The notes below the pieces were generated by a model. That model was not told the DNA's origin, did no database searches, and saw only the letters and a program-made list of their open reading frames with translations. Source: a virus. From it: a DNA stretch of 58,566 nucleotides. Numbering within the stretch: the first letter of the stretch is position 1; each line of letters opens with the position of its first letter. Made by a program: the position numbers and the translations under genes. Shown piece after piece: positions 1-58,566 of this stretch. The stretch spans positions 1 through 58,566 of the IMG/VR virus record IMGVR_UViG_3300034106_000909. The stretch is one strand, 5' to 3'.

Positions 1-1
1 A

Positions 2-649
2 GACCTCATCAATCGGGTCGAGACTAAGATCAACAACATGCGCAAGGCAGAACGCGCAAACGACCTGCCTGACATTGACAAGAGCTACAGCATCGACGCA
101 AGCAAGCTCTACAACATAGGCTGCTGGGGCGCGGATCACGTCCACCTCATCGAGTCCATCCCCAAAGACTGGCTGAGCAAGTCTGTCGAAGCTAGCATCA
201 CCATCCACGGCTGGACCGACGAAGCCGTACAACTCAAGACCAGCGTGCGCTTCACCGGCATGACGTTCGCATACCAGCGACCCCGGGACAACTACTACAA
301 CAGGCAGGACTCCGAGCTGACGCTCGATGAAGTGCGCTCGTTCCCCGAGGAGACACCGGGCCGTGCCGAGCTGCTGCAACGCTGGGACGACGCCATCATC
401 GAGAGAGCCATCAACGCTCGATGGGGGAAGGTCAACACCGACATCACCGAGTTCCTGAACAAGTGCAAGTCGCTCAACGAGGCAGTCAAGCTGTTCCCCG
501 GTGTGCGTATGTACATCCACAGCGATGATATCGAGCGCCTAGACCGCAAGCTCGAGCGTCCTACACAGCGTGCCAAGATCGTTGAAGACGTAGACACCGA
601 GGGCCTTACAGCTGCAGCTATTGCAGCTAAGTTGGCAGCATCGGCATAA
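2..649 (+). CDS. Hypothetical phage protein, 5' end outside window
   Basis: The frame is already open at the left edge, so the gene probably starts upstream; the first ATG inside the window is at 38 (203 aa from there). The product is soluble and charged, with no signal peptide or membrane segment. It ends in a helical tail rich in Ala (about the last 12 residues). I do not recognise a family. It is followed after 13 bases by a gene with a good AGGAG site, so it is probably the last part of an operon entering from the left. If the two window ends are contiguous, the partial frame at 58349-58566 runs into this one without a stop. Confidence 0.7.
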   Translation, partial: DLINRVETKINNMRKAERANDLPDIDKSYSIDASKLYNIGCWGADHVHLIESIPKDWLSKSVEASITIHGWTDEAVQLKTSVRFTGMTFAYQRPRDNYYNRQDSELTLDEVRSFPEETPGRAELLQRWDDAIIERAINARWGKVNTDITEFLNKCKSLNEAVKLFPGVRMYIHSDDIERLDRKLERPTQRAKIVEDVDTEGLTAAAIAAKLAASA

Positions 650-662
650 CAGGAGATAAACC

Positions 663-851
663 ATGACAGACAAGATCACATACCCAACCATTCCCGTGGG
701 TCACCCCGACTACAAGTGGACGAGCGGCGCTGACGTGCAAGCCACATGGAGACGCTTCGGCTGGACGCCTCCGTTTGGTAATGCGTCCACACCTATTCCA
801 CCGAAAGAAGAGGTGATGCAAGTTACCCGTAAGTATTGGAGAGTCAAATGA
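663..851 (+). CDS. Small hypothetical phage protein
   Basis: 62 aa, preceded by AGGAGATAAACC, a good ribosome site. It contains several Trp residues (WTSG, WRRFGW, YW) and no Cys pairs or membrane segment. Its stop overlaps the start of the next small frame in an ATGA junction. Function unknown. Confidence 0.6.
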   Translation: MTDKITYPTIPVGHPDYKWTSGADVQATWRRFGWTPPFGNASTPIPPKEEVMQVTRKYWRVK

Positions 852-946
852 CATGGCCGTTCCCATCACAGCCACTTCCTAACAAACCGGGTGAACCCAA
901 GTTCAACCCAGACAACTACGAGGATGCACCACTATGTCACCAATAG
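848..946 (+). CDS. Tiny Pro-rich hypothetical protein
   Basis: 32 codons starting at the ATGA junction with the preceding gene and overlapping the next start by 13 bases. The product is Pro/Asn rich (MTWPFPSQPLPNKPGEP at the N-terminus). The tight coupling on both sides is the main support; it may instead be only a reinitiation bridge. Confidence 0.4.
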   Translation: MTWPFPSQPLPNKPGEPKFNPDNYEDAPLCHQ

Positions 947-1581
947 AGAGATTCGAGGCGCTTACCAAGCGCCAGCAAGATGAGATACTCGACAAGCACC
1001 GCCACTACAACACAGAGCACCTTGACTGGTGGGACGCAGTCTACGACGACTTCAAAGCTGACATGGACAAGGTCGGCATCGAGGTAGAGCGTATGTACTT
1101 CAGCGGCTTCTCATCACAAGGTGACGGCGCATGTTTCGAGGGTCGTGTGTATTCATGGGGAGACTTCTTGCCATCAATCTTACGCAACTGCCCAGCACTC
1201 ATATCGCTGGCTGAACAGGCTTGGAGCTTCCGAGTCCAACACCGGGGCCACTACTACCACGAGAACTGTACGTCGTTCTACTCTGACATGGCATGTCCAA
1301 GCGACTATTGCTACTCCGAGTTGGACGAGTTCGTCCATGCCTACAGCCCTTACAAGACAGAGATACAGGACGCAGTGTTTCTAACAATCTTGCAGGACTA
1401 CGATTACGACAAGCTGCATGATGAGTTCGAGGAAGCCTTCAAGGACCACATGCGTGACCTGTACAACAGACTAGAAGTTGAGTACGACGCGCTGACCTCG
1501 GACGAGTCCGTACTAGAAGCACTGCATGCCAACGACATGCTTGATGAAATCATTGATGAACTGGAGAACGAATATGCCTGA
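934..1581 (+). CDS. Conserved phage protein with SGF-SQGDGACF motif
   Basis: 215 aa, very acidic, no membrane segment. Visible signatures are WWDAVYDDF (residues 32-40) and YFSGFSSQGDGACF (55-68), followed by a Tyr/Cys/His-rich middle (about 95-125) and an acidic helical C-terminus. From memory, this combination recurs in unrelated lytic phages as a protein of unknown function. Its stop overlaps the next start by 8 bases, so it belongs to the same coupled operon. I cannot assign an activity. Confidence 0.75.
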   Translation: MSPIERFEALTKRQQDEILDKHRHYNTEHLDWWDAVYDDFKADMDKVGIEVERMYFSGFSSQGDGACFEGRVYSWGDFLPSILRNCPALISLAEQAWSFRVQHRGHYYHENCTSFYSDMACPSDYCYSELDEFVHAYSPYKTEIQDAVFLTILQDYDYDKLHDEFEEAFKDHMRDLYNRLEVEYDALTSDESVLEALHANDMLDEIIDELENEYA

Positions 1582-2056
1582 CTTGAAATCAGAACTGCAG
1601 AAACTCGCAGACCTTAAATTTGACGACGATGGAGACACCATGACAGTAATTACACTACCACCAGCAGTAGCTCGCCCAGATTCCTTGGGCGTATCAGAAA
1701 CATTCTTCAACATAATCAGGGACAATCCCGGGAGCACGAGATCGCAGTTAATTACGCTCGCACGCAAAGCCGGTATCAAAGACGCGTCGTCGTCATCACT
1801 GGTTGTGCAGTTCCTCAAGCGCGGCCTCATAAGAGCGCAAAAGAACGCCAGCGTGTCTGCATACTTCGCCGTGGGCAACAAATACATTAGCGGGTACATC
1901 CCCAAGAGCAAGCCTGTTGCAAAGGTGACACCTAAGCCAGCACCAGTGCCTGATAATGCCAAGCTCACAACGAGCGTGCCGCAGTTTCTGGACACACTGT
2001 CTATCGTGCAAGCCCGTGAGCTGTACGACGCACTCAAGAAAATCTTCGGAGGCTGA
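1574..2056 (+). CDS. Winged-helix DNA-binding protein (putative)
   Basis: 160 aa if started at ATG 1574, which has GGAG 8 bases upstream and overlaps the preceding gene by 8 bases; an internal ATG at about 1640 with GGAGACACC is an alternative. Residues about 42-105 read as a winged helix-turn-helix: helix, then SQLITLARKAGI and SSSLVVQFLKRGLI, then a wing ending YFAVG. A Pro/Lys linker leads to a C-terminal helix pair. It could be a phage transcription regulator; the target is unknown. Confidence 0.65.
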   Translation: MPDLKSELQKLADLKFDDDGDTMTVITLPPAVARPDSLGVSETFFNIIRDNPGSTRSQLITLARKAGIKDASSSSLVVQFLKRGLIRAQKNASVSAYFAVGNKYISGYIPKSKPVAKVTPKPAPVPDNAKLTTSVPQFLDTLSIVQARELYDALKKIFGG

Positions 2057-2058
2057 GC

Positions 2059-2376
2059 ATGAGCATGCACCTCGCACCCCTGCCAATCCCCGTCGAGCAA
2101 GCCTACGGCGGCGGCGACACGCTCAACATCCGCAAACTACAAGATTTCTGCGTGGTGACCAACAGCAACTTCAGGACAGTGGACGCCATGGTGGATAGCC
2201 TGCGAATGCGCCTAGATGAAGTCCGCGTTATCAACAAACAACTCACCCAGCTCCTCAACTGGATCGCGGTGACCAACCCACAGATACTCGATGAATTCCA
2301 AACCACCGCGACTGCCTTCGACAAACTCATTCCGCGAGACGCCGGAAGTGGCTATGTCCCGAGCGCAGCAACTTAA
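2059..2376 (+). CDS. Hypothetical protein with helical middle
   Basis: 105 aa starting three bases after the previous stop. The middle (residues about 35-75) is a long amphipathic helix with regular Leu/Val/Met spacing, compatible with a short coiled coil. No catalytic motif is visible. It overlaps the next start by 23 bases. Function unknown. Confidence 0.6.
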   Translation: MSMHLAPLPIPVEQAYGGGDTLNIRKLQDFCVVTNSNFRTVDAMVDSLRMRLDEVRVINKQLTQLLNWIAVTNPQILDEFQTTATAFDKLIPRDAGSGYVPSAAT

Positions 2377-2482
2377 AACATGTGGCAAGTGCAGCAGCAA
2401 CGCAGAGTCCTTGGGTGGCGTGCAGATGCGCGACAAATGGTACTGCGCTAAGTGCTGGATCAAATACCTGAACAGGAAGTGA
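2354..2482 (+). CDS. Zinc-ribbon microprotein
   Basis: 42 aa from ATG 2354, chosen because GGAAG sits 5 bases upstream; a longer in-frame version from 2291 has no ribosome site. Two Cys pairs, CGKC and CAKC, are spaced about 20 residues apart as in a zinc ribbon. It may bind nucleic acid or protein; role unknown. Confidence 0.55.
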   Translation: MSRAQQLKTCGKCSSNAESLGGVQMRDKWYCAKCWIKYLNRK

Positions 2483-2483
2483 C

Positions 2484-2954
2484 ATGCGCAAACGCAGTAA
2501 ATACAGGCCCAAGCATGTATTACTTAACCCCATGGGGTTTGTGATGGAGAACCTATCTCCTGTGCGTTCACACACGTCGTTCATGGTTGACCTCAAGATC
2601 AAGAACCATGCAGCGATGGACTCCCTGACCAAGGGTTCGGCGACACGCCACGACATTGACATGCTCATCTCCATGGTGAACATGACTGAGGCGTTCGCTC
2701 GACTCGGCTTCGGTGACGCCTACAGCGATGTGGTGCTTGCTGGGTTGCAAGCCCTGCGGCATGTAGGTAAACGAGGTGCAGCATCTGACAGCTTTATCCT
2801 GAAGGCGTCAGAGATGAACGCACTGAACTCCGTGATGGAGCTGCATGACGCACAGATGGAGGTGGTGACTCTGAAAGATATGGACGCAGCCATTGCGCTT
2901 GTCCGCGAAGAGTACCGCTTGAAGAAGATGACACCTATTGTGGAGAAGACATGA
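2484..2954 (+). CDS. Conserved phage hypothetical protein
   Basis: 156 aa, basic N-terminus (MRKRSKYRPK), then a segment containing NHAAMDSLTKGSATR and HDIDMLISMVNMTEAFARLG (about 41-76), and a helical C-terminal half. I recall similar small proteins in the early regions of several podoviruses and siphoviruses without known function. The alternation of Met/Ile/Leu suggests an all-helical fold. An ATGA junction links it to the next frame. Confidence 0.7.
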   Translation: MRKRSKYRPKHVLLNPMGFVMENLSPVRSHTSFMVDLKIKNHAAMDSLTKGSATRHDIDMLISMVNMTEAFARLGFGDAYSDVVLAGLQALRHVGKRGAASDSFILKASEMNALNSVMELHDAQMEVVTLKDMDAAIALVREEYRLKKMTPIVEKT

Positions 2955-3043
2955 ACAACTGTGAGCACAACTGGCAGGCCATCTCTGGGCCGGGGATGTA
3001 CAAGTGCGCCCGGTGCGGCGCTTTTAGGAGGATTATCAAATGA
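2951..3043 (+). CDS. Zinc-finger-like microprotein
   Basis: 30 aa, ATGA overlap at both ends. It carries a C-x-H near the N-terminus (NCEHNW) and a later CARCG, enough for one zinc site. The pattern matches two neighbouring tiny genes (4559, 4681), suggesting a family of metal-binding microproteins. Confidence 0.5.
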   Translation: MNNCEHNWQAISGPGMYKCARCGAFRRIIK

Positions 3044-3150
3044 AAAACAAGCTGATCCTGATCGGCGGGGTGATTGCCTCTGCCGTGGTGTCCATCGCCC
3101 TGATGTGGGGTGTGTGGACGGGTATTGCTTATTTGATGGAGGCTGTATGA
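3040..3150 (+). CDS. Single-pass membrane microprotein
   Basis: 36 aa with a Lys-containing start and one hydrophobic segment covering residues 5-33 (LILIGGVIASAVVSIALMWG in its core). It overlaps both neighbours by ATGA. It could be a small inner-membrane effector; function unknown. Confidence 0.5.
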   Translation: MKNKLILIGGVIASAVVSIALMWGVWTGIAYLMEAV

Positions 3151-3377
3151 GAGACACATTAGACATGGCCCGTGAAGCTGGCTTGTTGACTTGGCTGAAG
3201 CCGCCAGAAGATGTGATTGAACGATTCAAAGCCTTTGCCGATCTTGTCCGTGCTGATGAGCGTGAGGCGTGTGCAAAGGTGTGTGACGAACAAGCTTTCG
3301 AGTTATACGAAAGCAGGGCACACCACAAATGTGCTGAATATTTAGCTGAACAAATCCGAGCAAGGGGGAACATATGA
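3147..3377 (+). CDS. Small phage protein with DEREACAKVCDEQ helix
   Basis: 76 aa from ATG 3147, an ATGA overlap with the preceding microprotein. It has the helix FADLVRADEREACAKVCDEQ that I recall from many short phage proteins of unknown function. The gene at 3905 carries a related segment (FAELVREDERKRV), so the two are probably paralogues. Confidence 0.6.
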   Translation: MRDTLDMAREAGLLTWLKPPEDVIERFKAFADLVRADEREACAKVCDEQAFELYESRAHHKCAEYLAEQIRARGNI

Positions 3378-3487
3378 AAGCACAGCCAACAACGAAGCAA
3401 CTTATTGAGATGCTGTACGAGCGACTGCCTGAATTGTTTGACCGACCACCCGCACAGCCAGCACCTGTGCAGGAGAAGAACGCATGA
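3374..3487 (+). CDS. Tiny hypothetical protein
   Basis: 37 aa between two ATGA junctions. It consists of a short amphipathic helix (TKQLIEMLYERLPELF) followed by a Pro/Ala tail. Function unknown. Confidence 0.4.
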   Translation: MKAQPTTKQLIEMLYERLPELFDRPPAQPAPVQEKNA

Positions 3488-3720
3488 CACCAAAACAAGA
3501 AGAAGCGTTGCGGGATTACTTGCGTGAGGCTGTCGTGCCGCTGATTGAAGATGTGCTGACCAAGAAACTGGGGCAAGCCATGACATTTGCAAAAGAAGAA
3601 CTTGCACAGCCCAAACGTGAGTGGCAAGGGCTAACGGAGGATGAACGCGATACGATTTTAAGATCAGAGAGCAGCATCTTTGAAATGACTGAAGCTATTT
3701 TGAAAGCGAAAAACACATGA
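3484..3720 (+). CDS. Small hypothetical protein
   Basis: 78 aa, mostly helical and charged, with an EWQGLTEDERDTI segment (about 46-58) that resembles a short motif common in small proteins of phages and prophages. It is coupled to both neighbours by 4-base overlaps. Function unknown. Confidence 0.6.
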   Translation: MTPKQEEALRDYLREAVVPLIEDVLTKKLGQAMTFAKEELAQPKREWQGLTEDERDTILRSESSIFEMTEAILKAKNT

Positions 3721-3908
3721 CCCCCGAAGAACGTGAGAAGGCCATCAAGCGCAAGCCGTGGAAGTTCTGCCGCAAGTGCAAGTGCGACATCAAATCGCCC
3801 ACGCAATACTGTTATGACTGCTACAAGGGTCATAACTTTACCGCCAGCCCCTACGGGCTTATCAACGCAAACAAGGCGTTTAAATTTGTACCCTCGGAGA
3901 ACAGATGA
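3717..3908 (+). CDS. Zinc-finger-like small protein
   Basis: 63 aa, basic, with CRKCKC and CYDC (residues about 18-35), spaced as in a treble-clef or rubredoxin-like zinc site. The C-terminal part has no motif I recognise. It is coupled to both neighbours by 4-base overlaps. Confidence 0.55.
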   Translation: MTPEEREKAIKRKPWKFCRKCKCDIKSPTQYCYDCYKGHNFTASPYGLINANKAFKFVPSENR

Positions 3909-4114
3909 AAACAGCATTTGAAATTATTGAAGCTAACGGCTTGACCCTGCATGGCGACATTGAACACTTTGCCGAGCTGGTGCGTGAAGACGAGCGCAAA
4001 CGAGTAACTAACATGTTGCTGTATATGCACAACAAAGCAGCGCCGTACCACAACTACTACAAACACGCGGCGATTGAATTGAACCGTAAAACTGGTGAAG
4101 GGGAATTAGTATGA
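3905..4114 (+). CDS. Small hypothetical protein
   Basis: 69 aa. The helix HFAELVREDERKRV (about 21-34) relates it to the protein at 3147-3377. The second half is His/Tyr rich (APYHNYYKHAA). It overlaps both neighbours by 4 bases. Confidence 0.55.
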   Translation: MKTAFEIIEANGLTLHGDIEHFAELVREDERKRVTNMLLYMHNKAAPYHNYYKHAAIELNRKTGEGELV

Positions 4115-4437
4115 CTGCATCCTTATACAACTGTGGACACTGCGGTAGACCACAAATCGTGGGTAGCCCTTGCCTGTGCTGGAGGCAGGGCAACGAGATG
4201 ATCTCCATTGAAAAGCTGGGCGTAGCGATCAGCGATTTTATCGGCCAACACGAACTGATGTGGTCTGACGCTTTGGTTGAGGCGTGGCAGGAGGCAGAAG
4301 CTGACTACACGGATGAGATGACCCGCGCAATGGCACAGCCAGCAGTCCCCGATGCCATCACCGACACCAGCGAGACCCCTGAGTACATCCAAGGCTGGAA
4401 CGACTGCCGCGCAGAGATGCTACAAGGTAAAAAATAA
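4111..4437 (+). CDS. Hypothetical protein with N-terminal zinc knuckle
   Basis: 108 aa. Residues 8-23 hold C-x2-C and C-x-C (CGHCG, CLC), a likely metal site, followed by an acidic helical body ending in a short helix around YIQGWNDCRAEM. That last segment resembles the tail of many small phage proteins. About 120 bases follow before the next gene, without a terminator I can recognise. Confidence 0.6.
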   Translation: MTASLYNCGHCGRPQIVGSPCLCWRQGNEMISIEKLGVAISDFIGQHELMWSDALVEAWQEAEADYTDEMTRAMAQPAVPDAITDTSETPEYIQGWNDCRAEMLQGKK

Positions 4438-4558
4438 CGGGGCAAAAACGACCCACGAAGCCCATCGCGGTAAAAGCTGCAATGCCATCGAAACTCAGGC
4501 CCCGCGTTTCATCTGGGGACGAATTGCAGAAACGGGCATCACCACTAAAGGAGCACAC

Positions 4559-4684
4559 ATGAACTGCAAACACCGCTGGGAGCCAAGCAACTTCGGCATC
4601 AAATGGCGCACACCCGGCCACTACATTTTTGAATGCAAGCGATGCGGAAAAAGCATCTTTGCGACACTGAAGGAGAAGACATGA
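4559..4684 (+). CDS. Zinc-finger-like microprotein
   Basis: 41 aa from ATG 4559, preceded by AAAGGAGCACAC. It has C-x-H near the start (CKHRW) and a later CKRCG, the same arrangement as the 30-aa gene at 2951, with a WEP...PGHYIFEC layout between. The two are probably paralogous single-zinc-site proteins. Confidence 0.55.
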   Translation: MNCKHRWEPSNFGIKWRTPGHYIFECKRCGKSIFATLKEKT

Positions 4685-4821
4685 GAGCACTGATCGACTA
4701 CATCAAAAAGCTGTTTGCCCGTGTGCCTCCTGCGGTCACAGATGAGCACTGTCCGTACTGCCGAGGCTTGGGCTACGACAGCAGCGGGTGGACTTGCTCA
4801 TGTTTGAGGGAGAAGAAATGA
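4681..4821 (+). CDS. Small Cys-rich protein
   Basis: 46 aa, ATGA overlap with the previous gene. An N-terminal amphipathic helix is followed by CPYCRGLGYD and CSC, reminiscent of a DnaJ-type CxxCxGxG half-site. Likely metal binding; role unknown. Confidence 0.5.
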   Translation: MRALIDYIKKLFARVPPAVTDEHCPYCRGLGYDSSGWTCSCLREKK

Positions 4822-5006
4822 AACGAGACATCAAAGCATGGGCCGTCAAGATAAACGGCAGGAGTTTTATGCTTGGAACCGATGGCCTGCCAATGCTGTG
4901 GAGGGTCAGGGTGCCTGCGTTTGAAACGTCCATGACTGTCAAGCACTTTCGCAACATCAAAGCCAAACCAATCCGCGTCAGAGTACGCGTAGAGGAGATC
5001 GAATGA
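4818..5006 (+). CDS. Small basic hypothetical protein
   Basis: 62 aa from ATG 4818 (GGGAG upstream, ATGA overlap with the previous gene). It is beta-rich and basic, with a C-terminal KPIRVRVRVEEIE strand. No family recognised. Confidence 0.55.
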   Translation: MKRDIKAWAVKINGRSFMLGTDGLPMLWRVRVPAFETSMTVKHFRNIKAKPIRVRVRVEEIE

Positions 5007-5287
5007 ACTGGACTACAGAAGAGGAGGAAGCCATGCAGCAGATGTTGAGTAATGGCGTTAATGGTACGAGTGCCCTCGACGTGCAGGTCGCAGGCAACCA
5101 CTACAAAGACTTAGCCATTCAACCTGTGGAGTACATCCACGCCAACGGCATCGGGTACTTCGAGGGCAACGTCATCAAGTACGTATCACGTTGGAGAGCG
5201 AAGAACGGCATCAAAGACTTGGAGAAAGCCAAGCACTACATTGAACTACTAATTGAACTGGAGACACGCACATGTTCGACTCCCTAA
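5003..5287 (+). CDS. DUF3310-like protein
   Basis: 94 aa. Residues about 29-86 match the pattern I know for DUF3310: GNHYKDLAIQPVEYI, then EGNVIKYVSRWRAKNGIKDL, then a K-A-K-H-Y-I helix. Proteins of this family are common in the early or nucleotide-metabolism regions of phages and are sometimes labelled nucleotide kinase-like, but their activity is not settled. The MazG-like gene lies about 600 bases downstream, consistent with a nucleotide-pool role. Confidence 0.85.
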   Translation: MNWTTEEEEAMQQMLSNGVNGTSALDVQVAGNHYKDLAIQPVEYIHANGIGYFEGNVIKYVSRWRAKNGIKDLEKAKHYIELLIELETRTCSTP

Positions 5288-5574
5288 CACACGCTTTATT
5301 CGGTAACAACATGGTTAGCGGCCAGCTGGGTATAGCCAGCAGCGGAAACATAGCCCAGCAGTACACCAACGCAATCGTGCAAAAAGAACAATTGGCCAAA
5401 TCCAAAAAACTGTTTCACGGCACCGTCGAGGTGTTGCAAGTGTCCAACGGTTACATCGTCAACATCGGGCGCAAAGAGGGCTATGAGTACGAGACGTACA
5501 TAGCCGACACCATCACTGACGTGAACGAGCGCATCGCCGCCGCTATCGTCGCCTTCCAACTGGAGAACACATGA
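5272..5574 (+). CDS. Small strand-strand-helix protein
   Basis: 100 aa, overlapping the DUF3310-like gene by 16 bases. After a Ser/Asn-rich N-terminus, the C-terminal half reads as beta hairpin plus helix (GYIVNIGRKEGYEYETYIAD, then a helix around IAAAIVAFQL). The next gene has the same layout, so the two look like divergent paralogues. Function unknown. Confidence 0.6.
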   Translation: MFDSLTHALFGNNMVSGQLGIASSGNIAQQYTNAIVQKEQLAKSKKLFHGTVEVLQVSNGYIVNIGRKEGYEYETYIADTITDVNERIAAAIVAFQLENT

Positions 5575-5873
5575 GTATCAAACAATGGTTCCGTAACTGG
5601 ATGCTAACCGACGACAGCGAGCCCGTAAAAGCAAACTGGGCATCGCAGCCGTCAATTCTCAAGGGTAGTGTGCAAGACCACATAGAGTCGGAGGCAGCAC
5701 AGATGACCTTTGCCATCATCAAAGCCATGAACGGTCGCATCATCAAAGTATCGTCATACAAGCCGCAAAATCGCGGGCCTGACTGGCATCACGAGCTCTA
5801 TATCGTCAAGGACGATGAGAAAATCCCAGACGTGATTGCAAGAATCATGGCCATCAAAGCATTGGAGAGTTAA
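5571..5873 (+). CDS. Small strand-strand-helix protein
   Basis: 100 aa, overlapping the previous gene by 4 bases and abutting the MazG-like gene (TAA directly followed by ATG). The C-terminal half is a beta hairpin (GRIIKVSSYK and HHELYIVKDD) plus helix (DVIARIMAIKAL), like its upstream neighbour and like short right-arm proteins at 53839 and 55261. Function unknown. Confidence 0.6.
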   Translation: MSIKQWFRNWMLTDDSEPVKANWASQPSILKGSVQDHIESEAAQMTFAIIKAMNGRIIKVSSYKPQNRGPDWHHELYIVKDDEKIPDVIARIMAIKALES

Positions 5874-6314
5874 ATGAGCGCAGACCAGATCGAGCTGTGG
5901 CACAAACGTGCCAGACCTAAGCCAACAGAGGCAGACTTCAACGTGCAGCTTGGCTGTCACCTCGAGGAGGTAGTTGAGATGTTTGAGGCCTTTCAGTTAG
6001 ACAACGAAGACGACGAACGCTTCCGACTAGGGCTTCGCTTAGCCCTGCACAACATGGCCGACGCACTCAAGAAAAACATAGTTGTTGCACAAATCACTGA
6101 CCGCAAAGAGTTCCTTGACTCACTGGCCGATCAAGTCGTTACCGCTGTCGGCGTTGGATACTGCGCTGGCATGAAGACCTCCGACGCGGTTGCTGCTGTG
6201 AACCGTAGCAACTACAGCAAGTTCGACAAGAACGGCTACCCCATCTTCAACGAGCAGGGCAAGATCGCCAAGGGGCCTGACTATGCACCACCAAACTTGG
6301 AAGGCCTGTACTGA
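5874..6314 (+). CDS. MazG-like nucleotide pyrophosphohydrolase
   Basis: 146 aa, all-helical. The N-terminal helix carries E31-E32 and E35 (CHLEEVVEM), the ExxE metal-binding half of the all-alpha NTP pyrophosphatase superfamily; the second half-site is in EFLDSLADQVV. The C-terminal part (VNRSNYSKFDKNGYPIF) closely resembles the tail of phage MazG-like/PRA-PH-like proteins. Expected activity is hydrolysis of an NTP or dNTP to NMP plus pyrophosphate, adjusting the nucleotide pool. It immediately precedes the DNA polymerase gene (1-base overlap), which fits. Confidence 0.75.
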   Translation: MSADQIELWHKRARPKPTEADFNVQLGCHLEEVVEMFEAFQLDNEDDERFRLGLRLALHNMADALKKNIVVAQITDRKEFLDSLADQVVTAVGVGYCAGMKTSDAVAAVNRSNYSKFDKNGYPIFNEQGKIAKGPDYAPPNLEGLY

Positions 6315-8269
6315 TGACCCCCATATACATCGACTTTGAATCGTTCTGGAGCACCGAGCACACGCTCAGTCGCATGTCTCCAACCGAGTACGTTATGCAC
6401 CCTGACACGGAGATCATCTCTGTGGCTATCAAGGTGGGCAATGCACCGACCTATGTGCTGTTCGGTGAGCAGAACATTAGAGATCATCTCCAGTCTATTG
6501 ACTGGTCAAACGCTATGGCTATCGGCCACAACATGTCGGGCTTTGACTCCATGATCCTCGCATGGCGCATGGGTGTGAACCCCAAGATGTACGGCTGCAC
6601 TGCTGCCATGGCAAGGCCCAAATACTCCAAGACCAGTGCGCTTGTAAACGGCAAGTCACTGACGGGCGTATCGCTCAAGAAGCTGGCCGTCGAACTGAAG
6701 GTCGGCGCTAAGCTGGACCTCGAGGCTACCAACACCAAGGGTAAACACCTATGTGACTTCAGCGAAGACGAGCTGGCTCAGATGGAAGACTACAACAAGG
6801 TGGACACAGACTTGTGTGCGGCTATCTTCAAGAAGCTACACCCCACGTTCCCCAAGCAGGAGTTACTGCAGATCGACATGACCACACGCATGCTGGTCGA
6901 GCCCAAGTTCTTGCTGAACTACGCAATGGTGGACAAAGCGCTGGAAGACGTGAAGGAAGAAAAACGACGTTCACTGCTGGAGCTTGCCCAAACTTTGGGT
7001 GTAGCCGAGTACGCCGCCAACACGCTTGAGCATGGCACAACCATCGAAGAGCAAGTTCGCACTGAGTTAGCCAGTTCTGCCAAGTTCGGAGCACTGCTGG
7101 CCAAGCTCGGCGTTGAGACCCCGATGAAGCAATCGCCGACCAACCCTGAGAAGATGACGCCTGCACTGGCCAAGACAGACGATGGGTTTATCGCCTTGCA
7201 GAGCCATGAGAACCCTGTTGTAGCTGCGGCTGCCTGTGCCAGACTCGAGGTCAAGTCCACCCTGCTGGAGACCCGACTGCAAGCGTTCCTCAGAGCCGCC
7301 GATGCGTGTGATGGCAGACTACCTGTACCGCTGAAATACTGTGGCGCGGATACAACAGGTCGCTGGTCTGGTGAGCAGTACAACATGCAGAACCTACCGC
7401 GCATCGACCCAAAGAAACCCAAGCCGTCCGACGCCTTGCGTATGTCACTGAAGGCACCCAAGGGACATAAGATCATCGTGGCTGACTTGTCTGGTATTGA
7501 GTTGCGGGTCAATATGTTTCTGTGGAAAGTCCCGTACGCCATGGAGTTATTCACCTCAAGCCCTGACAAGGCTGACTTGTACCGATATTTTGCAGCGCAT
7601 GACCTGTACGACATCACCGAAGACGAAGTCACGAAGAACCAGCGGCAGGTGGGTAAGGTCGCTCACTTGGGCCTAGGCTTTGGGGCTGGCGGCGCTACGT
7701 TCCAGAAGGTAGCCAAGCTGATGGGCGGCATCGACCTGTCACTGGAAGAAGCCACTGACGTGGTGAACAAGTACCGTGACGCTCATGGTGAGATCGTCAA
7801 CGGCTGGAAGCAGTTCCAGAACAACCTGACCAACATCCGCCAAGGTATCGAGGCATCCATCGACCCGTGGGACATGTGCCAAGTGGAGCATGAGGCTGTG
7901 CGCTTACCGTCCGGTCGTCGCATCTACTACCCGTCACTGGTCAAGCAGAACGAGAACGGCAAGCACGAATGGTGGTACGGCAACGGCAGGTCTAAGGCCC
8001 GCATCTACGCCGGGAAGGGCGTTGAGAACTTGGTGCAGGCACTGGCCCGTGACGTCATCGCTGAGCATGCTGTGCGGTTCTACAAGGACACTGGCTTGCG
8101 CCCATCGTTGGCTGTCCATGATGAGTTGGTTTACGTCGTGCAAGACAAAGAGGCGCAGCAAAACCTCGATCATTTGCAGGGCATCATGCGCCAAGGCGTG
8201 TCGTGGTGGCCAGAGCTCGTGACTTGGTCTGAGGGTGACATTGCGGATTGCTACGGCGAGGCAAAATAA
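6314..8269 (+). CDS. polA-like: Family A DNA polymerase with 3'-5' exonuclease
   Basis: 651 aa, the usual size for a phage polymerase without a 5' nuclease domain. Exonuclease residues are present: D7 and E9 (IDFES), N73/D78 (GHNMSGFD) and Y160/D164 (YNKVD). Polymerase motifs are intact: RWSGEQYNMQNLPR, motif A D391 (VADLSGIELR), motif B R444-K448 (RQVGKVAHLGLGFG) and motif C H602-D603-E604. It should be the replicative, proofreading polymerase, working with the primase-helicase at 13320 and the ssDNA-binding candidate at 12237. Transcription probably arrives through the MazG-like gene. Confidence 0.95.
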   Translation: MTPIYIDFESFWSTEHTLSRMSPTEYVMHPDTEIISVAIKVGNAPTYVLFGEQNIRDHLQSIDWSNAMAIGHNMSGFDSMILAWRMGVNPKMYGCTAAMARPKYSKTSALVNGKSLTGVSLKKLAVELKVGAKLDLEATNTKGKHLCDFSEDELAQMEDYNKVDTDLCAAIFKKLHPTFPKQELLQIDMTTRMLVEPKFLLNYAMVDKALEDVKEEKRRSLLELAQTLGVAEYAANTLEHGTTIEEQVRTELASSAKFGALLAKLGVETPMKQSPTNPEKMTPALAKTDDGFIALQSHENPVVAAAACARLEVKSTLLETRLQAFLRAADACDGRLPVPLKYCGADTTGRWSGEQYNMQNLPRIDPKKPKPSDALRMSLKAPKGHKIIVADLSGIELRVNMFLWKVPYAMELFTSSPDKADLYRYFAAHDLYDITEDEVTKNQRQVGKVAHLGLGFGAGGATFQKVAKLMGGIDLSLEEATDVVNKYRDAHGEIVNGWKQFQNNLTNIRQGIEASIDPWDMCQVEHEAVRLPSGRRIYYPSLVKQNENGKHEWWYGNGRSKARIYAGKGVENLVQALARDVIAEHAVRFYKDTGLRPSLAVHDELVYVVQDKEAQQNLDHLQGIMRQGVSWWPELVTWSEGDIADCYGEAK

Positions 8270-8271
8270 TG

Positions 8272-8299
8272 TTGACAGCACTCACCATGCTGCTACCAT
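8272..8299 (+). promoter_or_regulatory. Candidate sigma70 promoter before nuclease gene
   Basis: TTGACA (8272-8277), a 16-bp spacer, then TACCAT (8294-8299) with an extended TG two bases before it. It lies just after the DNA polymerase stop and would start a transcript at about 8306, directly before the hairpin at 8317 and the Cas4-like gene. Confidence 0.5.
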
Positions 8300-8316
8300 A
8301 GAGCCACGAACAAAAA

Positions 8317-8344
8317 GCCCCAACGTCGAATGACGCATTGGGGC
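8317..8344 (+). other. Hairpin in the leader of the Cas4-like gene
   Basis: GCCCCAA-CGTC, loop GAAT, GACG, two bulged bases, TTGGGGC: an 11-bp stem 20 bases upstream of the ATG at 8364. The poly-A run CAAAAA lies on its 5' side, so on the minus strand this is a textbook terminator (stem followed by TTTTTG), while on the plus strand it is only a leader hairpin. Which strand uses it is unclear; no minus-strand gene is nearby. Confidence 0.5.
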
Positions 8345-8363
8345 ACAACCGCATTGGAACAAC

Positions 8364-9020
8364 ATGACAAACCCGGCTTGGACGTACAGCCAACTCGACA
8401 CATTCGAGACGTGCCCGCGTAAGTTCTACCACCTCAAGGTCAAGCGCGATATCGTTGAGCCGCCTACCGTATACACTGAGTGGGGTACACGAGTTCACAC
8501 CGCGTTCGAGGACTTCATCAAGGACGGCGTCATGCTGCCCGAAGGTATGGAGCAGTGGCAGAAGCTGGCATTCAAGCTGGCCAAACTGCCCGGTGCAAAG
8601 CTGTGCGAACAGGCATACGCACTCGACCGTAACTTCCAGCCTACAGAGTGGAGCGGTTCATGGACTCGCGGCATCGCTGACTTGGTTGTGCTTCATGGCG
8701 ACAAGGCCATCGTCGCAGATTACAAGACCGGAAAGCGCAAGCCCACAGAGCAGCTCGACTTGTATGCCAACTATGTGTTTGCCCACCACCCAGAGATCAA
8801 CAAAGTTACCACGGGCTTCATTTGGCTCAAGGAAAAGAAGATCGACTGGACGCCACGCGAACGCTCTGAGGTGCCCATCATTTGGCAGAACTTTGTACCC
8901 CGTGTAAACAAGCTGGAGTCAGCCTACGAAAGAGACAGGTGGCCAGCCAAAACGTCAGGGCTGTGTAAGGCTTGGTGCCCAGTATTGAGCTGTGAATTCA
9001 ACGGAAGGAAAAACACATGA
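8364..9020 (+). CDS. Cas4/RecB-like PD-(D/E)XK nuclease
   Basis: 218 aa. The order of motifs is that of the RecB/Cas4 nuclease family: SQLDTFETCPRKFYH (9-23), H45 in WGTRVH, D106 in GIADLVV, D119 and K121 in VADYKTGK, then the QxxxY-type helix QLDLYANY. Four cysteines, C17 plus C201/C205/C210 (LCKAWCPVLSC), have the one-plus-three spacing of the Cas4/AddB 4Fe-4S cluster. Likely a DNA exonuclease acting in replication or recombination. There are no CRISPR genes, so this is a phage replication nuclease rather than an adaptation protein. Confidence 0.85.
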   Translation: MTNPAWTYSQLDTFETCPRKFYHLKVKRDIVEPPTVYTEWGTRVHTAFEDFIKDGVMLPEGMEQWQKLAFKLAKLPGAKLCEQAYALDRNFQPTEWSGSWTRGIADLVVLHGDKAIVADYKTGKRKPTEQLDLYANYVFAHHPEINKVTTGFIWLKEKKIDWTPRERSEVPIIWQNFVPRVNKLESAYERDRWPAKTSGLCKAWCPVLSCEFNGRKNT

Positions 9021-9493
9021 GCGACGAGATATACGAAGAGTTGCATTACTGTTCGCACTGCAACCAGAAGGTGCGTAAGATGAACCCGCACCGTATGTGC
9101 AAAAACAAAGTAGCCATGCTGGAGTTTTTAGCCAAGGCTAACGATTGGGTGTTTGTAGAGGCTGGGCGCGGCGCGGTAGTTGACGGGCAATTTATTAGAG
9201 CCCCGTACAGGGCTCAGGCACATTGCAGTGTGCTGGCGTGGTTTGGTCTCGCCGAGCATGGCGAACGACGTTCGGGTCTGTACCGCATCACAGAAAAAGG
9301 CGTGGACTTTCTGCAAGGCAATCACTTGGTGCCCAAAACCATTTGGAGCCGTGACGGGCACGTAGTTGACCGCGACACACTCATGGTTGGAATTAACAGC
9401 GTCAAAGACGTGGTGCTAGACAAAAAATACTGGGATAACTATTCGCTCGTACAGCGCTATCCGAAAGAAGAAAACAATGGCTCAAACCCCTGA
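9017..9493 (+). CDS. Zinc-finger plus winged-helix protein
   Basis: 158 aa, overlapping its upstream neighbour by 4 bases. The N-terminus has C12-x2-C15 and H25-x2-C28, a plausible zinc finger. Residues about 66-100 read as a winged helix (HCSVLAWFGLAEHGERRSG, then YRITEKGVDFL). It is likely a DNA-binding accessory of the replication block or a regulator. No catalytic residues seen. Confidence 0.65.
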   Translation: MSDEIYEELHYCSHCNQKVRKMNPHRMCKNKVAMLEFLAKANDWVFVEAGRGAVVDGQFIRAPYRAQAHCSVLAWFGLAEHGERRSGLYRITEKGVDFLQGNHLVPKTIWSRDGHVVDRDTLMVGINSVKDVVLDKKYWDNYSLVQRYPKEENNGSNP

Positions 9494-9815
9494 AGGCAAG
9501 GTCAAAGACGCTTGCAAGCAATACCTCAAGTCCATCGGCGCTTGGTTCTTTATGCCCGTGTCCAATGGCATGGGGCAAGTTGGAATCCCTGACATCATCT
9601 GCTGCTACAAGGGCATCTTCATAGCTGTTGAAACCAAAGCACCGGGCAAGCGTAGCCAGACAACTGCCAACCAAGACCGAGTAATCGGTGCCATCAAAGA
9701 AGCTGACGGATGGGCCATCGTGGTGGACAATGTCGAGCAGCTTGAACAGTTCGTTCTGGCCATCAAAGCCTACTATCGTTTGGAGAATGAAAATGCCGAA
9801 ATCTACCCCTCGTAA
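9477..9815 (+). CDS. VRR-NUC domain nuclease
   Basis: 112 aa, essentially a stand-alone VRR-NUC domain. Catalytic pattern: GIPDIICCYKGIFIAVETKAP with D39 and E52-x-K54, then Q66 after TTAN, and a C-terminal strand ending VVDNVEQL. Family members cut branched DNA, often Holliday-junction-like structures, and phage versions are encoded next to helicases. Here it sits just before an HNH-like protein and an SNF2 helicase. It overlaps the preceding gene by 17 bases. Confidence 0.88.
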   Translation: MAQTPEGKVKDACKQYLKSIGAWFFMPVSNGMGQVGIPDIICCYKGIFIAVETKAPGKRSQTTANQDRVIGAIKEADGWAIVVDNVEQLEQFVLAIKAYYRLENENAEIYPS

Positions 9816-10059
9816 ATTGGAATACCAGAAGTCCTATAACGCTCGCCCTGAAGAAGTGGCCAAGCGTGTGAAGAACAACGCTGCAAGGCGCGAAGCCATC
9901 AAAGACGGCAAGGCCAAGGTCGGCGATGGTAAAGACGTAGCGCACAAGAAATCACTGGAGAACGGCGGTGGCAACCACAAGGCCAACACAGCAGTTCAAG
10001 ACCGAACAACCAACCGTGGATGGAGGAAAGGCAGTGGCAGTTACAACCCCGATAAATGA
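9793..10059 (+). CDS. HNH-like small protein
   Basis: 88 aa from ATG 9793 (GGAG, 7-base spacing, inside the VRR-NUC reading frame). A basic N-terminal helix leads to KDVAHKKSLENGGGN (47-61), N65 and NRGW (74-77), which mirrors the core of HNH nucleases (D-V-x-H, GG, N, NR). The zinc-binding Cys pairs of some HNH proteins are absent. It may be a small nicking enzyme or a degenerate HNH DNA-binding protein. Confidence 0.6.
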   Translation: MPKSTPRKLEYQKSYNARPEEVAKRVKNNAARREAIKDGKAKVGDGKDVAHKKSLENGGGNHKANTAVQDRTTNRGWRKGSGSYNPDK

Positions 10060-10261
10060 AGGCATGTGGACGCCGGGATTTGTATTCTTCGGCGTGCCGC
10101 TACCTAAAGGGATAGTTCGCTGCGAGCTAATGCGCGATCTTATGTGGGATGTCGTAAACGTACACTGGATCACACAAGATGGATCAAAACACTCCATGCC
10201 ATTTGAACAAACAGACGAAGGAGTCATGGCAGCTATCGCCGCAATGAAACTCACATGCTAA
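10034..10261 (+). CDS. Small hypothetical protein, GTG start
   Basis: 75 aa from GTG 10034, chosen because GGAGG lies 7 bases upstream and the next in-frame ATG upstream (9968) lacks a ribosome site. It overlaps the HNH-like gene by 26 bases and the helicase start by 7. Contains FFGVPLPKGIVRCELMRDLM and a short acidic helix. Function unknown. Confidence 0.55.
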   Translation: MAVTTPINEGMWTPGFVFFGVPLPKGIVRCELMRDLMWDVVNVHWITQDGSKHSMPFEQTDEGVMAAIAAMKLTC

Positions 10262-11826
10262 TTCACAAAGAAAAAAAGGCTGTCGTACTCAAGCTTCGCA
10301 ACCCATCACGAGTAACGACAGTCATACCAACCGCGAAGTTGGTAGAACACAAAGGATCGACACTGGTTGCGATACCACACAGGCCCGACGAAACTCGGGT
10401 GCTGCGTAACTTGGGCTTTGAGGTTCCTGAACCCATGCCCATTCACTACGACTGGCCCAAGGTCAGCGGCAGACATGCGCCGTTCTCTGCGCAGCTCGAC
10501 ACAGCATCGTTCCTTTCTATGAACAGCCGTGCGTTCTGTCTCAACGGTATGGGCACTGGCAAGACCAACAGCGCACTGTGGGCGTATGACTATCTGCGCC
10601 GCACCAAGACCGTGAGCAAGGTGCTTGTGGTGTGTCCTCTGTCTACCATGGAGCGCACATGGGCTGACTCAGCCTTTCAGACGTTCCCACATCTTGACTG
10701 CGTTGTGCTGCACGGCACACGAGAGCGCCGTAATAAGCTGCTTGCACAAGACGTTGACATCTATGTCATCAACATTGACGGGCTATCTACCATCAAGGAT
10801 GCGCTGGCCAAGCGGCCTGATATCGACCTGATCGTCATCGACGAGCTTGCACTGGCACGCAACTCAGGCACAGACCGCTGGAAGATTCTCAACACTATCT
10901 GCAACAAGCAGGCTCCTCGCCGTGTGTGGGGCATGACAGGATCGCCAACACCTAACGCACCGACTGACGCATGGGCGCAGTGCAAGCTGGTAACTCCTGA
11001 CAACCCAACCATGCCCAAGTATTACAGCGCGTTCCGCGACCGCGTGATGCGCCAGATCACCCCATTCAAATGGGCGGCGCGGCAGGACGCCAACGAGGCT
11101 GTGTATCAGATGATGCAGCCAGCTATCCGGTTCTCGCTGGATGACTGTGTGGACTTGCCAGAGCAGACGTTCATCACCCGCGACGTGGCCCTCACCAAGG
11201 AGCAGGAGAAGGCCTACAAGGACATGATTAACAAGCTGTCTACCGAGTATGCAGGCGGTCAGATTCTGGCTGTCAATGAGGCTGTGAAGGCCAACAAGCT
11301 CATCCAAATTGCGTGTGGTGTCGCCTACGGGACAGGTGGTGAACACGTCGTCATCCCATCCAAGCCACGCATGGACGTACTCAAGGAAGTCATCGAGGAA
11401 TCTGAAGGCAAGGTCATCGTCTTCGTGCCGCTGACAGGCGCTTTGGAAAGCGTAGCGTCAGAACTGCGTAAGGATTTCACGGTAGAAACGGTGCATGGCG
11501 GAACTAGCAAGTCCGAGCGAGATCGTATTTTTAGTGAGTTCCAACGAGGGCTTGACCCAAGGGTTTTGGTGGCTAACGCCTCAACCATGAGCCATGGCCT
11601 GACACTGACGGCAGCAACCACCATCGTGTGGTACGCCCCGGTTCACTCGAATGAGACTTACGAACAGGCTTGTGCGCGTGTAAGACGCCCGGGCCAGACA
11701 AGAACCACAGTGATCGTTCACATTGCAGGTACGGATGTTGAGCGGCGTGTGTATAAGAGGCTGCAAGACAAGCAGTCTATGCAGGGTGTGTTACTCGACA
11801 TGATGAAGGAACGGATAGACCAATGA
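10255..11826 (+). CDS. SNF2-type DEAD/H helicase
   Basis: 523 aa superfamily 2 helicase. Walker A is GMGTGKT (98-104), motif II is DEL at 196-198 (LIVIDEL), motif III is GMTGSPTPN, and the second RecA domain ends in ARVRRPGQTR (R477, R478, Q481), the SNF2 form of motif VI. Such compact SNF2 proteins are common in phage replication blocks and probably remodel or translocate along DNA at forks or recombination intermediates. It overlaps the next gene by 4 bases. Confidence 0.9.
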   Translation: MLIHKEKKAVVLKLRNPSRVTTVIPTAKLVEHKGSTLVAIPHRPDETRVLRNLGFEVPEPMPIHYDWPKVSGRHAPFSAQLDTASFLSMNSRAFCLNGMGTGKTNSALWAYDYLRRTKTVSKVLVVCPLSTMERTWADSAFQTFPHLDCVVLHGTRERRNKLLAQDVDIYVINIDGLSTIKDALAKRPDIDLIVIDELALARNSGTDRWKILNTICNKQAPRRVWGMTGSPTPNAPTDAWAQCKLVTPDNPTMPKYYSAFRDRVMRQITPFKWAARQDANEAVYQMMQPAIRFSLDDCVDLPEQTFITRDVALTKEQEKAYKDMINKLSTEYAGGQILAVNEAVKANKLIQIACGVAYGTGGEHVVIPSKPRMDVLKEVIEESEGKVIVFVPLTGALESVASELRKDFTVETVHGGTSKSERDRIFSEFQRGLDPRVLVANASTMSHGLTLTAATTIVWYAPVHSNETYEQACARVRRPGQTRTTVIVHIAGTDVERRVYKRLQDKQSMQGVLLDMMKERIDQ

Positions 11827-12209
11827 AATTATCAGAAGCAGTGAGCCTGTACATACAGCTCCGTGACAAGAAGGCAGAGATGAAGGCAGAGTTTGACGCC
11901 ACCATCGCTCCCTTAAACGACAAGATGGACAAGCTGGAAGCCAAACTTCTGGACGTGTTCAACAAGACCGGCATGGACTCAGTCAAGACTGAGAACGGTA
12001 CGGCTTATACCGCTGTGCGTACAACCGCCAGCATTGCAGATCGTGAGGCTTTCATGGAGTTTGTGAAGGCCAACGAAGAATGGAGCTTGCTTGAAGTGCG
12101 TGCATCAAAGACCGCCGTTGAGCAGTTCCGTGAGTCCAACAATGACGAACTGCCACCGGGTGTAAATATCCGGTCAGAACGCGTTGTAAACATCCGCCGC
12201 TCGGCATAA
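11823..12209 (+). CDS. Gp157-like phage protein (putative)
   Basis: 128 aa. The first 50 residues form a charged coiled coil (KKAEMKAEFDATIAPLNDKM), followed by a beta segment (GTAYTAVRTTASI) and a helix-turn ending LPPGVNIRSERVVNIRRS. This order resembles the siphovirus Gp157-type proteins found beside helicases and SSBs, but similarity is by layout only. It is coupled to the SNF2 helicase by ATGA and is likely an accessory recombination or replication factor. Confidence 0.55.
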   Translation: MKLSEAVSLYIQLRDKKAEMKAEFDATIAPLNDKMDKLEAKLLDVFNKTGMDSVKTENGTAYTAVRTTASIADREAFMEFVKANEEWSLLEVRASKTAVEQFRESNNDELPPGVNIRSERVVNIRRSA

Positions 12210-12236
12210 ACTCTCAACCCCAACTAACCGAAGATC

Positions 12237-13178
12237 ATGAACATCATTCCATTTGACTCCGGCAGCAAACTGCCCGCATTCCTGAAAAAAGTCGACGTCG
12301 CGGCTTTGAACTCTGACCTTACAGCCCACGCTGGTGGTGGCTTCCCTGTGATTTCGATCAAGGGTAAGGTCTTCGCAGTCGTCCGTGATGGCGACCGTGA
12401 GATTCAGATGAACCCCAAAGACCCCGACAGCGCAGCTACCAGCCTGAACGTGGTGTTGTTAAAAGCCAACAAGGGCACCAGCAAGGTGTTCTACATCAAG
12501 GGCTACGACAAGGACACCAGCGAAGGCCAGAAGCCTGACTGCTACTCCAACGATGGCGTTGAGCCAGCGGCTGATGCACAGAACAAGCAGGCCAAGAAGT
12601 GCGCTACATGCCCTCACAACCAGTGGGGTTCGCGTGTCTCTGAGAAGGGCGCTACCAAGGGTAAGGCTTGCGCTGATGCTGTTCGTATGGCCGTGGCTCC
12701 TGCGGGTCAGATCAACGACGCCATGCTGCTGCGTGTGCCACCTGCGTCCATCAAGGCTCTGGGTGAGTACGGTCAGATGCTGGCCAAGCGCGGTGTCGGC
12801 TACAACATGGTCGTGACCAAGGTCGGCTTCGACCTGCAAGCTGAATCTCCCAAGCTGACGTTCTCTGCTATCGGCCTGCTGGATGACGACGGCTTCGCTG
12901 AGGTGCAGGAAATCGCTGCATCCGACGTGGTGTCCAACATCCTCGGTTCGTCTATCATGGCCGCTGTTGCTGCTGAAGCTGCTGCGCCTGCGGAGGAACC
13001 TGAAGAAGAGCCCGCATCAAAACCAGCGGCTAAGCCCAAGGCAGCGCCCAAGCCAGTAGTTGAAGAAGACGAAGAGGAAGCCCCGGCACCTAAGCCAGCG
13101 GCCAAACCCAAGGCTAAACCAGCTCCTGTGGCTGATGTCATGGACCTAGACCTCGACGACATAAACTTCGACGACTAA
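12237..13178 (+). CDS. Putative ssDNA-binding protein, acidic tail
   Basis: 313 aa. The body (1-240) is beta-rich and has a cysteine cluster C102...C122-x2-C125...C145 (KCATCPHNQWG, GKACAD) compatible with one structural zinc. The last 70 residues are an Ala/Pro/Lys/Glu linker ending in DLDLDDINFDD, the acidic tip typical of SSB, gp2.5 and gp32-type proteins that recruits replication partners. Position between helicase and primase supports this role. Not proven: no canonical OB-fold motif is readable by eye. Confidence 0.65.
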   Translation: MNIIPFDSGSKLPAFLKKVDVAALNSDLTAHAGGGFPVISIKGKVFAVVRDGDREIQMNPKDPDSAATSLNVVLLKANKGTSKVFYIKGYDKDTSEGQKPDCYSNDGVEPAADAQNKQAKKCATCPHNQWGSRVSEKGATKGKACADAVRMAVAPAGQINDAMLLRVPPASIKALGEYGQMLAKRGVGYNMVVTKVGFDLQAESPKLTFSAIGLLDDDGFAEVQEIAASDVVSNILGSSIMAAVAAEAAAPAEEPEEEPASKPAAKPKAAPKPVVEEDEEEAPAPKPAAKPKAKPAPVADVMDLDLDDINFDD

Positions 13179-13184
13179 GCAGCC

Positions 13185-13239
13185 AGTGGGGTCAGTGACG
13201 TATCTTTTTAGACGCGACTGCAGTACACTGACCCCCACT
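13185..13239 (+). repeat. 13-bp inverted repeat upstream of terminator
   Basis: AGTGGGGTCAGTG (13185-13197) pairs with CACTGACCCCCACT (13226-13239, one extra C). A partial direct copy, AGTGGGGT, recurs at 13307-13314 overlapping the primase start. It may be a transcript hairpin stabilising the 3' end of the SSB-like mRNA, or an operator pair controlling the primase gene. Confidence 0.5.
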
Positions 13240-13246
13240 CTTGTGG

Positions 13247-13266
13247 GCCCGCTTGCGGGCTTTTTC
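13247..13266 (+). terminator. Rho-independent terminator after SSB-like gene
   Basis: GCCCG, loop CTTG, CGGGC followed by TTTTTC. It lies 69 bases after the SSB-like stop and before the primase leader, so it should partly separate the two transcripts. Confidence 0.75.
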
Positions 13267-13282
13267 GCTTTCTGGAGTCGTC

Positions 13283-13333
13283 ATGAGTTGCATAAATACA
13301 ACAGTTAGTGGGGTGACCAGTGAACACCCTTGA
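13283..13333 (+). CDS. 16-codon leader peptide upstream of primase
   Basis: ATG 13283 has TGGAG with 5-base spacing; the frame (MSCINTTVSGVTSEHP) ends with TGA at 13331-13333, 14 bases inside the primase gene, whose own start is a GTG. The overlap suggests translational coupling of a rare-start primase to a short upstream frame. It may have no function as a peptide. Confidence 0.35.
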   Translation: MSCINTTVSGVTSEHP

Positions 13334-16300
13334 GTTTCTCAAAGCAATCCTGCCCGAACACGGCATTCACTACTTAGCTCTGTTCAAAGAGGGCTACAAA
13401 TTTCCGGCTCACAAGGTTTACATCGACCTTGAGACCATGGCAGAGGCAGTTGACGGTATGGCTGGCAGCAAGCAGCTGTCTGTGTATCACGCCTGTGCTT
13501 CGTACCAGAAGGCCGTCATCGAGTTGGACGAGCTGGACAAGAACGGCAACAACAAACGCAAGTACCGAGTCCCTGAGAACTGGGACAAGGCCAAGTCGTT
13601 CTGGGTGGACGTTGACTGCGGCCAAGACAAGTTCGACAAGGGGCAGGGCTATCTGACCAAGAAGGACGCTGTTGTGGCCATGGCCAAGTTCGCCAAAGAA
13701 GTAGGCGTACCAAGGCCGCTGATGGTTGACTCCGGTAACGGCATCCATGCCTACTGGCCCTTGACCAAAGACATTGGACCGGAACTGTGGCGCAAGGTAG
13801 CCGTAGTCCTCAAGTCCACGCTGGCTCACTGCAAGGTTATCGCTGACCCGACACGCACAGCAGACTTCAGCTCCATCCTCAGACCCGTGGGTTCTACCAA
13901 CCGCAAGAACGGTGACGCCAAGACCGTTAAGGTACTGGCTACCTGCGAAGCCATTGACCCCAAAGAATTTGCTCAGCCACTGTTTGACTACGCCAAAGAG
14001 AATGACGTCAAGCTGATCCGCGAAGCGCCTAAGAAGCAGTACCAGCCGAATGATCTTAATTCCGATCTGACCGGCCACCTGCACCAATACCCCGAAGTTC
14101 CCGTCGATGCGAACGTCATGGCTGACAAATGCCAGCAGGTCGGAAAAATGCGCGACACCAAGGGTGATGTGTCCTACGATCACTGGTGGAAAGTTATCGG
14201 ACTGCTGACTTTCTGCGAGGGTGGGCGCGAAACTGCGGAGGAGTGGACAGTCAACCGCGCAGCTACTGACCATAAAAACTTGGACTGGGATGTCAAGTAC
14301 GACACTTGGAGCGCTGGCCCAACATACTGCGAGACGCTGGATAGCTGTAACCCGGGTGGCTGCAACGGCTGCGCGTTCAAGGGCAAGATAACTACCCCAC
14401 TGCAACTCGGGCGCGTCATGCCCGAGCCGGAAGAGACCGTCGAGGAGGTGGTCACTGAGTCCGGTACTACAGAGCAAACCACTGTTCCTGCCGTACCTAG
14501 GGGCTACCAGTGGGACAGCCACCTGCTGAGTCGGTTGATTCCCGACAAAGAAGGCGTCATGCAGGTGTTCCCCTTCTGTGAGAACTTGTTCTACCCCATC
14601 ACGCGCATACGTGGCGAAGACGGCACGTTCCGTTATGGCATCCGGTTCCACCTGCCCGACAAACGCGTTCGTGAATTTGAAATCCCCGGTGAGTCGGTGG
14701 CGTCCCCGACAGACATGCTGCGGGCCTTAGCCCGGTACGAACTTACCAAGAGCAACCACAAAAATGCAGGAGAGCACATGGCCGCATACCTGTTGGACCA
14801 GCTCCAAGCCCTCAAACGTAATATCTCTGAAACCAACACCCTGACTTCGTTCGGGTGGAAGGAAGATCACAAGGCGTTCCTGCTTGGTGAAACGCTTCAT
14901 TTCGCTGACGGTTCTGAACGCCCAGTGCTGGTGGGCGGTAACGCCAAAGAGCGTGTGGCTACGTTCCGCAATGGCCGTGGCAGTCTGCAAGGCTACGCAG
15001 ACGCTATGAACTTCATGTACAACCGCCCCGAAGCTGTCCACTGGCAGTACACCGTGTGCGCTGGATGGGGATCACTGCTGTCGCATCACTGCGAAGACCT
15101 GTACAAGGGTTTGATTCTGGCGCTGCAGGGCGGCAAGTCAGGTCGCGGTAAGACTACTGCGTGCCACGCTGCGCTGGCTGCGTTCGGCAATCCTGAGAAG
15201 ATGACCCTCAACTCCAAGGAGGGCTTCACCACCAATGCTTTGTGGGCTACGCTGGGTGTGTTCAACAACATCCCCGTGCTGGCTGACGAGCTGACCAACA
15301 TGGACGCTCCGGTGTTCAGTGATGTGGCGTACGGGGTATCCAACGGCCAAGACCGTATCCGCATGACCTCCAAGGGCGGCACTGTGGTGTTCGCCAAATC
15401 GTCCGAGTGGCGTCTGAACGTGTACGTGACTGGCAACCGGGACTTCTACGGACTGCTTGCGGCCAACCAAGCCAACTCACAGGCTGAGGCTGTGCGCCTG
15501 ATTCAGCTCAACGTGGATCGCTACGACCCGCTGATGCTGGTAAACCGAGCTGAGTTCCCTGACACCGAAGAAGGTGAGGACGCATGGAGGTCAGCCTCTG
15601 CCATCGTGGCTGCGGAGAACATCAAGCAGATGACGGCCAACTCTGGGCACGCTGGTGCTGCCATGGTCAAGTACATCTTGGCCAACGAAGCTGAGGTTCG
15701 CAAGGACATGCAGACCATGCTGTCCAAGTTCACCGACGTGCTGTCCAACCCCAAGTTTAGGTTTTACAGGGCACACAGCGCATGCACAATCGTGATCGCC
15801 AAGATCGCCAAGAAGCTGGGTATTGTGGACTTTGATATCCGTGAGATGTACAAGTTCACCGTGGGCCTGCTGCACGAACTGGCTGAGTCCGTGGAAGAGA
15901 ACAACACCGTGACGTCGGAAGATGCGTTCCAGCGCATGGTTGGCCAGCTTAGCCCCCGCGTCATCGTAACCACCGAATGCCGAGATGGTCGTGACGCTCG
16001 TGGCCCTGAAACCCCGCGTAACCGCGTCATTGGACCGATTGCAGGTCGCTACATACTTGGCACAGTCAACCACAAAGAGTTTGCCGGTCGTTTGATTTTG
16101 AGCCAGAAGGAAGTGCGGGAATGGTGCATGGCCAACCGCATGGACTACCAGTCGATGGTAGCCAGCCTCAAGGAAGCTAAGGCTCTGGTATCCCATGGTG
16201 AGAAGTTTGTCATCACCCGTGGAACTGACTGCACATCACAGCAGCAACGCTGCATTGTGGTGGATACCAAGCGCCTGAACGCTGAGTCAACAGCCCCTGT

Positions 16301-16352
16301 ATTGACCTTGGTTAGCAACAGACTTGACGGGGATGCAGCCAGCGATATATGA
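13320..16352 (+). CDS. AEP-type primase fused to P-loop helicase
   Basis: 1010 aa starting at GTG 13320 (an in-frame TGA at 13314 excludes an earlier start). The N-terminal part has the archaeo-eukaryotic primase/Prim-Pol pattern: D97-x-D99 (WVDVD), SGNGIHAYW with H143, and SSILRPVGSTNRK with R188. The middle (about 255-370) resembles PriCT-2 and holds a Cys cluster (CNPGGCNGC). The C-terminal half is a P-loop helicase: GKSGRGKT (605-612), Walker B D656-E657 (LADE). It should prime and unwind for the family A polymerase, replacing a DnaG/DnaB pair. Confidence 0.85.
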   Translation: MNTLEFLKAILPEHGIHYLALFKEGYKFPAHKVYIDLETMAEAVDGMAGSKQLSVYHACASYQKAVIELDELDKNGNNKRKYRVPENWDKAKSFWVDVDCGQDKFDKGQGYLTKKDAVVAMAKFAKEVGVPRPLMVDSGNGIHAYWPLTKDIGPELWRKVAVVLKSTLAHCKVIADPTRTADFSSILRPVGSTNRKNGDAKTVKVLATCEAIDPKEFAQPLFDYAKENDVKLIREAPKKQYQPNDLNSDLTGHLHQYPEVPVDANVMADKCQQVGKMRDTKGDVSYDHWWKVIGLLTFCEGGRETAEEWTVNRAATDHKNLDWDVKYDTWSAGPTYCETLDSCNPGGCNGCAFKGKITTPLQLGRVMPEPEETVEEVVTESGTTEQTTVPAVPRGYQWDSHLLSRLIPDKEGVMQVFPFCENLFYPITRIRGEDGTFRYGIRFHLPDKRVREFEIPGESVASPTDMLRALARYELTKSNHKNAGEHMAAYLLDQLQALKRNISETNTLTSFGWKEDHKAFLLGETLHFADGSERPVLVGGNAKERVATFRNGRGSLQGYADAMNFMYNRPEAVHWQYTVCAGWGSLLSHHCEDLYKGLILALQGGKSGRGKTTACHAALAAFGNPEKMTLNSKEGFTTNALWATLGVFNNIPVLADELTNMDAPVFSDVAYGVSNGQDRIRMTSKGGTVVFAKSSEWRLNVYVTGNRDFYGLLAANQANSQAEAVRLIQLNVDRYDPLMLVNRAEFPDTEEGEDAWRSASAIVAAENIKQMTANSGHAGAAMVKYILANEAEVRKDMQTMLSKFTDVLSNPKFRFYRAHSACTIVIAKIAKKLGIVDFDIREMYKFTVGLLHELAESVEENNTVTSEDAFQRMVGQLSPRVIVTTECRDGRDARGPETPRNRVIGPIAGRYILGTVNHKEFAGRLILSQKEVREWCMANRMDYQSMVASLKEAKALVSHGEKFVITRGTDCTSQQQRCIVVDTKRLNAESTAPVLTLVSNRLDGDAASDI

Positions 16353-16403
16353 TCCGCCCGCCGATTGTCATGTCGGTTCCTTTAGTGTGTTGAGAAACCT
16401 TGA

Positions 16404-16435
16404 CCCCCGAGCTGCAAAGCCCGGGGGCTTTTTTT
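16404..16435 (+). terminator. Rho-independent terminator ending the left plus arm
   Basis: CCCCCGAGC, loop TGCAAA, GCCCGGGGG (one A-C mismatch), then C and seven T. It lies between the primase stop and the convergent minus-strand genes. The T-run is only on the plus-strand side. Confidence 0.85.
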
Positions 16436-16437
16436 CG

Positions 16438-16575
16438 TCACTTCTTGGCCTTGGCCATGCAAGCGCCCATCTTGGCGCACTTGGCTGGGTTAGGGCACTT
16501 AGCACATGGCTTGAATGGAGCAGCTTTTTTACCTGCGGGGGCCTTGGCCATCATCATCTTTTTACCGTACATCAT
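16438..16575 (-). CDS. Lys/Ala/Cys-rich microprotein
   Basis: 45 aa with a minus-strand GGAGATTCCC before the ATG. It is extremely basic and Met/Lys/Ala rich, with CAKCPNPAKCAKMGAC (four Cys in 16 residues), a compact zinc-knuckle-like module. As the last gene of the late operon, directly after three other tiny basic proteins, it may be a virion-packaged DNA-binding peptide. That role is inferred from composition and position only. Confidence 0.6.
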   Translation of the reverse strand: MMYGKKMMMAKAPAGKKAAPFKPCAKCPNPAKCAKMGACMAKAKK

Positions 16576-16595
16576 GGGAATCTCCAGTTGGGGGG

Positions 16596-16829
16596 TTAGC
16601 GGAACTTCGCGGTTTTTGCAGCTATCTTTTTGGGTTGAGCTACAAACTGTTTCCCCGCAGCTTTGCCAGCGCGTTTTGCACGCGTTGTCGCAGCGTATTC
16701 AGCAGGGCTAAGACTTTTAATTGCAGACTCAGGTAGATACCTTTCGCCCGTGTCAGATGATCGTTTTCCACTTTTGGTCTTCCAGTTTTGGTTGGTCCAC
16801 TCTTTGAGGGACTTCTGAGGGGCTTTCAA
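16596..16829 (-). CDS. DUF5872-like small basic protein
   Basis: 77 aa. The pattern KSLKEWTNQNW, RSSDTGERYLPESAIKSL, SPAEYAATTRAKRAG matches a short basic protein family (DUF5872 from memory) seen in phages and giant algal viruses. It is Lys/Arg rich without Cys. A 4-base overlap couples it to the preceding gene. Likely a DNA- or virion-associated protein; function not established. Confidence 0.75.
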   Translation of the reverse strand: MKAPQKSLKEWTNQNWKTKSGKRSSDTGERYLPESAIKSLSPAEYAATTRAKRAGKAAGKQFVAQPKKIAAKTAKFR

Positions 16830-17014
16830 TCTCTGTACCCCCCGCCAGCGGCTTTATATTTCTTGGCCACAAGTTGCGCCTTACGAGCTGACCATTGGCC
16901 AGCACCAGTGCCTTGGGTAGCTGCGGCTTTTACCTGACTGACGATCCGCTTGCGCAGCTCGGGCTTGGTGTAATTGCCAGCAGCGTTGACTGTGGATTTG
17001 GACTTGGTGGCCAT
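16826..17014 (-). CDS. Small basic protein, phage histone-like
   Basis: 62 aa from ATG 17014 (GGAAG with 7-base spacing; the frame extends upstream but overlaps the previous gene). Contains YTKPELRKRIVSQVKAA and GQWSARKAQLVAKKY. Very basic and helical, it belongs to the same distal cluster as its two neighbours. Related short proteins accompany DUF5872/DUF6321 genes in other viruses as I recall. Function unknown. Confidence 0.65.
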   Translation of the reverse strand: MATKSKSTVNAAGNYTKPELRKRIVSQVKAAATQGTGAGQWSARKAQLVAKKYKAAGGGYRD

Positions 17015-17015
17015 G

Positions 17016-17270
17016 TCAGCACTTCCATGCACGCAACGATTTGTTGATGCGGCTGTTGGGGTCGTTGGCCGTCTTCTCGCTGGTCAGCTTCTTTTTCATG
17101 CCTTCCATCCGAGCACAGAACGAGTCGCGTCGTGGACCGCCTTCTGGTTGAGGAGCCTTGAGCCCCGGCTTGCCGGGGTTAGCTTTGTTGTAGGAGGCAC
17201 GCCCCTTGGCGTTGAGCCCGCCCTTCTCAGCTTTACCTTCTTTGCGTGTCCACGCAGGTGTCTTAGCCAT
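17016..17270 (-). CDS. DUF6321-like small basic protein
   Basis: 84 aa. Signature segments: KEGKAEKGGLNAKGRASYN, LKAPQPEGGPRRDSFCARM and a C-terminal SRINKSLRAWKC. This matches the GGLNxKGRxSYN family (DUF6321 from memory), widespread in phages and large DNA viruses. It precedes the other basic microproteins in the late operon, so a capsid- or DNA-associated role is likely but unproven. Confidence 0.78.
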   Translation of the reverse strand: MAKTPAWTRKEGKAEKGGLNAKGRASYNKANPGKPGLKAPQPEGGPRRDSFCARMEGMKKKLTSEKTANDPNSRINKSLRAWKC

Positions 17271-17281
17271 GGTGTTTCTCC

Positions 17282-20200
17282 TTAGTTGGCTGTTACATCT
17301 TCGGCCAGTTTACGCTGACCTTCACGGTACTGTACACCACCAACCGTACGCTTCTCGCGCTGCGCTTGTTCCTGCGGAGCCTTGAGCAGGTTGGACATTG
17401 GTTGAGGCTTGAGGCCGTTACGCTGACGCGCTTGCTGGAGTTTAGTCCATGCCTCACGAGCCTCCTGCATGGCAGCAGTATCCTTCTGGCGAGACGCTTG
17501 GGCGTAGTCGTTCTTGATACGCGTGGTGCGGTCTTGAAAGTTCTGCGTGATATCACGCATGCGGTTCTGGCGCTCGTAGGTCACTGACTGCTGGACCGAT
17601 GGTATACCAAGGCCTGTCAGCACAGTTTCTATTGCTCCAATTTCGCTTTCTGGCAGGACTACGTCACCGTTGCGGCGGGTCATACCCTCAGTTGCCTGAC
17701 GGCCAGACTTAAGCGCATCGGACACACCCTTGGGCATTACACGCTCGAGACCCTTGTAGTAGTCACCCTTGGACATGAGGATGAGACCGTCAGCAACTCG
17801 GGTAGCCATACCCAAAGATGCCCCGCCAAGAGCTGCACCAAAAGCTTCAACTTGACCTGAAGTGGTGCTCAAGTCAGCGTTACTAAATGGCAGAATGGAC
17901 AACATATTGCCCGCACCGATCTTGCCGGACAAGTCCATACCAACAATCGTCGGAGCGCCGCGCATAATCATGTCAGCCCACTCAGGGCCAAGCGCCTTGC
18001 GCATATCAGCAGTCAAGTCGTATGGCTCGTCTTCGTCACCGAACAACCCCAACACAAACGAAATAGCCGCGTAGCCCGGCATGCCCATCAAGCCAGCAAA
18101 CACTCCAGTGTGGCCAAGCGAGTAGGCCAGTGTCTTCATGGCAGCAGCACGCTCATCAGGCTTGGTAAACGCATCACGAATCAGCTTGGCATAGAACGCG
18201 ATCTGGATCAATTGGAACTTGCGGAACTGCAGCGCCACCTTACCCCACTGGGTGTTGAACGCACGAGGAGCGTTAAAGGCTGTGTAGTCACCATGGGTGT
18301 CAGTCAAGATGTCAGCAGCGTACTGCGTGGCTGCAGCTTTAGGGTCTGCAATTTTTGGGTCTTTTTTAGCCCGCTCAAACTCCAAACGGTACGCAGCAAT
18401 GGCGGTAGACAAACGGTTGGTAGCTTCAACTTTCTGCACGGCCATGCGCATACCTTTGTTCAGGCGCTGCGCAAACTTGCTGAGGTTGCCGTCGGCTTCT
18501 ACCTTGTACTCGTTGATCTCAGTGGCCAGACCAATGTCGATCTTGCCTTGGTTGACCAAGTCGTTAATAGCTGCACGCACATCAGCAGGCACCTTGGAGA
18601 AATCAAACTGCTGGTCAAACAGTTTCACGTCCTTGAACAGTGGGCCCAACTCACCATACGCCTTAGCCAGTTCCGCAGCAGCTTTGGTGTAGTCATGACG
18701 ACCCGCCATGGCAGGCAGAGACATCATGAATGGCTGTGTCAAGTTCTGTAAATAGTACGCAGGGCTGGAGGCCAAGAAGAACTTGGACGCCATGTTGGTC
18801 AAGCCGTTGAGGAACGGACTTGGTTTAGGGTCAAGCGAGTCAGCGTAGCGCTGCGTCAACTCATCAAAGATTTCAGACTTGCGTTCGCGTTCGCCAGTGC
18901 GTGACTGGTTGCGCATCTGCTGCAGGGCATCCTGAATCTTAGGCTCAAACTCTACGCTGGCCAAGAAGTTAGCATCGGCACGGCCTTGCTGCGTGAACGA
19001 CTGAAGCATGTCCACTTCACCGGCTACACCACGGCGACGCATCTCAGACTTGCGGGCACTACCCTCAGCCAACGCTTCCAAGTACAACTGGTTAATGATG
19101 TTGAGCAGCTTGCCAGCAGATGGGTCAATCTTGCCATCTTCTCTGGTGTTTTGTGAGGTCACAGCCGAGCGCATCTTTGTCAGCGCGGGCATCAAAGCGT
19201 TTTTGCTAAAGTCATCCATGGCTTCAGCACGTTTAACGATGTTGATGTCCAAGTTCGGATAGGCTTCGGCCAGTGAATCTTTTAAATTTCTACCAGTCCA
19301 CTTGGTGTCAACAAACGACACGCTGTAGTGGTTTGGGTCAGACTCCATCTTTTTGATGGCCTCCGCGTCTTTATTTTCTTTGGCAGCCCTAAAAGCGGCA
19401 GATTCAGCAACCACAGCATAAGTACCAGTGCGCTTAATAGGCGCGTAGGGCACGCCCTCACGGATGCGGAACAGCGTCTGGAAGCGCTTGAGCGTATCGG
19501 CTTTTTCTGCTTTGAGCTCAGCCAAGTTTTCTTTGGCTTTTTTCAAATCTTTTTTGTCGGTGGTGTTGTTGACTAAGTCCTGCGCAGCCTTAATCATGGC
19601 GTCGTACTCAGAGTTGGCTGCGTTCAGCACAATCGTCTTCTTGCTTGACAGCATAGCGTCGCCATGGGCAAACACGTCTTTGGCAAACTGCTGAGCCTTG
19701 GGGCCCAGCTTGTTGAACATGGCCTTCATCGCTGGGTCAGCTTTGAACTTCGCAGTGTCGTAGCCCCACTTCCCCGTGCGGGTGGACTCAAACAAGAACT
19801 CGTTGACTGAGCCGGGGCCGTCCCCTTTGTTGGCATCTTCAATCAAGGCATAGCGGTCGGCAATCTTTTCAATCTTGCGCTCTTCCTCACTGACCTTGGC
19901 GTTGCGGGCAGCAAGGCGGTCGGAGAAAGTCTTGGCAGCGCCCAGACCCAAAGCTTGAGCACGCTTGACCAGATCGTTTGTAAACAGCGCGTAGTCGACA
20001 TACTTGCCGCCCAAGTCACCAATGGCCTCAGTTATACGCTTCACAGGCTGCTGAGACATCTTCGGCAGCTTGGCAATGTTGCGGTCGATCAGGCCTTGAG
20101 AGCGGTTTGCCCTGAAACGAACGGCAGTTTGCCGGAGGGGAACTTGTCTCGGCTGACCATTCCCTTGCGTGGTTTGGCCCCCAGCTTGCGTTGAGCGTTG

Positions 20201-23200
20201 AGCTTCATTTGCCTTTGCAGCGGCGTAGTCGGTTTGCTTGACTTGTTCATATACTTGCTCCATGAAATCTGCCACTTCTGGCAGGTTGTCTTCCAAAAAT
20301 TCACGACCGTCGCGTGTAGTGTATGTGGCCCACAACTGAGCAAACAATTCCTCGCGGATGCCATTGCCGTCCAAGTCACCGTGCTGCGTACGATCAAATG
20401 GATACGACAAGTGCTTTGACAAGTCGGATGTGGGGTTGCTATTGTAGTGATCGAACGCAGCTTTCATAACCGCGCCCATGGGTTTGATCTCGCCGTTTTG
20501 CAACCGCACGTTAAATTCAGGCAAGCTAGAAAATACACCACCGCCTTCAAGATGTGTCTGATCTGCAGCATGACCGACTTCATGGTACACAGTCCACTCG
20601 ACACGCTGAGAGTCTGTTAAAGCACCACGGCGTAACAGCACAGCTGCTTGACCGTCAATGGCAGTAAAGCCGCCATCCCAGTTCACCTTGGAGTCGGTGA
20701 CATACCACCCACCGACGTAATCAACCAAGTCGCCAAGACCTTCTTTGCGCAAGCGGTCAGTAGCAGCGCCAACACCGGGAACAGCTTCAAGACGTGACAG
20801 CTCTTGCTCCTGCAGTTCAACAGTCGCATTGTCTTCGTCCACCGTGGTTACAGTGCGCAGTGCGTTGAACTTTGCGCCACCTCTAGCCAACTTAGTCAGC
20901 TCATTTTCAACGTCATCCTTGGTCCAGTTGTCTGGGCCGAACTCAATGAAGTTCTCCTGCTGGGCCTTGGTCAAGTCAGCGAACTTGGGAGCCTGCGGGA
21001 AGTCAGCAGCGACTACATCCCACGCTTGAGCGGCTTGTTCTGCTTCGGTGAGGATGACGGCTGGGACTTGGGCTTTACCTTCTGCGGCAGGCTTTTTGGC
21101 ACGCCGTACTTTTGTGCCCACTCCTTGGCCAGTTTCGGCTTTTGGCTGAACAGATACCCCTGCTGGGCTTTCGACTTGAACGGCATCTGGCTCTCCTAGT
21201 TCTTTGGGTTGTTCGGCTTTAGCGGCGGTTTCCTCCGCAGCGTCTTTTTCAGACTTGCGGCCAGCAAGGGCTCGAACTTCTGCTTGAGCTTGCTTTTCAA
21301 CTGCCTTGACCTTTTCAATCTGCGCGGCCAGAGTGGCATTCAGTTGCGCCAATACTGCTTCGTCGGTCTCTACGGCCAGCGCCTCAAGCGTGGCGTCAAT
21401 TTCTTTTTGGAGATCGGTAAAGCCTTCAACAGCAGATGTACTAGCGCCTGCAGTCTTGACGATGTTACCCAGACCGGCTTCAATGGCTTGGTCCTCGTCC
21501 ATGCGATCTTGGCTGTCAGTAAATACCTCTTTGGCAATTTGACCTTCTGTGCTTTCTGGCGAAACCGTGTTGAACGCATCTGCAATCTGCGCATCAGTCA
21601 AGTTAAATTTAGTCTTGGCGCTGGCAATCAGCGCTGGCCATTCTTTTTGGCCAGTAGCCCCAGCAATTGCTTGGATAGAAGACCGGCTAAGTCCATACTT
21701 GGTAGCCGCTTCTGGCTCAGGCATGCCCATGCCAACCACGTCAAAAATGATGCCGCCGTTACGTTCACCAAAGATTTGCTGCAGTATTGCTTGGCGTTCG
21801 TCTACGACTGGTCCTGCGGCGGCAGGTGTCGCTTGTCCTTGCGTTTCTGCTTGCTGGGCTTGAGCGGCTTTAGCGGCATTTGCGGCTTCCAATACTGTCA
21901 TGGGTCGCGGAGCGCGACGGAAACGGGTTTGTGGTGCTGTGTCTGTAGCAGGTGCAGTCTGAGTTAAACCGGTAGATGGTTGCCCGGGGGTACTTGGAAG
22001 AACGCTAGTTTGTTGAAGTGCTCCTCCAGCGACTGGGGCACCTCCGACCATTGTTCCTGCGACAGGAGCAGCTGGTCCTGCATTTCCCACGCCTCCTTGA
22101 ACGACAGGGCTCCCGACTCCCAAGCCTCCTGCAGGCTGCTGTACAGTAGAAACTGGTGCGCCACTTGGTGCCTCCTGACGAGCTTTAATAATTGCCGAGT
22201 CCAACAACTCTCGTGCTTTTTCCAAGCGCTTGGGAGTCATCGGCTTATCGCTAGCAAACTTCCAAACGTCTATGAACAAGTCGGAGTCCAGCGGCACTCC
22301 AGTTGCTTGAGCGTCAGCCGTAATTTCTGAGTAAAACTGCAACGACGACGGAGTCGGTGTCACATTAAACGTGTCACGCAGTTCGTACGAACGTGGGTCG
22401 CGTACGGTACTTGCTACTACTTGAGCAGTTGCCGCTGCCTCTGCTGGCTTTTCTTGGGTCAAGTCAAGCGCTGCTTGCGAACGCTGCAGGGCTTCGCCCA
22501 CTGTCAAGGGGCGTTCAATGCCGGTCTCTGGGTCGCTGACAAACTGGCCAGTGGGTTCATCGTACGCCGCTTTGAACTGCGCTACATAGTCTTTACGCTT
22601 GGGGCGTGTGATACCTACGTTCTGGTTAATAAACGACTGTAAGCCAACAGTTTGGTCTTGAGTAACAAACTGGCTTTCAAGTGGGCGTTGCACCAAAGGT
22701 GTTTGATCTTGTTCAGTAGATGTCAGATCGCGCTCACGAGCAGCGTCACGGAAACCTTGGCTACGACGCCAACCGCCAGCAGCACCGCCAAGCAAGCCAC
22801 CAAGCAGACCGCCACCTACAAAGGACTCTGCGTAGTCGTCCATGGCCTCCGGGCTAAACAGTTCAACACGCGGGTCAACGGCTAACCGGCCCACGTTGGA
22901 GATGTATTCTTGGCCGACTTCACCAATAGCTTCGGATAAGCCCGTACGACCAAATGCCGCGCCAGTGCGTGCAGCACCGCCCGTAAACCCGCTAAGGTTG
23001 TCAAGATATCGGTTAGCCACAGATGCAGCGCGTTCAGCCCGAACACCAGTACCGGCCAACTTGCCAACAATACCAGTAGCAGCTTCAACACCGCCATAAG
23101 CCAGACCAAGAGGAACAGCCGTCAAATCGGTGCGGCCAGTCTGCTCACGTTGAGCTTGCGCCACAGCACCTATACCGGTAAGACCGGCGACACCGTACGC

Positions 23201-23557
23201 GGCAGCTGGACCCCCGATAAGCCCAGCTCCAATAATAGGCAGCATACTCGGCAAAGACTGAGCACCCAACTCTAGGGCGTACCGCCCCACATCTCCAACA
23301 CCTGAAATGTTTCTAAATGAACCAACCGCGTCCTGATTAGTATCGTAGTAGCGCTGGGAAGTACGCCGGGCTTCAGCTTCTTGAGCTAAACGATAGTCCC
23401 TTGAAAGACCAAAAGCTTCAGGCAATTCGAGCGCAGCAGCCGCCGCAGTAGAAGCACCCGAACTAAATAGCGCACCAACACCAGCTTCAGGAGTCGCTAC
23501 TCGGTACTGCTGGCTGTAGCGTTCTGCAATTTCTTCGTCTGTCAGGCGGCGGGACAT
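17282..23557 (-). CDS. Giant internal virion protein with zincin motif
   Basis: 2091 aa, the largest gene here. The N-terminal 250 residues are Gly/Ala-rich with hydrophobic helices (IIGAGLIGGPAAAYGVAG), the middle is long charged helix, and H992-E-V-G-H996 with a later REELFAQLWATY forms an HExxH...E zinc metallopeptidase signature. The C-terminal third (from about SSPAYYLQNLTQPF on, ending near MPKGVSDALKSGRQATEGM) resembles the LPD38-type domain of phage polyvalent proteins. Such giants are ejected with DNA in podoviruses and may protect it or cleave host targets or peptidoglycan links. ATG 23557 gives the full length. Confidence 0.75.
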   Translation of the reverse strand: MSRRLTDEEIAERYSQQYRVATPEAGVGALFSSGASTAAAAALELPEAFGLSRDYRLAQEAEARRTSQRYYDTNQDAVGSFRNISGVGDVGRYALELGAQSLPSMLPIIGAGLIGGPAAAYGVAGLTGIGAVAQAQREQTGRTDLTAVPLGLAYGGVEAATGIVGKLAGTGVRAERAASVANRYLDNLSGFTGGAARTGAAFGRTGLSEAIGEVGQEYISNVGRLAVDPRVELFSPEAMDDYAESFVGGGLLGGLLGGAAGGWRRSQGFRDAARERDLTSTEQDQTPLVQRPLESQFVTQDQTVGLQSFINQNVGITRPKRKDYVAQFKAAYDEPTGQFVSDPETGIERPLTVGEALQRSQAALDLTQEKPAEAAATAQVVASTVRDPRSYELRDTFNVTPTPSSLQFYSEITADAQATGVPLDSDLFIDVWKFASDKPMTPKRLEKARELLDSAIIKARQEAPSGAPVSTVQQPAGGLGVGSPVVQGGVGNAGPAAPVAGTMVGGAPVAGGALQQTSVLPSTPGQPSTGLTQTAPATDTAPQTRFRRAPRPMTVLEAANAAKAAQAQQAETQGQATPAAAGPVVDERQAILQQIFGERNGGIIFDVVGMGMPEPEAATKYGLSRSSIQAIAGATGQKEWPALIASAKTKFNLTDAQIADAFNTVSPESTEGQIAKEVFTDSQDRMDEDQAIEAGLGNIVKTAGASTSAVEGFTDLQKEIDATLEALAVETDEAVLAQLNATLAAQIEKVKAVEKQAQAEVRALAGRKSEKDAAEETAAKAEQPKELGEPDAVQVESPAGVSVQPKAETGQGVGTKVRRAKKPAAEGKAQVPAVILTEAEQAAQAWDVVAADFPQAPKFADLTKAQQENFIEFGPDNWTKDDVENELTKLARGGAKFNALRTVTTVDEDNATVELQEQELSRLEAVPGVGAATDRLRKEGLGDLVDYVGGWYVTDSKVNWDGGFTAIDGQAAVLLRRGALTDSQRVEWTVYHEVGHAADQTHLEGGGVFSSLPEFNVRLQNGEIKPMGAVMKAAFDHYNSNPTSDLSKHLSYPFDRTQHGDLDGNGIREELFAQLWATYTTRDGREFLEDNLPEVADFMEQVYEQVKQTDYAAAKANEAQRSTQAGGQTTQGNGQPRQVPLRQTAVRFRANRSQGLIDRNIAKLPKMSQQPVKRITEAIGDLGGKYVDYALFTNDLVKRAQALGLGAAKTFSDRLAARNAKVSEEERKIEKIADRYALIEDANKGDGPGSVNEFLFESTRTGKWGYDTAKFKADPAMKAMFNKLGPKAQQFAKDVFAHGDAMLSSKKTIVLNAANSEYDAMIKAAQDLVNNTTDKKDLKKAKENLAELKAEKADTLKRFQTLFRIREGVPYAPIKRTGTYAVVAESAAFRAAKENKDAEAIKKMESDPNHYSVSFVDTKWTGRNLKDSLAEAYPNLDINIVKRAEAMDDFSKNALMPALTKMRSAVTSQNTREDGKIDPSAGKLLNIINQLYLEALAEGSARKSEMRRRGVAGEVDMLQSFTQQGRADANFLASVEFEPKIQDALQQMRNQSRTGERERKSEIFDELTQRYADSLDPKPSPFLNGLTNMASKFFLASSPAYYLQNLTQPFMMSLPAMAGRHDYTKAAAELAKAYGELGPLFKDVKLFDQQFDFSKVPADVRAAINDLVNQGKIDIGLATEINEYKVEADGNLSKFAQRLNKGMRMAVQKVEATNRLSTAIAAYRLEFERAKKDPKIADPKAAATQYAADILTDTHGDYTAFNAPRAFNTQWGKVALQFRKFQLIQIAFYAKLIRDAFTKPDERAAAMKTLAYSLGHTGVFAGLMGMPGYAAISFVLGLFGDEDEPYDLTADMRKALGPEWADMIMRGAPTIVGMDLSGKIGAGNMLSILPFSNADLSTTSGQVEAFGAALGGASLGMATRVADGLILMSKGDYYKGLERVMPKGVSDALKSGRQATEGMTRRNGDVVLPESEIGAIETVLTGLGIPSVQQSVTYERQNRMRDITQNFQDRTTRIKNDYAQASRQKDTAAMQEAREAWTKLQQARQRNGLKPQPMSNLLKAPQEQAQREKRTVGGVQYREGQRKLAEDVTAN

Positions 23558-23576
23558 AGATACCCTTCAATTTGTT

Positions 23577-23597
23577 GCATGCGACATTGTCGCATGC
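23577..23597 (-). other. 9-bp perfect hairpin between virion genes
   Basis: GCATGCGAC, three-base loop, GTCGCATGC, in the 43-base gap between the 575-aa virion gene and the giant gene. No T-run follows on either strand, so it is more likely an mRNA processing or stability element, or a protein site, than a terminator. Confidence 0.5.
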
Positions 23598-23600
23598 CTA

Positions 23601-25328
23601 TTAGCGTCCGTAAATGCTAGGAGCGCCCGGGGCAACCCCATAACTAGATGCTGGTCCCAACCCAGTTGTGCGGGCTCCTTGAAAGCCTGATGGGCCTGTT
23701 GGGTTACTGCGCCGTCTTTCTTCTTCAGCAATACGACCTTGCAGAACGTCATAGTCGTCCAACGCCTCTTTGAGTTTTTTCATGTCGCGCTTGTCGCGGA
23801 TGTCAAACTCTTCGTTGTTGAACATAACAGCGTCGCCGTCGTTGCTCCAAATCAACCGACTTGCGTTGTTGTCAGATACTCCAGCGGCTTTGAGTGCCGC
23901 TGGGCGGTCGTCAGGTAATACACCTTTGGCAGAGATAAAACCACCGAGACCGTCAGTCTGCATTAGCTTACCGCCCACCTTGTACTGGACGCCAGCCTCT
24001 TCAACTTTGACAGGTTTTTCAGGTTGCTGCGCTTGATTAAGCGCCGAAAGCGATGGTGGTGCGCGCAAACCTTTTGGAGTCGTGGCTCGAAGTTGATCGT
24101 ATTCGCGTGCGTATATTGCCGCCGCTTGTCGACCTGCTGGCCCTAGACCAACAGCAGTTTGATACCCTTCAAGTACTCCATCAACCTTGCGCTGAAATGC
24201 TTGCTGAGCTTCCGATTCGCCGCCGCGCATACGGTCATTTTGTGTTCTGGCTCGATAATAATCAGCGATGTCTTTGGCCTTCTGCACGTCCAAGTCATAC
24301 TTGGCCAATTCCAAAAACCCACCGGGCTTGGCCTTGGCGTCAACAATCATGCCCAACTCACGTTCGTTCTTGGCATCTGCAAACACTGACCTTGTGCCGT
24401 CGGTGTTAACCTGAATCACGCGGAACGGATTCTTAGGGTCGCGCTCCAGCTTAAACGAAGTGTTTTGCTCGTCAAACCACTCCAGCGCAGGGATTACACC
24501 TTTGGCACGCGACTGACGGAAGCCTTCATCAAACTTCTTGGACTGTAGACTGATCTGGTTCAGCTCTTGTCGGCTGTAGTTATCCCGCAGTTGTGCAGCG
24601 GCCTGCGGGCCTTGGGTTCTTTCCACAAGCGAAAGAATGGCATCAGTGCGTTCTTCCGGCTTTGCAAACGTCTGCTTGTTAATGTCGGCAAACCCTGTGT
24701 CAAAGGCTTCTTGCATGCGTTGTTTGCGCTGCGCATCTGTAAGCTGAATGCCACCTAGTTCTAGGTCTTGCTCAGCTCTTGTAAGCCCGAGTCTGCCAGC
24801 AGCTACTTGAGTTTCCAGTGCTTGTCGACGCAATGGGGCTTCTTCAGCCTCACGTTCTGCACGAGTAGCTTCGGCAAGCGCAGCTTGACGCATACGGGGG
24901 TCGGACAGCCCTTCAGCCATAGCACGGCTGCGCAAAGCCTCAATGCGGTCAGGGGTCAGTTCGCCCTCAAACCGACGGCCCAAGAAGTCAGTCACTCGCT
25001 GCTGGTTAAATGCTGCTGGTTGAAGTTGAGTGCGGTCAATACCAACTACGTCTGTCCCCATGCCAGTACGCGGGATTTGAGCCTCTGTAAAGTCTGGAGT
25101 TACAGTGTAGTTACCGCCTTCACCAGCCTGCACGTTGTAGTACGGACGGCCTGTCTCTGGGTTGATGGCGCTGGCCATGGCTTCCAGCTGCTGGCCTTGC
25201 TCAGCGGTATACCCCTGCGACATTTCCGGCGCAGCAGTGCGGATACCTTCTAAGCGGCGGCGCTCTTGACCCTCTTTAAAGGCTTTACCTAGTGCGATTC
25301 CAGACTGAAATCCTGCGGCTATGCTCAT
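23601..25328 (-). CDS. Putative internal virion/tail protein
   Basis: 575 aa, mainly charged helix (RAEREAEEAPLRRQALETQV region about 150-220) with Gln/Ala/Arg-rich stretches, an IPALEWFDEQN segment near residue 285, and a Gly/Pro/Ser tail ending in YGVAPGAPSIYGR. No enzyme motif. Position directly before the giant protein and after the S74 protein fits an internal core or ejection protein. GGAGG with 6-base spacing precedes ATG 25328. Confidence 0.6.
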   Translation of the reverse strand: MSIAAGFQSGIALGKAFKEGQERRRLEGIRTAAPEMSQGYTAEQGQQLEAMASAINPETGRPYYNVQAGEGGNYTVTPDFTEAQIPRTGMGTDVVGIDRTQLQPAAFNQQRVTDFLGRRFEGELTPDRIEALRSRAMAEGLSDPRMRQAALAEATRAEREAEEAPLRRQALETQVAAGRLGLTRAEQDLELGGIQLTDAQRKQRMQEAFDTGFADINKQTFAKPEERTDAILSLVERTQGPQAAAQLRDNYSRQELNQISLQSKKFDEGFRQSRAKGVIPALEWFDEQNTSFKLERDPKNPFRVIQVNTDGTRSVFADAKNERELGMIVDAKAKPGGFLELAKYDLDVQKAKDIADYYRARTQNDRMRGGESEAQQAFQRKVDGVLEGYQTAVGLGPAGRQAAAIYAREYDQLRATTPKGLRAPPSLSALNQAQQPEKPVKVEEAGVQYKVGGKLMQTDGLGGFISAKGVLPDDRPAALKAAGVSDNNASRLIWSNDGDAVMFNNEEFDIRDKRDMKKLKEALDDYDVLQGRIAEEERRRSNPTGPSGFQGARTTGLGPASSYGVAPGAPSIYGR

Positions 25329-25329
25329 A

Positions 25330-26271
25330 TCAGACCTCCACCATTTCCAAGCCGAGACCGGCGTAATTTACTGCCATGAAGCCGTCAGGCATCGTGAAGA
25401 CCATGTCTGGGTGCGTCTCTAGTACATCCTGCGCCATCACGCCGAGGAAGCGGCGACCGGAGCCATTGGTGTATTCAAACTCGTACAGAGGCAGCATGGT
25501 GCGCTCATCACGGCCAACCAGCTCAATGTTCTGCTTTAGTCGGCGATCAGAGAAAATTGTTGCACCAGCGCCGAGTACTGCGCCAAACATCTCACCTTGG
25601 CGGTTCTGACCAGCGTTGTACAAACCAGCTTGACCCGTAGCGATGTTACCCATCGTAGTGCCTGCAGCGCCGTAACCTTGCTGCAACTGATTGCCCGGGG
25701 CCATGGATGTGTTGATGCCTGAAGTACCTGCAGCGTTAGCGCCGCCATAAGCTGCCGTCGAAGCACCTGCAAGGTTGCGGCCAAGGCCTGTGACGTCCAT
25801 GCGACGGGCAAAGCCAAGCTGTTCAGCCTGAGTGCGTGCGCCTGTCATGGCGTTGGCGCGTTGTGCGGCAAGACCCAGATTACCCTGAGCCTGCAGTGCC
25901 ATAGCAGCACCAGAGTTTGGATTCACACCCCGAGCGGCCATGGCCCGCTGGCCCATCTCTTGTTGAACACCAAAGGCACGACCCGCTGCAGCGGCGGCTT
26001 GGCCAGCCATCTGCTCACGGTATCCCTCAGTGCTGAAATTTTGCGCGTCTCGGACAAGCCCCTGCTCTACAGGCCGGAAGGTATCCTTCTGGTAGTTATA
26101 GTAGTCTTGCGCTTGCGTCATTTGTTGCTGTTGAGCAGCCATCTGCTGCGCAGCAATTTGCTGAGCCAACGGCTTGATGTCAGCGTATTGATCGCGGGCA
26201 AACTGAAGCTGTTCTCGCCCGAGAGCTTCCATGCCAGAATAGTCTGGTGCTGGTTGCGATTTACCGCCCAT
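25330..26271 (-). CDS. Virion protein with S74 intramolecular chaperone
   Basis: 313 aa. The first 230 residues are Gln/Ala/Gly-rich and helical with many Met/Gln pairs. Residues 240-313 match the peptidase_S74 self-cleaving chaperone: S241-D242-R-R-L-K246-Q-N-I, then LPLYEFEYTNG, FLGVMAQDVLETHPDMV and VNYAGL. S241 would be the nucleophile for self-release after trimer folding. S74 modules usually sit at the end of tail fibres or endosialidases; here the passenger is Ala/Gln-rich, suggesting a trimeric helical virion component. Confidence 0.85.
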   Translation of the reverse strand: MGGKSQPAPDYSGMEALGREQLQFARDQYADIKPLAQQIAAQQMAAQQQQMTQAQDYYNYQKDTFRPVEQGLVRDAQNFSTEGYREQMAGQAAAAAGRAFGVQQEMGQRAMAARGVNPNSGAAMALQAQGNLGLAAQRANAMTGARTQAEQLGFARRMDVTGLGRNLAGASTAAYGGANAAGTSGINTSMAPGNQLQQGYGAAGTTMGNIATGQAGLYNAGQNRQGEMFGAVLGAGATIFSDRRLKQNIELVGRDERTMLPLYEFEYTNGSGRRFLGVMAQDVLETHPDMVFTMPDGFMAVNYAGLGLEMVEV

Positions 26272-26274
26272 GAT

Positions 26275-26691
26275 TTACTCCTTGCGCAGCCATCGACAGT
26301 TGTCAGGCCGCATTACCAAAACGTGCATGTCGGCACCCGGTGCGCCGTCTTTCATGACGAACTCTTCCTCGAAACCGAGGTGTTTGTCAAATGCCAGTAT
26401 TTTAGGCTCATTTGAGGGAACCATGCCAGTCAATCTTTTCAGGCCGCAATGCCTGAACGCGTAGTCGCACACCGCTTGGAACAACGGGATGATCTGTTTG
26501 GTCTGCTGGGCGATGGCAATATGGCACGTAGCGTTGGCTCCGTTGTAGTTGTTGATGACCACTCCAGCCAAGACATCATCACCACTCACCACCCCAATGG
26601 CGTAGTAACTACCCCAGTCAGCGCCTTGATTAACCCGCTCGGCAACCCATGCACCGATGCGTTCTTTCTGGTCGTAGACAAGATGTGCCAT
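26275..26691 (-). CDS. GNAT-family N-acetyltransferase
   Basis: 138 aa, complete GNAT length. Readable elements: beta strands around GVVSGDDVLAGVVINNY, a strand ATCHIAIA, a helix with IIPLFQAVCDYAFRHCG, and the C-terminal RLTGMVPSNEPKILAFDKHLGF that forms the acceptor side. Phages often carry such an enzyme in the virion operon beside tail genes. The substrate is unknown. The ribosome site is weak. Confidence 0.82.
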   Translation of the reverse strand: MAHLVYDQKERIGAWVAERVNQGADWGSYYAIGVVSGDDVLAGVVINNYNGANATCHIAIAQQTKQIIPLFQAVCDYAFRHCGLKRLTGMVPSNEPKILAFDKHLGFEEEFVMKDGAPGADMHVLVMRPDNCRWLRKE

Positions 26692-26705
26692 GCGAGGATT
26701 ATGGC

Positions 26706-27050
26706 TTATTGGGGTGGTTTTGGATACTCGTCTTTGACGGCTTTGATCTGCGAGTAGAACGGCTCGATTCTAGGAATCAGGTTATTGTTCATGGCGTGCC
26801 AGAAGTCGTCAAGCTGGTCTCCAATGGGCGGGTATGCTGCTTGGCGTTCTGCAACGTAACTCATAACACTGGTTACAGTTTTGACACACTTTCCGTCTAC
26901 CATTGCCACGTCAACATCTACACGCAAGTATGGCGGGGTAAGGTTAAGCACTTCTATGTACTCAACGTAGGTATCGTCTGGTTTGAAGTCACTGGGGCCA
27001 GCAACTATCTGTCCGTCCACAACTTTTACCCATCGTGTATAGCTCATCAT
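26706..27050 (-). CDS. Tail-associated hypothetical protein
   Basis: 114 aa, overlapping the tail fibre stop by 4 bases; ATG 27050 and ATG 27047 are both possible, the latter with better spacing from GGAG. The C-terminal half, AYPPIGDQLDDFWHAM then PRIEPFYSQIKAVKDEYPK, is a motif I recall from short proteins directly following phage tail fibre genes. It may act in fibre assembly. Confidence 0.65.
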   Translation of the reverse strand: MMSYTRWVKVVDGQIVAGPSDFKPDDTYVEYIEVLNLTPPYLRVDVDVAMVDGKCVKTVTSVMSYVAERQAAYPPIGDQLDDFWHAMNNNLIPRIEPFYSQIKAVKDEYPKPPQ

Positions 27051-30000
27051 CGCACTCCAAACAATATGCCGTCAATATTTTGAATGGTATATGCAGCATT
27101 AAACCCACCTACAAAAACAGCAAAAGTTGTAGCTGTGGAGTAAGAATTGCTGGTAACACCAGCCCCGTTTGTCGCTAAGCCGAACACGCCAGAGTTTGTG
27201 TTGTACGCAACTTGTTCTCCATAGATAGCATCTCCCACGGCGCTGGCGTTAGCAAGCAAAAGAACGGCCAAGTCTTTGTTAGTGCCGCTACCTTGAGATT
27301 GCACGTTAATCACCGCCGCAATTTTATGCGAGGCAGTTTCTGGGGCTGGCATTGTGTAGTAGCCGACTAAGTACTGAGGGGGTGAGTTTATATAAGAACC
27401 AGAAAAACCATTCAAGTAGTACGGGCCGCTTGTTGTTGAGACTGGAACGCCTCCGCTAATCTCCACATAAATTCCGGAGAACGAATTTATCTTTACGGCT
27501 TTAAGCAGCGCACCAGTAACCTGACCAGAGCGGACTGTGAGTTGGTTGAACTCGGCGTCGCCGTTGCTGTCAATCTCCCACCCACTAGAACCCGACACAT
27601 AGTTAGCAGACCGTACATAATTTGTGCCAACACTACTACCACCAACCGTACCTGCGGTGATGTCACCGCCAAAAAACGCGCTGCCACTCTCCCCATCAAG
27701 TGCAAAAGTTGCTACGCCAGAAGAGTTAAACGCAGCCAATCCCCCAGCACTAAAACCAATGCCGTACCCGCCTGTCCTAGTTCCGGACGAATTCCACGTC
27801 AGTGTGCCTACAGACAAACCACCAGCACCCGCCAGTACGTTTTGTGCGTTGGAGTTGAGTTTATTGGCTAGCCCAGACACTGCTGCGTTGGCTGTGCCCT
27901 GAGCTGTGGACGCCGCACTGACTGCTGAGTTGGCTGTGCCCTGAGCCGTGGACGCTGCACTGACTGCTGAGTTGGCTGTGCCCTGAGCCGTGGACGCTGC
28001 ACTAGCAGCATTGTTTGCCGTGGTTACTAGCGTACTTGCAGCAGTACCGGCTACAGAGCCAGTAAAGTTCGCGGTGCCCGCGTTCAGAATAATGTTGCCG
28101 TCCGTGTCTCGAATGGACAATCCGTTGGCGTTGATTTGTGACGCAGTAAGCTGGCCACGAATAGACGCAGCGGCAAATTCGGCAGTTCCGTTACCGTCAA
28201 TTCTCCAGCCAGCAGACCCAGTAACAAAATCAGTGGACTGAATGTACTCTCCAACAGCAACAGAGCCAGCAGTCAGTTTGGCAACACCAAGGCTGACAAT
28301 TTTGGCGTCATCTACAGCCAAGTCAGCAATCTGCGCGTTTTGAATCGTAGCGTTCAGGATGTAACCAGCGTCAAAGTATATGCCTGCTGGAACATCTTGG
28401 CCATTGATCTGCGTTGGCACCGCCTGCACAGCGAGAGGGACTCGGCTGGATACCTGCCATGTCACCGAGCCATCTACGATCAATGTGCCGATGTTTCCGA
28501 CGGTGAGAGCGCCAGCGCCTGTCGAACCGCCGATTTTGCACACCAGAGTTTTGCTGTCTTGTCCAGCGACACGAGCAATAGCGCCTTGAGCGTACGCAGT
28601 GTTTGTAGTCCTAAGCGAAATAAGGCTCTGTGGTGTCGTGACCGCAAACCGACCTACGTTGGCAATAAACTCAGAAGTTGTTGCGCCAGCGTAAATACCA
28701 TATCCAGCTACGTTACCGTTAACGTCGAGCTTGATGGTGTACTGCAACTTCAAACCATCGTTGAGGGTTTTCTGTGCTGTGAATCGCTGCTCTAAAGTTG
28801 CAGAGTCTGCGCCGTCGCTGACGTTCACCTGTTTGACTGCCGTGGCTATGGGGATGCCTACATTCCATGTCCCGCCTGCGGCTTCGCAAGCAGCACGGTT
28901 TGTGTCGTCGGTAGCTAACCCGCCAATCGTGCAGTAGCCAATCTTGGTGGTCTCCACCGCTGAGATACTAGCGGCAACTGCTGTTACGGAACCTGTAATT
29001 TCAGCGTCGGGTGAATACACCCATGCAGAGCCAGACCAAAGGTACAGCTTGTTGCTGTCGTTGGTGTCGTACCAGACATCCCCAGTCAAGAGCGGAATAT
29101 CTGCAGAGTCTTCTGGGTCCACTCCGCGTTTAGTGGGTGCGTCAGCTGTGCGAAACACCTTGGACTGGACATCAGCGTAAGCACGCAAAAACGTGCCGCT
29201 CTGGGCGATGGCGTTCTCTGTGTCTGTTGCTGTGAGGTAATCGTTGGTAAGCGTGGCTGTTAGCGAAGTCACAGAACCTGTGATGGCTCCATCAGGAGAA
29301 TACACCCACGCAGAACCAGTCCACAAATACAGTTTATTCAGATCGTCGGTGTCAACCCAAACATCACCATTTTGCAGCGGGATGTCCAGTGAAGTGTCTG
29401 CGTCCACGCCACGTTTGGTTGGCGCAGTAGCTTGCCTGAATGTGCGAGAAGCCGATGTGTTTGTGTACGCCCTGAGAGCTGTCTTGCTGCTGGCAATGGC
29501 CGAGTTGACTGTAGCCGTCGTGGAGTAATCGTTGATAAGCGTAGCGCGTGTTGCTGGCAAACCAGTGTCAATGTTGTTGACCTGCGAATCCAGTTGCTCA
29601 AAAAGCAACGTAGTGGCTATGTCGTCTTCAATGCGTGTCTCACGCTCTATTTGCAAGTCCGCATGAAGTGTCGTAGTCTCGTTAAGAAAGTACGTGTTAA
29701 GCGTCAGAATGTCCTCAGCCAAGGCGCTGTCGGCGCTGGCTCTAGCAAGTTGTTCCCGCGTAATACTTCCGAAGTTGTCGGAGATGTCTGAGTCTGTGAT
29801 GTCCAGCCATTCAGTGCCTGTCCACTGGTACTGCTTGTACTTAGGTGTTGCGTACTCACCAGCAAAGTAGTCTGGGTTGTAGCTTATCCGCGTGTCCACC
29901 CAAATGTCGTTGACTGACGGACTTGTTGGGGCAGTAGTCTGCCTAGACACTTTAGTCTTGCTTGACGCTGTAGCTGCGACAACTGAGATGTCGCTTGCAA

Positions 30001-30970
30001 GGCCAGTGTCCGCAGTCGTACGCGCTGTTTTCTCGGAGAAGATCAACCCAGCTGTGACAGACGCCACGTCTGTGCCAGTGTAGGTTCCGCGCATCTGCGT
30101 AGCTAGGGCCTGACGCGAAGTGACTTCCCCGCCTAAATCAGTAGTAAGCGTGGCAATTTCTGATGTGTGAGCAGCAACAATATCGGCCAGCGACGAATAG
30201 TCGCCGATCTTGAGCCAGTACGTAGCGTTCGTTGGCAGGTTGCCAGTCGTGGTGCTTATAGCTTTGTACAGCCCGCCGTTGTACTTTACGATGTCGTCTG
30301 CGGCATAGGTGGTGCCGTTGTCGTAGTCTGGGTACGAAGTGATCGCATCAATCTGCCCTTGGATTTGAGCCAGCTGGTTTGGGATCGTTCCCGGAACAGC
30401 CGCAGAACCGTCAATCAAGTCGATCCGATTGTTCAAAGCTGTAGCCAACTGAGTCGTTGTTATTTGCCCAGCCAGAAGGCCAACGGTGTAAGTTACGTCA
30501 GAGCCAGTTGTAGCTGAGACGCCAACCAGTGCGTTGTACGGCCCGGGAGTGTTGTCTGTGTTGACAAACCGCACCCAGTAGTAACGTGTAGCACTAGGTC
30601 CAACCTCGTCGACGTAAATAGCCCCGGGCGACATGCCCAGAAGAACTGCTGCAGACTGCGAACTTGTGCTTGATCTCCACACCTCTGCGTAGGCATGGCC
30701 GACGTAGGCTGGGTTATCCCATGCAACGATGATGTTGCGAATTGCTGCGGTGGCTGTGACGGTTGTAGGAGGTGGCGGCGTGGCAACAAAAGTCGATGTC
30801 GGTCTGATAACCCCTGACCCATCCACAGTCGCAAGGCCTGAACTAGCCAAGTCGTTGGCAGTCAACAAACGATCTGGGCCAGAACCGGACACAAGCTCAC
30901 GCATGCGGTCAAGGAACGACCGCAAGTCGCGTGGAATATCAGACGTTACAAACGGCAGTTTTTTAGACAC
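27047..30970 (-). CDS. Large tail fibre / host-specificity protein
   Basis: 1307 aa from GTG 30970, which has AGGAG at 7 bases; TTG 30976 is too close to that site. The N-terminus looks like a fibronectin-type module (TVTATAAIRNIIVAWDNP), followed by a carbohydrate-binding-like YDNGTTYAADDIVKYNGGLY, a long coiled coil, two tandem copies of a W-containing beta module (DVWVDTDDLNKLYLWTGSAW), a DUF1983/lambda J-like region around IADLAVDDAKI, three 14-residue AASTAQGTANSAVS repeats, and a variable C-terminal tip. It should bind the host surface. Confidence 0.82.
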   Translation of the reverse strand: MSKKLPFVTSDIPRDLRSFLDRMRELVSGSGPDRLLTANDLASSGLATVDGSGVIRPTSTFVATPPPPTTVTATAAIRNIIVAWDNPAYVGHAYAEVWRSSTSSQSAAVLLGMSPGAIYVDEVGPSATRYYWVRFVNTDNTPGPYNALVGVSATTGSDVTYTVGLLAGQITTTQLATALNNRIDLIDGSAAVPGTIPNQLAQIQGQIDAITSYPDYDNGTTYAADDIVKYNGGLYKAISTTTGNLPTNATYWLKIGDYSSLADIVAAHTSEIATLTTDLGGEVTSRQALATQMRGTYTGTDVASVTAGLIFSEKTARTTADTGLASDISVVAATASSKTKVSRQTTAPTSPSVNDIWVDTRISYNPDYFAGEYATPKYKQYQWTGTEWLDITDSDISDNFGSITREQLARASADSALAEDILTLNTYFLNETTTLHADLQIERETRIEDDIATTLLFEQLDSQVNNIDTGLPATRATLINDYSTTATVNSAIASSKTALRAYTNTSASRTFRQATAPTKRGVDADTSLDIPLQNGDVWVDTDDLNKLYLWTGSAWVYSPDGAITGSVTSLTATLTNDYLTATDTENAIAQSGTFLRAYADVQSKVFRTADAPTKRGVDPEDSADIPLLTGDVWYDTNDSNKLYLWSGSAWVYSPDAEITGSVTAVAASISAVETTKIGYCTIGGLATDDTNRAACEAAGGTWNVGIPIATAVKQVNVSDGADSATLEQRFTAQKTLNDGLKLQYTIKLDVNGNVAGYGIYAGATTSEFIANVGRFAVTTPQSLISLRTTNTAYAQGAIARVAGQDSKTLVCKIGGSTGAGALTVGNIGTLIVDGSVTWQVSSRVPLAVQAVPTQINGQDVPAGIYFDAGYILNATIQNAQIADLAVDDAKIVSLGVAKLTAGSVAVGEYIQSTDFVTGSAGWRIDGNGTAEFAAASIRGQLTASQINANGLSIRDTDGNIILNAGTANFTGSVAGTAASTLVTTANNAASAASTAQGTANSAVSAASTAQGTANSAVSAASTAQGTANAAVSGLANKLNSNAQNVLAGAGGLSVGTLTWNSSGTRTGGYGIGFSAGGLAAFNSSGVATFALDGESGSAFFGGDITAGTVGGSSVGTNYVRSANYVSGSSGWEIDSNGDAEFNQLTVRSGQVTGALLKAVKINSFSGIYVEISGGVPVSTTSGPYYLNGFSGSYINSPPQYLVGYYTMPAPETASHKIAAVINVQSQGSGTNKDLAVLLLANASAVGDAIYGEQVAYNTNSGVFGLATNGAGVTSNSYSTATTFAVFVGGFNAAYTIQNIDGILFGVR
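27881..28006 (-). repeat. Three 42-bp in-frame repeats in tail fibre gene
   Basis: Units at 27881-27922, 27923-27964 and 27965-28006 are almost identical and encode the 14-residue Ala/Ser/Thr repeat, a stalk-like coiled coil. Copy number may vary by slippage or recombination and would change fibre length. Confidence 0.85.
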
Positions 30971-32582
30971 TGGCAAGCTCCTGCATAGATTGCGCTGTAG
31001 CTACTGAGAATACCTCAGTGTTGCCTTCAATGCGGAACTCCCAGTCACGACCAACTGCTACAGGCAGTCTAAATGGCATACGGTTTGCCACAGTCTGCGT
31101 ATGCACAAGCGACCCGTTGACGTAGTATTTCGCTGTGACCGGATAAGCCTCAGCCTCCACCTGCGAGCACGAGTACGACATGTCGTACGGCATGGTGAAT
31201 TTCTTGGAAGTCCAGATGTAGCTGAGCGCTGACCCAGCCTGCCACACTTTGATAGAGCGGTCTGCAAATGCAAGGAACAGCTTGTCGTTAACAAGGTCCG
31301 TGTAGCCAGCAGTGGCGTAAATGTTGTGTAAGGTGAACTGACCTGTGAGCAGATCGTAGATGAAACCGCCTGTCGTCGCCCCGGTGTCGTAGAACGCCAC
31401 GTACTTGCGGTCGTGCATGTAGGCATGGATTGACGATGGGTTGAACAGCGCCTGCCACTGGGCGTAGGTGAACGCACTCTCAGACACGAGTTTGGAGCCG
31501 CCAGAGTTCAACATCACAAGGCCGTCTGGGCTGGCGTACATCACTACGCCATTGGCGCTCACAATGCTGCGCTTAGACGCACAGGCCTGATCCAGATCAG
31601 ATTTGACCACCACCATGGAGTCGGGGTGGCTACCTTGCAGGAAATACGGCGTTCCCGTTGTCATCACAGCAAGAGTTGTATCCATGCGCCCAAGACCCAC
31701 TACAGGAAAGTCAATGGTTTGGTTGTACGCCACGGGCCATGCGTGCGGGTGGTAAGGGTCACAGAAATAGATGTCCCGGCCCACGAAGCCAGCCATGATG
31801 CCGTTGGGCAAGTTGGTAAGTCCCTTGAGCGTTGCCGGAGGTGGAAGCCATGTCAAGCTCGGGATTTCTTCGCCGAGGTTTTCCGCCAAAACTGCGTCTG
31901 TGTAACTGCTGGTGCCGATTGCAATCTCGGCAACGAACAAGTACGTACCGGATACGGAGCGGTAGATGCGTCTGTGGGTGGCGGTGTACCCAGAAGGAAC
32001 TGTGTCAAAGTTGGACACCGCAACGGTCTCACCCACTTTCACATCAATACTTGCCGAGGCTGGTGCTGGGGCAGACTCAAAGTCGTAACCAGATTCTTTG
32101 TTGACCAGCGTATAGGTATAAACCCTAGTTTCAGCCAAAGCTGTTGCATCGACGGGGGTGCCGCCAAGAGTCAAGAGCGCAATCGTTGTAGGGGCTGGTA
32201 TGCCCAATGGGCGTGACACCGTGGGGTAGTCCGACCCAGACAAAGCAAGTGTGGAGTACGTCGCCTTTGGCAGCGTGCCGTCAGTGTAGAACGTCCACTC
32301 CGAGGTGTCACCAGAAATCTGGCCACGGCAGACGTTTACATCGGTAGTCCAGTGGAACCAGTACTGCGTTGTGGAGATGATGTCTTGGCCAAAGCGGTAG
32401 ATGGTCAGGGGCGTACCAGCCTTGGTCAGCGTAGCAACAGTGGTGCCAGCGCCAATCAATGGTTGCAAAGAGCCGTTGAACACAGCGCAGTTGCTTGCTA
32501 CCTGAGCCGCAGTGTCCGGGAGATAGCGTGGCGGTACTTTGGGCGAGATGCCACCAAAAGACTTGATCGGGATAACGGCCAT
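30963..32582 (-). CDS. Virion protein, tail nozzle-like
   Basis: 539 aa from ATG 32582 (GAGGAAATCATC upstream). Beta-rich with repeated WxxP, YxW and turn motifs: an N-terminal SFGGISPKVPPRYLPD, a fibronectin-like TRVYTYTLVNKESGYDFESAP, and propeller-like strands (HAWPVAYNQTIDFPVVGLG, GVVMYASPDGLVMLN). This layout is known to me from podovirus tail proteins that follow the adaptor, i.e. nozzle or tubular B-like. It lies between endolysin and tail fibre genes rather than beside the adaptors, which is unusual. Confidence 0.6.
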   Translation of the reverse strand: MAVIPIKSFGGISPKVPPRYLPDTAAQVASNCAVFNGSLQPLIGAGTTVATLTKAGTPLTIYRFGQDIISTTQYWFHWTTDVNVCRGQISGDTSEWTFYTDGTLPKATYSTLALSGSDYPTVSRPLGIPAPTTIALLTLGGTPVDATALAETRVYTYTLVNKESGYDFESAPAPASASIDVKVGETVAVSNFDTVPSGYTATHRRIYRSVSGTYLFVAEIAIGTSSYTDAVLAENLGEEIPSLTWLPPPATLKGLTNLPNGIMAGFVGRDIYFCDPYHPHAWPVAYNQTIDFPVVGLGRMDTTLAVMTTGTPYFLQGSHPDSMVVVKSDLDQACASKRSIVSANGVVMYASPDGLVMLNSGGSKLVSESAFTYAQWQALFNPSSIHAYMHDRKYVAFYDTGATTGGFIYDLLTGQFTLHNIYATAGYTDLVNDKLFLAFADRSIKVWQAGSALSYIWTSKKFTMPYDMSYSCSQVEAEAYPVTAKYYVNGSLVHTQTVANRMPFRLPVAVGRDWEFRIEGNTEVFSVATAQSMQELASV

Positions 32583-32595
32583 GATGATTTCCTCA

Positions 32596-33228
32596 CTAGG
32601 CCAGATTGTAATTGGGATCACCCAGTAGAGCCAGTGCCTGATTTGTGTGCAAGATGCGGTCATCCAGACCAATCGTGCCGCCGTTGATCTTCTTGGTCAG
32701 AGCCAAGTTGTTGCCAGACTCGGCCAAAGCGTTCAGCTTCTGAGTGTCCCAGAACCACCCGGCAGTCATGGCAGCGTACTGGGGAGTGGCCACAAGGTCT
32801 GGCTCCATAATGAAGTCCACGCCAAGCGCTTGGCCTGCATGAAAATAGTTTGCCGACCCAGTCAACTGGATGCAACCACGACCGCGAAAACGAAAGCCAT
32901 CACCAGAAGCCTCATCCCGATTGCCCATGCGGTTGCCATAAATCCGGTTTGCAATTTTCTTTGGTTGTCGTTCATATGCAGCGGCCTCTTCAGGCGTGAA
33001 GCCCCATGTGCGCTTGGGCGTGCGCGGAAATAGTTTGAGCAGTGTTGCCGCTCTGTAGTTCAGGTTCTCCTCCAGCACACGAAAGTTGCCGCACTCATGG
33101 CCGCACTGGCCTATGAACGCAGCCTGCTGGCGGGGCGTCAGGATGTTGAACCGCTCAAAGGTGGCGTTTAGCGCATCAGCCCACTGAGGGCCAATGTGCA
33201 ACTTCTGGAGTTGGTCAGCGTTGAGCAT
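32596..33228 (-). CDS. GH19 chitinase-like endolysin
   Basis: 210 aa. Catalytic region GQCGHECGNFRVLEENLNY supplies E45 (HEC) and the E54/E55 pair; GFRFRGRGCIQLTGSANY and the C-terminal helix with INGGTIGLDDR are conserved features of phage GH19 lysozymes. It should hydrolyse peptidoglycan glycan strands. No signal peptide is present, so export probably needs a holin. It overlaps the i-spanin gene by 14 bases. Confidence 0.92.
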   Translation of the reverse strand: MLNADQLQKLHIGPQWADALNATFERFNILTPRQQAAFIGQCGHECGNFRVLEENLNYRAATLLKLFPRTPKRTWGFTPEEAAAYERQPKKIANRIYGNRMGNRDEASGDGFRFRGRGCIQLTGSANYFHAGQALGVDFIMEPDLVATPQYAAMTAGWFWDTQKLNALAESGNNLALTKKINGGTIGLDDRILHTNQALALLGDPNYNLA

Positions 33229-33727
33229 TGATGATGTTCCTCATGTTGTCGTACGCGTCGATGCACGAGTTTAATTGGTTGATTGCCTTGTCCCCATCGG
33301 CGGCAATCTGTGCAATTAGTTGGAGGGTTTGGCGCTCGGACTCGCTGGCACCAGTATCTGGGTCAGGCGCTCGGTCAGGTTGGCTTGGCGCTTGGTTGCT
33401 ATCTCCGCTGGCAACGGGGGCACTTGGGGCGGCTTGTACGCAACTTGCGGAGGGGAGGCGCACCCTGCCAGCAGCGATGAGGCGATTAAGATCAGTTTGC
33501 TTTTTGTTGACAACATCATTGGCCTTTCTCAGTTCGGTTTCTTTGTCGGCGACAGCCTTGGTCATCGCCTGCTCTTTTTCACGAGCCTCTTCGTTCTTTT
33601 TGGCGATCTGTGCCTGCATTTCAGCATCACGGTCGCCCCAGCCACTGTTGTAGCCGTACTTGTAGATTCCAAAGATGACAAGCAGCGCCAGCAGCACTGC
33701 TATACCTGTACGCTGTATGGAGGTCAT
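33215..33727 (-). CDS. Rz: Inner-membrane spanin, Rz-like
   Basis: 170 aa. One N-terminal membrane anchor (about 9-26, IAVLLALLVIFGIYKYGY) is followed by a long periplasmic coiled coil (EEAREKEQAMTKAVADKE region) and a Pro/Ala-rich segment. This is the layout of an i-spanin. The o-spanin gene is embedded in another frame at 33316-33519, which makes the call firm. Together they fuse inner and outer membranes in the last step of lysis. Confidence 0.85.
   Translation of the reverse strand: MTSIQRTGIAVLLALLVIFGIYKYGYNSGWGDRDAEMQAQIAKKNEEAREKEQAMTKAVADKETELRKANDVVNKKQTDLNRLIAAGRVRLPSASCVQAAPSAPVASGDSNQAPSQPDRAPDPDTGASESERQTLQLIAQIAADGDKAINQLNSCIDAYDNMRNIINAQR
33316..33519 (-). CDS. Rz1: Outer-membrane lipoprotein spanin, Rz1-like
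   Basis: 67 aa wholly inside the Rz-like gene in another frame. A signal peptide ends in the lipobox SLLAGC (C20), and the mature part is Pro-rich (PPQVAYKPPQVPPLP), as in Rz1 o-spanins. It should be lipidated and sorted to the outer membrane, where it pairs with the i-spanin. Confidence 0.85.
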   Translation of the reverse strand: MMLSTKSKLILIASSLLAGCASPPQVAYKPPQVPPLPAEIATKRQANLTERLTQILVPASPSAKPSN

Positions 33728-34257
33728 AATGCTTCCTTGCGGGCTTCGGCGATTTCTGCGCGGTCCTCTTCAGGTTCTTGGTGCTCTGGCGGTGTTGTCG
33801 GCGGTGGACCGGGAGTCCAGCTCTCGTCCAGCTCAGGATTCTTCCACACAGGCATAGCGCCAAAAGGCTGGCTTGGCAAGCCGTACGCAGACTGTGGAGG
33901 CGCATAACTGCTGTTACCGTACCCACCCCCCATGGAGTGGCACATCGGCTGTCGTGGGGGCTGCGGTGCAAACGCTCTGGCTGCGGTAGACATAGCCCGC
34001 TTACCGATCACACCACCAATACCACCTACTATCAACAACACAATGTCGTTGAGCATCTTGGTGTAGGCTTGGTCGATAGGAGCCATCGACTTAATTGGCT
34101 GCGTTACAAATGTTACGGAGTACAGCAACGCCGTCACAATGCCGAACAAAATGACCGTCACAGCCACTACTACGAACGCCCAGATGCGGACTTCCAGTAG
34201 CGCGGTTTCCTCTTCAACGGACCGGAGTTGGCTCGGAGGTTGGTTTGGTTTGGTCAA
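33724..34257 (-). CDS. Two-TM membrane protein, holin candidate
   Basis: 177 aa from TTG 34257, preferred because GGAG lies 7 bases upstream; the longer ATG 34341 start has no ribosome site and lies in another gene. Two hydrophobic helices (about 25-48 and 70-87, the second GG-rich: DIVLLIVGGIGGVIG) are followed by a long Pro-rich cytoplasmic-type tail. It overlaps Rz by 4 bases. Position beside lysis genes suggests a holin or antiholin, but the tail is long for one. Confidence 0.6.
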   Translation of the reverse strand: MTKPNQPPSQLRSVEEETALLEVRIWAFVVVAVTVILFGIVTALLYSVTFVTQPIKSMAPIDQAYTKMLNDIVLLIVGGIGGVIGKRAMSTAARAFAPQPPRQPMCHSMGGGYGNSSYAPPQSAYGLPSQPFGAMPVWKNPELDESWTPGPPPTTPPEHQEPEEDRAEIAEARKEAL

Positions 34258-34426
34258 TTTGCTTCTCCAAGATTGGGGCGACAAGGTACTCAGGGCAAGT
34301 TTGCGTAAACTGGCAGCGAGGCTTTTGGCATCGTTCAGCATGGAAGTTGTCCGGGTTTTGGCAATAGTAGCGGTACTGCTCGTCGCAACCGACCAGCAAC
34401 AGCAGAGGCAGCATCAGTTTCCACAT
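34214..34426 (-). CDS. Small Cys-rich lipoprotein
   Basis: 70 aa with GGAGG 6 bases before ATG. Signal MWKLMLPLLLLVGC ends in a lipobox with C14; the mature part holds four more Cys (C22, C33, C38, C44), so disulfides in the periplasm are likely. It ends 44 bases inside the next gene. It may be a lysis accessory or superinfection-exclusion lipoprotein; neither is shown. Confidence 0.6.
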   Translation of the reverse strand: MWKLMLPLLLLVGCDEQYRYYCQNPDNFHAERCQKPRCQFTQTCPEYLVAPILEKQIDQTKPTSEPTPVR

Positions 34427-34443
34427 TTAAGCCTCCAAAGGTT

Positions 34444-34893
34444 TTATTTACGGATGTAGGTCATGTAGATAACAATGCCGTAGACAATCAACGCCGTCAA
34501 GATAACGGCGGCTACTCCAATTACAGCGTACTCAACTAGTTCTTGCATGCGCTGTTTGCGCAAGATAGCGGCCCGGGCAGCAGCTTCTTTGGCTTCCCGG
34601 CGTTGCCGAGCAGCTTGAGCTTGGAACTTCTGCCAATCACCCCACATACCGGGACGGCCAGCGTAGACCATGCGCTCACGCAGCTCTTCCTCTTGCTGCT
34701 TGAGTTGCTCAAGCGCCATAAATTCTTCAAGGTCGGAACCGCCACCTTTTTTGGTGACGTTCTCTTGAATCTTGGCCTTGTTGTCAAAGTAGTCAAAGAC
34801 CCGTGAGCCGAGCTGGTGCAGCTCCTTGCCGTTTGCCAGTGCGCCTTTGATTACTGCGAAGGCTGCGTTCGCCGCTGCAATTTCTGCAATCAT
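34444..34893 (-). CDS. Coiled-coil protein with C-terminal TM helix
   Basis: 149 aa: an amphipathic Ala-rich N-terminus (AAANAAFAVIKGALANGKEL), a charged coiled coil, and one membrane helix at about 121-144 (VIGVAAVILTALIVYGIVIY). I recall similar tail-anchored proteins in the late region of marine and freshwater podoviruses. It may be a virion protein inserted in the membrane during entry, or a lysis regulator. Confidence 0.6.
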   Translation of the reverse strand: MIAEIAAANAAFAVIKGALANGKELHQLGSRVFDYFDNKAKIQENVTKKGGGSDLEEFMALEQLKQQEEELRERMVYAGRPGMWGDWQKFQAQAARQRREAKEAAARAAILRKQRMQELVEYAVIGVAAVILTALIVYGIVIYMTYIRK

Positions 34894-34982
34894 CGCAATA
34901 CCTCAATAAAAACCTTGGCGCACCAGATTACCATACCAATAAGTAGGACCGCAGCAAGGAAGCTAACGGCCCAGTCTTTCAT
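34890..34982 (-). CDS. Single-pass membrane microprotein
   Basis: 30 aa starting two bases after the stop of the previous gene and overlapping the next by ATGA. After KDW, residues 5-27 are one hydrophobic helix. There is no ribosome site of its own, so translation would be by coupling. Possibly part of the lysis set. Confidence 0.45.
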   Translation of the reverse strand: MKDWAVSFLAAVLLIGMVIWCAKVFIEVLR

Positions 34983-34984
34983 GG

Positions 34985-35188
34985 TCAGAGCCCGAAAAGC
35001 TTTTTGACCAGCTCAGCCGCAACACCGGGGCCAAGCAGCACAGCAGCGATCACAGCGTAGAGCAGATACTCGATCTTCGCCATCCGTTTGGAGCCCGACT
35101 CAAAAGACTTTTGGATGCCCTCATAACGATGGGCGCAAACTTGTTCGTGCGTTGTCAATCTAGCCTCCGTTGCGTCAACCGTGTTCAT
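34985..35188 (-). CDS. Small membrane protein, holin-like (class unclear)
   Basis: 67 aa from ATG 35188 (GGAGCAGTAC upstream). A charged N-terminal half with a helix (EARLTTHEQVCAHRYEGI) precedes one membrane helix (42-58, LLYAVIAAVLLGPGVAA) and a short Lys tail. The layout resembles XhlA-type membrane proteins that work with holins. It is one of four membrane proteins in a row here, so which one is the holin cannot be decided by reading. Confidence 0.55.
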   Translation of the reverse strand: MNTVDATEARLTTHEQVCAHRYEGIQKSFESGSKRMAKIEYLLYAVIAAVLLGPGVAAELVKKLFGL

Positions 35189-35203
35189 GTACTGCTCCAA
35201 AAA

Positions 35204-38200
35204 TCAGAAAAAGGATAAAAAACCAACCGCGTTGATGAAGAACCAGCCAAGGTTGTTGCCAGCGTTGACGTTGCCGTTAGAGGTAAACGCTTGGAATCTG
35301 GCCCCGCCTGTCGCCGCGCTGTCTTTCAGAGTGACATAGCTGACGTCACTGACCCCACTGGCTGCAGACAGTGTAGCTCGTGAACCGTTCACCGTACTCT
35401 GCAAAAACTTTTGATTCGTGCCCGACGTAGCAATAGAGCCGACTGTGTTTGTCGTGCCGTTCTTTAGCTTAAGCGTCCCGTTGGTCAGCGTAAGCGCCCG
35501 GGTAGAACCAAGCGTCAACGCATCAGTGCAGGTCCACGTTCCGCCGATACCATCAAAAGTGATGGTGTTGTTAATTGTTACGCCGTTGCTAGTGATGGTC
35601 TGTGATGTCGTGGCAACAAAAGTCCATCCGTTTGATCCGCCTGTAACAGTCATGCCTGTTGACAGCACAAGATCGCCGTAAATTTGCGGAGAAATGTCGC
35701 CAAGTGTTGAACCAGAAAACCCGGTGAAGTCTAGCGTCCTGTAAAACCGATTGGCGGTGCCAAGGCTTACGATGTCCGCCCCGGATTTGATGTAAAAATC
35801 AACTATGTTTGCAGCAGAAGGATCGACGTTTGGACCTGTTATGGTGCGAGTTTCCCCAGACACGCCGACTCCAGTAAGCTCGACCGTTCTGGTTCCGGTA
35901 ACCGTAAGCCCGGTTGCTGTTCCTGAAGTCCAAACTGTTTGGTCTCTGCCTGTAAGAACTATCTTGCCAGTGCCAAAGTTAATTGCTCTTGTGTTGCTAT
36001 TACTTGTGCCGACGTTGTTACAAGTCAGTGTGTAACTTCCGAGGTTCAGCGTGCCGGTAGTCAGCCCTAAAGCTGCGGACATAGTTAAATTATCTTGCAA
36101 AGTCCAAGCGCCGCCAACGCCGTTAAAAGTGACTCCGCCGGGGAACGAGCCACCGTTTGAGGTGATTGTTTTTGTGCCAGATGTGGCAGCAAATGTAGCC
36201 GTACCCGAGCCGCCTGTTGCGGTAGCACCGCCAAAGTTCCAGTTCCCAAAAATAAAAATTGAATTTGAAAAAAAGACCGTGCCAGTGAATCCTGTGAAAT
36301 TCACGTTTCTATACGCGCCTTGCGTTGTGGACAGGTTAATTGTGTCTGCGCCAGCCGTTACATCTACGCTGATGGCATTGGACTCACCGGCTGCGCCAAA
36401 AACTGTGCCCCGACTGGTTCCAAACGGAACGTCAGCTGTAAGTCGAATCAGCGGGTTAGTCCCAGTGACCGTCAAGTTAGTTGCGATACTTGTTGAAAAC
36501 ACAGTCGCAGTTGTGCCAGTTAAATCTATCTTGCCAGTTGTTCCAAACGCTAGTGTTCTTACGTTGCTGTTGCTTGAACTAAAAATACCCGCAGTCAGCG
36601 TGTATCCCGCCAAGTTCAGCGTGCCGTTGGTTAAGGTAAGAGTTGCTGTTGATGGAATCGTCAAAGCATCTTGCAAAGTAAAAGTACTTCCGACGCCGTT
36701 AAAAGCTACGTTCCCGTCGATTGTTTTGCCGTTGCTGGTAATTGTCTTTGTTCCAGATGCGCCTAAAAAACTTATAGACAAACCAGATGTGGAAAAAGTT
36801 GACACGGACGACAACACCAAAGAGCCGTAAAAACTCGGCGAACCCCCAGAGACCGTACCGCCAAAGCCTGCGAAATCAACAGTTCCATACGAACGAGCGC
36901 CGTTTGGGTTAAACCCGTCTGTTCCCGCAAGAATGTAGTGGTCGCAAATGTTAACGCCTTCAACTGTTGTAGCTGTGCCGGGGCCGGAAATCTGTCGAAG
37001 TCCGACACTTCCGCTGTAGCTGTACTCAACGCGTTTGCTGCCTGTGATTGTTAAGTTGGTTCCGTTGTCTGTGTTGAACACCGTAGAACTGCTGCCAGCC
37101 AAAACCATCTTGCCAGTGCCAAAAGCCAGCGTCCGAACTCCAGTGCTAGAGCCGTTGAATTGGTTGGCGCTCAACACGTTATTGTTCAGGTCAAGCGTAC
37201 CCTGCTGAAGCGTCACCAAGTTGGTGGTTGTCAGGTTGCCTGAAAGCCGAACAATGTTGGTTGTTGATCCGTTGCAGTTGATAGGGAACGTGAGGACATC
37301 CCCATTGGTGGTGATGGTTTGTGTTGCGCCGTACCCTTGGAAGTACCAAGTGCCTGTTCCGGTTATCGTTGCTACAGATGGAACGGTGTAACTACCAACA
37401 ACAAAGGGTGTAACTGTTCCTGAAGCTAAGGTAAAAGCAGTGGTTCTTGTGCTGGCGTCTATGGTCCCAATAAACCAGTTATCGTTAAAAGTAATAGTGT
37501 TACCGGCGGTTAAGCCAGTGTCTTCAATAATGGCAGTATCTTGCGCTAAAGGAAAGTTGTTAGTGCTAGTTGCGCCACCAGAAGTTAAAGCCCAAGCAGT
37601 TGTTTGTGTCCAGTTACCGCTTGAAGCAAGGTTCCAATATTTGTTTACTCCCGCAGCAAAGGTGATGTTGCTGTTGCCGCCAGCGTTACCTAAGCGAGTG
37701 CCAGACCAAGTACCTGACGCACCAGCCGCAGTGATGTCCCTAAAGTCCACATCAGCAAGAGTTGCTATCGTAGCAACGGTAAGCGTCACGGGCGTGCCTA
37801 TTCCAAGGCCTGTTGGTGTCACCGAAAAAACGTGAACCCTACGAATAGGGGTGTTTGCCGCACCTAAAGTAAGTGTTCCTGTAATTGTTTGGCTTGAGCT
37901 AAATATTACACGTCTAATGCCAGTTGCAGTAACGCTTGTTTGCGTCAAATTGTTGAACGTGTTTACGCCTTGAATGGTAGTTGTACCGCCATTAGTGCCG
38001 CTAAACGTGACGTTGTTAAAAGTCTGTCCGTTACCGTTAATTAACGGGCTTGTTGCACTACAAGTGATCGTGGATGTGCCAGCATTGAACGTCAGTCCGG
38101 TTGGGTTAGCAATGTTTATGCACGTTGACGCAGTAACAGTTACAGCCGAAGCGTTAAGAGAAATTGATCGTGTGGCTGTGCCGCTTGTTGACAACGCACC

Positions 38201-38707
38201 AGTATTTAATGCGTAGTTACTCGCGCTGGTGCTAAAAGCTCCATTGGTGACAGCAAGACCTGCCGTGTTTGTGAAGGCGCTACCAAGCGACCAGCCGCCA
38301 CCAACGCCAGCAAATGTGGTTGCATTTGCAGCCCAAGTCACGTTGTTGGTCGTGATTGTTCTGCCAGTGGTGGTCGACAAAAAGTTAATGGCCGCACCAG
38401 TGGTCGTAGAAAATACAACGCCAGTGGCTGCGTTTGTCCAACTACCGTAGCATTCAAGAACTGAAGTGGCCGCAGATGTGATAGTGACGTTGCCTGATGC
38501 AGGTCCAGCAATCGTGATGTCTCGCGCTCTTGCACTTAAACCCACCGTAACTGCGTAGGCTGTGGCGTTGGAGGATGAGTTAAAAAACACGTCGTCAGCA
38601 GACGTGGGTGCAGAAGCGCCAGAAGCGCCGCCAGAGGTTGCAGACCAGTTTGCGGTACTTGATGAGTTCCAAGGTCCATCACCGCCTACCCAGTAACGAT
38701 CAGCCAT
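35204..38707 (-). CDS. Repeat-rich beta-helix virion adhesin
   Basis: 1167 aa, almost all Thr/Ser/Gly/Asn with short strands, few charges and hardly any helix. At least three long internal repeats (about 170 residues each) share TKTITSNG, VTFNGVGG.WTLQD, LTLTNGTLNLAGYTL, VRTLAFGTGK and TVEGTN-type segments. The N-terminus (ADRYWVGGDGPWNSSSTANW) is a motif I know from phage head or tail fibres. A right-handed beta-helix or fibre decorating the particle is likely. No enzyme motif seen. Confidence 0.7.
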   Translation of the reverse strand: MADRYWVGGDGPWNSSSTANWSATSGGASGASAPTSADDVFFNSSSNATAYAVTVGLSARARDITIAGPASGNVTITSAATSVLECYGSWTNAATGVVFSTTTGAAINFLSTTTGRTITTNNVTWAANATTFAGVGGGWSLGSAFTNTAGLAVTNGAFSTSASNYALNTGALSTSGTATRSISLNASAVTVTASTCINIANPTGLTFNAGTSTITCSATSPLINGNGQTFNNVTFSGTNGGTTTIQGVNTFNNLTQTSVTATGIRRVIFSSSQTITGTLTLGAANTPIRRVHVFSVTPTGLGIGTPVTLTVATIATLADVDFRDITAAGASGTWSGTRLGNAGGNSNITFAAGVNKYWNLASSGNWTQTTAWALTSGGATSTNNFPLAQDTAIIEDTGLTAGNTITFNDNWFIGTIDASTRTTAFTLASGTVTPFVVGSYTVPSVATITGTGTWYFQGYGATQTITTNGDVLTFPINCNGSTTNIVRLSGNLTTTNLVTLQQGTLDLNNNVLSANQFNGSSTGVRTLAFGTGKMVLAGSSSTVFNTDNGTNLTITGSKRVEYSYSGSVGLRQISGPGTATTVEGVNICDHYILAGTDGFNPNGARSYGTVDFAGFGGTVSGGSPSFYGSLVLSSVSTFSTSGLSISFLGASGTKTITSNGKTIDGNVAFNGVGSTFTLQDALTIPSTATLTLTNGTLNLAGYTLTAGIFSSSNSNVRTLAFGTTGKIDLTGTTATVFSTSIATNLTVTGTNPLIRLTADVPFGTSRGTVFGAAGESNAISVDVTAGADTINLSTTQGAYRNVNFTGFTGTVFFSNSIFIFGNWNFGGATATGGSGTATFAATSGTKTITSNGGSFPGGVTFNGVGGAWTLQDNLTMSAALGLTTGTLNLGSYTLTCNNVGTSNSNTRAINFGTGKIVLTGRDQTVWTSGTATGLTVTGTRTVELTGVGVSGETRTITGPNVDPSAANIVDFYIKSGADIVSLGTANRFYRTLDFTGFSGSTLGDISPQIYGDLVLSTGMTVTGGSNGWTFVATTSQTITSNGVTINNTITFDGIGGTWTCTDALTLGSTRALTLTNGTLKLKNGTTNTVGSIATSGTNQKFLQSTVNGSRATLSAASGVSDVSYVTLKDSAATGGARFQAFTSNGNVNAGNNLGWFFINAVGFLSFF

Positions 38708-38709
38708 AT

Positions 38710-38874
38710 TTATTCCTCAACAGCAGGTGTTGTGATAGACAAAAGCCACTGGTCATACCGAGCCTGCTTCATGGCTTCGATCTCAGCGTCGGTCATGGTT
38801 TGGCCGTCCAACAGCACGATGGCGTCAACGTATTTCCCGTAGGGGCTGTCAAACTCGAAATCAATTTTGGTCAT
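38710..38874 (-). CDS. Small hypothetical protein beside fibre genes
   Basis: 54 aa from ATG 38874. It has a beta N-terminus (KIDFEFDSPYGKYVDAIVL) and an acidic helix. Located between two virion-fibre genes, it could be a fibre chaperone or a small structural protein. Function unknown. Confidence 0.5.
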   Translation of the reverse strand: MTKIDFEFDSPYGKYVDAIVLLDGQTMTDAEIEAMKQARYDQWLLSITTPAVEE

Positions 38875-38882
38875 GACGTACC

Positions 38883-39344
38883 TTACGCAAAGCCAAACAC
38901 TTTGGCGACCATCTGCCACTTGGCAGAGGTGCTGTTGTACACAAATCCAATGTAGTCATAGAGCGTACCACCGGAAGTTGTCAGTGGCAGCGCAATGTCT
39001 GTAGAGCCTGCAAAAGCTGCGTTCCAAGAAAATGTCTGTACGTTGGTAGACCTGATACGAAGGATGAACTTCTGCCCGTTGTACAAGGTTCCAGTCGGGG
39101 CGTTCACCGTCAACGTACCAACAGCCTGCGTGTTGGCCTGAGTGGCAATATCCGTGGTATCAGCGTTTACGGTTAGGGAAGTCGCGTCAGCTAGAGCAAC
39201 CACACGCGGCTGAATGGCCTTGTTCGTCAATGTGGCTGTCGTACTGGCTTCCAACTTATCTGTGTTCAGATTGTTGAAGTTGTTGTCGACTTCGGTGTTT
39301 GTAAGGGGTGATCCCTTAACACTGCGTAAAACGATGGTGCTCAT
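38883..39344 (-). CDS. Fibre-like virion protein
   Basis: 153 aa. The N-terminus LRSVKGSPLTNTEVDNNFNN is typical of phage fibre proteins and short tail or head spikes. The remainder is Thr/Val/Asn-rich beta with a compact C-terminal domain (LYDYIGFVYNSTSAKWQMV). A GAGAGGAATAT site precedes ATG 39344. Likely a fibre or a fibre-attachment subunit. Confidence 0.68.
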   Translation of the reverse strand: MSTIVLRSVKGSPLTNTEVDNNFNNLNTDKLEASTTATLTNKAIQPRVVALADATSLTVNADTTDIATQANTQAVGTLTVNAPTGTLYNGQKFILRIRSTNVQTFSWNAAFAGSTDIALPLTTSGGTLYDYIGFVYNSTSAKWQMVAKVFGFA

Positions 39345-39380
39345 ATATTCCTCTCAGGTACTAGGCGCAAGCTACCAAAA

Positions 39381-39818
39381 TCACGAGACCGTAACAGTCC
39401 ACGTAATGGACATGGAGTCCGTGGCACCCTTGTTCACAACCGCAAACTCAGTACGGCACAGCAGCGTACCAGAGCTTGCCGCATTGAAAATACCAGCCTC
39501 GGTGACAGCGCCAGTGCCGACGCCTTGCCCAAAAGCAGCTACATACGTCACCACAGCCAGTGCTGAAGTACTGGACGACAGCGCCACTCGTGCGAGTTCG
39601 GTGCCCAATGCGGTATCGCCGACAACAGGATCAACCGTACCGGAGCCGATGGCCATGTGGCTCATGGCGGTAGGCGTACCTACCATGCGTGCAGCGATAA
39701 ATGTCTTGCCGACAGTGACGACCAAGTTTGGTACAGTCTTTTCGCTCTTGAGTTGGCCATCAGAACCAAACAACTTGATGTTCAGTTCGCCCTTGGCTTT
39801 GACGGTTTCTTGGATCAT
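39381..39818 (-). CDS. Conserved virion protein
   Basis: 145 aa, beta-rich. Segments MSHMAIGSGTVDP, TALGTELARVAL and GAVTEAGIFNAASSGTLLCRT resemble a small structural protein that I recall from several tailed phages close to adaptor and fibre genes. Preceded by AGGAGATTGTC. Exact place in the particle unknown. Confidence 0.65.
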   Translation of the reverse strand: MIQETVKAKGELNIKLFGSDGQLKSEKTVPNLVVTVGKTFIAARMVGTPTAMSHMAIGSGTVDPVVGDTALGTELARVALSSSTSALAVVTYVAAFGQGVGTGAVTEAGIFNAASSGTLLCRTEFAVVNKGATDSMSITWTVTVS

Positions 39819-39827
39819 GACAATCTC

Positions 39828-40502
39828 CTATGCAAACGTGCGGTACTCACCGACGTAATCAGCTTCAAAATATGTCAGGTCGCAGTACCCCTGCGAGATT
39901 ACCGAACCTGACTCCGAAAACCCAAATGAATCTGCAACCGCTTTGGAGACGGACCGTACTTCTGAGTCCGCTGTACCTGCTGTGTCGGAGAGAATTTTGG
40001 TAGACGCTACGGCTGCAGCGTCCGCAAGCGTAAGTGTATCCGCAAGTACCTTGTTAACGCTAGTCTGCGCTGCGCTTATGGCTGCAAAAGCCTCGTTGAT
40101 GACTTTAGACACGGCGGTTTCTACCGTCTCCACTGTGGTCACAGTGTCATCCACGGACCTCAGCGCAGTCACTACGATGCTTATGACATCCGCCACAGTA
40201 ATAGTATCTCTTGGGCGCTTGGTCACAGTTCTACGTGCGCTATCGGTTGGAGTAACAATCTCCGCCCTTTCACTGCTCAGCGTAAAACTACTGACGTCAG
40301 CCACCGTCACGGTCTCTCTGATCCTCTTATTGAACCCAAGTTCGTCAAGTGCCACGGAGGCTGCTATGGCCACATAAGACAGCGTAAACCCGGCGTCTAC
40401 CGCTGACACGCTGGCTTGGGCTGCTACAGTTGCCGCAGAAGCCGTCAGATCGTCATACGAGATCGTGGCTACCAGACCCGTGCTGACGATTGTGTTGTTC
40501 AT
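39828..40502 (-). CDS. Ser/Thr/Ala-rich virion protein
   Basis: 224 aa with imperfect short repeats built on a theme of E/S-T-x-x-V-A-D-x-x-S (DTITVADVISI, DTLTLADAAAV, ETVTVADVSSF). Its stop-start junction with the BppU-like gene is TGATG. Probably a repeat-based structural protein; in several phages, proteins with this VADxxS repeat lie beside baseplate or tail genes. Confidence 0.6.
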   Translation of the reverse strand: MNNTIVSTGLVATISYDDLTASAATVAAQASVSAVDAGFTLSYVAIAASVALDELGFNKRIRETVTVADVSSFTLSSERAEIVTPTDSARRTVTKRPRDTITVADVISIVVTALRSVDDTVTTVETVETAVSKVINEAFAAISAAQTSVNKVLADTLTLADAAAVASTKILSDTAGTADSEVRSVSKAVADSFGFSESGSVISQGYCDLTYFEADYVGEYRTFA

Positions 40503-40834
40503 CAGAAGTCCTGACGCAACTTAAACTTGAGGAGGTCGTATACAGTTTGAACAGTGGTGTCAGAGAACGTGATTTCGATCTCACCTTCGTAGTCGCCCGG
40601 ATCGCCGTCAAGCGACGTAGGATCATCTGACCAGTAAAACACTACGACGCCGTTAGCGCCGTCAGTCACAGTTCCAGTAAGCGTAGACTTCAGTGTCGTA
40701 GCGCCAACAGCCCGGAACTTCAGCCGAACTGTCGCACCAGTGATGTTGATTACAGCCCCAGTTGTGGAATCTGTCAAAGTAGTAACAAGGTTTGGACGGG
40801 TGTCGCCCTGAACCAGTCGAATCTTTTCGGCCAT
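40502..40834 (-). CDS. BppU N-terminal domain-like protein
   Basis: 110 aa, one beta-sandwich domain: KIRLVQGDTRPNLVTTLTD, then GATVRLKFRAVG, and ending EIEITFSDTTVQTVYD. This matches the N-terminal domain of lactococcal-type baseplate upper proteins that recurs in many phages as a stand-alone protein. It probably links fibres to the tail hub. AGGAG precedes the start. Confidence 0.75.
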   Translation of the reverse strand: MAEKIRLVQGDTRPNLVTTLTDSTTGAVINITGATVRLKFRAVGATTLKSTLTGTVTDGANGVVVFYWSDDPTSLDGDPGDYEGEIEITFSDTTVQTVYDLLKFKLRQDF

Positions 40835-40843
40835 GTGAGCTCC

Positions 40844-41455
40844 TTATGCCGCTGGGCGTTGGCGCACCATCATGTGGACGCCACGAAAATCACGAATGCG
40901 GGCGTTGGTAATGGCCCGCTCATACAAGCCCTTGTGCATGCCAGCCAGAGCCATGTCGGACCATTCCTTGCCCGGAATCATGGCCAGTTGCGCGATTGCG
41001 CCGCTAACGATGGTGTCAGCAAACGTCTCGTAAATCCAGTCTTCTACGCCCGTGCCAGCGCGGTTTGGCTTGAGTACGGCGTACACCTTGAGCGCAGTGC
41101 GCTCTTCTGGTATGGGGAAGATGCGGATGCTGTTGTCAGCCTGAACCCAGAACTCGCGGGGCTCGCCAACCTCGGACAACTTTTCAGCGCCAATCAAGCG
41201 CAGGTCAGTGCGTGTGAGAGTAGCTTCCCCGTACACCACAGAGATGACGTTTTCCACAAGACCTGTATCCGGGTCGAGGTCGTAGTCAACCGTGCCAGCC
41301 ACAACAGTGATGCCACTGATCTGCTCGCGCCACAGGTACGTGCGTGCGAAGAAATCGGACGCCGTAGACGCCAGATACAACTTCAAGCTAGGGTCTGGGC
41401 ACCCGGGCAAATGCGGGGCCAGCAATGGAAGAAAGTCGGCCCACAATTTTGCCAT
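40844..41455 (-). CDS. Head-tail adaptor or tail tubular-like protein
   Basis: 203 aa, starting in a TAATG overlap with the preceding gene. Early helices (LWADFLPLLAPHLPG, DFFARTYLWREQ) and a beta middle (VDYDLDPDTGLVENVISVVYG) are typical of podovirus proteins that follow the adaptor, comparable in place to tail tubular A. The last third is helical (GAIAQLAMIPGKEWSDMAL). I assign it by order and layout, not by a known motif. Confidence 0.62.
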   Translation of the reverse strand: MAKLWADFLPLLAPHLPGCPDPSLKLYLASTASDFFARTYLWREQISGITVVAGTVDYDLDPDTGLVENVISVVYGEATLTRTDLRLIGAEKLSEVGEPREFWVQADNSIRIFPIPEERTALKVYAVLKPNRAGTGVEDWIYETFADTIVSGAIAQLAMIPGKEWSDMALAGMHKGLYERAITNARIRDFRGVHMMVRQRPAA

Positions 41456-42132
41456 TACGCAACCCCCGGCTGCGATGCAGCGTTGGCCTGTGCAGACACG
41501 CCCAGAGCGCTCTGGAAGGCTTGGTAGTGAGCCACAGCACGTTGGGCATTAGCAGCGTACTCTGCGTCCTTGCTGTAGGCTCTGTAGAGCACATAGTCCA
41601 GCATGGCGTTGAAATAGCTGTCGTCGATACGGATGACCTCAGCCGTGGCTGAGTTAATCAACTGCGCTTCAGTCAAGGTATGCGCCAGTGGCACTGACGC
41701 GTAGATCACCTCAAGGCGTGCCGCTGTCGTAGCTGGTGGGTACACCAGAAACTCTTTTGGCAATCGAGGGTCAAACATGTAGTGCTGGATGTCCACAGTC
41801 GGTGTTTCAGCGTACCAGTTACGACGCTGATCGTCGAGCATTTTGCGGTTAACTATGCGGACTGCACCTTTGGCAGATGTTGCAGCAGTGTTGCGCACAA
41901 CTTCAACGACTCGGAGCGCCGAAGCAAATGTAGTGGTTACGACTTGTCGAGCTCCAGCTACGCAGGTAAATTCACCAGTCGCAGTGTTGGAGTCAGGCCG
42001 AATGTTAACAGTCTCACGATAGCTGTCGTTGATATAGTTCTGCAACTCCAATACAGGCCACCGTACAGCCGTGGTATCTTGGAGCAGCGTCTGCGCCCGG
42101 GAGATAAGGTCTACAACTTTTGCGGTGGCCAT
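41455..42132 (-). CDS. Tail adaptor-like protein (DUF6682-like)
   Basis: 225 aa. N-terminal VVDLISRAQTLLQDTT followed by RWPVLELQNYINDSYRETV is the pattern I know for DUF6682, a podovirus virion protein found directly downstream of the coat region. The middle is beta, and the C-terminus has a long Ala-rich helix (YVLYRAYSKDAEYAANAQ). Likely gatekeeper or adaptor of the short tail. Confidence 0.75.
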   Translation of the reverse strand: MATAKVVDLISRAQTLLQDTTAVRWPVLELQNYINDSYRETVNIRPDSNTATGEFTCVAGARQVVTTTFASALRVVEVVRNTAATSAKGAVRIVNRKMLDDQRRNWYAETPTVDIQHYMFDPRLPKEFLVYPPATTAARLEVIYASVPLAHTLTEAQLINSATAEVIRIDDSYFNAMLDYVLYRAYSKDAEYAANAQRAVAHYQAFQSALGVSAQANAASQPGVA

Positions 42133-42140
42133 GGTCTACC

Positions 42141-42428
42141 TCACAGTTCAGGCTCTACATCAGCCAATTCTACCGCAGCAGGGGCTTCAGGTGTAGGCTC
42201 ACCTTCAACTACTGGCTCTGCTGCCTTCTTTGCGCGTTTTGGCTTAATTGCAGCTTCTTCCACAGCGGCGTTGGAGTGCGCATTGGCCAGCTCTTGGCCT
42301 TCCGGGGTGTATTCCCACTCAGTACCAATCATACGGGCCAAGACGACAATCTTGCCGTCTACAGTAGCGCGAATCTTGTTGTTGAGGGTTTCGCCACCAA
42401 GGCGAGACATAAGCTCAAGTGCGTTCAT
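42141..42428 (-). CDS. Small virion-operon protein
   Basis: 95 aa: an N-terminal globular half (MSRLGGETLNNKIRATVDGK, IGTEWEYTPEGQEL) and a low-complexity Ala/Pro/Glu C-terminus. GGAGCACTAA precedes the start. It lies between the coat/decoration pair and the adaptor gene. Function unknown. Confidence 0.6.
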   Translation of the reverse strand: MNALELMSRLGGETLNNKIRATVDGKIVVLARMIGTEWEYTPEGQELANAHSNAAVEEAAIKPKRAKKAAEPVVEGEPTPEAPAAVELADVEPEL

Positions 42429-42447
42429 TTAGTGCTCCATAAAAGGT

Positions 42448-42469
42448 AAAAGGGGCTCCGAAGAGCCCC
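42448..42469 (-). terminator. Terminator with UUCG tetraloop after decoration gene
   Basis: On the minus strand GGGGCTC, loop TTCG, GAGCCCC is followed by TTTTACC. The cUUCGg loop is exceptionally stable. It lies just downstream of the 110-aa gene and would leave a shorter coat-decoration transcript in addition to read-through. Confidence 0.75.
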
Positions 42470-42485
42470 TTTATTGTGCCACCGA

Positions 42486-42818
42486 TTAGGCGCTGAGAAC
42501 AGCACCCCAGTTTTCGTCACCCAAGCTGATGTAAGCACCAGACATGTTAGCAACCAAAGCTTTAGCGGCGTTCGCAGAACCGTTGTTGATCTTGCCACCA
42601 GTGGCAGGATACACGTTCAATGAGTTAGCCGAACTATTGACAATATAAACAACGTCACCAACAGGGCGCTCAGCGGGCAACTTAACGCCATCAGCAGCCG
42701 TACCTGTAGTTACGAAGTTAACGGCACCAGTCAGTGCAGTAGCACCGGCCTGAGTTTGGGTTGTGCCAGCGGTGGCTGTTTGATAGCCGCCGATGCTGCG
42801 AGAAAATTGAGTAGACAT
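42486..42818 (-). CDS. Putative capsid decoration protein
   Basis: 110 aa from ATG 42818 (GGAGATTTTC upstream). It is small, beta-rich and Thr/Ala/Gly-rich (TATAGTTQTQAGATALTG, VYIVNSSANSLNVYPATGG), with a compact end (YISLGDENWGAVLS). It directly follows the coat gene and is bracketed by two hairpins, as expected for a highly expressed head decoration protein. Assignment by position and composition. Confidence 0.6.
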   Translation of the reverse strand: MSTQFSRSIGGYQTATAGTTQTQAGATALTGAVNFVTTGTAADGVKLPAERPVGDVVYIVNSSANSLNVYPATGGKINNGSANAAKALVANMSGAYISLGDENWGAVLSA

Positions 42819-42847
42819 GAAAATCTCCAAAAATAAATGAAACAGAA

Positions 42848-42867
42848 TGGGCCCCCGTAGGGGCCCA
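42848..42867 (-). terminator. Hairpin with UACG tetraloop after coat gene
   Basis: On the minus strand TGGGCCCC-type stem, loop TACG, GGGGCCCA, six bases after the coat stop. The following sequence ATTCTGTTTCATTTATT is T-rich but has no clean run, so this may be a partial terminator or an mRNA-stabilising hairpin. Confidence 0.55.
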
Positions 42868-42872
42868 GTTCA

Positions 42873-43874
42873 TCAGGTGGCGGAACCGACTTGGGCCACG
42901 ACCAGAGCTTCAGGCTTGACAGTCTTGCGACCGTACACAGCCAAACCACGGACGATATCGCCGAAGTCAGTCTGGTTACGCAGGGGCTCAGTCTTGTTCA
43001 CGGTCATGGCGAAAGACATTGCTGCCTTGGTGCCAGCGACCATGGTACGACGTGCCTTGGCGCTCGACACAGTGCCGCCAGTGGCGGGGTCTGTCAAACC
43101 AGCAACCAGTGCCTTGCCAGCAGCGCCGCGTGGCAGCAAGTTGGACACGTACACAGTGAAGCGGTCCAGCATACCGATCTTGCCGCTACGGATGGTCGAC
43201 TGAGCGTCGCCAGTGAAGTAGGCTTGAGCGATGTTGGACTGCATCAGCAAATGACGGTCGAAGGGGCTGATAACCAACCAGCGGCCATCTTCAGGCACGT
43301 TCTGCTCGTCCAACACTGTGGACATGCGCAGGATACCCTTCAGCACGTTCTCAGGAGTGGCTTGGTCGATGGGGGTAACGTCTGTGCCCAAGTTGTAGGC
43401 AGCAGAGATAGCACCAGCGGTAGCGCCTTCGTTGGCAGCGGCAGGGCCTTCAGTGACCATGTTGTTGAAGAACACTTCGTTTTCGATGGCGATCTTCAAC
43501 TGCTTGGCAGCGTCTTCGGTGAACATGTTCATCAAGTTCATGTCGGACTGATAGGCCAGCACGTCGTTGACTTGCACGCCGAAGTACTTGCCCTTGTTCA
43601 CTTGCATATCTTGGAAGATAGGAGTGGGGACTTCGTACGACAGGTTCTGGCCAACGGTGTAGTCGGAGATGCTGATCGAAGGAGCCAGACGGATACGGAT
43701 GGTATCGCCTTGGTTCTTCAACTCGCCTTCGTAATCGGTGTTAGCGATTTCCGACAACATGGTGTTCTGGTAGAACTTGGCCAGCAATTTGCCGGACCAC
43801 AGGGTGGGGATGAAAGCACCGGAATACGAAGGGTTCGTATTGAACGGCGACTGGACGGGATAAACTGCAGCCAT
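42873..43874 (-). CDS. Major capsid protein (HK97-fold-like)
   Basis: 333 aa with a strong AGGAGGCCATC site, fitting a highly expressed gene. Key segments: FIPTLWSGKLLAKFYQNTML near the N-terminus, GDTIRIRLAPSISISDY, YFGVQVNDVLAYQSDMN, a P-domain-like helix (EDAAKQLKIAIENEVF), RWLVISPFDRHLLM and the C-terminal ARRTMVAGTKAAMSFAMTV. Order scaffold-coat-decoration is standard. It is comparable to coat proteins of podoviruses with T7/P22-like heads. Confidence 0.88.
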   Translation of the reverse strand: MAAVYPVQSPFNTNPSYSGAFIPTLWSGKLLAKFYQNTMLSEIANTDYEGELKNQGDTIRIRLAPSISISDYTVGQNLSYEVPTPIFQDMQVNKGKYFGVQVNDVLAYQSDMNLMNMFTEDAAKQLKIAIENEVFFNNMVTEGPAAANEGATAGAISAAYNLGTDVTPIDQATPENVLKGILRMSTVLDEQNVPEDGRWLVISPFDRHLLMQSNIAQAYFTGDAQSTIRSGKIGMLDRFTVYVSNLLPRGAAGKALVAGLTDPATGGTVSSAKARRTMVAGTKAAMSFAMTVNKTEPLRNQTDFGDIVRGLAVYGRKTVKPEALVVAQVGSAT

Positions 43875-43923
43875 GATGGCCTCCTAAATTAAAACAGGTT
43901 GGGGTTCAACGCTGTGTCACTGG

Positions 43924-44883
43924 TCACGCAACTACGCGACCTTCCATGAACGCAGCATCAATTTCAGCTTCAAGTTTCTTTGCCGCGTCGCTCTGCCCTT
44001 TGGTCCCCAAGTCTGCTGCCTTACGGAACATTTTTTCAATGTCCGCGTTGGTGTAGACCTTACCTTTTTGAGAGGTAGGTGGGGCGCTCGTGGCACCACG
44101 ATTTGGCTGAAGTTGACGCTCAAGCTCTTCGGTCTTGTCGGCTTTTTGCTCCACGGGTGCAATGGTCTGTTTGAACATCGCCACGTAGTGTGCAACACCT
44201 TCAGCATCGCCTCGGTTGAACGCTTGTTGTGCAACAGAAGAACGGGGGGCTCGGAGCAGCGGATCAACTTCGTTGAGCCAAGCGATCCACTTGGGATCAG
44301 CATTGACTGCTTCAAAGTCCGGCACCATACGGTACAGGCGCTGCTCAAAACTTGCTTCAGACACTTGGGTGCCGGTGCTGGTCAGCTGCTCGCGCAACTT
44401 CTCATTCTCGGCTCTCATGGCGTCCAGCTCGCCTCGAAACTCTGATGCCACTTCGCGGGCAACTTTGCGTTGGACTTCAATCAAGTCCTGACCAAATGCT
44501 TCAACATCAGCATCAGTCACCAACTTTGTAGGAGCTGCGGGCTTAGCTGGCTCAACTGGCTTGGTCTCAGAGGCTTTGCGGAGGCTATCCACTTGGGCCT
44601 TGAGCTCACGCAAGTCTGCATGCAAGCGAGGCACTTCAGCGTCGTACATGCCCTTGAGGGTTTTGTACTTCTGCTGCCATGTCTCTTCCGCGACTACTGG
44701 CTCTGTTGGCGTCGGCGTTGGCTCAACAGGTTTGGGCTCAGTTGGCTGAGGCTGTGGGTCTTGGGGAGGCTCTGCTGGCGTTGGTTCAGGGTCTGCGGGT
44801 GCAGGATTCTGGCCCTCTGCGAGCTGCTTTTCCAGTGCTTCCAGTTCTCGTAACTGCGCTTCTACTTGTCTAGGCAATGCCAT
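43924..44883 (-). CDS. Scaffolding protein
   Basis: 319 aa. A Pro/Glu-rich N-terminal linker (20-75) is followed by a long coiled coil (YKTLKGMYDAEVPRLHADL to EKLREQLTSTG) and a helical C-terminus with a basic end (DAAKKLEAEIDAAFMEG). There are no enzyme motifs. Size, composition and position between portal and coat are those of a head scaffold removed during maturation. Confidence 0.82.
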   Translation of the reverse strand: MALPRQVEAQLRELEALEKQLAEGQNPAPADPEPTPAEPPQDPQPQPTEPKPVEPTPTPTEPVVAEETWQQKYKTLKGMYDAEVPRLHADLRELKAQVDSLRKASETKPVEPAKPAAPTKLVTDADVEAFGQDLIEVQRKVAREVASEFRGELDAMRAENEKLREQLTSTGTQVSEASFEQRLYRMVPDFEAVNADPKWIAWLNEVDPLLRAPRSSVAQQAFNRGDAEGVAHYVAMFKQTIAPVEQKADKTEELERQLQPNRGATSAPPTSQKGKVYTNADIEKMFRKAADLGTKGQSDAAKKLEAEIDAAFMEGRVVA

Positions 44884-44962
44884 TTCAATTTCCTTTTAGC
44901 TCCAACTCTGCTTCAGGCTCCTACTGCGGTCTGCCGTCGACATAATGGTTTGCTCGGACTAC

Positions 44963-44984
44963 AAAAATCGGATCATTTGATCCG
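44963..44984 (-). terminator. Terminator overlapping a stop codon
   Basis: On the minus strand CGGATC, loop AAAT, GATCCG then ATTTTTG. The stem spans the TGA of the 80-aa gene (44973-44975), so ribosomes terminating there would influence the hairpin. Read-through is needed to reach the scaffold gene. Confidence 0.65.
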
Positions 44985-45215
44985 GTCGAAGACCTCTGAC
45001 GATTTTTCAACCGCTTCGAGGAAATCTGATAAGACCTGAGCCTGACCTTGGAGGCGGTACAGACGGTGCGGTTCTTCTGCCTGCGTCAAGGAAACCTTGG
45101 TTTCCTCCAGCTTGGTTCGGAACAGCGCCAGTAGCGCTTCGTTTTCTTGCAGCTTGCAGCGAATCAACGCTTGCATGTGCTGCCGATCAGGCTTTTGGCC
45201 TACAAAAATCTTCAT
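44973..45215 (-). CDS. Small coiled-coil protein between portal and scaffold
   Basis: 80 aa: MKIFVGQKPDRQHMQALIRC then a heptad-like helix (KLQENEALLALFRTKLEETK) and a second helix. A sigma70-like promoter ends only 8 bases before its ATG, so its mRNA could be nearly leaderless; there is no clear ribosome site. A head-assembly role is inferred from location. Confidence 0.65.
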   Translation of the reverse strand: MKIFVGQKPDRQHMQALIRCKLQENEALLALFRTKLEETKVSLTQAEEPHRLYRLQGQAQVLSDFLEAVEKSSEVFDRIK

Positions 45216-45223
45216 GTGTGGAT

Positions 45224-45251
45224 TCTATACAACAAATTCAAAAAAAGTCAA
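45224..45251 (-). promoter_or_regulatory. Candidate sigma70 promoter after portal gene
   Basis: Minus strand TTGACT (45246-45251), 16-bp A/T-rich spacer, TATAGA (45224-45229). The -35 box contains the portal TGA stop. A start point about 6-7 bases after the -10 would be next to ATG 45215. Confidence 0.6.
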
Positions 45252-47329
45252 ACACCGTTTGGTCGGGCTGAAATCATATTTCCCTCCCGGCCACCGACTT
45301 GGCTGCCGTCGGGCAGCATATTCTTTGGAGCTGGACCCTGCGTCATGCCCGGAGCGCCGCCTTGGAGTTCGCCAGCGATCATGGCCAGCTGCTCTTGGAG
45401 CTGAGCGTTTTGCTGCTGCAGGTTCTGCATAGCTGTCAGCGTCGGACGGTCTGGGACGATCCTGTTGACGTTGCCGCTCAGGTTGCGGGCCTGCTCGCGC
45501 AGGAGTTCCGCCGCGCCGTCCATACCCACGATCTGCTGGGCCACTGGGCTGTTGAGCACGATCTGCAGGAACTCGTTACGGCGGACTGCCTCAGCTTCTT
45601 TGACCACCAAGCTGGTAGCGCCCTTGGCCACAGCCTTGACGTCGCCGATCAGGTCTGGGTCTTTGCTGTAGCGCAGGTTGTCTTGGTACAAGCGTTCGAT
45701 GGATGGCACGATGACGCTGCGGTCAATGTTGCTGATAACCTGCTTGATACCCTTGCCAGCGTTGGAGATCAACATGGACAAGCCAGACGACGTGCGACCA
45801 GCCCCGGGGGAGCTCTCGCCAGTCATGTAGCGTGGGATCATGGTGTCTTCGTCAGCGCGAGCGCTGAACTTCTCGAACACCGCCATCAACTCATTGGCGT
45901 TGCTGTTTGGCTGGAAGAACTGCAGTGGCTGCGAGCCATCGTTGAACTCAGAGCTCTGGAACTGCCAGATTTTCCAAGGGTACATCTCGGTGATGTCCTC
46001 GCCCGGGGGCAGGCGCGACACGTTCACACCCACCTGCGGACCAGAGCTGATGCCCATGTTGTTGGCCAAGCTGCGAGCTGCGGCGTTCACCATGTTCTGC
46101 GAGTCACGGCACAAGTCGGCCACACCCTTACCAGCCACAGCGCCGGGTACGCGCTCGTACGAAGTCACGTAGTAAGGCTTGCGGCCCAGCGGGTCGTAGT
46201 TCAGCACAGCACGGATCACTGTGGAGCCTACCAGCCACACTTCGCAGGGGTAGTTCAGGTCTGGGTCAGGAATCTCTTTGGCGGACAGACCCCACGTCAA
46301 CAAGTCCTTACCCTGCACGCTGTCCCACATCTGCAGTGCGTCGATCAGGTCGGTTGTGAAGATGGTCTGGGTAGTGTCCTTGCCCTCGGCGGTTGCCTGA
46401 GCGCTGTCAGTCCACAGCCACTCGTTGAGGTTGCCCATCTCGAAGGAGTTGAGCACTGAGCGGATGGCGTCATCGTTGTACCCGGGCACGCCGATCAAGG
46501 CCTGCAGGTCTTCGCGAGTCATGCGGTGACGCTCAACGATAAAACCCTCTTGGATGTCTGAGCACCATGGGGCCCAGTAGAACATGAACGGGTCAACCCG
46601 CTCCCACTCATTGCGGATTTCCTCAGACGGCACCAGCTCGCCGTTTTGCCAAGCCATAGTCTTGCGCTTGCGCTTGACTGGGCCCTTCATCACAGCGTAG
46701 GGGAACGTCACGACGTCATCCAAGAACGCGTTCAGTGCATCTGTCCAGCCCCCCTCAACGAGCTGGTCTTCCATCTTCAGTTCCATGCGGTCAACGCGGT
46801 CGTTGGCCTCTTCACGGAGTTTGCGCATCGCTGCGTCTTTCATCAAGCTGGCGGTCTCCCGCAACTGTGTGGGGTCTGGCATATCCATGCCCTGCTCCAT
46901 CATGGCCTGCAACTGCTGCTGCATGCTGGCCATCAGCTCTTGGATGATCTCTGGAGGCATGGTGGGCTCTGGTGTAGCCTCAAGGCTCCACGGCTTGTCT
47001 GTGCCTGTGCCCAGCAAGGTATCACGCAGCCAGCTCGTAGCAGCGCGGCACTTCACCGATGTCAGCTGGATGTAAATCTCCGAGCCGCCTTGGCGCTTGA
47101 TGTCAGCAAGTTTGTCAGGATCGTACTCACCGTTGCGCTGGCGCAAACACTGCAGCATGCGCTCTTCGATGGTCCGTTTGGCTTCACGGGCGGACTCCCA
47201 GCGCTTGCGTGCATGAGCAGCCAGCCCTTGGATCACAGGCTGAGCCTGCATGTCCGTGTTGCGTTTCTGCGACTCGCGCTCCAGATCGGAACTACGAGCT
47301 ACGGGAATGAGTGCGATGCCTGTTGCCAT
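45248..47329 (-). CDS. Portal protein
   Basis: 693 aa. N-terminal helices (HARKRWESAREAKRTIEERM), a clip/wing region (RQRNGEYDPDKLADIKRQGG, WLRDTLLGTGTDKPW), a central Trp-rich beta core (RVDPFMFYWAPWCSDIQEGF), GRKPYYVTSYERVPGAVAG and the long C-terminal helix with AAARSLANNMG and SGLSMLISNAGKGIKQVI followed by a Gln-rich barrel tail (QNLQQQNAQLQEQL). This is a portal of the large podovirus type. It should form the dodecameric DNA gate at one capsid vertex. Confidence 0.85.
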   Translation of the reverse strand: MATGIALIPVARSSDLERESQKRNTDMQAQPVIQGLAAHARKRWESAREAKRTIEERMLQCLRQRNGEYDPDKLADIKRQGGSEIYIQLTSVKCRAATSWLRDTLLGTGTDKPWSLEATPEPTMPPEIIQELMASMQQQLQAMMEQGMDMPDPTQLRETASLMKDAAMRKLREEANDRVDRMELKMEDQLVEGGWTDALNAFLDDVVTFPYAVMKGPVKRKRKTMAWQNGELVPSEEIRNEWERVDPFMFYWAPWCSDIQEGFIVERHRMTREDLQALIGVPGYNDDAIRSVLNSFEMGNLNEWLWTDSAQATAEGKDTTQTIFTTDLIDALQMWDSVQGKDLLTWGLSAKEIPDPDLNYPCEVWLVGSTVIRAVLNYDPLGRKPYYVTSYERVPGAVAGKGVADLCRDSQNMVNAAARSLANNMGISSGPQVGVNVSRLPPGEDITEMYPWKIWQFQSSEFNDGSQPLQFFQPNSNANELMAVFEKFSARADEDTMIPRYMTGESSPGAGRTSSGLSMLISNAGKGIKQVISNIDRSVIVPSIERLYQDNLRYSKDPDLIGDVKAVAKGATSLVVKEAEAVRRNEFLQIVLNSPVAQQIVGMDGAAELLREQARNLSGNVNRIVPDRPTLTAMQNLQQQNAQLQEQLAMIAGELQGGAPGMTQGPAPKNMLPDGSQVGGREGNMISARPNGV

Positions 47330-47332
47330 ATC

Positions 47333-48139
47333 TTAAATCCAAGGAGTGCCGGGGGCGGATGCGTTTGGTCCAGCAACCAGCACGATTACAAACATTGAAG
47401 TGCAAGAGTTGTTGTTCGCGCCTCCTATGGCAGTTGCCTCAATGTCAGTCTTTTCTGGTATCGCAATTGGGAACTCAAACGCGTAATCAGCTGTGCCGTT
47501 GTTAAGTGTAACTATTGAAGCGGTGCGGCGTATACCATCGGCACCGGCTGTCAATAGACGACCTTGAACTGACGTAGAACCACTGGCCTGCCCCGCAGAA
47601 AACATACCCTGCATCAAATATCCTGTATACCCTGCAGGGATAGTGTAGTGTCCAGTCACAGTGTCGTTGTAGTTAAACTTGATGATGTCATACACAGTAG
47701 CTGGAACCCCAGATGTGACGGTGCCAGTGCCGATGTATATGTCGCCTGCTGCGCTCTGCCCCGATCCTGCTGTTGCAACTGTGGCGTAGTTAATACGCAA
47801 GTAACTGTTAACAGTCGTCACGGCTGTCTGACCGCTTAATGTGACAACCTCAGAAATTTCGTTGTAGCTGGCACCCAGCCCCTCGATCAATACTGTGCGA
47901 GCACCAGTGCCAGCGCTTGTATCAGCGGCGTTGGACGAGCTAACCTTCATCTGAATCGCAGCCGCTGGGTGTGAAATAAGGCCAGTGTACGGCCAGACTG
48001 TAACTTCAGTTTGATCGACGTCACCGTTATAGCCGAAGACGGTTACGCTGCGGTGGCCCGGAATCTGCCCCCTAGCAACCTGCAGTGGGAAATCCTCGTT
48101 ACGTCGTTCAGATGTAATTGACGGGTAGAAAAAAGACAT
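47333..48139 (-). CDS. Beta-rich virion protein
   Basis: 268 aa from ATG 48139 (GGAGACAGGC upstream). Thr/Ser/Gly-rich with strands such as VTVFGYNGDVDQTEVTVWPY, VVTLSGQTAVTTVNSYLRIN and a C-terminal FPIAIPEKTDIEATAIGG segment; no enzyme motif. Between terminase and portal, it has its own promoter, suggesting a high demand. It is probably a head decoration or fibre protein. Confidence 0.65.
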   Translation of the reverse strand: MSFFYPSITSERRNEDFPLQVARGQIPGHRSVTVFGYNGDVDQTEVTVWPYTGLISHPAAAIQMKVSSSNAADTSAGTGARTVLIEGLGASYNEISEVVTLSGQTAVTTVNSYLRINYATVATAGSGQSAAGDIYIGTGTVTSGVPATVYDIIKFNYNDTVTGHYTIPAGYTGYLMQGMFSAGQASGSTSVQGRLLTAGADGIRRTASIVTLNNGTADYAFEFPIAIPEKTDIEATAIGGANNNSCTSMFVIVLVAGPNASAPGTPWI

Positions 48140-48161
48140 GCCTGTCTCCAAGAGTTACCCG

Positions 48162-48189
48162 ATTGTACGCTGAGCTGTCAAGCGGTCAA
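48162..48189 (-). promoter_or_regulatory. Candidate sigma70 promoter after terminase gene
   Basis: Minus strand TTGACC (48184-48189), 16-bp spacer, TACAAT (48162-48167). The -35 box includes the terminase TGA stop. The predicted start leaves a short leader with GGAG before ATG 48139. Confidence 0.62.
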
Positions 48190-49658
48190 GTGTAGGCGTA
48201 CGAGGACTTCTTGACTTCGCGTCTGCCGGTGTTGAGCGTGCCGCCCCGGATGTTCATGTCAATCACGGAGTCGGCGTACTGGTTGGCGTCGTGTACGTGG
48301 GAGAAGCCGTTCTTGTCTGGTTTGTCCTCCATCTCACCGGACTTTTTGATTTTGTACCGGTATCCATACCGGAATCCCTTGACCAACATGGTGCATCCCG
48401 GGTCGATCAGGTACATCGCCTTACCTTCTAACTGTTGCACAAGCAAGCGTTCAACAGCCTGAATACGCTTCTCCGGGTCGTTTGTCGGTGGCCGCTGGCA
48501 CTTGAACCCGGCCTGCTTGACGATATCCACCAGCGACACCTCGCCTTGCTGCTGCTTGGCGTACCCTGCTGGGTCTGGAGCCACAACGAACGAGCACCCC
48601 TGCATGTTGTTCGCAATGAACGGATTCAGTTTTGTCCGCAAGAACGTCTCGATACCCATGTTCTCTGAGGTCAACTCCGCCAACGTCACAACACGCCCAC
48701 GAGGGTCGCGCTGCTTAAACACTGCTGCTGGGGTGCGCCCAAAGTCCAGACCGATGATGACGGGGTAGTCCTCGCTGCGGATCGGCTTGATCTTCTCTTT
48801 GGCCACATGAAAATCGTATGTGAACGTCTTCTCGTACACCGGCGTGCCTGACAGACTACGACCATACTCCGAGCGCAGGTAAACCCGCAGCCAGTCCTCA
48901 GTCTTACCCGGAATGATGTTGGGGTAGTACTGCTTGGGCAGGTTGTTGTAGTTGTCGCACTCAGGGTTCACGACCCACTCAGCGCCGTCCTTATCGAGCA
49001 GCACCTCTTCAGCCTCTTCGCCAAACTTCTCAAGGTACGCGTCAGGCTTAATAATCGCAGCGGGCTGCTTGTACACCGCCCAGTTCGACGGCGGCTCTTC
49101 CATTTTGTTATGCCACCACGTGTCTTCGTCTGGCATGTTGGTATCAAACAGCGCACACGACCGTGTGGGCCCACCGTCCTTCATCGACGGGTATCGGTTC
49201 AGACGACCCAGCAGACCGTCCACAACTTCGCTGTGCAGCTCCCGGCTCTCGTTACCCCACAGGAACGTGGTCTCCAGCGACAGCGCTTTCCGCACGTCGT
49301 CCGGCGTATCCAGCGCGATGAACAGCCACTCCGACTCCACCTTCGTGCCGTCCGGCAGGTTCGCCATGAGGATAAACGTCTTCTCCACGGCCTTCCAGAT
49401 ACCGGCTTCACCCGGTGGCAGCCAGTCAAACACCGTCTTTCGAGTCGTCAGGGCCAGCTGGTCCGCCGTGTTACGCACGATAACCGCCCGAGTTTTACGG
49501 ATTTTCTTGGCGTTCGGTGCCTGCCCACAGGCCATACGAACCAGCTCATGCACGCATGTGACCGACTTGCCACCACCGACGGGCCCCGCCAGCACGCGGA
49601 CGTACGCCTCGTCAAGCATGAAGTTACGCTGCGTCTCGGTCGGTTTGTAGTTGCTCAC
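48186..49658 (-). CDS. terL: Terminase large subunit
   Basis: 490 aa from GTG 49658 (AAGGAGATCAA upstream, GTGA overlap with the small-subunit gene). ATPase: Walker A GPVGGGKS (25-32) and the FLWGNESRE region as the coupling motif. Nuclease (RNase H fold): D305 in GLDFGRTP, D362 in PDPAGYAK and D457 in HVHDANQYAD. This is the DNA-packaging motor; packaging type cannot be read from the gene alone. Confidence 0.93.
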   Translation of the reverse strand: MSNYKPTETQRNFMLDEAYVRVLAGPVGGGKSVTCVHELVRMACGQAPNAKKIRKTRAVIVRNTADQLALTTRKTVFDWLPPGEAGIWKAVEKTFILMANLPDGTKVESEWLFIALDTPDDVRKALSLETTFLWGNESRELHSEVVDGLLGRLNRYPSMKDGGPTRSCALFDTNMPDEDTWWHNKMEEPPSNWAVYKQPAAIIKPDAYLEKFGEEAEEVLLDKDGAEWVVNPECDNYNNLPKQYYPNIIPGKTEDWLRVYLRSEYGRSLSGTPVYEKTFTYDFHVAKEKIKPIRSEDYPVIIGLDFGRTPAAVFKQRDPRGRVVTLAELTSENMGIETFLRTKLNPFIANNMQGCSFVVAPDPAGYAKQQQGEVSLVDIVKQAGFKCQRPPTNDPEKRIQAVERLLVQQLEGKAMYLIDPGCTMLVKGFRYGYRYKIKKSGEMEDKPDKNGFSHVHDANQYADSVIDMNIRGGTLNTGRREVKKSSYAYT

Positions 49659-50167
49659 TTGATCTCCTTGACCTCAGCGTCCAGTGTAACCGGCGTGATG
49701 GTCTGCTGGTTGCTCAAGTTTATGCTCTGGCCACCACCCAAGTCGATAGAAATGCTGAACCCCGGGCCAACATCTTTGATTTTCTCCTCTTTGGGCTCCA
49801 ACCCTGCGGCCTTGATGAGCGTCTTGAGGACTTCGTGCTTCTGACTGAGGCTGGCATCGACCGAAGCTGCACTGAGGTACACCTGATCGAGCAAGTCCCC
49901 GGCCATCCATGCTGCCTTGGCTTTGAACGTGACGCCGTTTTTCTCGTACTCGGACCGTTTCATCTGAACTTGCAGTTGAAACCACGGCTGCACGGCCAAT
50001 TCGTTGTAATCCTCGACGGACATCCCGTGGCGAGCGGCCACGATTAGCTCATCTTCTAGCCCAAGGGCCACCGAAGCCACCATTTCCTCGCTGATTTGCG
50101 GAAACGACACCGTTTTTGGCTTGTATTCCAGCGGCAGATCGTCCATTGGTACGTCTTCAGGCTGCAT
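49655..50167 (-). CDS. Terminase small subunit-like protein
   Basis: 170 aa with GGAGACCGCAA before ATG 50167. The middle is helical (DELIVAARHGMSVEDYNEL, VQMKRSEYEKNGVTFKAKAAWMAGDLL), with a helix-turn-helix-like start, and the C-terminus is beta (ISIDLGGGQSINL). Position immediately upstream of terL with a GTGA overlap makes a DNA-recognition subunit the best reading. Confidence 0.75.
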   Translation of the reverse strand: MQPEDVPMDDLPLEYKPKTVSFPQISEEMVASVALGLEDELIVAARHGMSVEDYNELAVQPWFQLQVQMKRSEYEKNGVTFKAKAAWMAGDLLDQVYLSAASVDASLSQKHEVLKTLIKAAGLEPKEEKIKDVGPGFSISIDLGGGQSINLSNQQTITPVTLDAEVKEIK

Positions 50168-50327
50168 TTGCGGTCTCCGAAGCCTGTTTTTGGGCTTTTT
50201 CGAGGGCTAAATAGTATTTTTCCATGGCAATTCTGGCCATTTCAGCCGAGGAAACCCCCTTTTGGGAGGCCAAAACACGGTATTTTTCGATCAATTCTTC
50301 AGGCAAATACAGGTTCCACCGCTTCAT
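50157..50327 (-). CDS. Ribbon-helix-helix protein
   Basis: 56 aa from ATG 50327, which has GGAG at 6 bases. KRWNLYLPEELIEKYRVLASQKG then SSAEMARIAMEKYY reads as strand, helix, turn, helix: a MetJ/Arc/CopG-type DNA-binding dimer. A Gln/Ala tail follows. It is first in the late operon and faces a palindrome-rich control region, so autoregulation or late-promoter control is a natural hypothesis. It overlaps the small terminase by 11 bases. Confidence 0.75.
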   Translation of the reverse strand: MKRWNLYLPEELIEKYRVLASQKGVSSAEMARIAMEKYYLALEKAQKQASETANAA

Positions 50328-50339
50328 TTTGTGCTCCAA

Positions 50340-50370
50340 ATGTATGTATACACACGTATTGTACATACGT
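50340..50370 (-). promoter_or_regulatory. Candidate late promoter with overlapping operator
   Basis: A TGTATACA core (50345-50352) and an inverted half-site GTACATACGT (50361-50370) lie directly before the RHH start. The minus strand carries TACAAT (50358-50363) as a possible -10 between them; no good -35 is visible. A protein bound to the palindrome would cover the -10. Confidence 0.45.
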
Positions 50371-50420
50371 TTTTTAATTTTTTGGGGCTTTTTTACAAGG
50401 GGGCGGGGTGTTTTTAGGGG

Positions 50421-50436
50421 TGTATGTATACATACA
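50421..50436. promoter_or_regulatory. Perfect 16-bp palindrome TGTATGTATACATACA
   Basis: A perfect inverted repeat in the divergent gap. Its TGTATACA core recurs at 50345, 51870, 52250 and 52296 with a variant at 52236. Far more copies in 2 kb than chance for an 8-mer; probable operator of one regulator. Confidence 0.6.
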
Positions 50437-50520
50437 TGTCGTAAGTTGGGTGTGCTACGTGACTGCGTCGTAAGCAGAGGGCGGGGCGGGTGCCGCCTTG
50501 GGGGGCCTGTGGGGGGTCGG

Positions 50521-50580
50521 GTAGCGGCCTGACCAGTAGTGGAAGGGTTGCATCATGCAGTAGCGGCCTGACCAGTAGTG
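50521..50580. repeat. Two direct copies of a 21-bp sequence
   Basis: GTAGCGGCCTGACCAGTAGTG at 50521-50541 and 50560-50580, 39 bp apart, exact. The inner GCCTGACCA recurs at 50901-50909. Possible protein-binding sites or repeated RNA elements. Confidence 0.75.
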
Positions 50581-50952
50581 AAGCGCAGTGTTCAACAGCG
50601 CAGTGGTGAGAATTGGCGACCAGCGGAAATCGCGAATAGCCCTTGTGTCGAGTAGGGTAACTCCCCGAAGCCCAGTGCGGGTAGAGGTGCGAAGCCAGAG
50701 GACACGTGGAGAGTCACACGCCAACGGGTTATGCCGGGCCGGGTGTCAAGCCACAACCTGCCTAGCAGGAATGGACTCATCGCGTCGCCGGAAGTGGACG
50801 TGTCCTGAGATTGCCATGTGACTGCCGATCACAGCGAGTATGCAAGATGACTCAATGTGCGTAGGGGTCATGAATCGTATATCGCAGGCTTTTTGAGGTT
50901 GCCTGACCAACAAACTAACCGAGCGCCAACAACCGAGGGCGCTAATACTCGG

Positions 50953-51009
50953 AAGCCCTCTCAAGGGGCTTGAGTGTGTATCCGCTTTGGGTACACATCA
51001 AAGCTCAAT
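50953..51009 (+). promoter_or_regulatory. Hairpin leader of the 174-aa gene
   Basis: AAGCCC-loop-GGGCTT, then TTGAG-TGTGTATCC, loop GCTTT, GGGTACACA and CTCAA (50970-51009). The double hairpin ends about 6 bases before the AAGGAAAAATC ribosome region of ATG 51029, so it likely stabilises the mRNA or regulates translation. Confidence 0.5.
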
Positions 51010-51028
51010 CAACCACTAAGGAAAAATC

Positions 51029-51553
51029 ATGGAAAAAGCTCAAATCCTCAAGAATATCGGTTCAATCGGTCGTGCATCCAAAAAGCTGACCGCCGACATT
51101 CAAGCGACTGCTGTCGGTTGCGCTCTCCACGCTGTCAAGCATGGGGACGTGACTCTTGCAGACCAACTCGTGGACGCCTTGGGTAAGGGTATGCGTAAAG
51201 CATCCTTGCGTGCATGGTTCGAGACCAACACGCCAATGTTCATTGCCAAGGGCAAGGACAAGTTCAGCTTCGATACTGAGCGTGCTAAGACTATGCGTGG
51301 CATGGATGCCAAGGTCTTGGAAGAAGGGCTCATGGCGCTTGCATGGGAAGAAGCCAAGCCAGAAGAAAAGGTCGTGTCAGTATTTGACGTGTCCGAAGCG
51401 TTCGACAAGTTTATCAAGCGTGTCGAGTCTATGACCAAGGATGCCGAGGTCACAACCCGCAACCGTGAAATGCTGGATTACTTGCAGTCCGCCAGTGCTC
51501 AGTACCACGAAGCCAAGGCCATGAACAGCCGAGTGTCTCTGTCCGCCGAGTAA
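51029..51553 (+). CDS. Conserved phage protein, first gene of right arm
   Basis: 174 aa, helical and basic. GSIGRASKKLTADIQATAVG, LADQLVDALGKGMRKASLRAWF and a C-terminal coiled segment are recognisable as a phage protein family of unknown function. Codon pattern and a good ribosome site plus the structured leader suggest high early expression; a nucleoid-associated or host-takeover function would fit but is not shown. Confidence 0.72.
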   Translation: MEKAQILKNIGSIGRASKKLTADIQATAVGCALHAVKHGDVTLADQLVDALGKGMRKASLRAWFETNTPMFIAKGKDKFSFDTERAKTMRGMDAKVLEEGLMALAWEEAKPEEKVVSVFDVSEAFDKFIKRVESMTKDAEVTTRNREMLDYLQSASAQYHEAKAMNSRVSLSAE

Positions 51554-51570
51554 TCACAGGTCTCAGCCTG

Positions 51571-51589
51571 AAGCCCACCATGTGGGCTT
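51571..51589 (+). terminator. Hairpin after 174-aa gene, weak terminator
   Basis: AAGCCCAC, loop CAT, GTGGGCTT then TGGAG. An 8-bp stem but only three T, so attenuation or RNA stabilisation is more likely than full termination. Confidence 0.5.
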
Positions 51590-51616
51590 TGGAGTGTCAC
51601 TTGTAAAGGAGTAATC

Positions 51617-51865
51617 ATGTCTCGTGTTCACCTAGTCCACTCAGGTGCTATGTCCAAGCACCACACCAGCACAGCCGCACCCAAGCCTGTCAGGTTGCGT
51701 ACACCACCACGTGTAGGCTATTCGAGTCGCCGAGCCAAGTCCAGTGGTGGGCAGGCGTTCATCTACACAGCCGCCGCAACCAACGGGTTCAGGTATCCAA
51801 AGCTGACACCAAGCGAATCAGGCGCTGGCTTTTGGCACCAACGCAACTCTAAGCCATGCAATTGA
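51617..51865 (+). CDS. Small basic hypothetical protein
   Basis: 82 aa with AAAGGAGTAATC before ATG. Rich in Ser, Pro, Arg and His (HHTSTAAPKPVRLRTPPRVG), apparently disordered, with a C-terminal FWHQRN. Possibly a nucleic-acid-binding peptide. Last gene before the hairpin-rich gap. Confidence 0.55.
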   Translation: MSRVHLVHSGAMSKHHTSTAAPKPVRLRTPPRVGYSSRRAKSSGGQAFIYTAAATNGFRYPKLTPSESGAGFWHQRNSKPCN

Positions 51866-52269
51866 TGTATGTATACACAACTATCCAATTATCCAAGGGG
51901 CTTTTTACCTTGGATAATTAGGTTTCTCTTTAAAATCAATGGGTTAGACGTGCAATTAGACAATTAGACAATTATCCAAGATATTAGGTACACACAGACG
52001 ATGCGTGTGTGTTCTTGTGTGAAGGTGCGCTGAGCGCACACAATCCATACAACCCTAAAATCCTCGCGCACACTCCAGCTTTTCTGGATAATTGGATAAT
52101 TAGCCTAGGGTATACCCTCATACCCTTTCACAGCCTAGTATCCATGCGGGTTCCAGCATCAGTACCCGCTAACATCGACTATCCAAGCCCATCAAACCTT
52201 GGATACCACCTTGCCTAATTACCCCATCAACGTACGTATACATAACGTGTGTATACATCAGGAGTCATC
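51866..52269. other. Iteron- and palindrome-rich gap, origin candidate
   Basis: About 400 bp without a credible gene. A 12-bp inverted repeat AATTATCCAAGG/CCTTGGATAATT (51887-51919) is followed by CAATTAGA twice and CAATTATCC (51953-51977), two reversed GGATAATT units near 52086-52101, TATCCAAG/CTTGGATA (52180-52205), the perfect hairpin GTGCGC-TGA-GCGCAC (52025-52039) and the palindrome AGGGTATACCCT (52107-52118). AT-rich iterons plus dyads are typical of replication origins. A regulatory leader is the alternative. Confidence 0.45.
52231..52260. promoter_or_regulatory. Two GTATACAT operator-like sites
   Basis: ACGTATACAT (52234-52243) and TGTGTATACATCA (52248-52260, core TGTATACA 52250-52257) stand 14 bases apart immediately before the ribosome site of ATG 52270. 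Same family as the palindrome at 50421. Confidence 0.5.
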
Positions 52270-52428
52270 ATGTCCCAACGTCAACAGCTAATGTATGTAT
52301 ACATCAAAGATGACATGGAAGAGGACGAACCGTTCATCTTCGAGGCCGACACCAACGTCAACCCCTTGGACATGGATGACCCCGAGACCGCATATCGGGA
52401 ATACTTGGCTGATCGATTCAGCAGGTAA
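52270..52428 (+). CDS. Small acidic protein
   Basis: 52 aa with AGGAGTCATC before ATG. A beta start (QQLMYVYIKDD) then a very acidic middle and helix. The codons for MYVYI contain another TGTATACA (52296-52303), so one operator-like copy is inside the gene. It may be a DNA mimic or metal-binding protein; both only from charge. Confidence 0.6.
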   Translation: MSQRQQLMYVYIKDDMEEDEPFIFEADTNVNPLDMDDPETAYREYLADRFSR

Positions 52429-52435
52429 CGTACAC

Positions 52436-52459
52436 ATACATACATACATACATACATAC
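52436..52459. repeat. (ATAC)6 tandem tetranucleotide
   Basis: Six perfect ATAC units between two small genes, preceded by TACAC. Such tracts are slippage-prone and contain half-sites of the TGTATACA motif. Confidence 0.8.
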
Positions 52460-52579
52460 CTAACATCGGGGCTACGCATACACACAGAGTGTGTGCATCA
52501 GCTTGGGGGTGGCATCCCCTTAACCCATCAATTCGCCTAAGCACCACCTCTCCCCCTCCCTCAACACATGGAGAACCCC

Positions 52580-52762
52580 ATGGACAAAACATATACGGTG
52601 GAAATCCGTGACGTGTATGGCAAGCAAACCGTATATCCAGTATGCGACACGGCGCACACGTTCGCAGCACTCACTGGCTGCAAAACCCTGACTGACCTCG
52701 CCCTGATGCGTATCAACTCATTGGGATACACGATGGTGATTAAGCCAAGGACACTGCCATGA
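52580..52762 (+). CDS. Small hypothetical protein
   Basis: 60 aa from ATG 52580 (GGAGAACCCC upstream). Beta hairpin (YTVEIRDVYGKQTVYPV), a helix (DTAHTFAALTG) and a last beta segment. Overlaps the next start by 4 bases. Function unknown. Confidence 0.55.
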   Translation: MDKTYTVEIRDVYGKQTVYPVCDTAHTFAALTGCKTLTDLALMRINSLGYTMVIKPRTLP

Positions 52763-52923
52763 GACTCGTATGGTTACTGTGGGGTAGTGATGCCGAAAAG
52801 CCGTGGCTTGAGGCCGTGTTCATCGACAAGGTGCTGGCTGAAGCAGGACTGCGCCACCTCAAGGACACCGATGACGGGCGTGGCTACATCTATTGGATTC
52901 AAGAAAAGGGGGTAACCAGATGA
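52759..52923 (+). CDS. Small hypothetical protein
   Basis: 54 aa between ATGA junctions. N-terminal LVWLLWGSDAEKPWLEAVFI and a C-terminal beta segment YIYWIQEKG. Trp-rich. Function unknown. Confidence 0.5.
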   Translation: MRLVWLLWGSDAEKPWLEAVFIDKVLAEAGLRHLKDTDDGRGYIYWIQEKGVTR

Positions 52924-53156
52924 AACAACGCAAACGCAAGAAGCTCATACTCAAGAAGATGGACAAACCGTCATGGGAGTACTTCATACAGAGCACGACC
53001 ATGTACAGGACAAGGGCTATCAAGCCCTGCAAGTCATACTGCCCATGGTGCAGTGACTGTAACGCAGTCCTATTCCGAGACTTGCATGGGCGATTCCCTC
53101 ACACCCTGCAAGAGTTCAACGAGTTCGAGGGTAAACAACAGGAGAATGAGCCATGA
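52920..53156 (+). CDS. Zinc-finger-like basic protein
   Basis: 78 aa from ATG 52920. Strongly basic start (KQRKRKKLILKK), then CKSYCPWCSDCN (four Cys in 11 residues) and an acidic helix. Probably a metal-binding DNA or RNA contact protein. Coupled to both neighbours. Confidence 0.55.
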   Translation: MKQRKRKKLILKKMDKPSWEYFIQSTTMYRTRAIKPCKSYCPWCSDCNAVLFRDLHGRFPHTLQEFNEFEGKQQENEP

Positions 53157-53398
53157 CAGAAGCCCAGCAACTTTTCATACAAAAACACAAAGCCTTCCAT
53201 GCCATGCGTGAAGTGGTGGAGGGCAAAGCCATGACCAAGGAAGACTGGATCATCCTGCGGCTACTCATGGCCGGTAGGGCGACAGCCGCCGTGACCAAGA
53301 AAGACTATGTGCTGTCGATACTGTACCTAATCAACAAGTACAGCACGAAGAAAGTGCATGACTGCATCGACCAGCTATATATGGAGGGTAGGCCATGA
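53153..53398 (+). CDS. Small helical hypothetical protein
   Basis: 81 aa, all-helical: AFHAMREVVEGKAMTKEDW, ILRLLMAGRATAAVTKKDYV, a turn and a last helix (KVHDCIDQLYMEG). Layout is compatible with a DNA-binding helical bundle. Overlaps neighbours by 4 bases. Confidence 0.55.
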   Translation: MTEAQQLFIQKHKAFHAMREVVEGKAMTKEDWIILRLLMAGRATAAVTKKDYVLSILYLINKYSTKKVHDCIDQLYMEGRP

Positions 53399-53520
53399 CC
53401 AGACACACCCAACATGGCAGCATCCCATCCGTATGGCAGGACGATGGGTTCGGGGTACTGCACCGCATCACATTTCAGCAACTGATTGCCCGTATCGAAT
53501 CGGGTTGGAGGGAACTATGA
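53395..53520 (+). CDS. Tiny hypothetical protein
   Basis: 41 aa between ATGA overlaps. Contains SVWQDDGFGVLHRITFQQL and a short helix. Function unknown. Confidence 0.45.
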   Translation: MTRHTQHGSIPSVWQDDGFGVLHRITFQQLIARIESGWREL

Positions 53521-53606
53521 AACTCAGACACGTTCTGCTACTACTGCTGTATGTATTCTTGTTCGGCATCCTGTTCATGGACTTACGTGTATGGAGGCCG
53601 GGGTGA
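53517..53606 (+). CDS. Membrane microprotein
   Basis: 29 aa: KLRH then a hydrophobic helix (VLLLLLYVFLFGILFM) and a short Arg/Trp tail. Inserted by coupling between two overlapping frames. Possible inner-membrane effector. Confidence 0.5.
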   Translation: MKLRHVLLLLLYVFLFGILFMDLRVWRPG

Positions 53607-53842
53607 GATGGGACGACACATACAAAGGCGGTCACCAATGCTACCAATGGCACGACCTGCTGGCTGGCGAGGGCACTGACACAGACGAATTGCTTGGTTA
53701 CGTAAGACACAAGATAACCAACGACGAGTTCATCGCTCAGATCAACGACAGAACCCAGATGAGCAAGAAGTTCGACAACCTCGAGGACGCCAAGGCACAC
53801 ATCGTCACCTACTACGTGACCCAGAAACTGGAGGGCACATGA
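53603..53842 (+). CDS. Small phage protein, GTG start
   Basis: 79 aa from GTG 53603, which has GGAGG at 5 bases and a GTGA overlap with the previous frame; ATG 53591 is an alternative. Contains WDDTYKGGHQCYQWHDLLAG and a final helix (FDNLEDAKAHIVTYYVTQKL) like those of 53839 and 55261. Function unknown. Confidence 0.55.
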   Translation: MRWDDTYKGGHQCYQWHDLLAGEGTDTDELLGYVRHKITNDEFIAQINDRTQMSKKFDNLEDAKAHIVTYYVTQKLEGT

Positions 53843-54117
53843 AATTCGACTGGATGGACTGCGGCTCAGGGTACTGGCGTTGCACCGCTGACAAGCCAGT
53901 GAAAATTAAAACCCTCGAGTGGAGCTCACTGATGCGCATGACACGCATCACAGACATGGGCTACATCATGCACCGTGGTGGGAGTTACCAAGGCCACATA
54001 TATGGGAGCGTCAACCAAGACGCTATGCCCAAGAGCTTCAACACCATCGAAGCCGCCAAGGCATATGTCGAAGAACAAGCCCTTATAGGGTTAACCCTGA
54101 ACAATCTAACACGTTGA
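53839..54117 (+). CDS. Small strand-strand-helix protein
   Basis: 92 aa. Beta strands (YWRCTADK, GYIMHRGGSYQGHIYGS) and a helix FNTIEAAKAYVEEQAL. The F-x-T/S-x-x-A-A-K-A-Y helix also closes 55261-55530 and resembles the frame at 58349, so this is one paralogous family. A 12-bp palindrome AGGGTTAACCCT lies in its 3' end (54087-54098). Confidence 0.6.
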   Translation: MKFDWMDCGSGYWRCTADKPVKIKTLEWSSLMRMTRITDMGYIMHRGGSYQGHIYGSVNQDAMPKSFNTIEAAKAYVEEQALIGLTLNNLTR

Positions 54118-54252
54118 CGTGTGGCTGTGTAAGTTTCGCGTAAGACGACATACATACACTCAAAAATTCGGCTACCCCATCGTTCAGGCGTCACGCATGG
54201 GGGCAGGCATCCAGACGCTACATAACTATCTCTCAACACACAAGGAATCATC

Positions 54253-55257
54253 ATGCGTTACAGCAATATCAAAACATCTGTTCTCGAACAGTTCCAAGTG
54301 GAGGGCGGCAATGCCGTTGTCCCATTCATCCTAGGCGCACCCGGTGGTGGCAAGTCAGCCTGTGCTCGTGAGGTTATCTCTGAGCTTGGCATCGAGCCCG
54401 ACAAGATCGTGGAGTTCACGGCATCCCTGCGTGACCCTGTTGACGTGCTTGGCGTACCTGACAACACTGGCGAGTACACACGCTGGGTTCCACCCCAAGA
54501 GTTCTACAACCTGCGCCAAGGTCAAGGACGCGCAGCACTCATTCTGGAGGAACTGTCCGATGCGCCTGTGCCAATGCAGAACGCCTTATGTGGCGTGATT
54601 TACGACCGTCGTGCTGGCAACCTCATGCTGTCTGACGAGTTGTTCATCATCGCCACTGGCAACCGCACCGAGGACAAGTCTGGTGCCAACCGCATCACAT
54701 CCAAGTTAGCCAACCGCACACGGCGCTTCGACTTCCAAGAGACCATCGAGGACTGGACTGCATGGGCGCTCGACAAGGATATCGACCCTGTGTTGATTCA
54801 GTTCCTGCGTTTCCGTCCCGGTCTGCTGTCTGACTTCGATGCCAACCGCTTCGCCAACCCAACGCCTCGTTCATGGGAGCGTGTCAACCTCATCCCTGAC
54901 AGCCTCGACAAGGGTCTGTTCTTCGACAACTGCGCTGGTGAGGTGGGCGAGGGCGCTGCTGCTGAGTACACTGGCTTCAAGCGTATCTACGAGTCACTGC
55001 CTGATATCGACGGTATCTTGCTCGACCCTGCTGGCTCAGATGTACCCCAAGACCCTGCGACGCTGTACGCCCTGACTGGTGCGCTGGCTCGTAAATCCAC
55101 CAAGGACAACTTCGACCGTGTGTCTAAGTACTTGAGTCGCCTGTCTCCTGAGTTCAACGTCATGGCAACCAAGGACGCGATCAAGCTGCAGCCTGCGATC
55201 AAGCACACACGTAGCTTCGTCGAGTGGGCGTCCAAGAACGCAGAAGTCCTCATGTAA
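54253..55257 (+). CDS. MoxR-type AAA+ ATPase
   Basis: 334 aa. Walker A GAPGGGKS (28-35), Walker B ALILEELSD with E99-E100, sensor 1 IATGN (N137) and the arginine-finger region NRTRRFDF (154-161), followed by a helical lid. This is the MoxR/GvpN/CbbQ branch, whose members act as chaperones for VWA-domain partners. The VWA partner is encoded at 57140. It has its own AAGGAATCATC site after a 135-base gap. Confidence 0.88.
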   Translation: MRYSNIKTSVLEQFQVEGGNAVVPFILGAPGGGKSACAREVISELGIEPDKIVEFTASLRDPVDVLGVPDNTGEYTRWVPPQEFYNLRQGQGRAALILEELSDAPVPMQNALCGVIYDRRAGNLMLSDELFIIATGNRTEDKSGANRITSKLANRTRRFDFQETIEDWTAWALDKDIDPVLIQFLRFRPGLLSDFDANRFANPTPRSWERVNLIPDSLDKGLFFDNCAGEVGEGAAAEYTGFKRIYESLPDIDGILLDPAGSDVPQDPATLYALTGALARKSTKDNFDRVSKYLSRLSPEFNVMATKDAIKLQPAIKHTRSFVEWASKNAEVLM

Positions 55258-55260
55258 CCC

Positions 55261-55530
55261 ATGAGCTACGTATGGGAGCCCGAATTGCAACCCAGCAAGT
55301 ACGACGGGGACGACAACCTTGTGTGGAGGGTAGAGCACCACCTTAAGAAGTGCTTGCCCAAAACCGAGGGCTCTGCCTTCGACTACAAGATCAGCGTGGC
55401 ATGGATCGTCAAGATAAATGACCGCAAGTGGCTCTGCAACTTCATCACCACCAACGACGAGAGCAGGACGTTCCGCTCTCTGAAAGCAGCCAAGGCATAC
55501 ACCGTGGCAATCATCACACTGGAGAACTAA
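55261..55530 (+). CDS. Small strand-strand-helix protein
   Basis: 89 aa, three bases after the ATPase stop. Beta hairpin (KISVAWIVKINDRKWLCNFI) and helix FRSLKAAKAYTVAIITL. Paralogue of 53839. Its place inside the ATPase cassette may be fortuitous. Confidence 0.6.
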   Translation: MSYVWEPELQPSKYDGDDNLVWRVEHHLKKCLPKTEGSAFDYKISVAWIVKINDRKWLCNFITTNDESRTFRSLKAAKAYTVAIITLEN

Positions 55531-55531
55531 C

Positions 55532-56404
55532 ATGACACCTACAAAACTCTCGGACAAGGTAGTCCTTGTCAAGCTGACCCTTCGTCGCGCAGCACTCACC
55601 AAGCGCGATGCGTACCTGTCAGACAAGATTCAGCGTCAAGAGGGCGATACATCGCTGACTGTGCTGACTAAGCTGTTCAAGGACAAGTCATCTGCTATCA
55701 ATGAGATCATGTCCAAGTATGGTGAGGTCTACCAGTACCACAAGAAGAACACGCTGCCATACGTAGATGCTGGCCCTCGTATCCTGCCCAATGACTTGTA
55801 CATGGAGTACACGCAGGAGATGAAGCACCGCATCGCTCAGGTGGACAACATGCTCGACACATACATGCCCATGTATGACCAGCTAGTGCAAGACGATGTG
55901 ATGTACCGCAACGCAGGCCATGCCGCTGGGCGTGCCAACGCATCCGAGTACCCCACTGCTGATGACTTCCGCATGTCCATGTCAGCCGAGTTGCGATTTC
56001 AGCCCATGCCAGACGCATCGCACTTCCTGTTCGACCTCAGTGAAGATGATGTTGCATCGTTCAAGCGTGCCGAGGAAGAAGCCGCGCAAGCTGCCAACGC
56101 TGACACTGTGCAGCGCATGCTCAAGCCCATACAAGCACTGGTGACCAAGCTGGGCGAGTACCAAGGTCTCAAGGGTGAGCGCTTCCACAACAGCCTAGTG
56201 GAGAACGTCATTGATGGATGCACACTGGCACGCAAGCTGGCAATCAACCCGACACCTGAGTTACTCGCAGATATCGCTGAGTTGGAAGAAGCCGCGCAGG
56301 GTTATCTCAAGGATGTGGAGATGATTAAGGGCTCAGCCAACAAGCGCGACGAAGCCAAGAAGAAGTTGCAAGACGTGGCGTCAAAGATGGCGATGTTCTC
56401 ATGA
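55532..56404 (+). CDS. DUF3150-like helical protein
   Basis: 290 aa, nearly all helix: VKLTLRRAALTKRDAYLSDK, a coiled middle, EAAQAANADTVQRMLKPI and a charged C-terminal coil. In many phages and bacteria a protein of this type (DUF3150 from memory) sits between the MoxR-like ATPase and the VWA gene. Probably a scaffold or substrate adaptor of that complex. The family call rests on layout and context. Confidence 0.6.
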   Translation: MTPTKLSDKVVLVKLTLRRAALTKRDAYLSDKIQRQEGDTSLTVLTKLFKDKSSAINEIMSKYGEVYQYHKKNTLPYVDAGPRILPNDLYMEYTQEMKHRIAQVDNMLDTYMPMYDQLVQDDVMYRNAGHAAGRANASEYPTADDFRMSMSAELRFQPMPDASHFLFDLSEDDVASFKRAEEEAAQAANADTVQRMLKPIQALVTKLGEYQGLKGERFHNSLVENVIDGCTLARKLAINPTPELLADIAELEEAAQGYLKDVEMIKGSANKRDEAKKKLQDVASKMAMFS

Positions 56405-56598
56405 ACTTCACTGACCTTGAGTATGTGCTGATGATCGCAGTAGCTGTGCTGCTGTGGCGTAACGCATCCGTAAAGATGTGGGCTGAGCATGAGGAACGCA
56501 GAGCCAACAAGTATTCACGCTGGCTGATAGGCGTGTATGAAAAGAAAGGAAAGATTGTGCAGAAAGACGATGGATACTTTTTTGAGGAGATCAAATGA
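56401..56598 (+). CDS. Small membrane protein
   Basis: 65 aa: a membrane helix at 5-20 (DLEYVLMIAVAVLLWRN) followed by a charged tail. ATGA overlaps on both sides place it in the ATPase-VWA operon; it could tether the complex to the membrane. Confidence 0.55.
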   Translation: MNFTDLEYVLMIAVAVLLWRNASVKMWAEHEERRANKYSRWLIGVYEKKGKIVQKDDGYFFEEIK

Positions 56599-57137
56599 GC
56601 GACATGAACAACAACGAACGAGGGCGACTCACGGGTATGCCCGGTACAGAAACAACTGTGACGCTGTACCCACAACGACTAGGTGTGAGGATGCGCAACA
56701 GCATCATCCGCATGCTAGAGAACCGAGTTCTTACTGGCGGCTGGTCGTCCATGTCAAGGCAGATAGCGCAAGCACTGGCTATCAATCATGGGCTTCAGGT
56801 CGGCAGCAACAACTGGAACGGCTTACGTGTACTAGGTCTATCTGCAAAAGCAGCACCACTGATAAAGGAAGTCGTCCATGCGGACTTCACGGCGTGGGTA
56901 CTGGAAAACTCTATACGCAGCGATGGGTACTACAAAGACCAACACGACAAGGCAATGGCGAGTATCGACGCGGTAGACCAGAACTTCTACATCCCCATGC
57001 ACGACAAAGAGTCAATCCGTAAGGTTATAGAAATCTTGACAGACCATACTTCACAGGAGCTCAAAGACAAAGCAAAGCACGTAGCCAATCTGCTCAGAGG
57101 CACTGAGCCAATACATATCATCACTTTCAAGGAGTAA
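56595..57137 (+). CDS. Hypothetical protein of the ATPase-VWA operon
   Basis: 180 aa with GAGGAGATCAA before ATG. Basic helical middle (RLGVRMRNSIIRMLENRVLTGG), GSNNWNGLRVLGLSAKAAPL and a C-terminal helix pair. No motif recognised. Located between the DUF3150-like and VWA genes, so it may belong to that system. Confidence 0.6.
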   Translation: MSDMNNNERGRLTGMPGTETTVTLYPQRLGVRMRNSIIRMLENRVLTGGWSSMSRQIAQALAINHGLQVGSNNWNGLRVLGLSAKAAPLIKEVVHADFTAWVLENSIRSDGYYKDQHDKAMASIDAVDQNFYIPMHDKESIRKVIEILTDHTSQELKDKAKHVANLLRGTEPIHIITFKE

Positions 57138-57139
57138 TC

Positions 57140-58249
57140 ATGGCAGTCACAACACTCGACCGTGCTAAGGTATCAATCGTTACCCAGCATCCGTTCTTTG
57201 CATCCATCCTCATGAAGCGCAAGCTCATCGAGGACAACACCATCAAGACTGCTGCTGTCGATCAGCGCGGTCAGATTTACTACAACAAGGCGTTCGTTGA
57301 GAAGCTGTCTGTTGACGAGCTTGTGTTCTTGCTGTGTCACGAGGTCGGCCATGTAATCGGTCAGCATGCACTGCGCCGTGGCACACGTCACGCCAAGAAG
57401 TGGAACATCGCAGGTGACGCATGGATTAACGACATGCTCAAGGACGCAGGCATCGGCGCTGTTATCCCCGGCTGTGTCAATATGCCCGGCTCCAAGGACG
57501 AGACAGTTGACGTCATCTACAACAAGCTGCCTGACCAGCCTGACGGCGACGGCCCCGGCGGTACTGGTGACGACCTGATCGAGCGTGGCACACCACTCAC
57601 TAGCGAGGAGGCCGACCGCATCGACGCCGAGACCCGTGTAGAGATCGCCCAAGCAGCGCAAGCAGCCAAGGCTCAGGGCAAGATGCCCGGTGGTCTGGCC
57701 AAGATCGTGGCTGACCTCATCGACGTGCAGACTCCGTGGCACGATATCCTCGAGCGTTACATGACTACGTTCACTCGCGGTGACTACACATGGGCACGAC
57801 CCAACCGACGCTTCGCTGACTGCTATCTGCCAAGCACAGGCAAGACCGCCGAGATGGGTGAGGTTGTCATCCAAGTCGACGTGTCCGGCTCCATCAGCAA
57901 GGTCGAGCTTGACCATTACAACGGTCACTTACAGCGCATCGTGTCGCAGTGCAACCCATCCCGTGTCCATGTCTTGTATGTCGACACTGCGGTAGCCAAG
58001 CACGAGGTGTTCGAGCAGGGCGAGGAGGTGGCGCTGACGTTCTACTGTGGCGGTGGCACTGACATGGAGGAGGGCTTCAACTATATCGCCAAGGAAGGTA
58101 TCAAGCCCGAGGTGTTCGTGTGCTTGACTGACGGTTACACAGACTTCAACGAAGCCAACGCGCCTGACTACCCAGTCGTGTGGTGTATCTCTAGTGACAT
58201 CAAGGCTCCTTACGGCGACAATATCGCTTTTACCTTGGAGCAACCATGA
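57140..58249 (+). CDS. Metallopeptidase-like plus VWA domain protein
   Basis: 369 aa, DUF2201-type. N-terminal zincin-like domain: H67-E-V-G-H71 (CHEVGHVIGQH) and NIAGDAWINDML. A Gly/Asp-rich linker leads to a VWA-like domain with an intact MIDAS: D247-x-S249-x-S251 (VDVSGSIS), T307-D308 (GGGTD) and D331 (LTDG). In known systems such proteins pair with a MoxR AAA+ ATPase, here the gene at 54253. Possible roles: protein unfolding, metal insertion or proteolysis of a host target. AAGGAGTAATC precedes ATG. Confidence 0.9.
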   Translation: MAVTTLDRAKVSIVTQHPFFASILMKRKLIEDNTIKTAAVDQRGQIYYNKAFVEKLSVDELVFLLCHEVGHVIGQHALRRGTRHAKKWNIAGDAWINDMLKDAGIGAVIPGCVNMPGSKDETVDVIYNKLPDQPDGDGPGGTGDDLIERGTPLTSEEADRIDAETRVEIAQAAQAAKAQGKMPGGLAKIVADLIDVQTPWHDILERYMTTFTRGDYTWARPNRRFADCYLPSTGKTAEMGEVVIQVDVSGSISKVELDHYNGHLQRIVSQCNPSRVHVLYVDTAVAKHEVFEQGEEVALTFYCGGGTDMEEGFNYIAKEGIKPEVFVCLTDGYTDFNEANAPDYPVVWCISSDIKAPYGDNIAFTLEQP

Positions 58250-58404
58250 ACCCCATCGACCAGCTCGAGACTCTCATCGACACTTACAACGGCGTCTTCA
58301 AGCAGTGTTACGACGCACTAGCTGCTGATGCACCACAGGAAACACGAGATGCTCTCAGAACAGCAATCGCAGGATTCCTTGAGTCACCCGATACAGAAGA
58401 GTGA
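58246..58404 (+). CDS. Small acidic helical protein
   Basis: 52 aa, ATGA overlap with the VWA gene. Two helices (PIDQLETLIDTYNGVFKQ and ETRDALRTAIAGFL). Possibly a small partner of the ATPase-VWA complex by coupling. It overlaps the next frame by 56 bases. Confidence 0.5.
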   Translation: MNPIDQLETLIDTYNGVFKQCYDALAADAPQETRDALRTAIAGFLESPDTEE

Positions 58405-58566
58405 ACGCATCCGCGTAGAGCGGAGCAATACCGTTGGCGTGCAGGTAGTACGCAACCAGCAAGGCTGGCACGTCAACGTATCAATCAACAAGGTGCCGAA
58501 CACCAGCTACGGCCCTTTCAAAGAACCAATAACGCTCACAGAAGCGTTGGTATATGTTTCAGCACT
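58349..58566 (+). CDS. Hypothetical protein, runs off right edge
   Basis: Open from ATG 58349 to the window end (72 codons plus two bases). Contains a beta hairpin (TVGVQVVRNQQGWHVNVSI) and a helix beginning ITLTEALVYVS, the layout of the small paralogous family at 53839 and 55261. If the ends of the window join, it continues in frame into the gene at 2-649. Confidence 0.5.
   Translation, partial: MLSEQQSQDSLSHPIQKSERIRVERSNTVGVQVVRNQQGWHVNVSINKVPNTSYGPFKEPITLTEALVYVSA

Follow-up and report, generated by a model that had tools for sequence, protein, structure and literature searches.

The antiterminating leader RNA put of phage HK022 is about 70 nt long and folds into simple hairpins, and the phi29 pRNA, of about 170 nt, is part of a different packaging motor. 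To our knowledge, few large RNAs contain several conserved pseudoknots, and those described from phages so far, GOLLD and ROOL, have no known role. An abundant, discrete transcript that forms homo-oligomers is characteristic of ROOL and GOLLD. Both are large, ornate phage RNAs without a known function or protein partner (PMC12286853). In the lytic Vibrio phage ICP1, an orf-less gap between gp139 and gp140 yields the phage's most abundant transcript, a large non-coding RNA with no known function (PMC7567579).

Here we examined a gene-free region in the record of an uncultivated podovirus-like phage. The whole stretch analysed, 58,566 bases, is referred to as the window. Searches for known families gave no assignment for the element in this region. 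Scanning the window and 18 relative loci with all 4227 families of Rfam 15 (cmscan) produced nothing in the element at gathering score, including the ROOL, GOLLD and HEARO models that the original prediction had proposed to search, as well as OLE, phi29 pRNA, group I/II introns and known ribozymes. At E<=10, merely weak miRNA and SAM-SAH matches appeared, far below cut-off. When 50,697 phage records and 72,556 plasmid records were searched at the DNA level, one chance match of 38 nt was obtained; a search of 84,980 prokaryote genomes by RNA pattern and protein profile returned nothing, and no description of this RNA was found in the part of the literature covered. We class the element as a new family among the large structured phage RNAs.

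The gene-free hub and its control region

The phage encodes a terminase (phrog_2), a phrog_332 portal/adaptor, and members of DNA polymerase and helicase families. The isolates nearest to it by terminase and polymerase include Pelagibacter phage Hodr, Pseudomonas phage Rollin, and Rhizobium phage RHph_TM3_14A, at about 31-40% identity. Late genes occupy the minus strand from 50328 down to 17282, and early genes occupy the plus strand from 51029 and, provided that the record is circularly permuted, extend across its first 17 kb. The original prediction had described about 700 nt without a gene, between divergent operons, in a genome that is otherwise almost all coding. All of this holds: the gap extends from the start codon of a minus-strand gene to the gene at 51029, and ORFs of at least 60 aa in the operon direction cover 96% of the window. 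The structured RNA is positioned at this hub, which separates the late and early blocks and is laid out as follows.

50157..50328, minus strand: gene for a 57-aa ribbon-helix-helix (RHH) protein (Pfam RHH_5, 29.7 bits against a cut-off of 26), with its ATG at 50328, heading the late side
50341..50436: operator-like TGTATGTATAC sites at 50341 (+), 50421 (+) and 50426 (-), upstream of the RNA
50450..50955 (about; 5' end approximate), plus strand: conserved structured RNA core of about 500 nt, recognised by homology in 24 further sequences, covariation and G-U/A-C asymmetry
50953..51006, plus strand: 3' leader with two mutually exclusive hairpins that share GGGCUU (50953-58/50966-71 or 50966-82/50990-51006)
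51029..51553, plus strand: first early gene, phrog_1448 (PHROGs E=1.3e-34), directly 3' of the RNA in every relative inspected

The interval marked in the original prediction was 50328-51028. The RNA core within it stops 76 nt short of the start codon at 51029, and 50329-50440 is probably operator/promoter DNA outside the RNA. The 57-aa RHH protein is a probable repressor acting at the hub. Sites resembling TGTATGTATAC with at most one mismatch number seven in the window, against 0.39 expected, and none lies outside the hub and the opening stretch of the early operon; in most relatives, a GTGTGTATGT motif stands a short distance 5' of the RNA. The hub sites are probably RHH operators overlapping the hub promoter; a scan of the hub region gave no match to the sigma-70 promoter consensus. 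Additional TGTATGTATAC-like sites, at window positions 51866, 52292, 52430, and 53548 in that opening stretch, suggest a regulon of the small RHH protein.

No RNA polymerase gene was detected among the early proteins scanned, and the host polymerase is therefore probably used. Neither ARAGORN nor Rfam gave a tRNA or tmRNA match in the window. Terminator-like sites are present in the early operon at chance frequency. One of them, at window 13245-13262 (+), is a GC-rich hairpin with a T-run just before a primase/helicase-like gene (13320-16352). Between 50200 and 51100 no terminator-like site was found.

Anatomy and covariation of the RNA

We searched IMG/VR by neighbour protein and then by alignment and RNA patterns, and recovered homologous elements in 24 distinct sequences besides the window, equivalent to 30 IMG/VR contigs. 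These were aligned with MAFFT without reference to structure. In an own-partner test of seven helices, strands fitted their own partner better than the partners of other phages (p from 5e-5 to 1.1e-3), and controls with displaced windows were null in 22 of 24 cases. Since the helix windows of this test were picked by eye, we added a structure-blind test, in which all column pairs of 20 sequences were scored by G-test with APC against a null simulated on the tree. The following elements were delineated, all on the plus strand.

50453-50459/50469-50476: helix H1, tentative (weak covariation; own-partner p=0.04 only)
50521-50541 and 50560-50580: tandem module, two exact copies of a 21-nt unit
50605-07/50619-21 (S1) and 50615-17/50639-41 (S2): pseudoknot A (own-partner p=5e-5), with an inner hairpin at 50623-25/50631-33
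50645-50649/50701-50705: long helix; both partners altered in 4 of 5 pairs, 94% paired (own-partner p=1.5e-4)
50706-09/50751-54, 50715-17/50743-45 and 50725-27/50734-36: nested helices; both partners altered in 9 of 10 pairs, 95-100% paired
50757-61/50765-69: hairpin with a 3-nt loop (own-partner p=5e-5)
50770..50878: insert present in group A (the nearest relatives) only; in the alignments, its place is taken by two short hairpins in other groups
50885..50920: pseudoknot C; the loop (50897-50900) of hairpin 50885-89/50901-05 pairs with 50917-50920 (own-partner p=5e-5 for hairpin and loop pairing each)
50923..50952: compact H-type pseudoknot B; GCGCC (50923-27), AACAA, CCGAG (50933-37), GGCGC (50938-42), TAATA, CTCGG (50948-52)

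The named structure scored far above its controls in both parts of the alignment: 0.482 in the 3' part (20 sequences), compared with 0.158 +- 0.019 when shuffled and at most 0.126 when slid, and 0.547 in the middle (13 sequences), compared with 0.223 +- 0.020 and at most 0.149. In the structure-blind test, the top seven pairs were all canonical, with just three at E<0.05. They fall in pseudoknot A, where S2 contributes the first-ranked pair (50615-50641) and the third (50616-50640), in the pseudoknot-C hairpin (50885-50905, ranked second), in the nested middle helices (50715-50745), and in the 3-nt-loop hairpin (50759-50767 and 50760-50766); one further pair lies in the variable insert region, where the group A alignment is uncertain. 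S2 of pseudoknot A is shorter in the window than in the relatives. The long helix covaries across all groups. In pseudoknot B, S1 is invariant in 20 sequences, all five pairs of S2 changed on both sides (95% paired; own-partner p=5e-5), and the single-stranded blocks around it are near-invariant. Compensatory changes thus extend over about a dozen helices, three pseudoknots included, and on this comparative evidence the region is a real structured RNA.

The named helices contain 56 G-U cells against 7 A-C cells, and the element therefore works as plus-strand RNA. Stop codons interrupt every frame in 14 of 14 homologues tested. Between close pairs, the lengths of most indels are not divisible by three. 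Coding is thus ruled out. The proposal of a large phage RNA or complex regulatory leader is thus supported: the covariation it called for is strong, no open frame is conserved, and no Rfam family matches.

The count of stems offered as evidence in the original prediction fared worse. The minimum free energy of 50440-50960 is ordinary for this genome (z = +1.39 against shuffles), that of 50440-51028 is no different (z = -0.02), and background stretches have similar z-scores. The conserved structure is visible only through comparison of relatives; as its folding score does not exceed that of shuffled sequence, an RNA of this sort would escape scans based on energy. The reported exact 21-nt direct repeat is the tandem module above. 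A 9-bp helix, 50699-50707 with 50798-50806, is indeed exactly complementary, but it exists only in the nearest relatives, its 3' arm lying in the group A insert. It is at best an alternative pairing, because its 5' arm overlaps the 3' strand of the covarying long helix. Several of the stems drawn earlier differ from the conserved ones.

The predicted hairpin leader was found at about 50953-51006. Its second hairpin covaries in 12 sequences (0.328, compared with 0.200 shuffled and at most 0.136 slid) and is close to the ribosome-binding site. The competing hairpins occur in most groups, and the second is absent from group C. We infer that the two act as a switch. Neither is followed by a U-run, as a riboswitch or attenuator of the terminator type would have.

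Between the first helix and the repeats, window 50476-50519 is G-rich in groups A and B and C-rich in groups C and D, and any G-quadruplex potential therefore switches strand. The repeats themselves resemble each other more within a genome than between genomes (similarity 0.81 versus 0.46 across 16 genomes, p=5e-5). In addition, the sequences flanking the RNA in two relatives, L001 and L002, share 94% and 98% identity, while the middle 224 nt of L002 (upstream of 3001) has been cleanly swapped for the type seen in L016 and L020. The concerted repeats and the swapped middle would fit a recognition part that changes as a unit.

Genomic context among relatives

Wherever the flanks could be read, the element has a divergent late block on one side and the same early gene, phrog_1448, on the other. 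Pattern searches independent of the protein revealed no contig with the RNA but without this gene, and their extra matches were chance hits in coding sequence. Those of the pseudoknot-B pattern in viral contigs L030, L037, and L042, and of the hairpin pattern in L078 and L081, were rejected on this ground. Comparison of the relatives establishes a structure that has been kept by compensatory change, on the plus strand, non-coding, and always in this place.

The early gene itself is more widespread. Relatives of phrog_1448 are present in 438 isolate phage records, and an AF2 model of the 51029..51553 product had no fold match in the PDB. By model R1, the RNA is absent from all three phages with phrog_1448 relatives that were examined, and the gene therefore seems not to need the RNA. 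When R1 was run on these three phages and on isolates KPP25, RHph_TM3_14A, Rollin, and a Pelagibacter phage, only Rollin matched (E=0.135); this match was rejected, as it lies inside an ORF and adjoins an unrelated gene.

Several loci showed related or partial arrangements. Phage RHph_TM3_14A has the same genome layout and a 680-nt gene-free hub in the same place, rich in G-runs (L076:5023-5702, corresponding to MN988472.1 17522-18201), and a second gap of about 770 nt (L076:6857-7625). These gaps are possibly another large RNA, for which homology to the window element could not be shown. The more distant relatives L050, L052, L054, and L055 (upstream of 3001) have a gene-free hub with other apparent structure; an end like pseudoknot B is kept in L055 and, by eye, in L052 (R1 E=0.003 and 3.1). 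In L021:1-2848, the match to the window is limited to the last ~184 nt before the gene and the upstream sequence looks coding; either the RNA was truncated and re-joined or the contig is chimeric.

In group C relatives, a Rhizobiales sRNA family, Rfam RF02496 Atu_At1, is strongly matched on the opposite, minus strand in the sequence 5' of the RNA (68-85 bits against a cut-off of 60; L012:2362-2467, L013:1146-1252, and L044:2348-2454; the L013 copy is farther from the RNA). The match may hint at an alphaproteobacterial host or at a phage origin of that sRNA.

Possible roles and comparison with known systems

Our preferred reading, which we hold tentatively and at somewhat short of an even chance, is that the conserved RNA of about 500 nt, with its three pseudoknots, is transcribed rightward from the hub as the 5' leader of the early operon. 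Transcription would start at the RHH-controlled promoter near 50430-50450, and the RNA would be made at the onset of infection and act in cis on the early operon 3' of it. It might modify host RNA polymerase leaving the hub (leader-RNA antitermination), or it might determine how well the first messages are translated and how stable they are; partner recognition would fall to the repeats and the exchangeable middle domain. This reading is favoured over a stand-alone RNA because synteny is constant and no terminator is seen, and it is supported by the covarying hairpin near the ribosome-binding site and by the lack of a phage RNA polymerase among the scanned proteins. It is weakened by the unusual size of the RNA, the lack of a sigma-70 consensus, the phrog_1448 phages that have no RNA, and group C, in which the switch-like pair is missing. 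We know of no antitermination leader of comparable size or elaborateness.

The main rival, unlikely but of real weight, is a trans-acting RNA that stands alone, as ROOL and GOLLD do. Such an RNA would be stable and abundant, with a 3' end formed by processing or termination after pseudoknot B; it might self-assemble or associate with a host factor, and the gene would be no more than its downstream neighbour. The size, the several pseudoknots, and the lack of protein-coding content agree with this, as does the exchange of the middle domain as a block between relatives otherwise 94-98% identical, and concerted repeats within each genome are expected of a specificity surface. Against it, no terminator is seen after 50955, the RNA is never found apart from the early gene, and tRNA neighbours are lacking. 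A bolder reading, which we regard as doubtful, is that the element represents a new class of large RNA in phages, the first to be made during infection and acting in trans, with the exchangeable middle and co-evolving repeats setting specificity, for example for a host factor or a competing phage that is acted on.

A DNA element, such as a replication origin or a packaging site with single-strand folds, would suit the position at the hub beside the terminase operon, the presence of repeats, and the runs of G or C whose strand differs from group to group. We consider it improbable, given the excess of G-U over A-C cells, a mark of plus-strand RNA, and given that GC skew does not clearly switch at the hub; a DNA element could still account for the G-run and repeat stretch taken by itself. 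A catalytic RNA, self-cleaving or other, that separates the leader from the early message is slightly less probable still: compact H-type pseudoknots, and the near-invariant single-stranded blocks around pseudoknot B, recall such RNAs, but no ribozyme or intron family of Rfam matches, and the element is much larger than the small self-cleaving ribozymes. That the stems arose by chance in an ordinary non-coding spacer, as the unremarkable folding energy would allow, is scarcely credible, being refuted by the covariation tests.

The RNA found here heads the early operon in a fixed position beside a constant neighbouring gene, its domains can be swapped, and it covaries strongly. This combination provides a secondary-structure model and testable predictions, such as whether the RNA is joined to the early message and whether it is needed early. 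Like ROOL and GOLLD, the window RNA is large, non-coding, elaborate, and phage-borne, with several pseudoknots. Unlike them, it has no covariance-model match and no visible terminator and is fixed at the early-operon head; tRNA neighbours, frequent though not universal for ROOL and GOLLD, are absent from the window. It shares with the ICP1 non-coding RNA its large size and its location in an orf-less phage gap; however, the ICP1 RNA lies at the lysis cluster and is known from RNA-seq, and the DNA search of the phage collection gave no similarity between the two. As with the phi29 pRNA, it is a structured phage RNA beside terminase genes, but its sense strand points in the direction of the early genes, with the terminase behind it. 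The likeness to HK022 put is that of a structured 5' leader of an early phage operon, for which use of the host polymerase is proposed: the RNA lies 5' of the early operon, on the same strand, with no terminator between RNA and gene (synteny in 30 contigs), and its transcription is predicted. Compared with put, it is about seven times longer and contains three pseudoknots.
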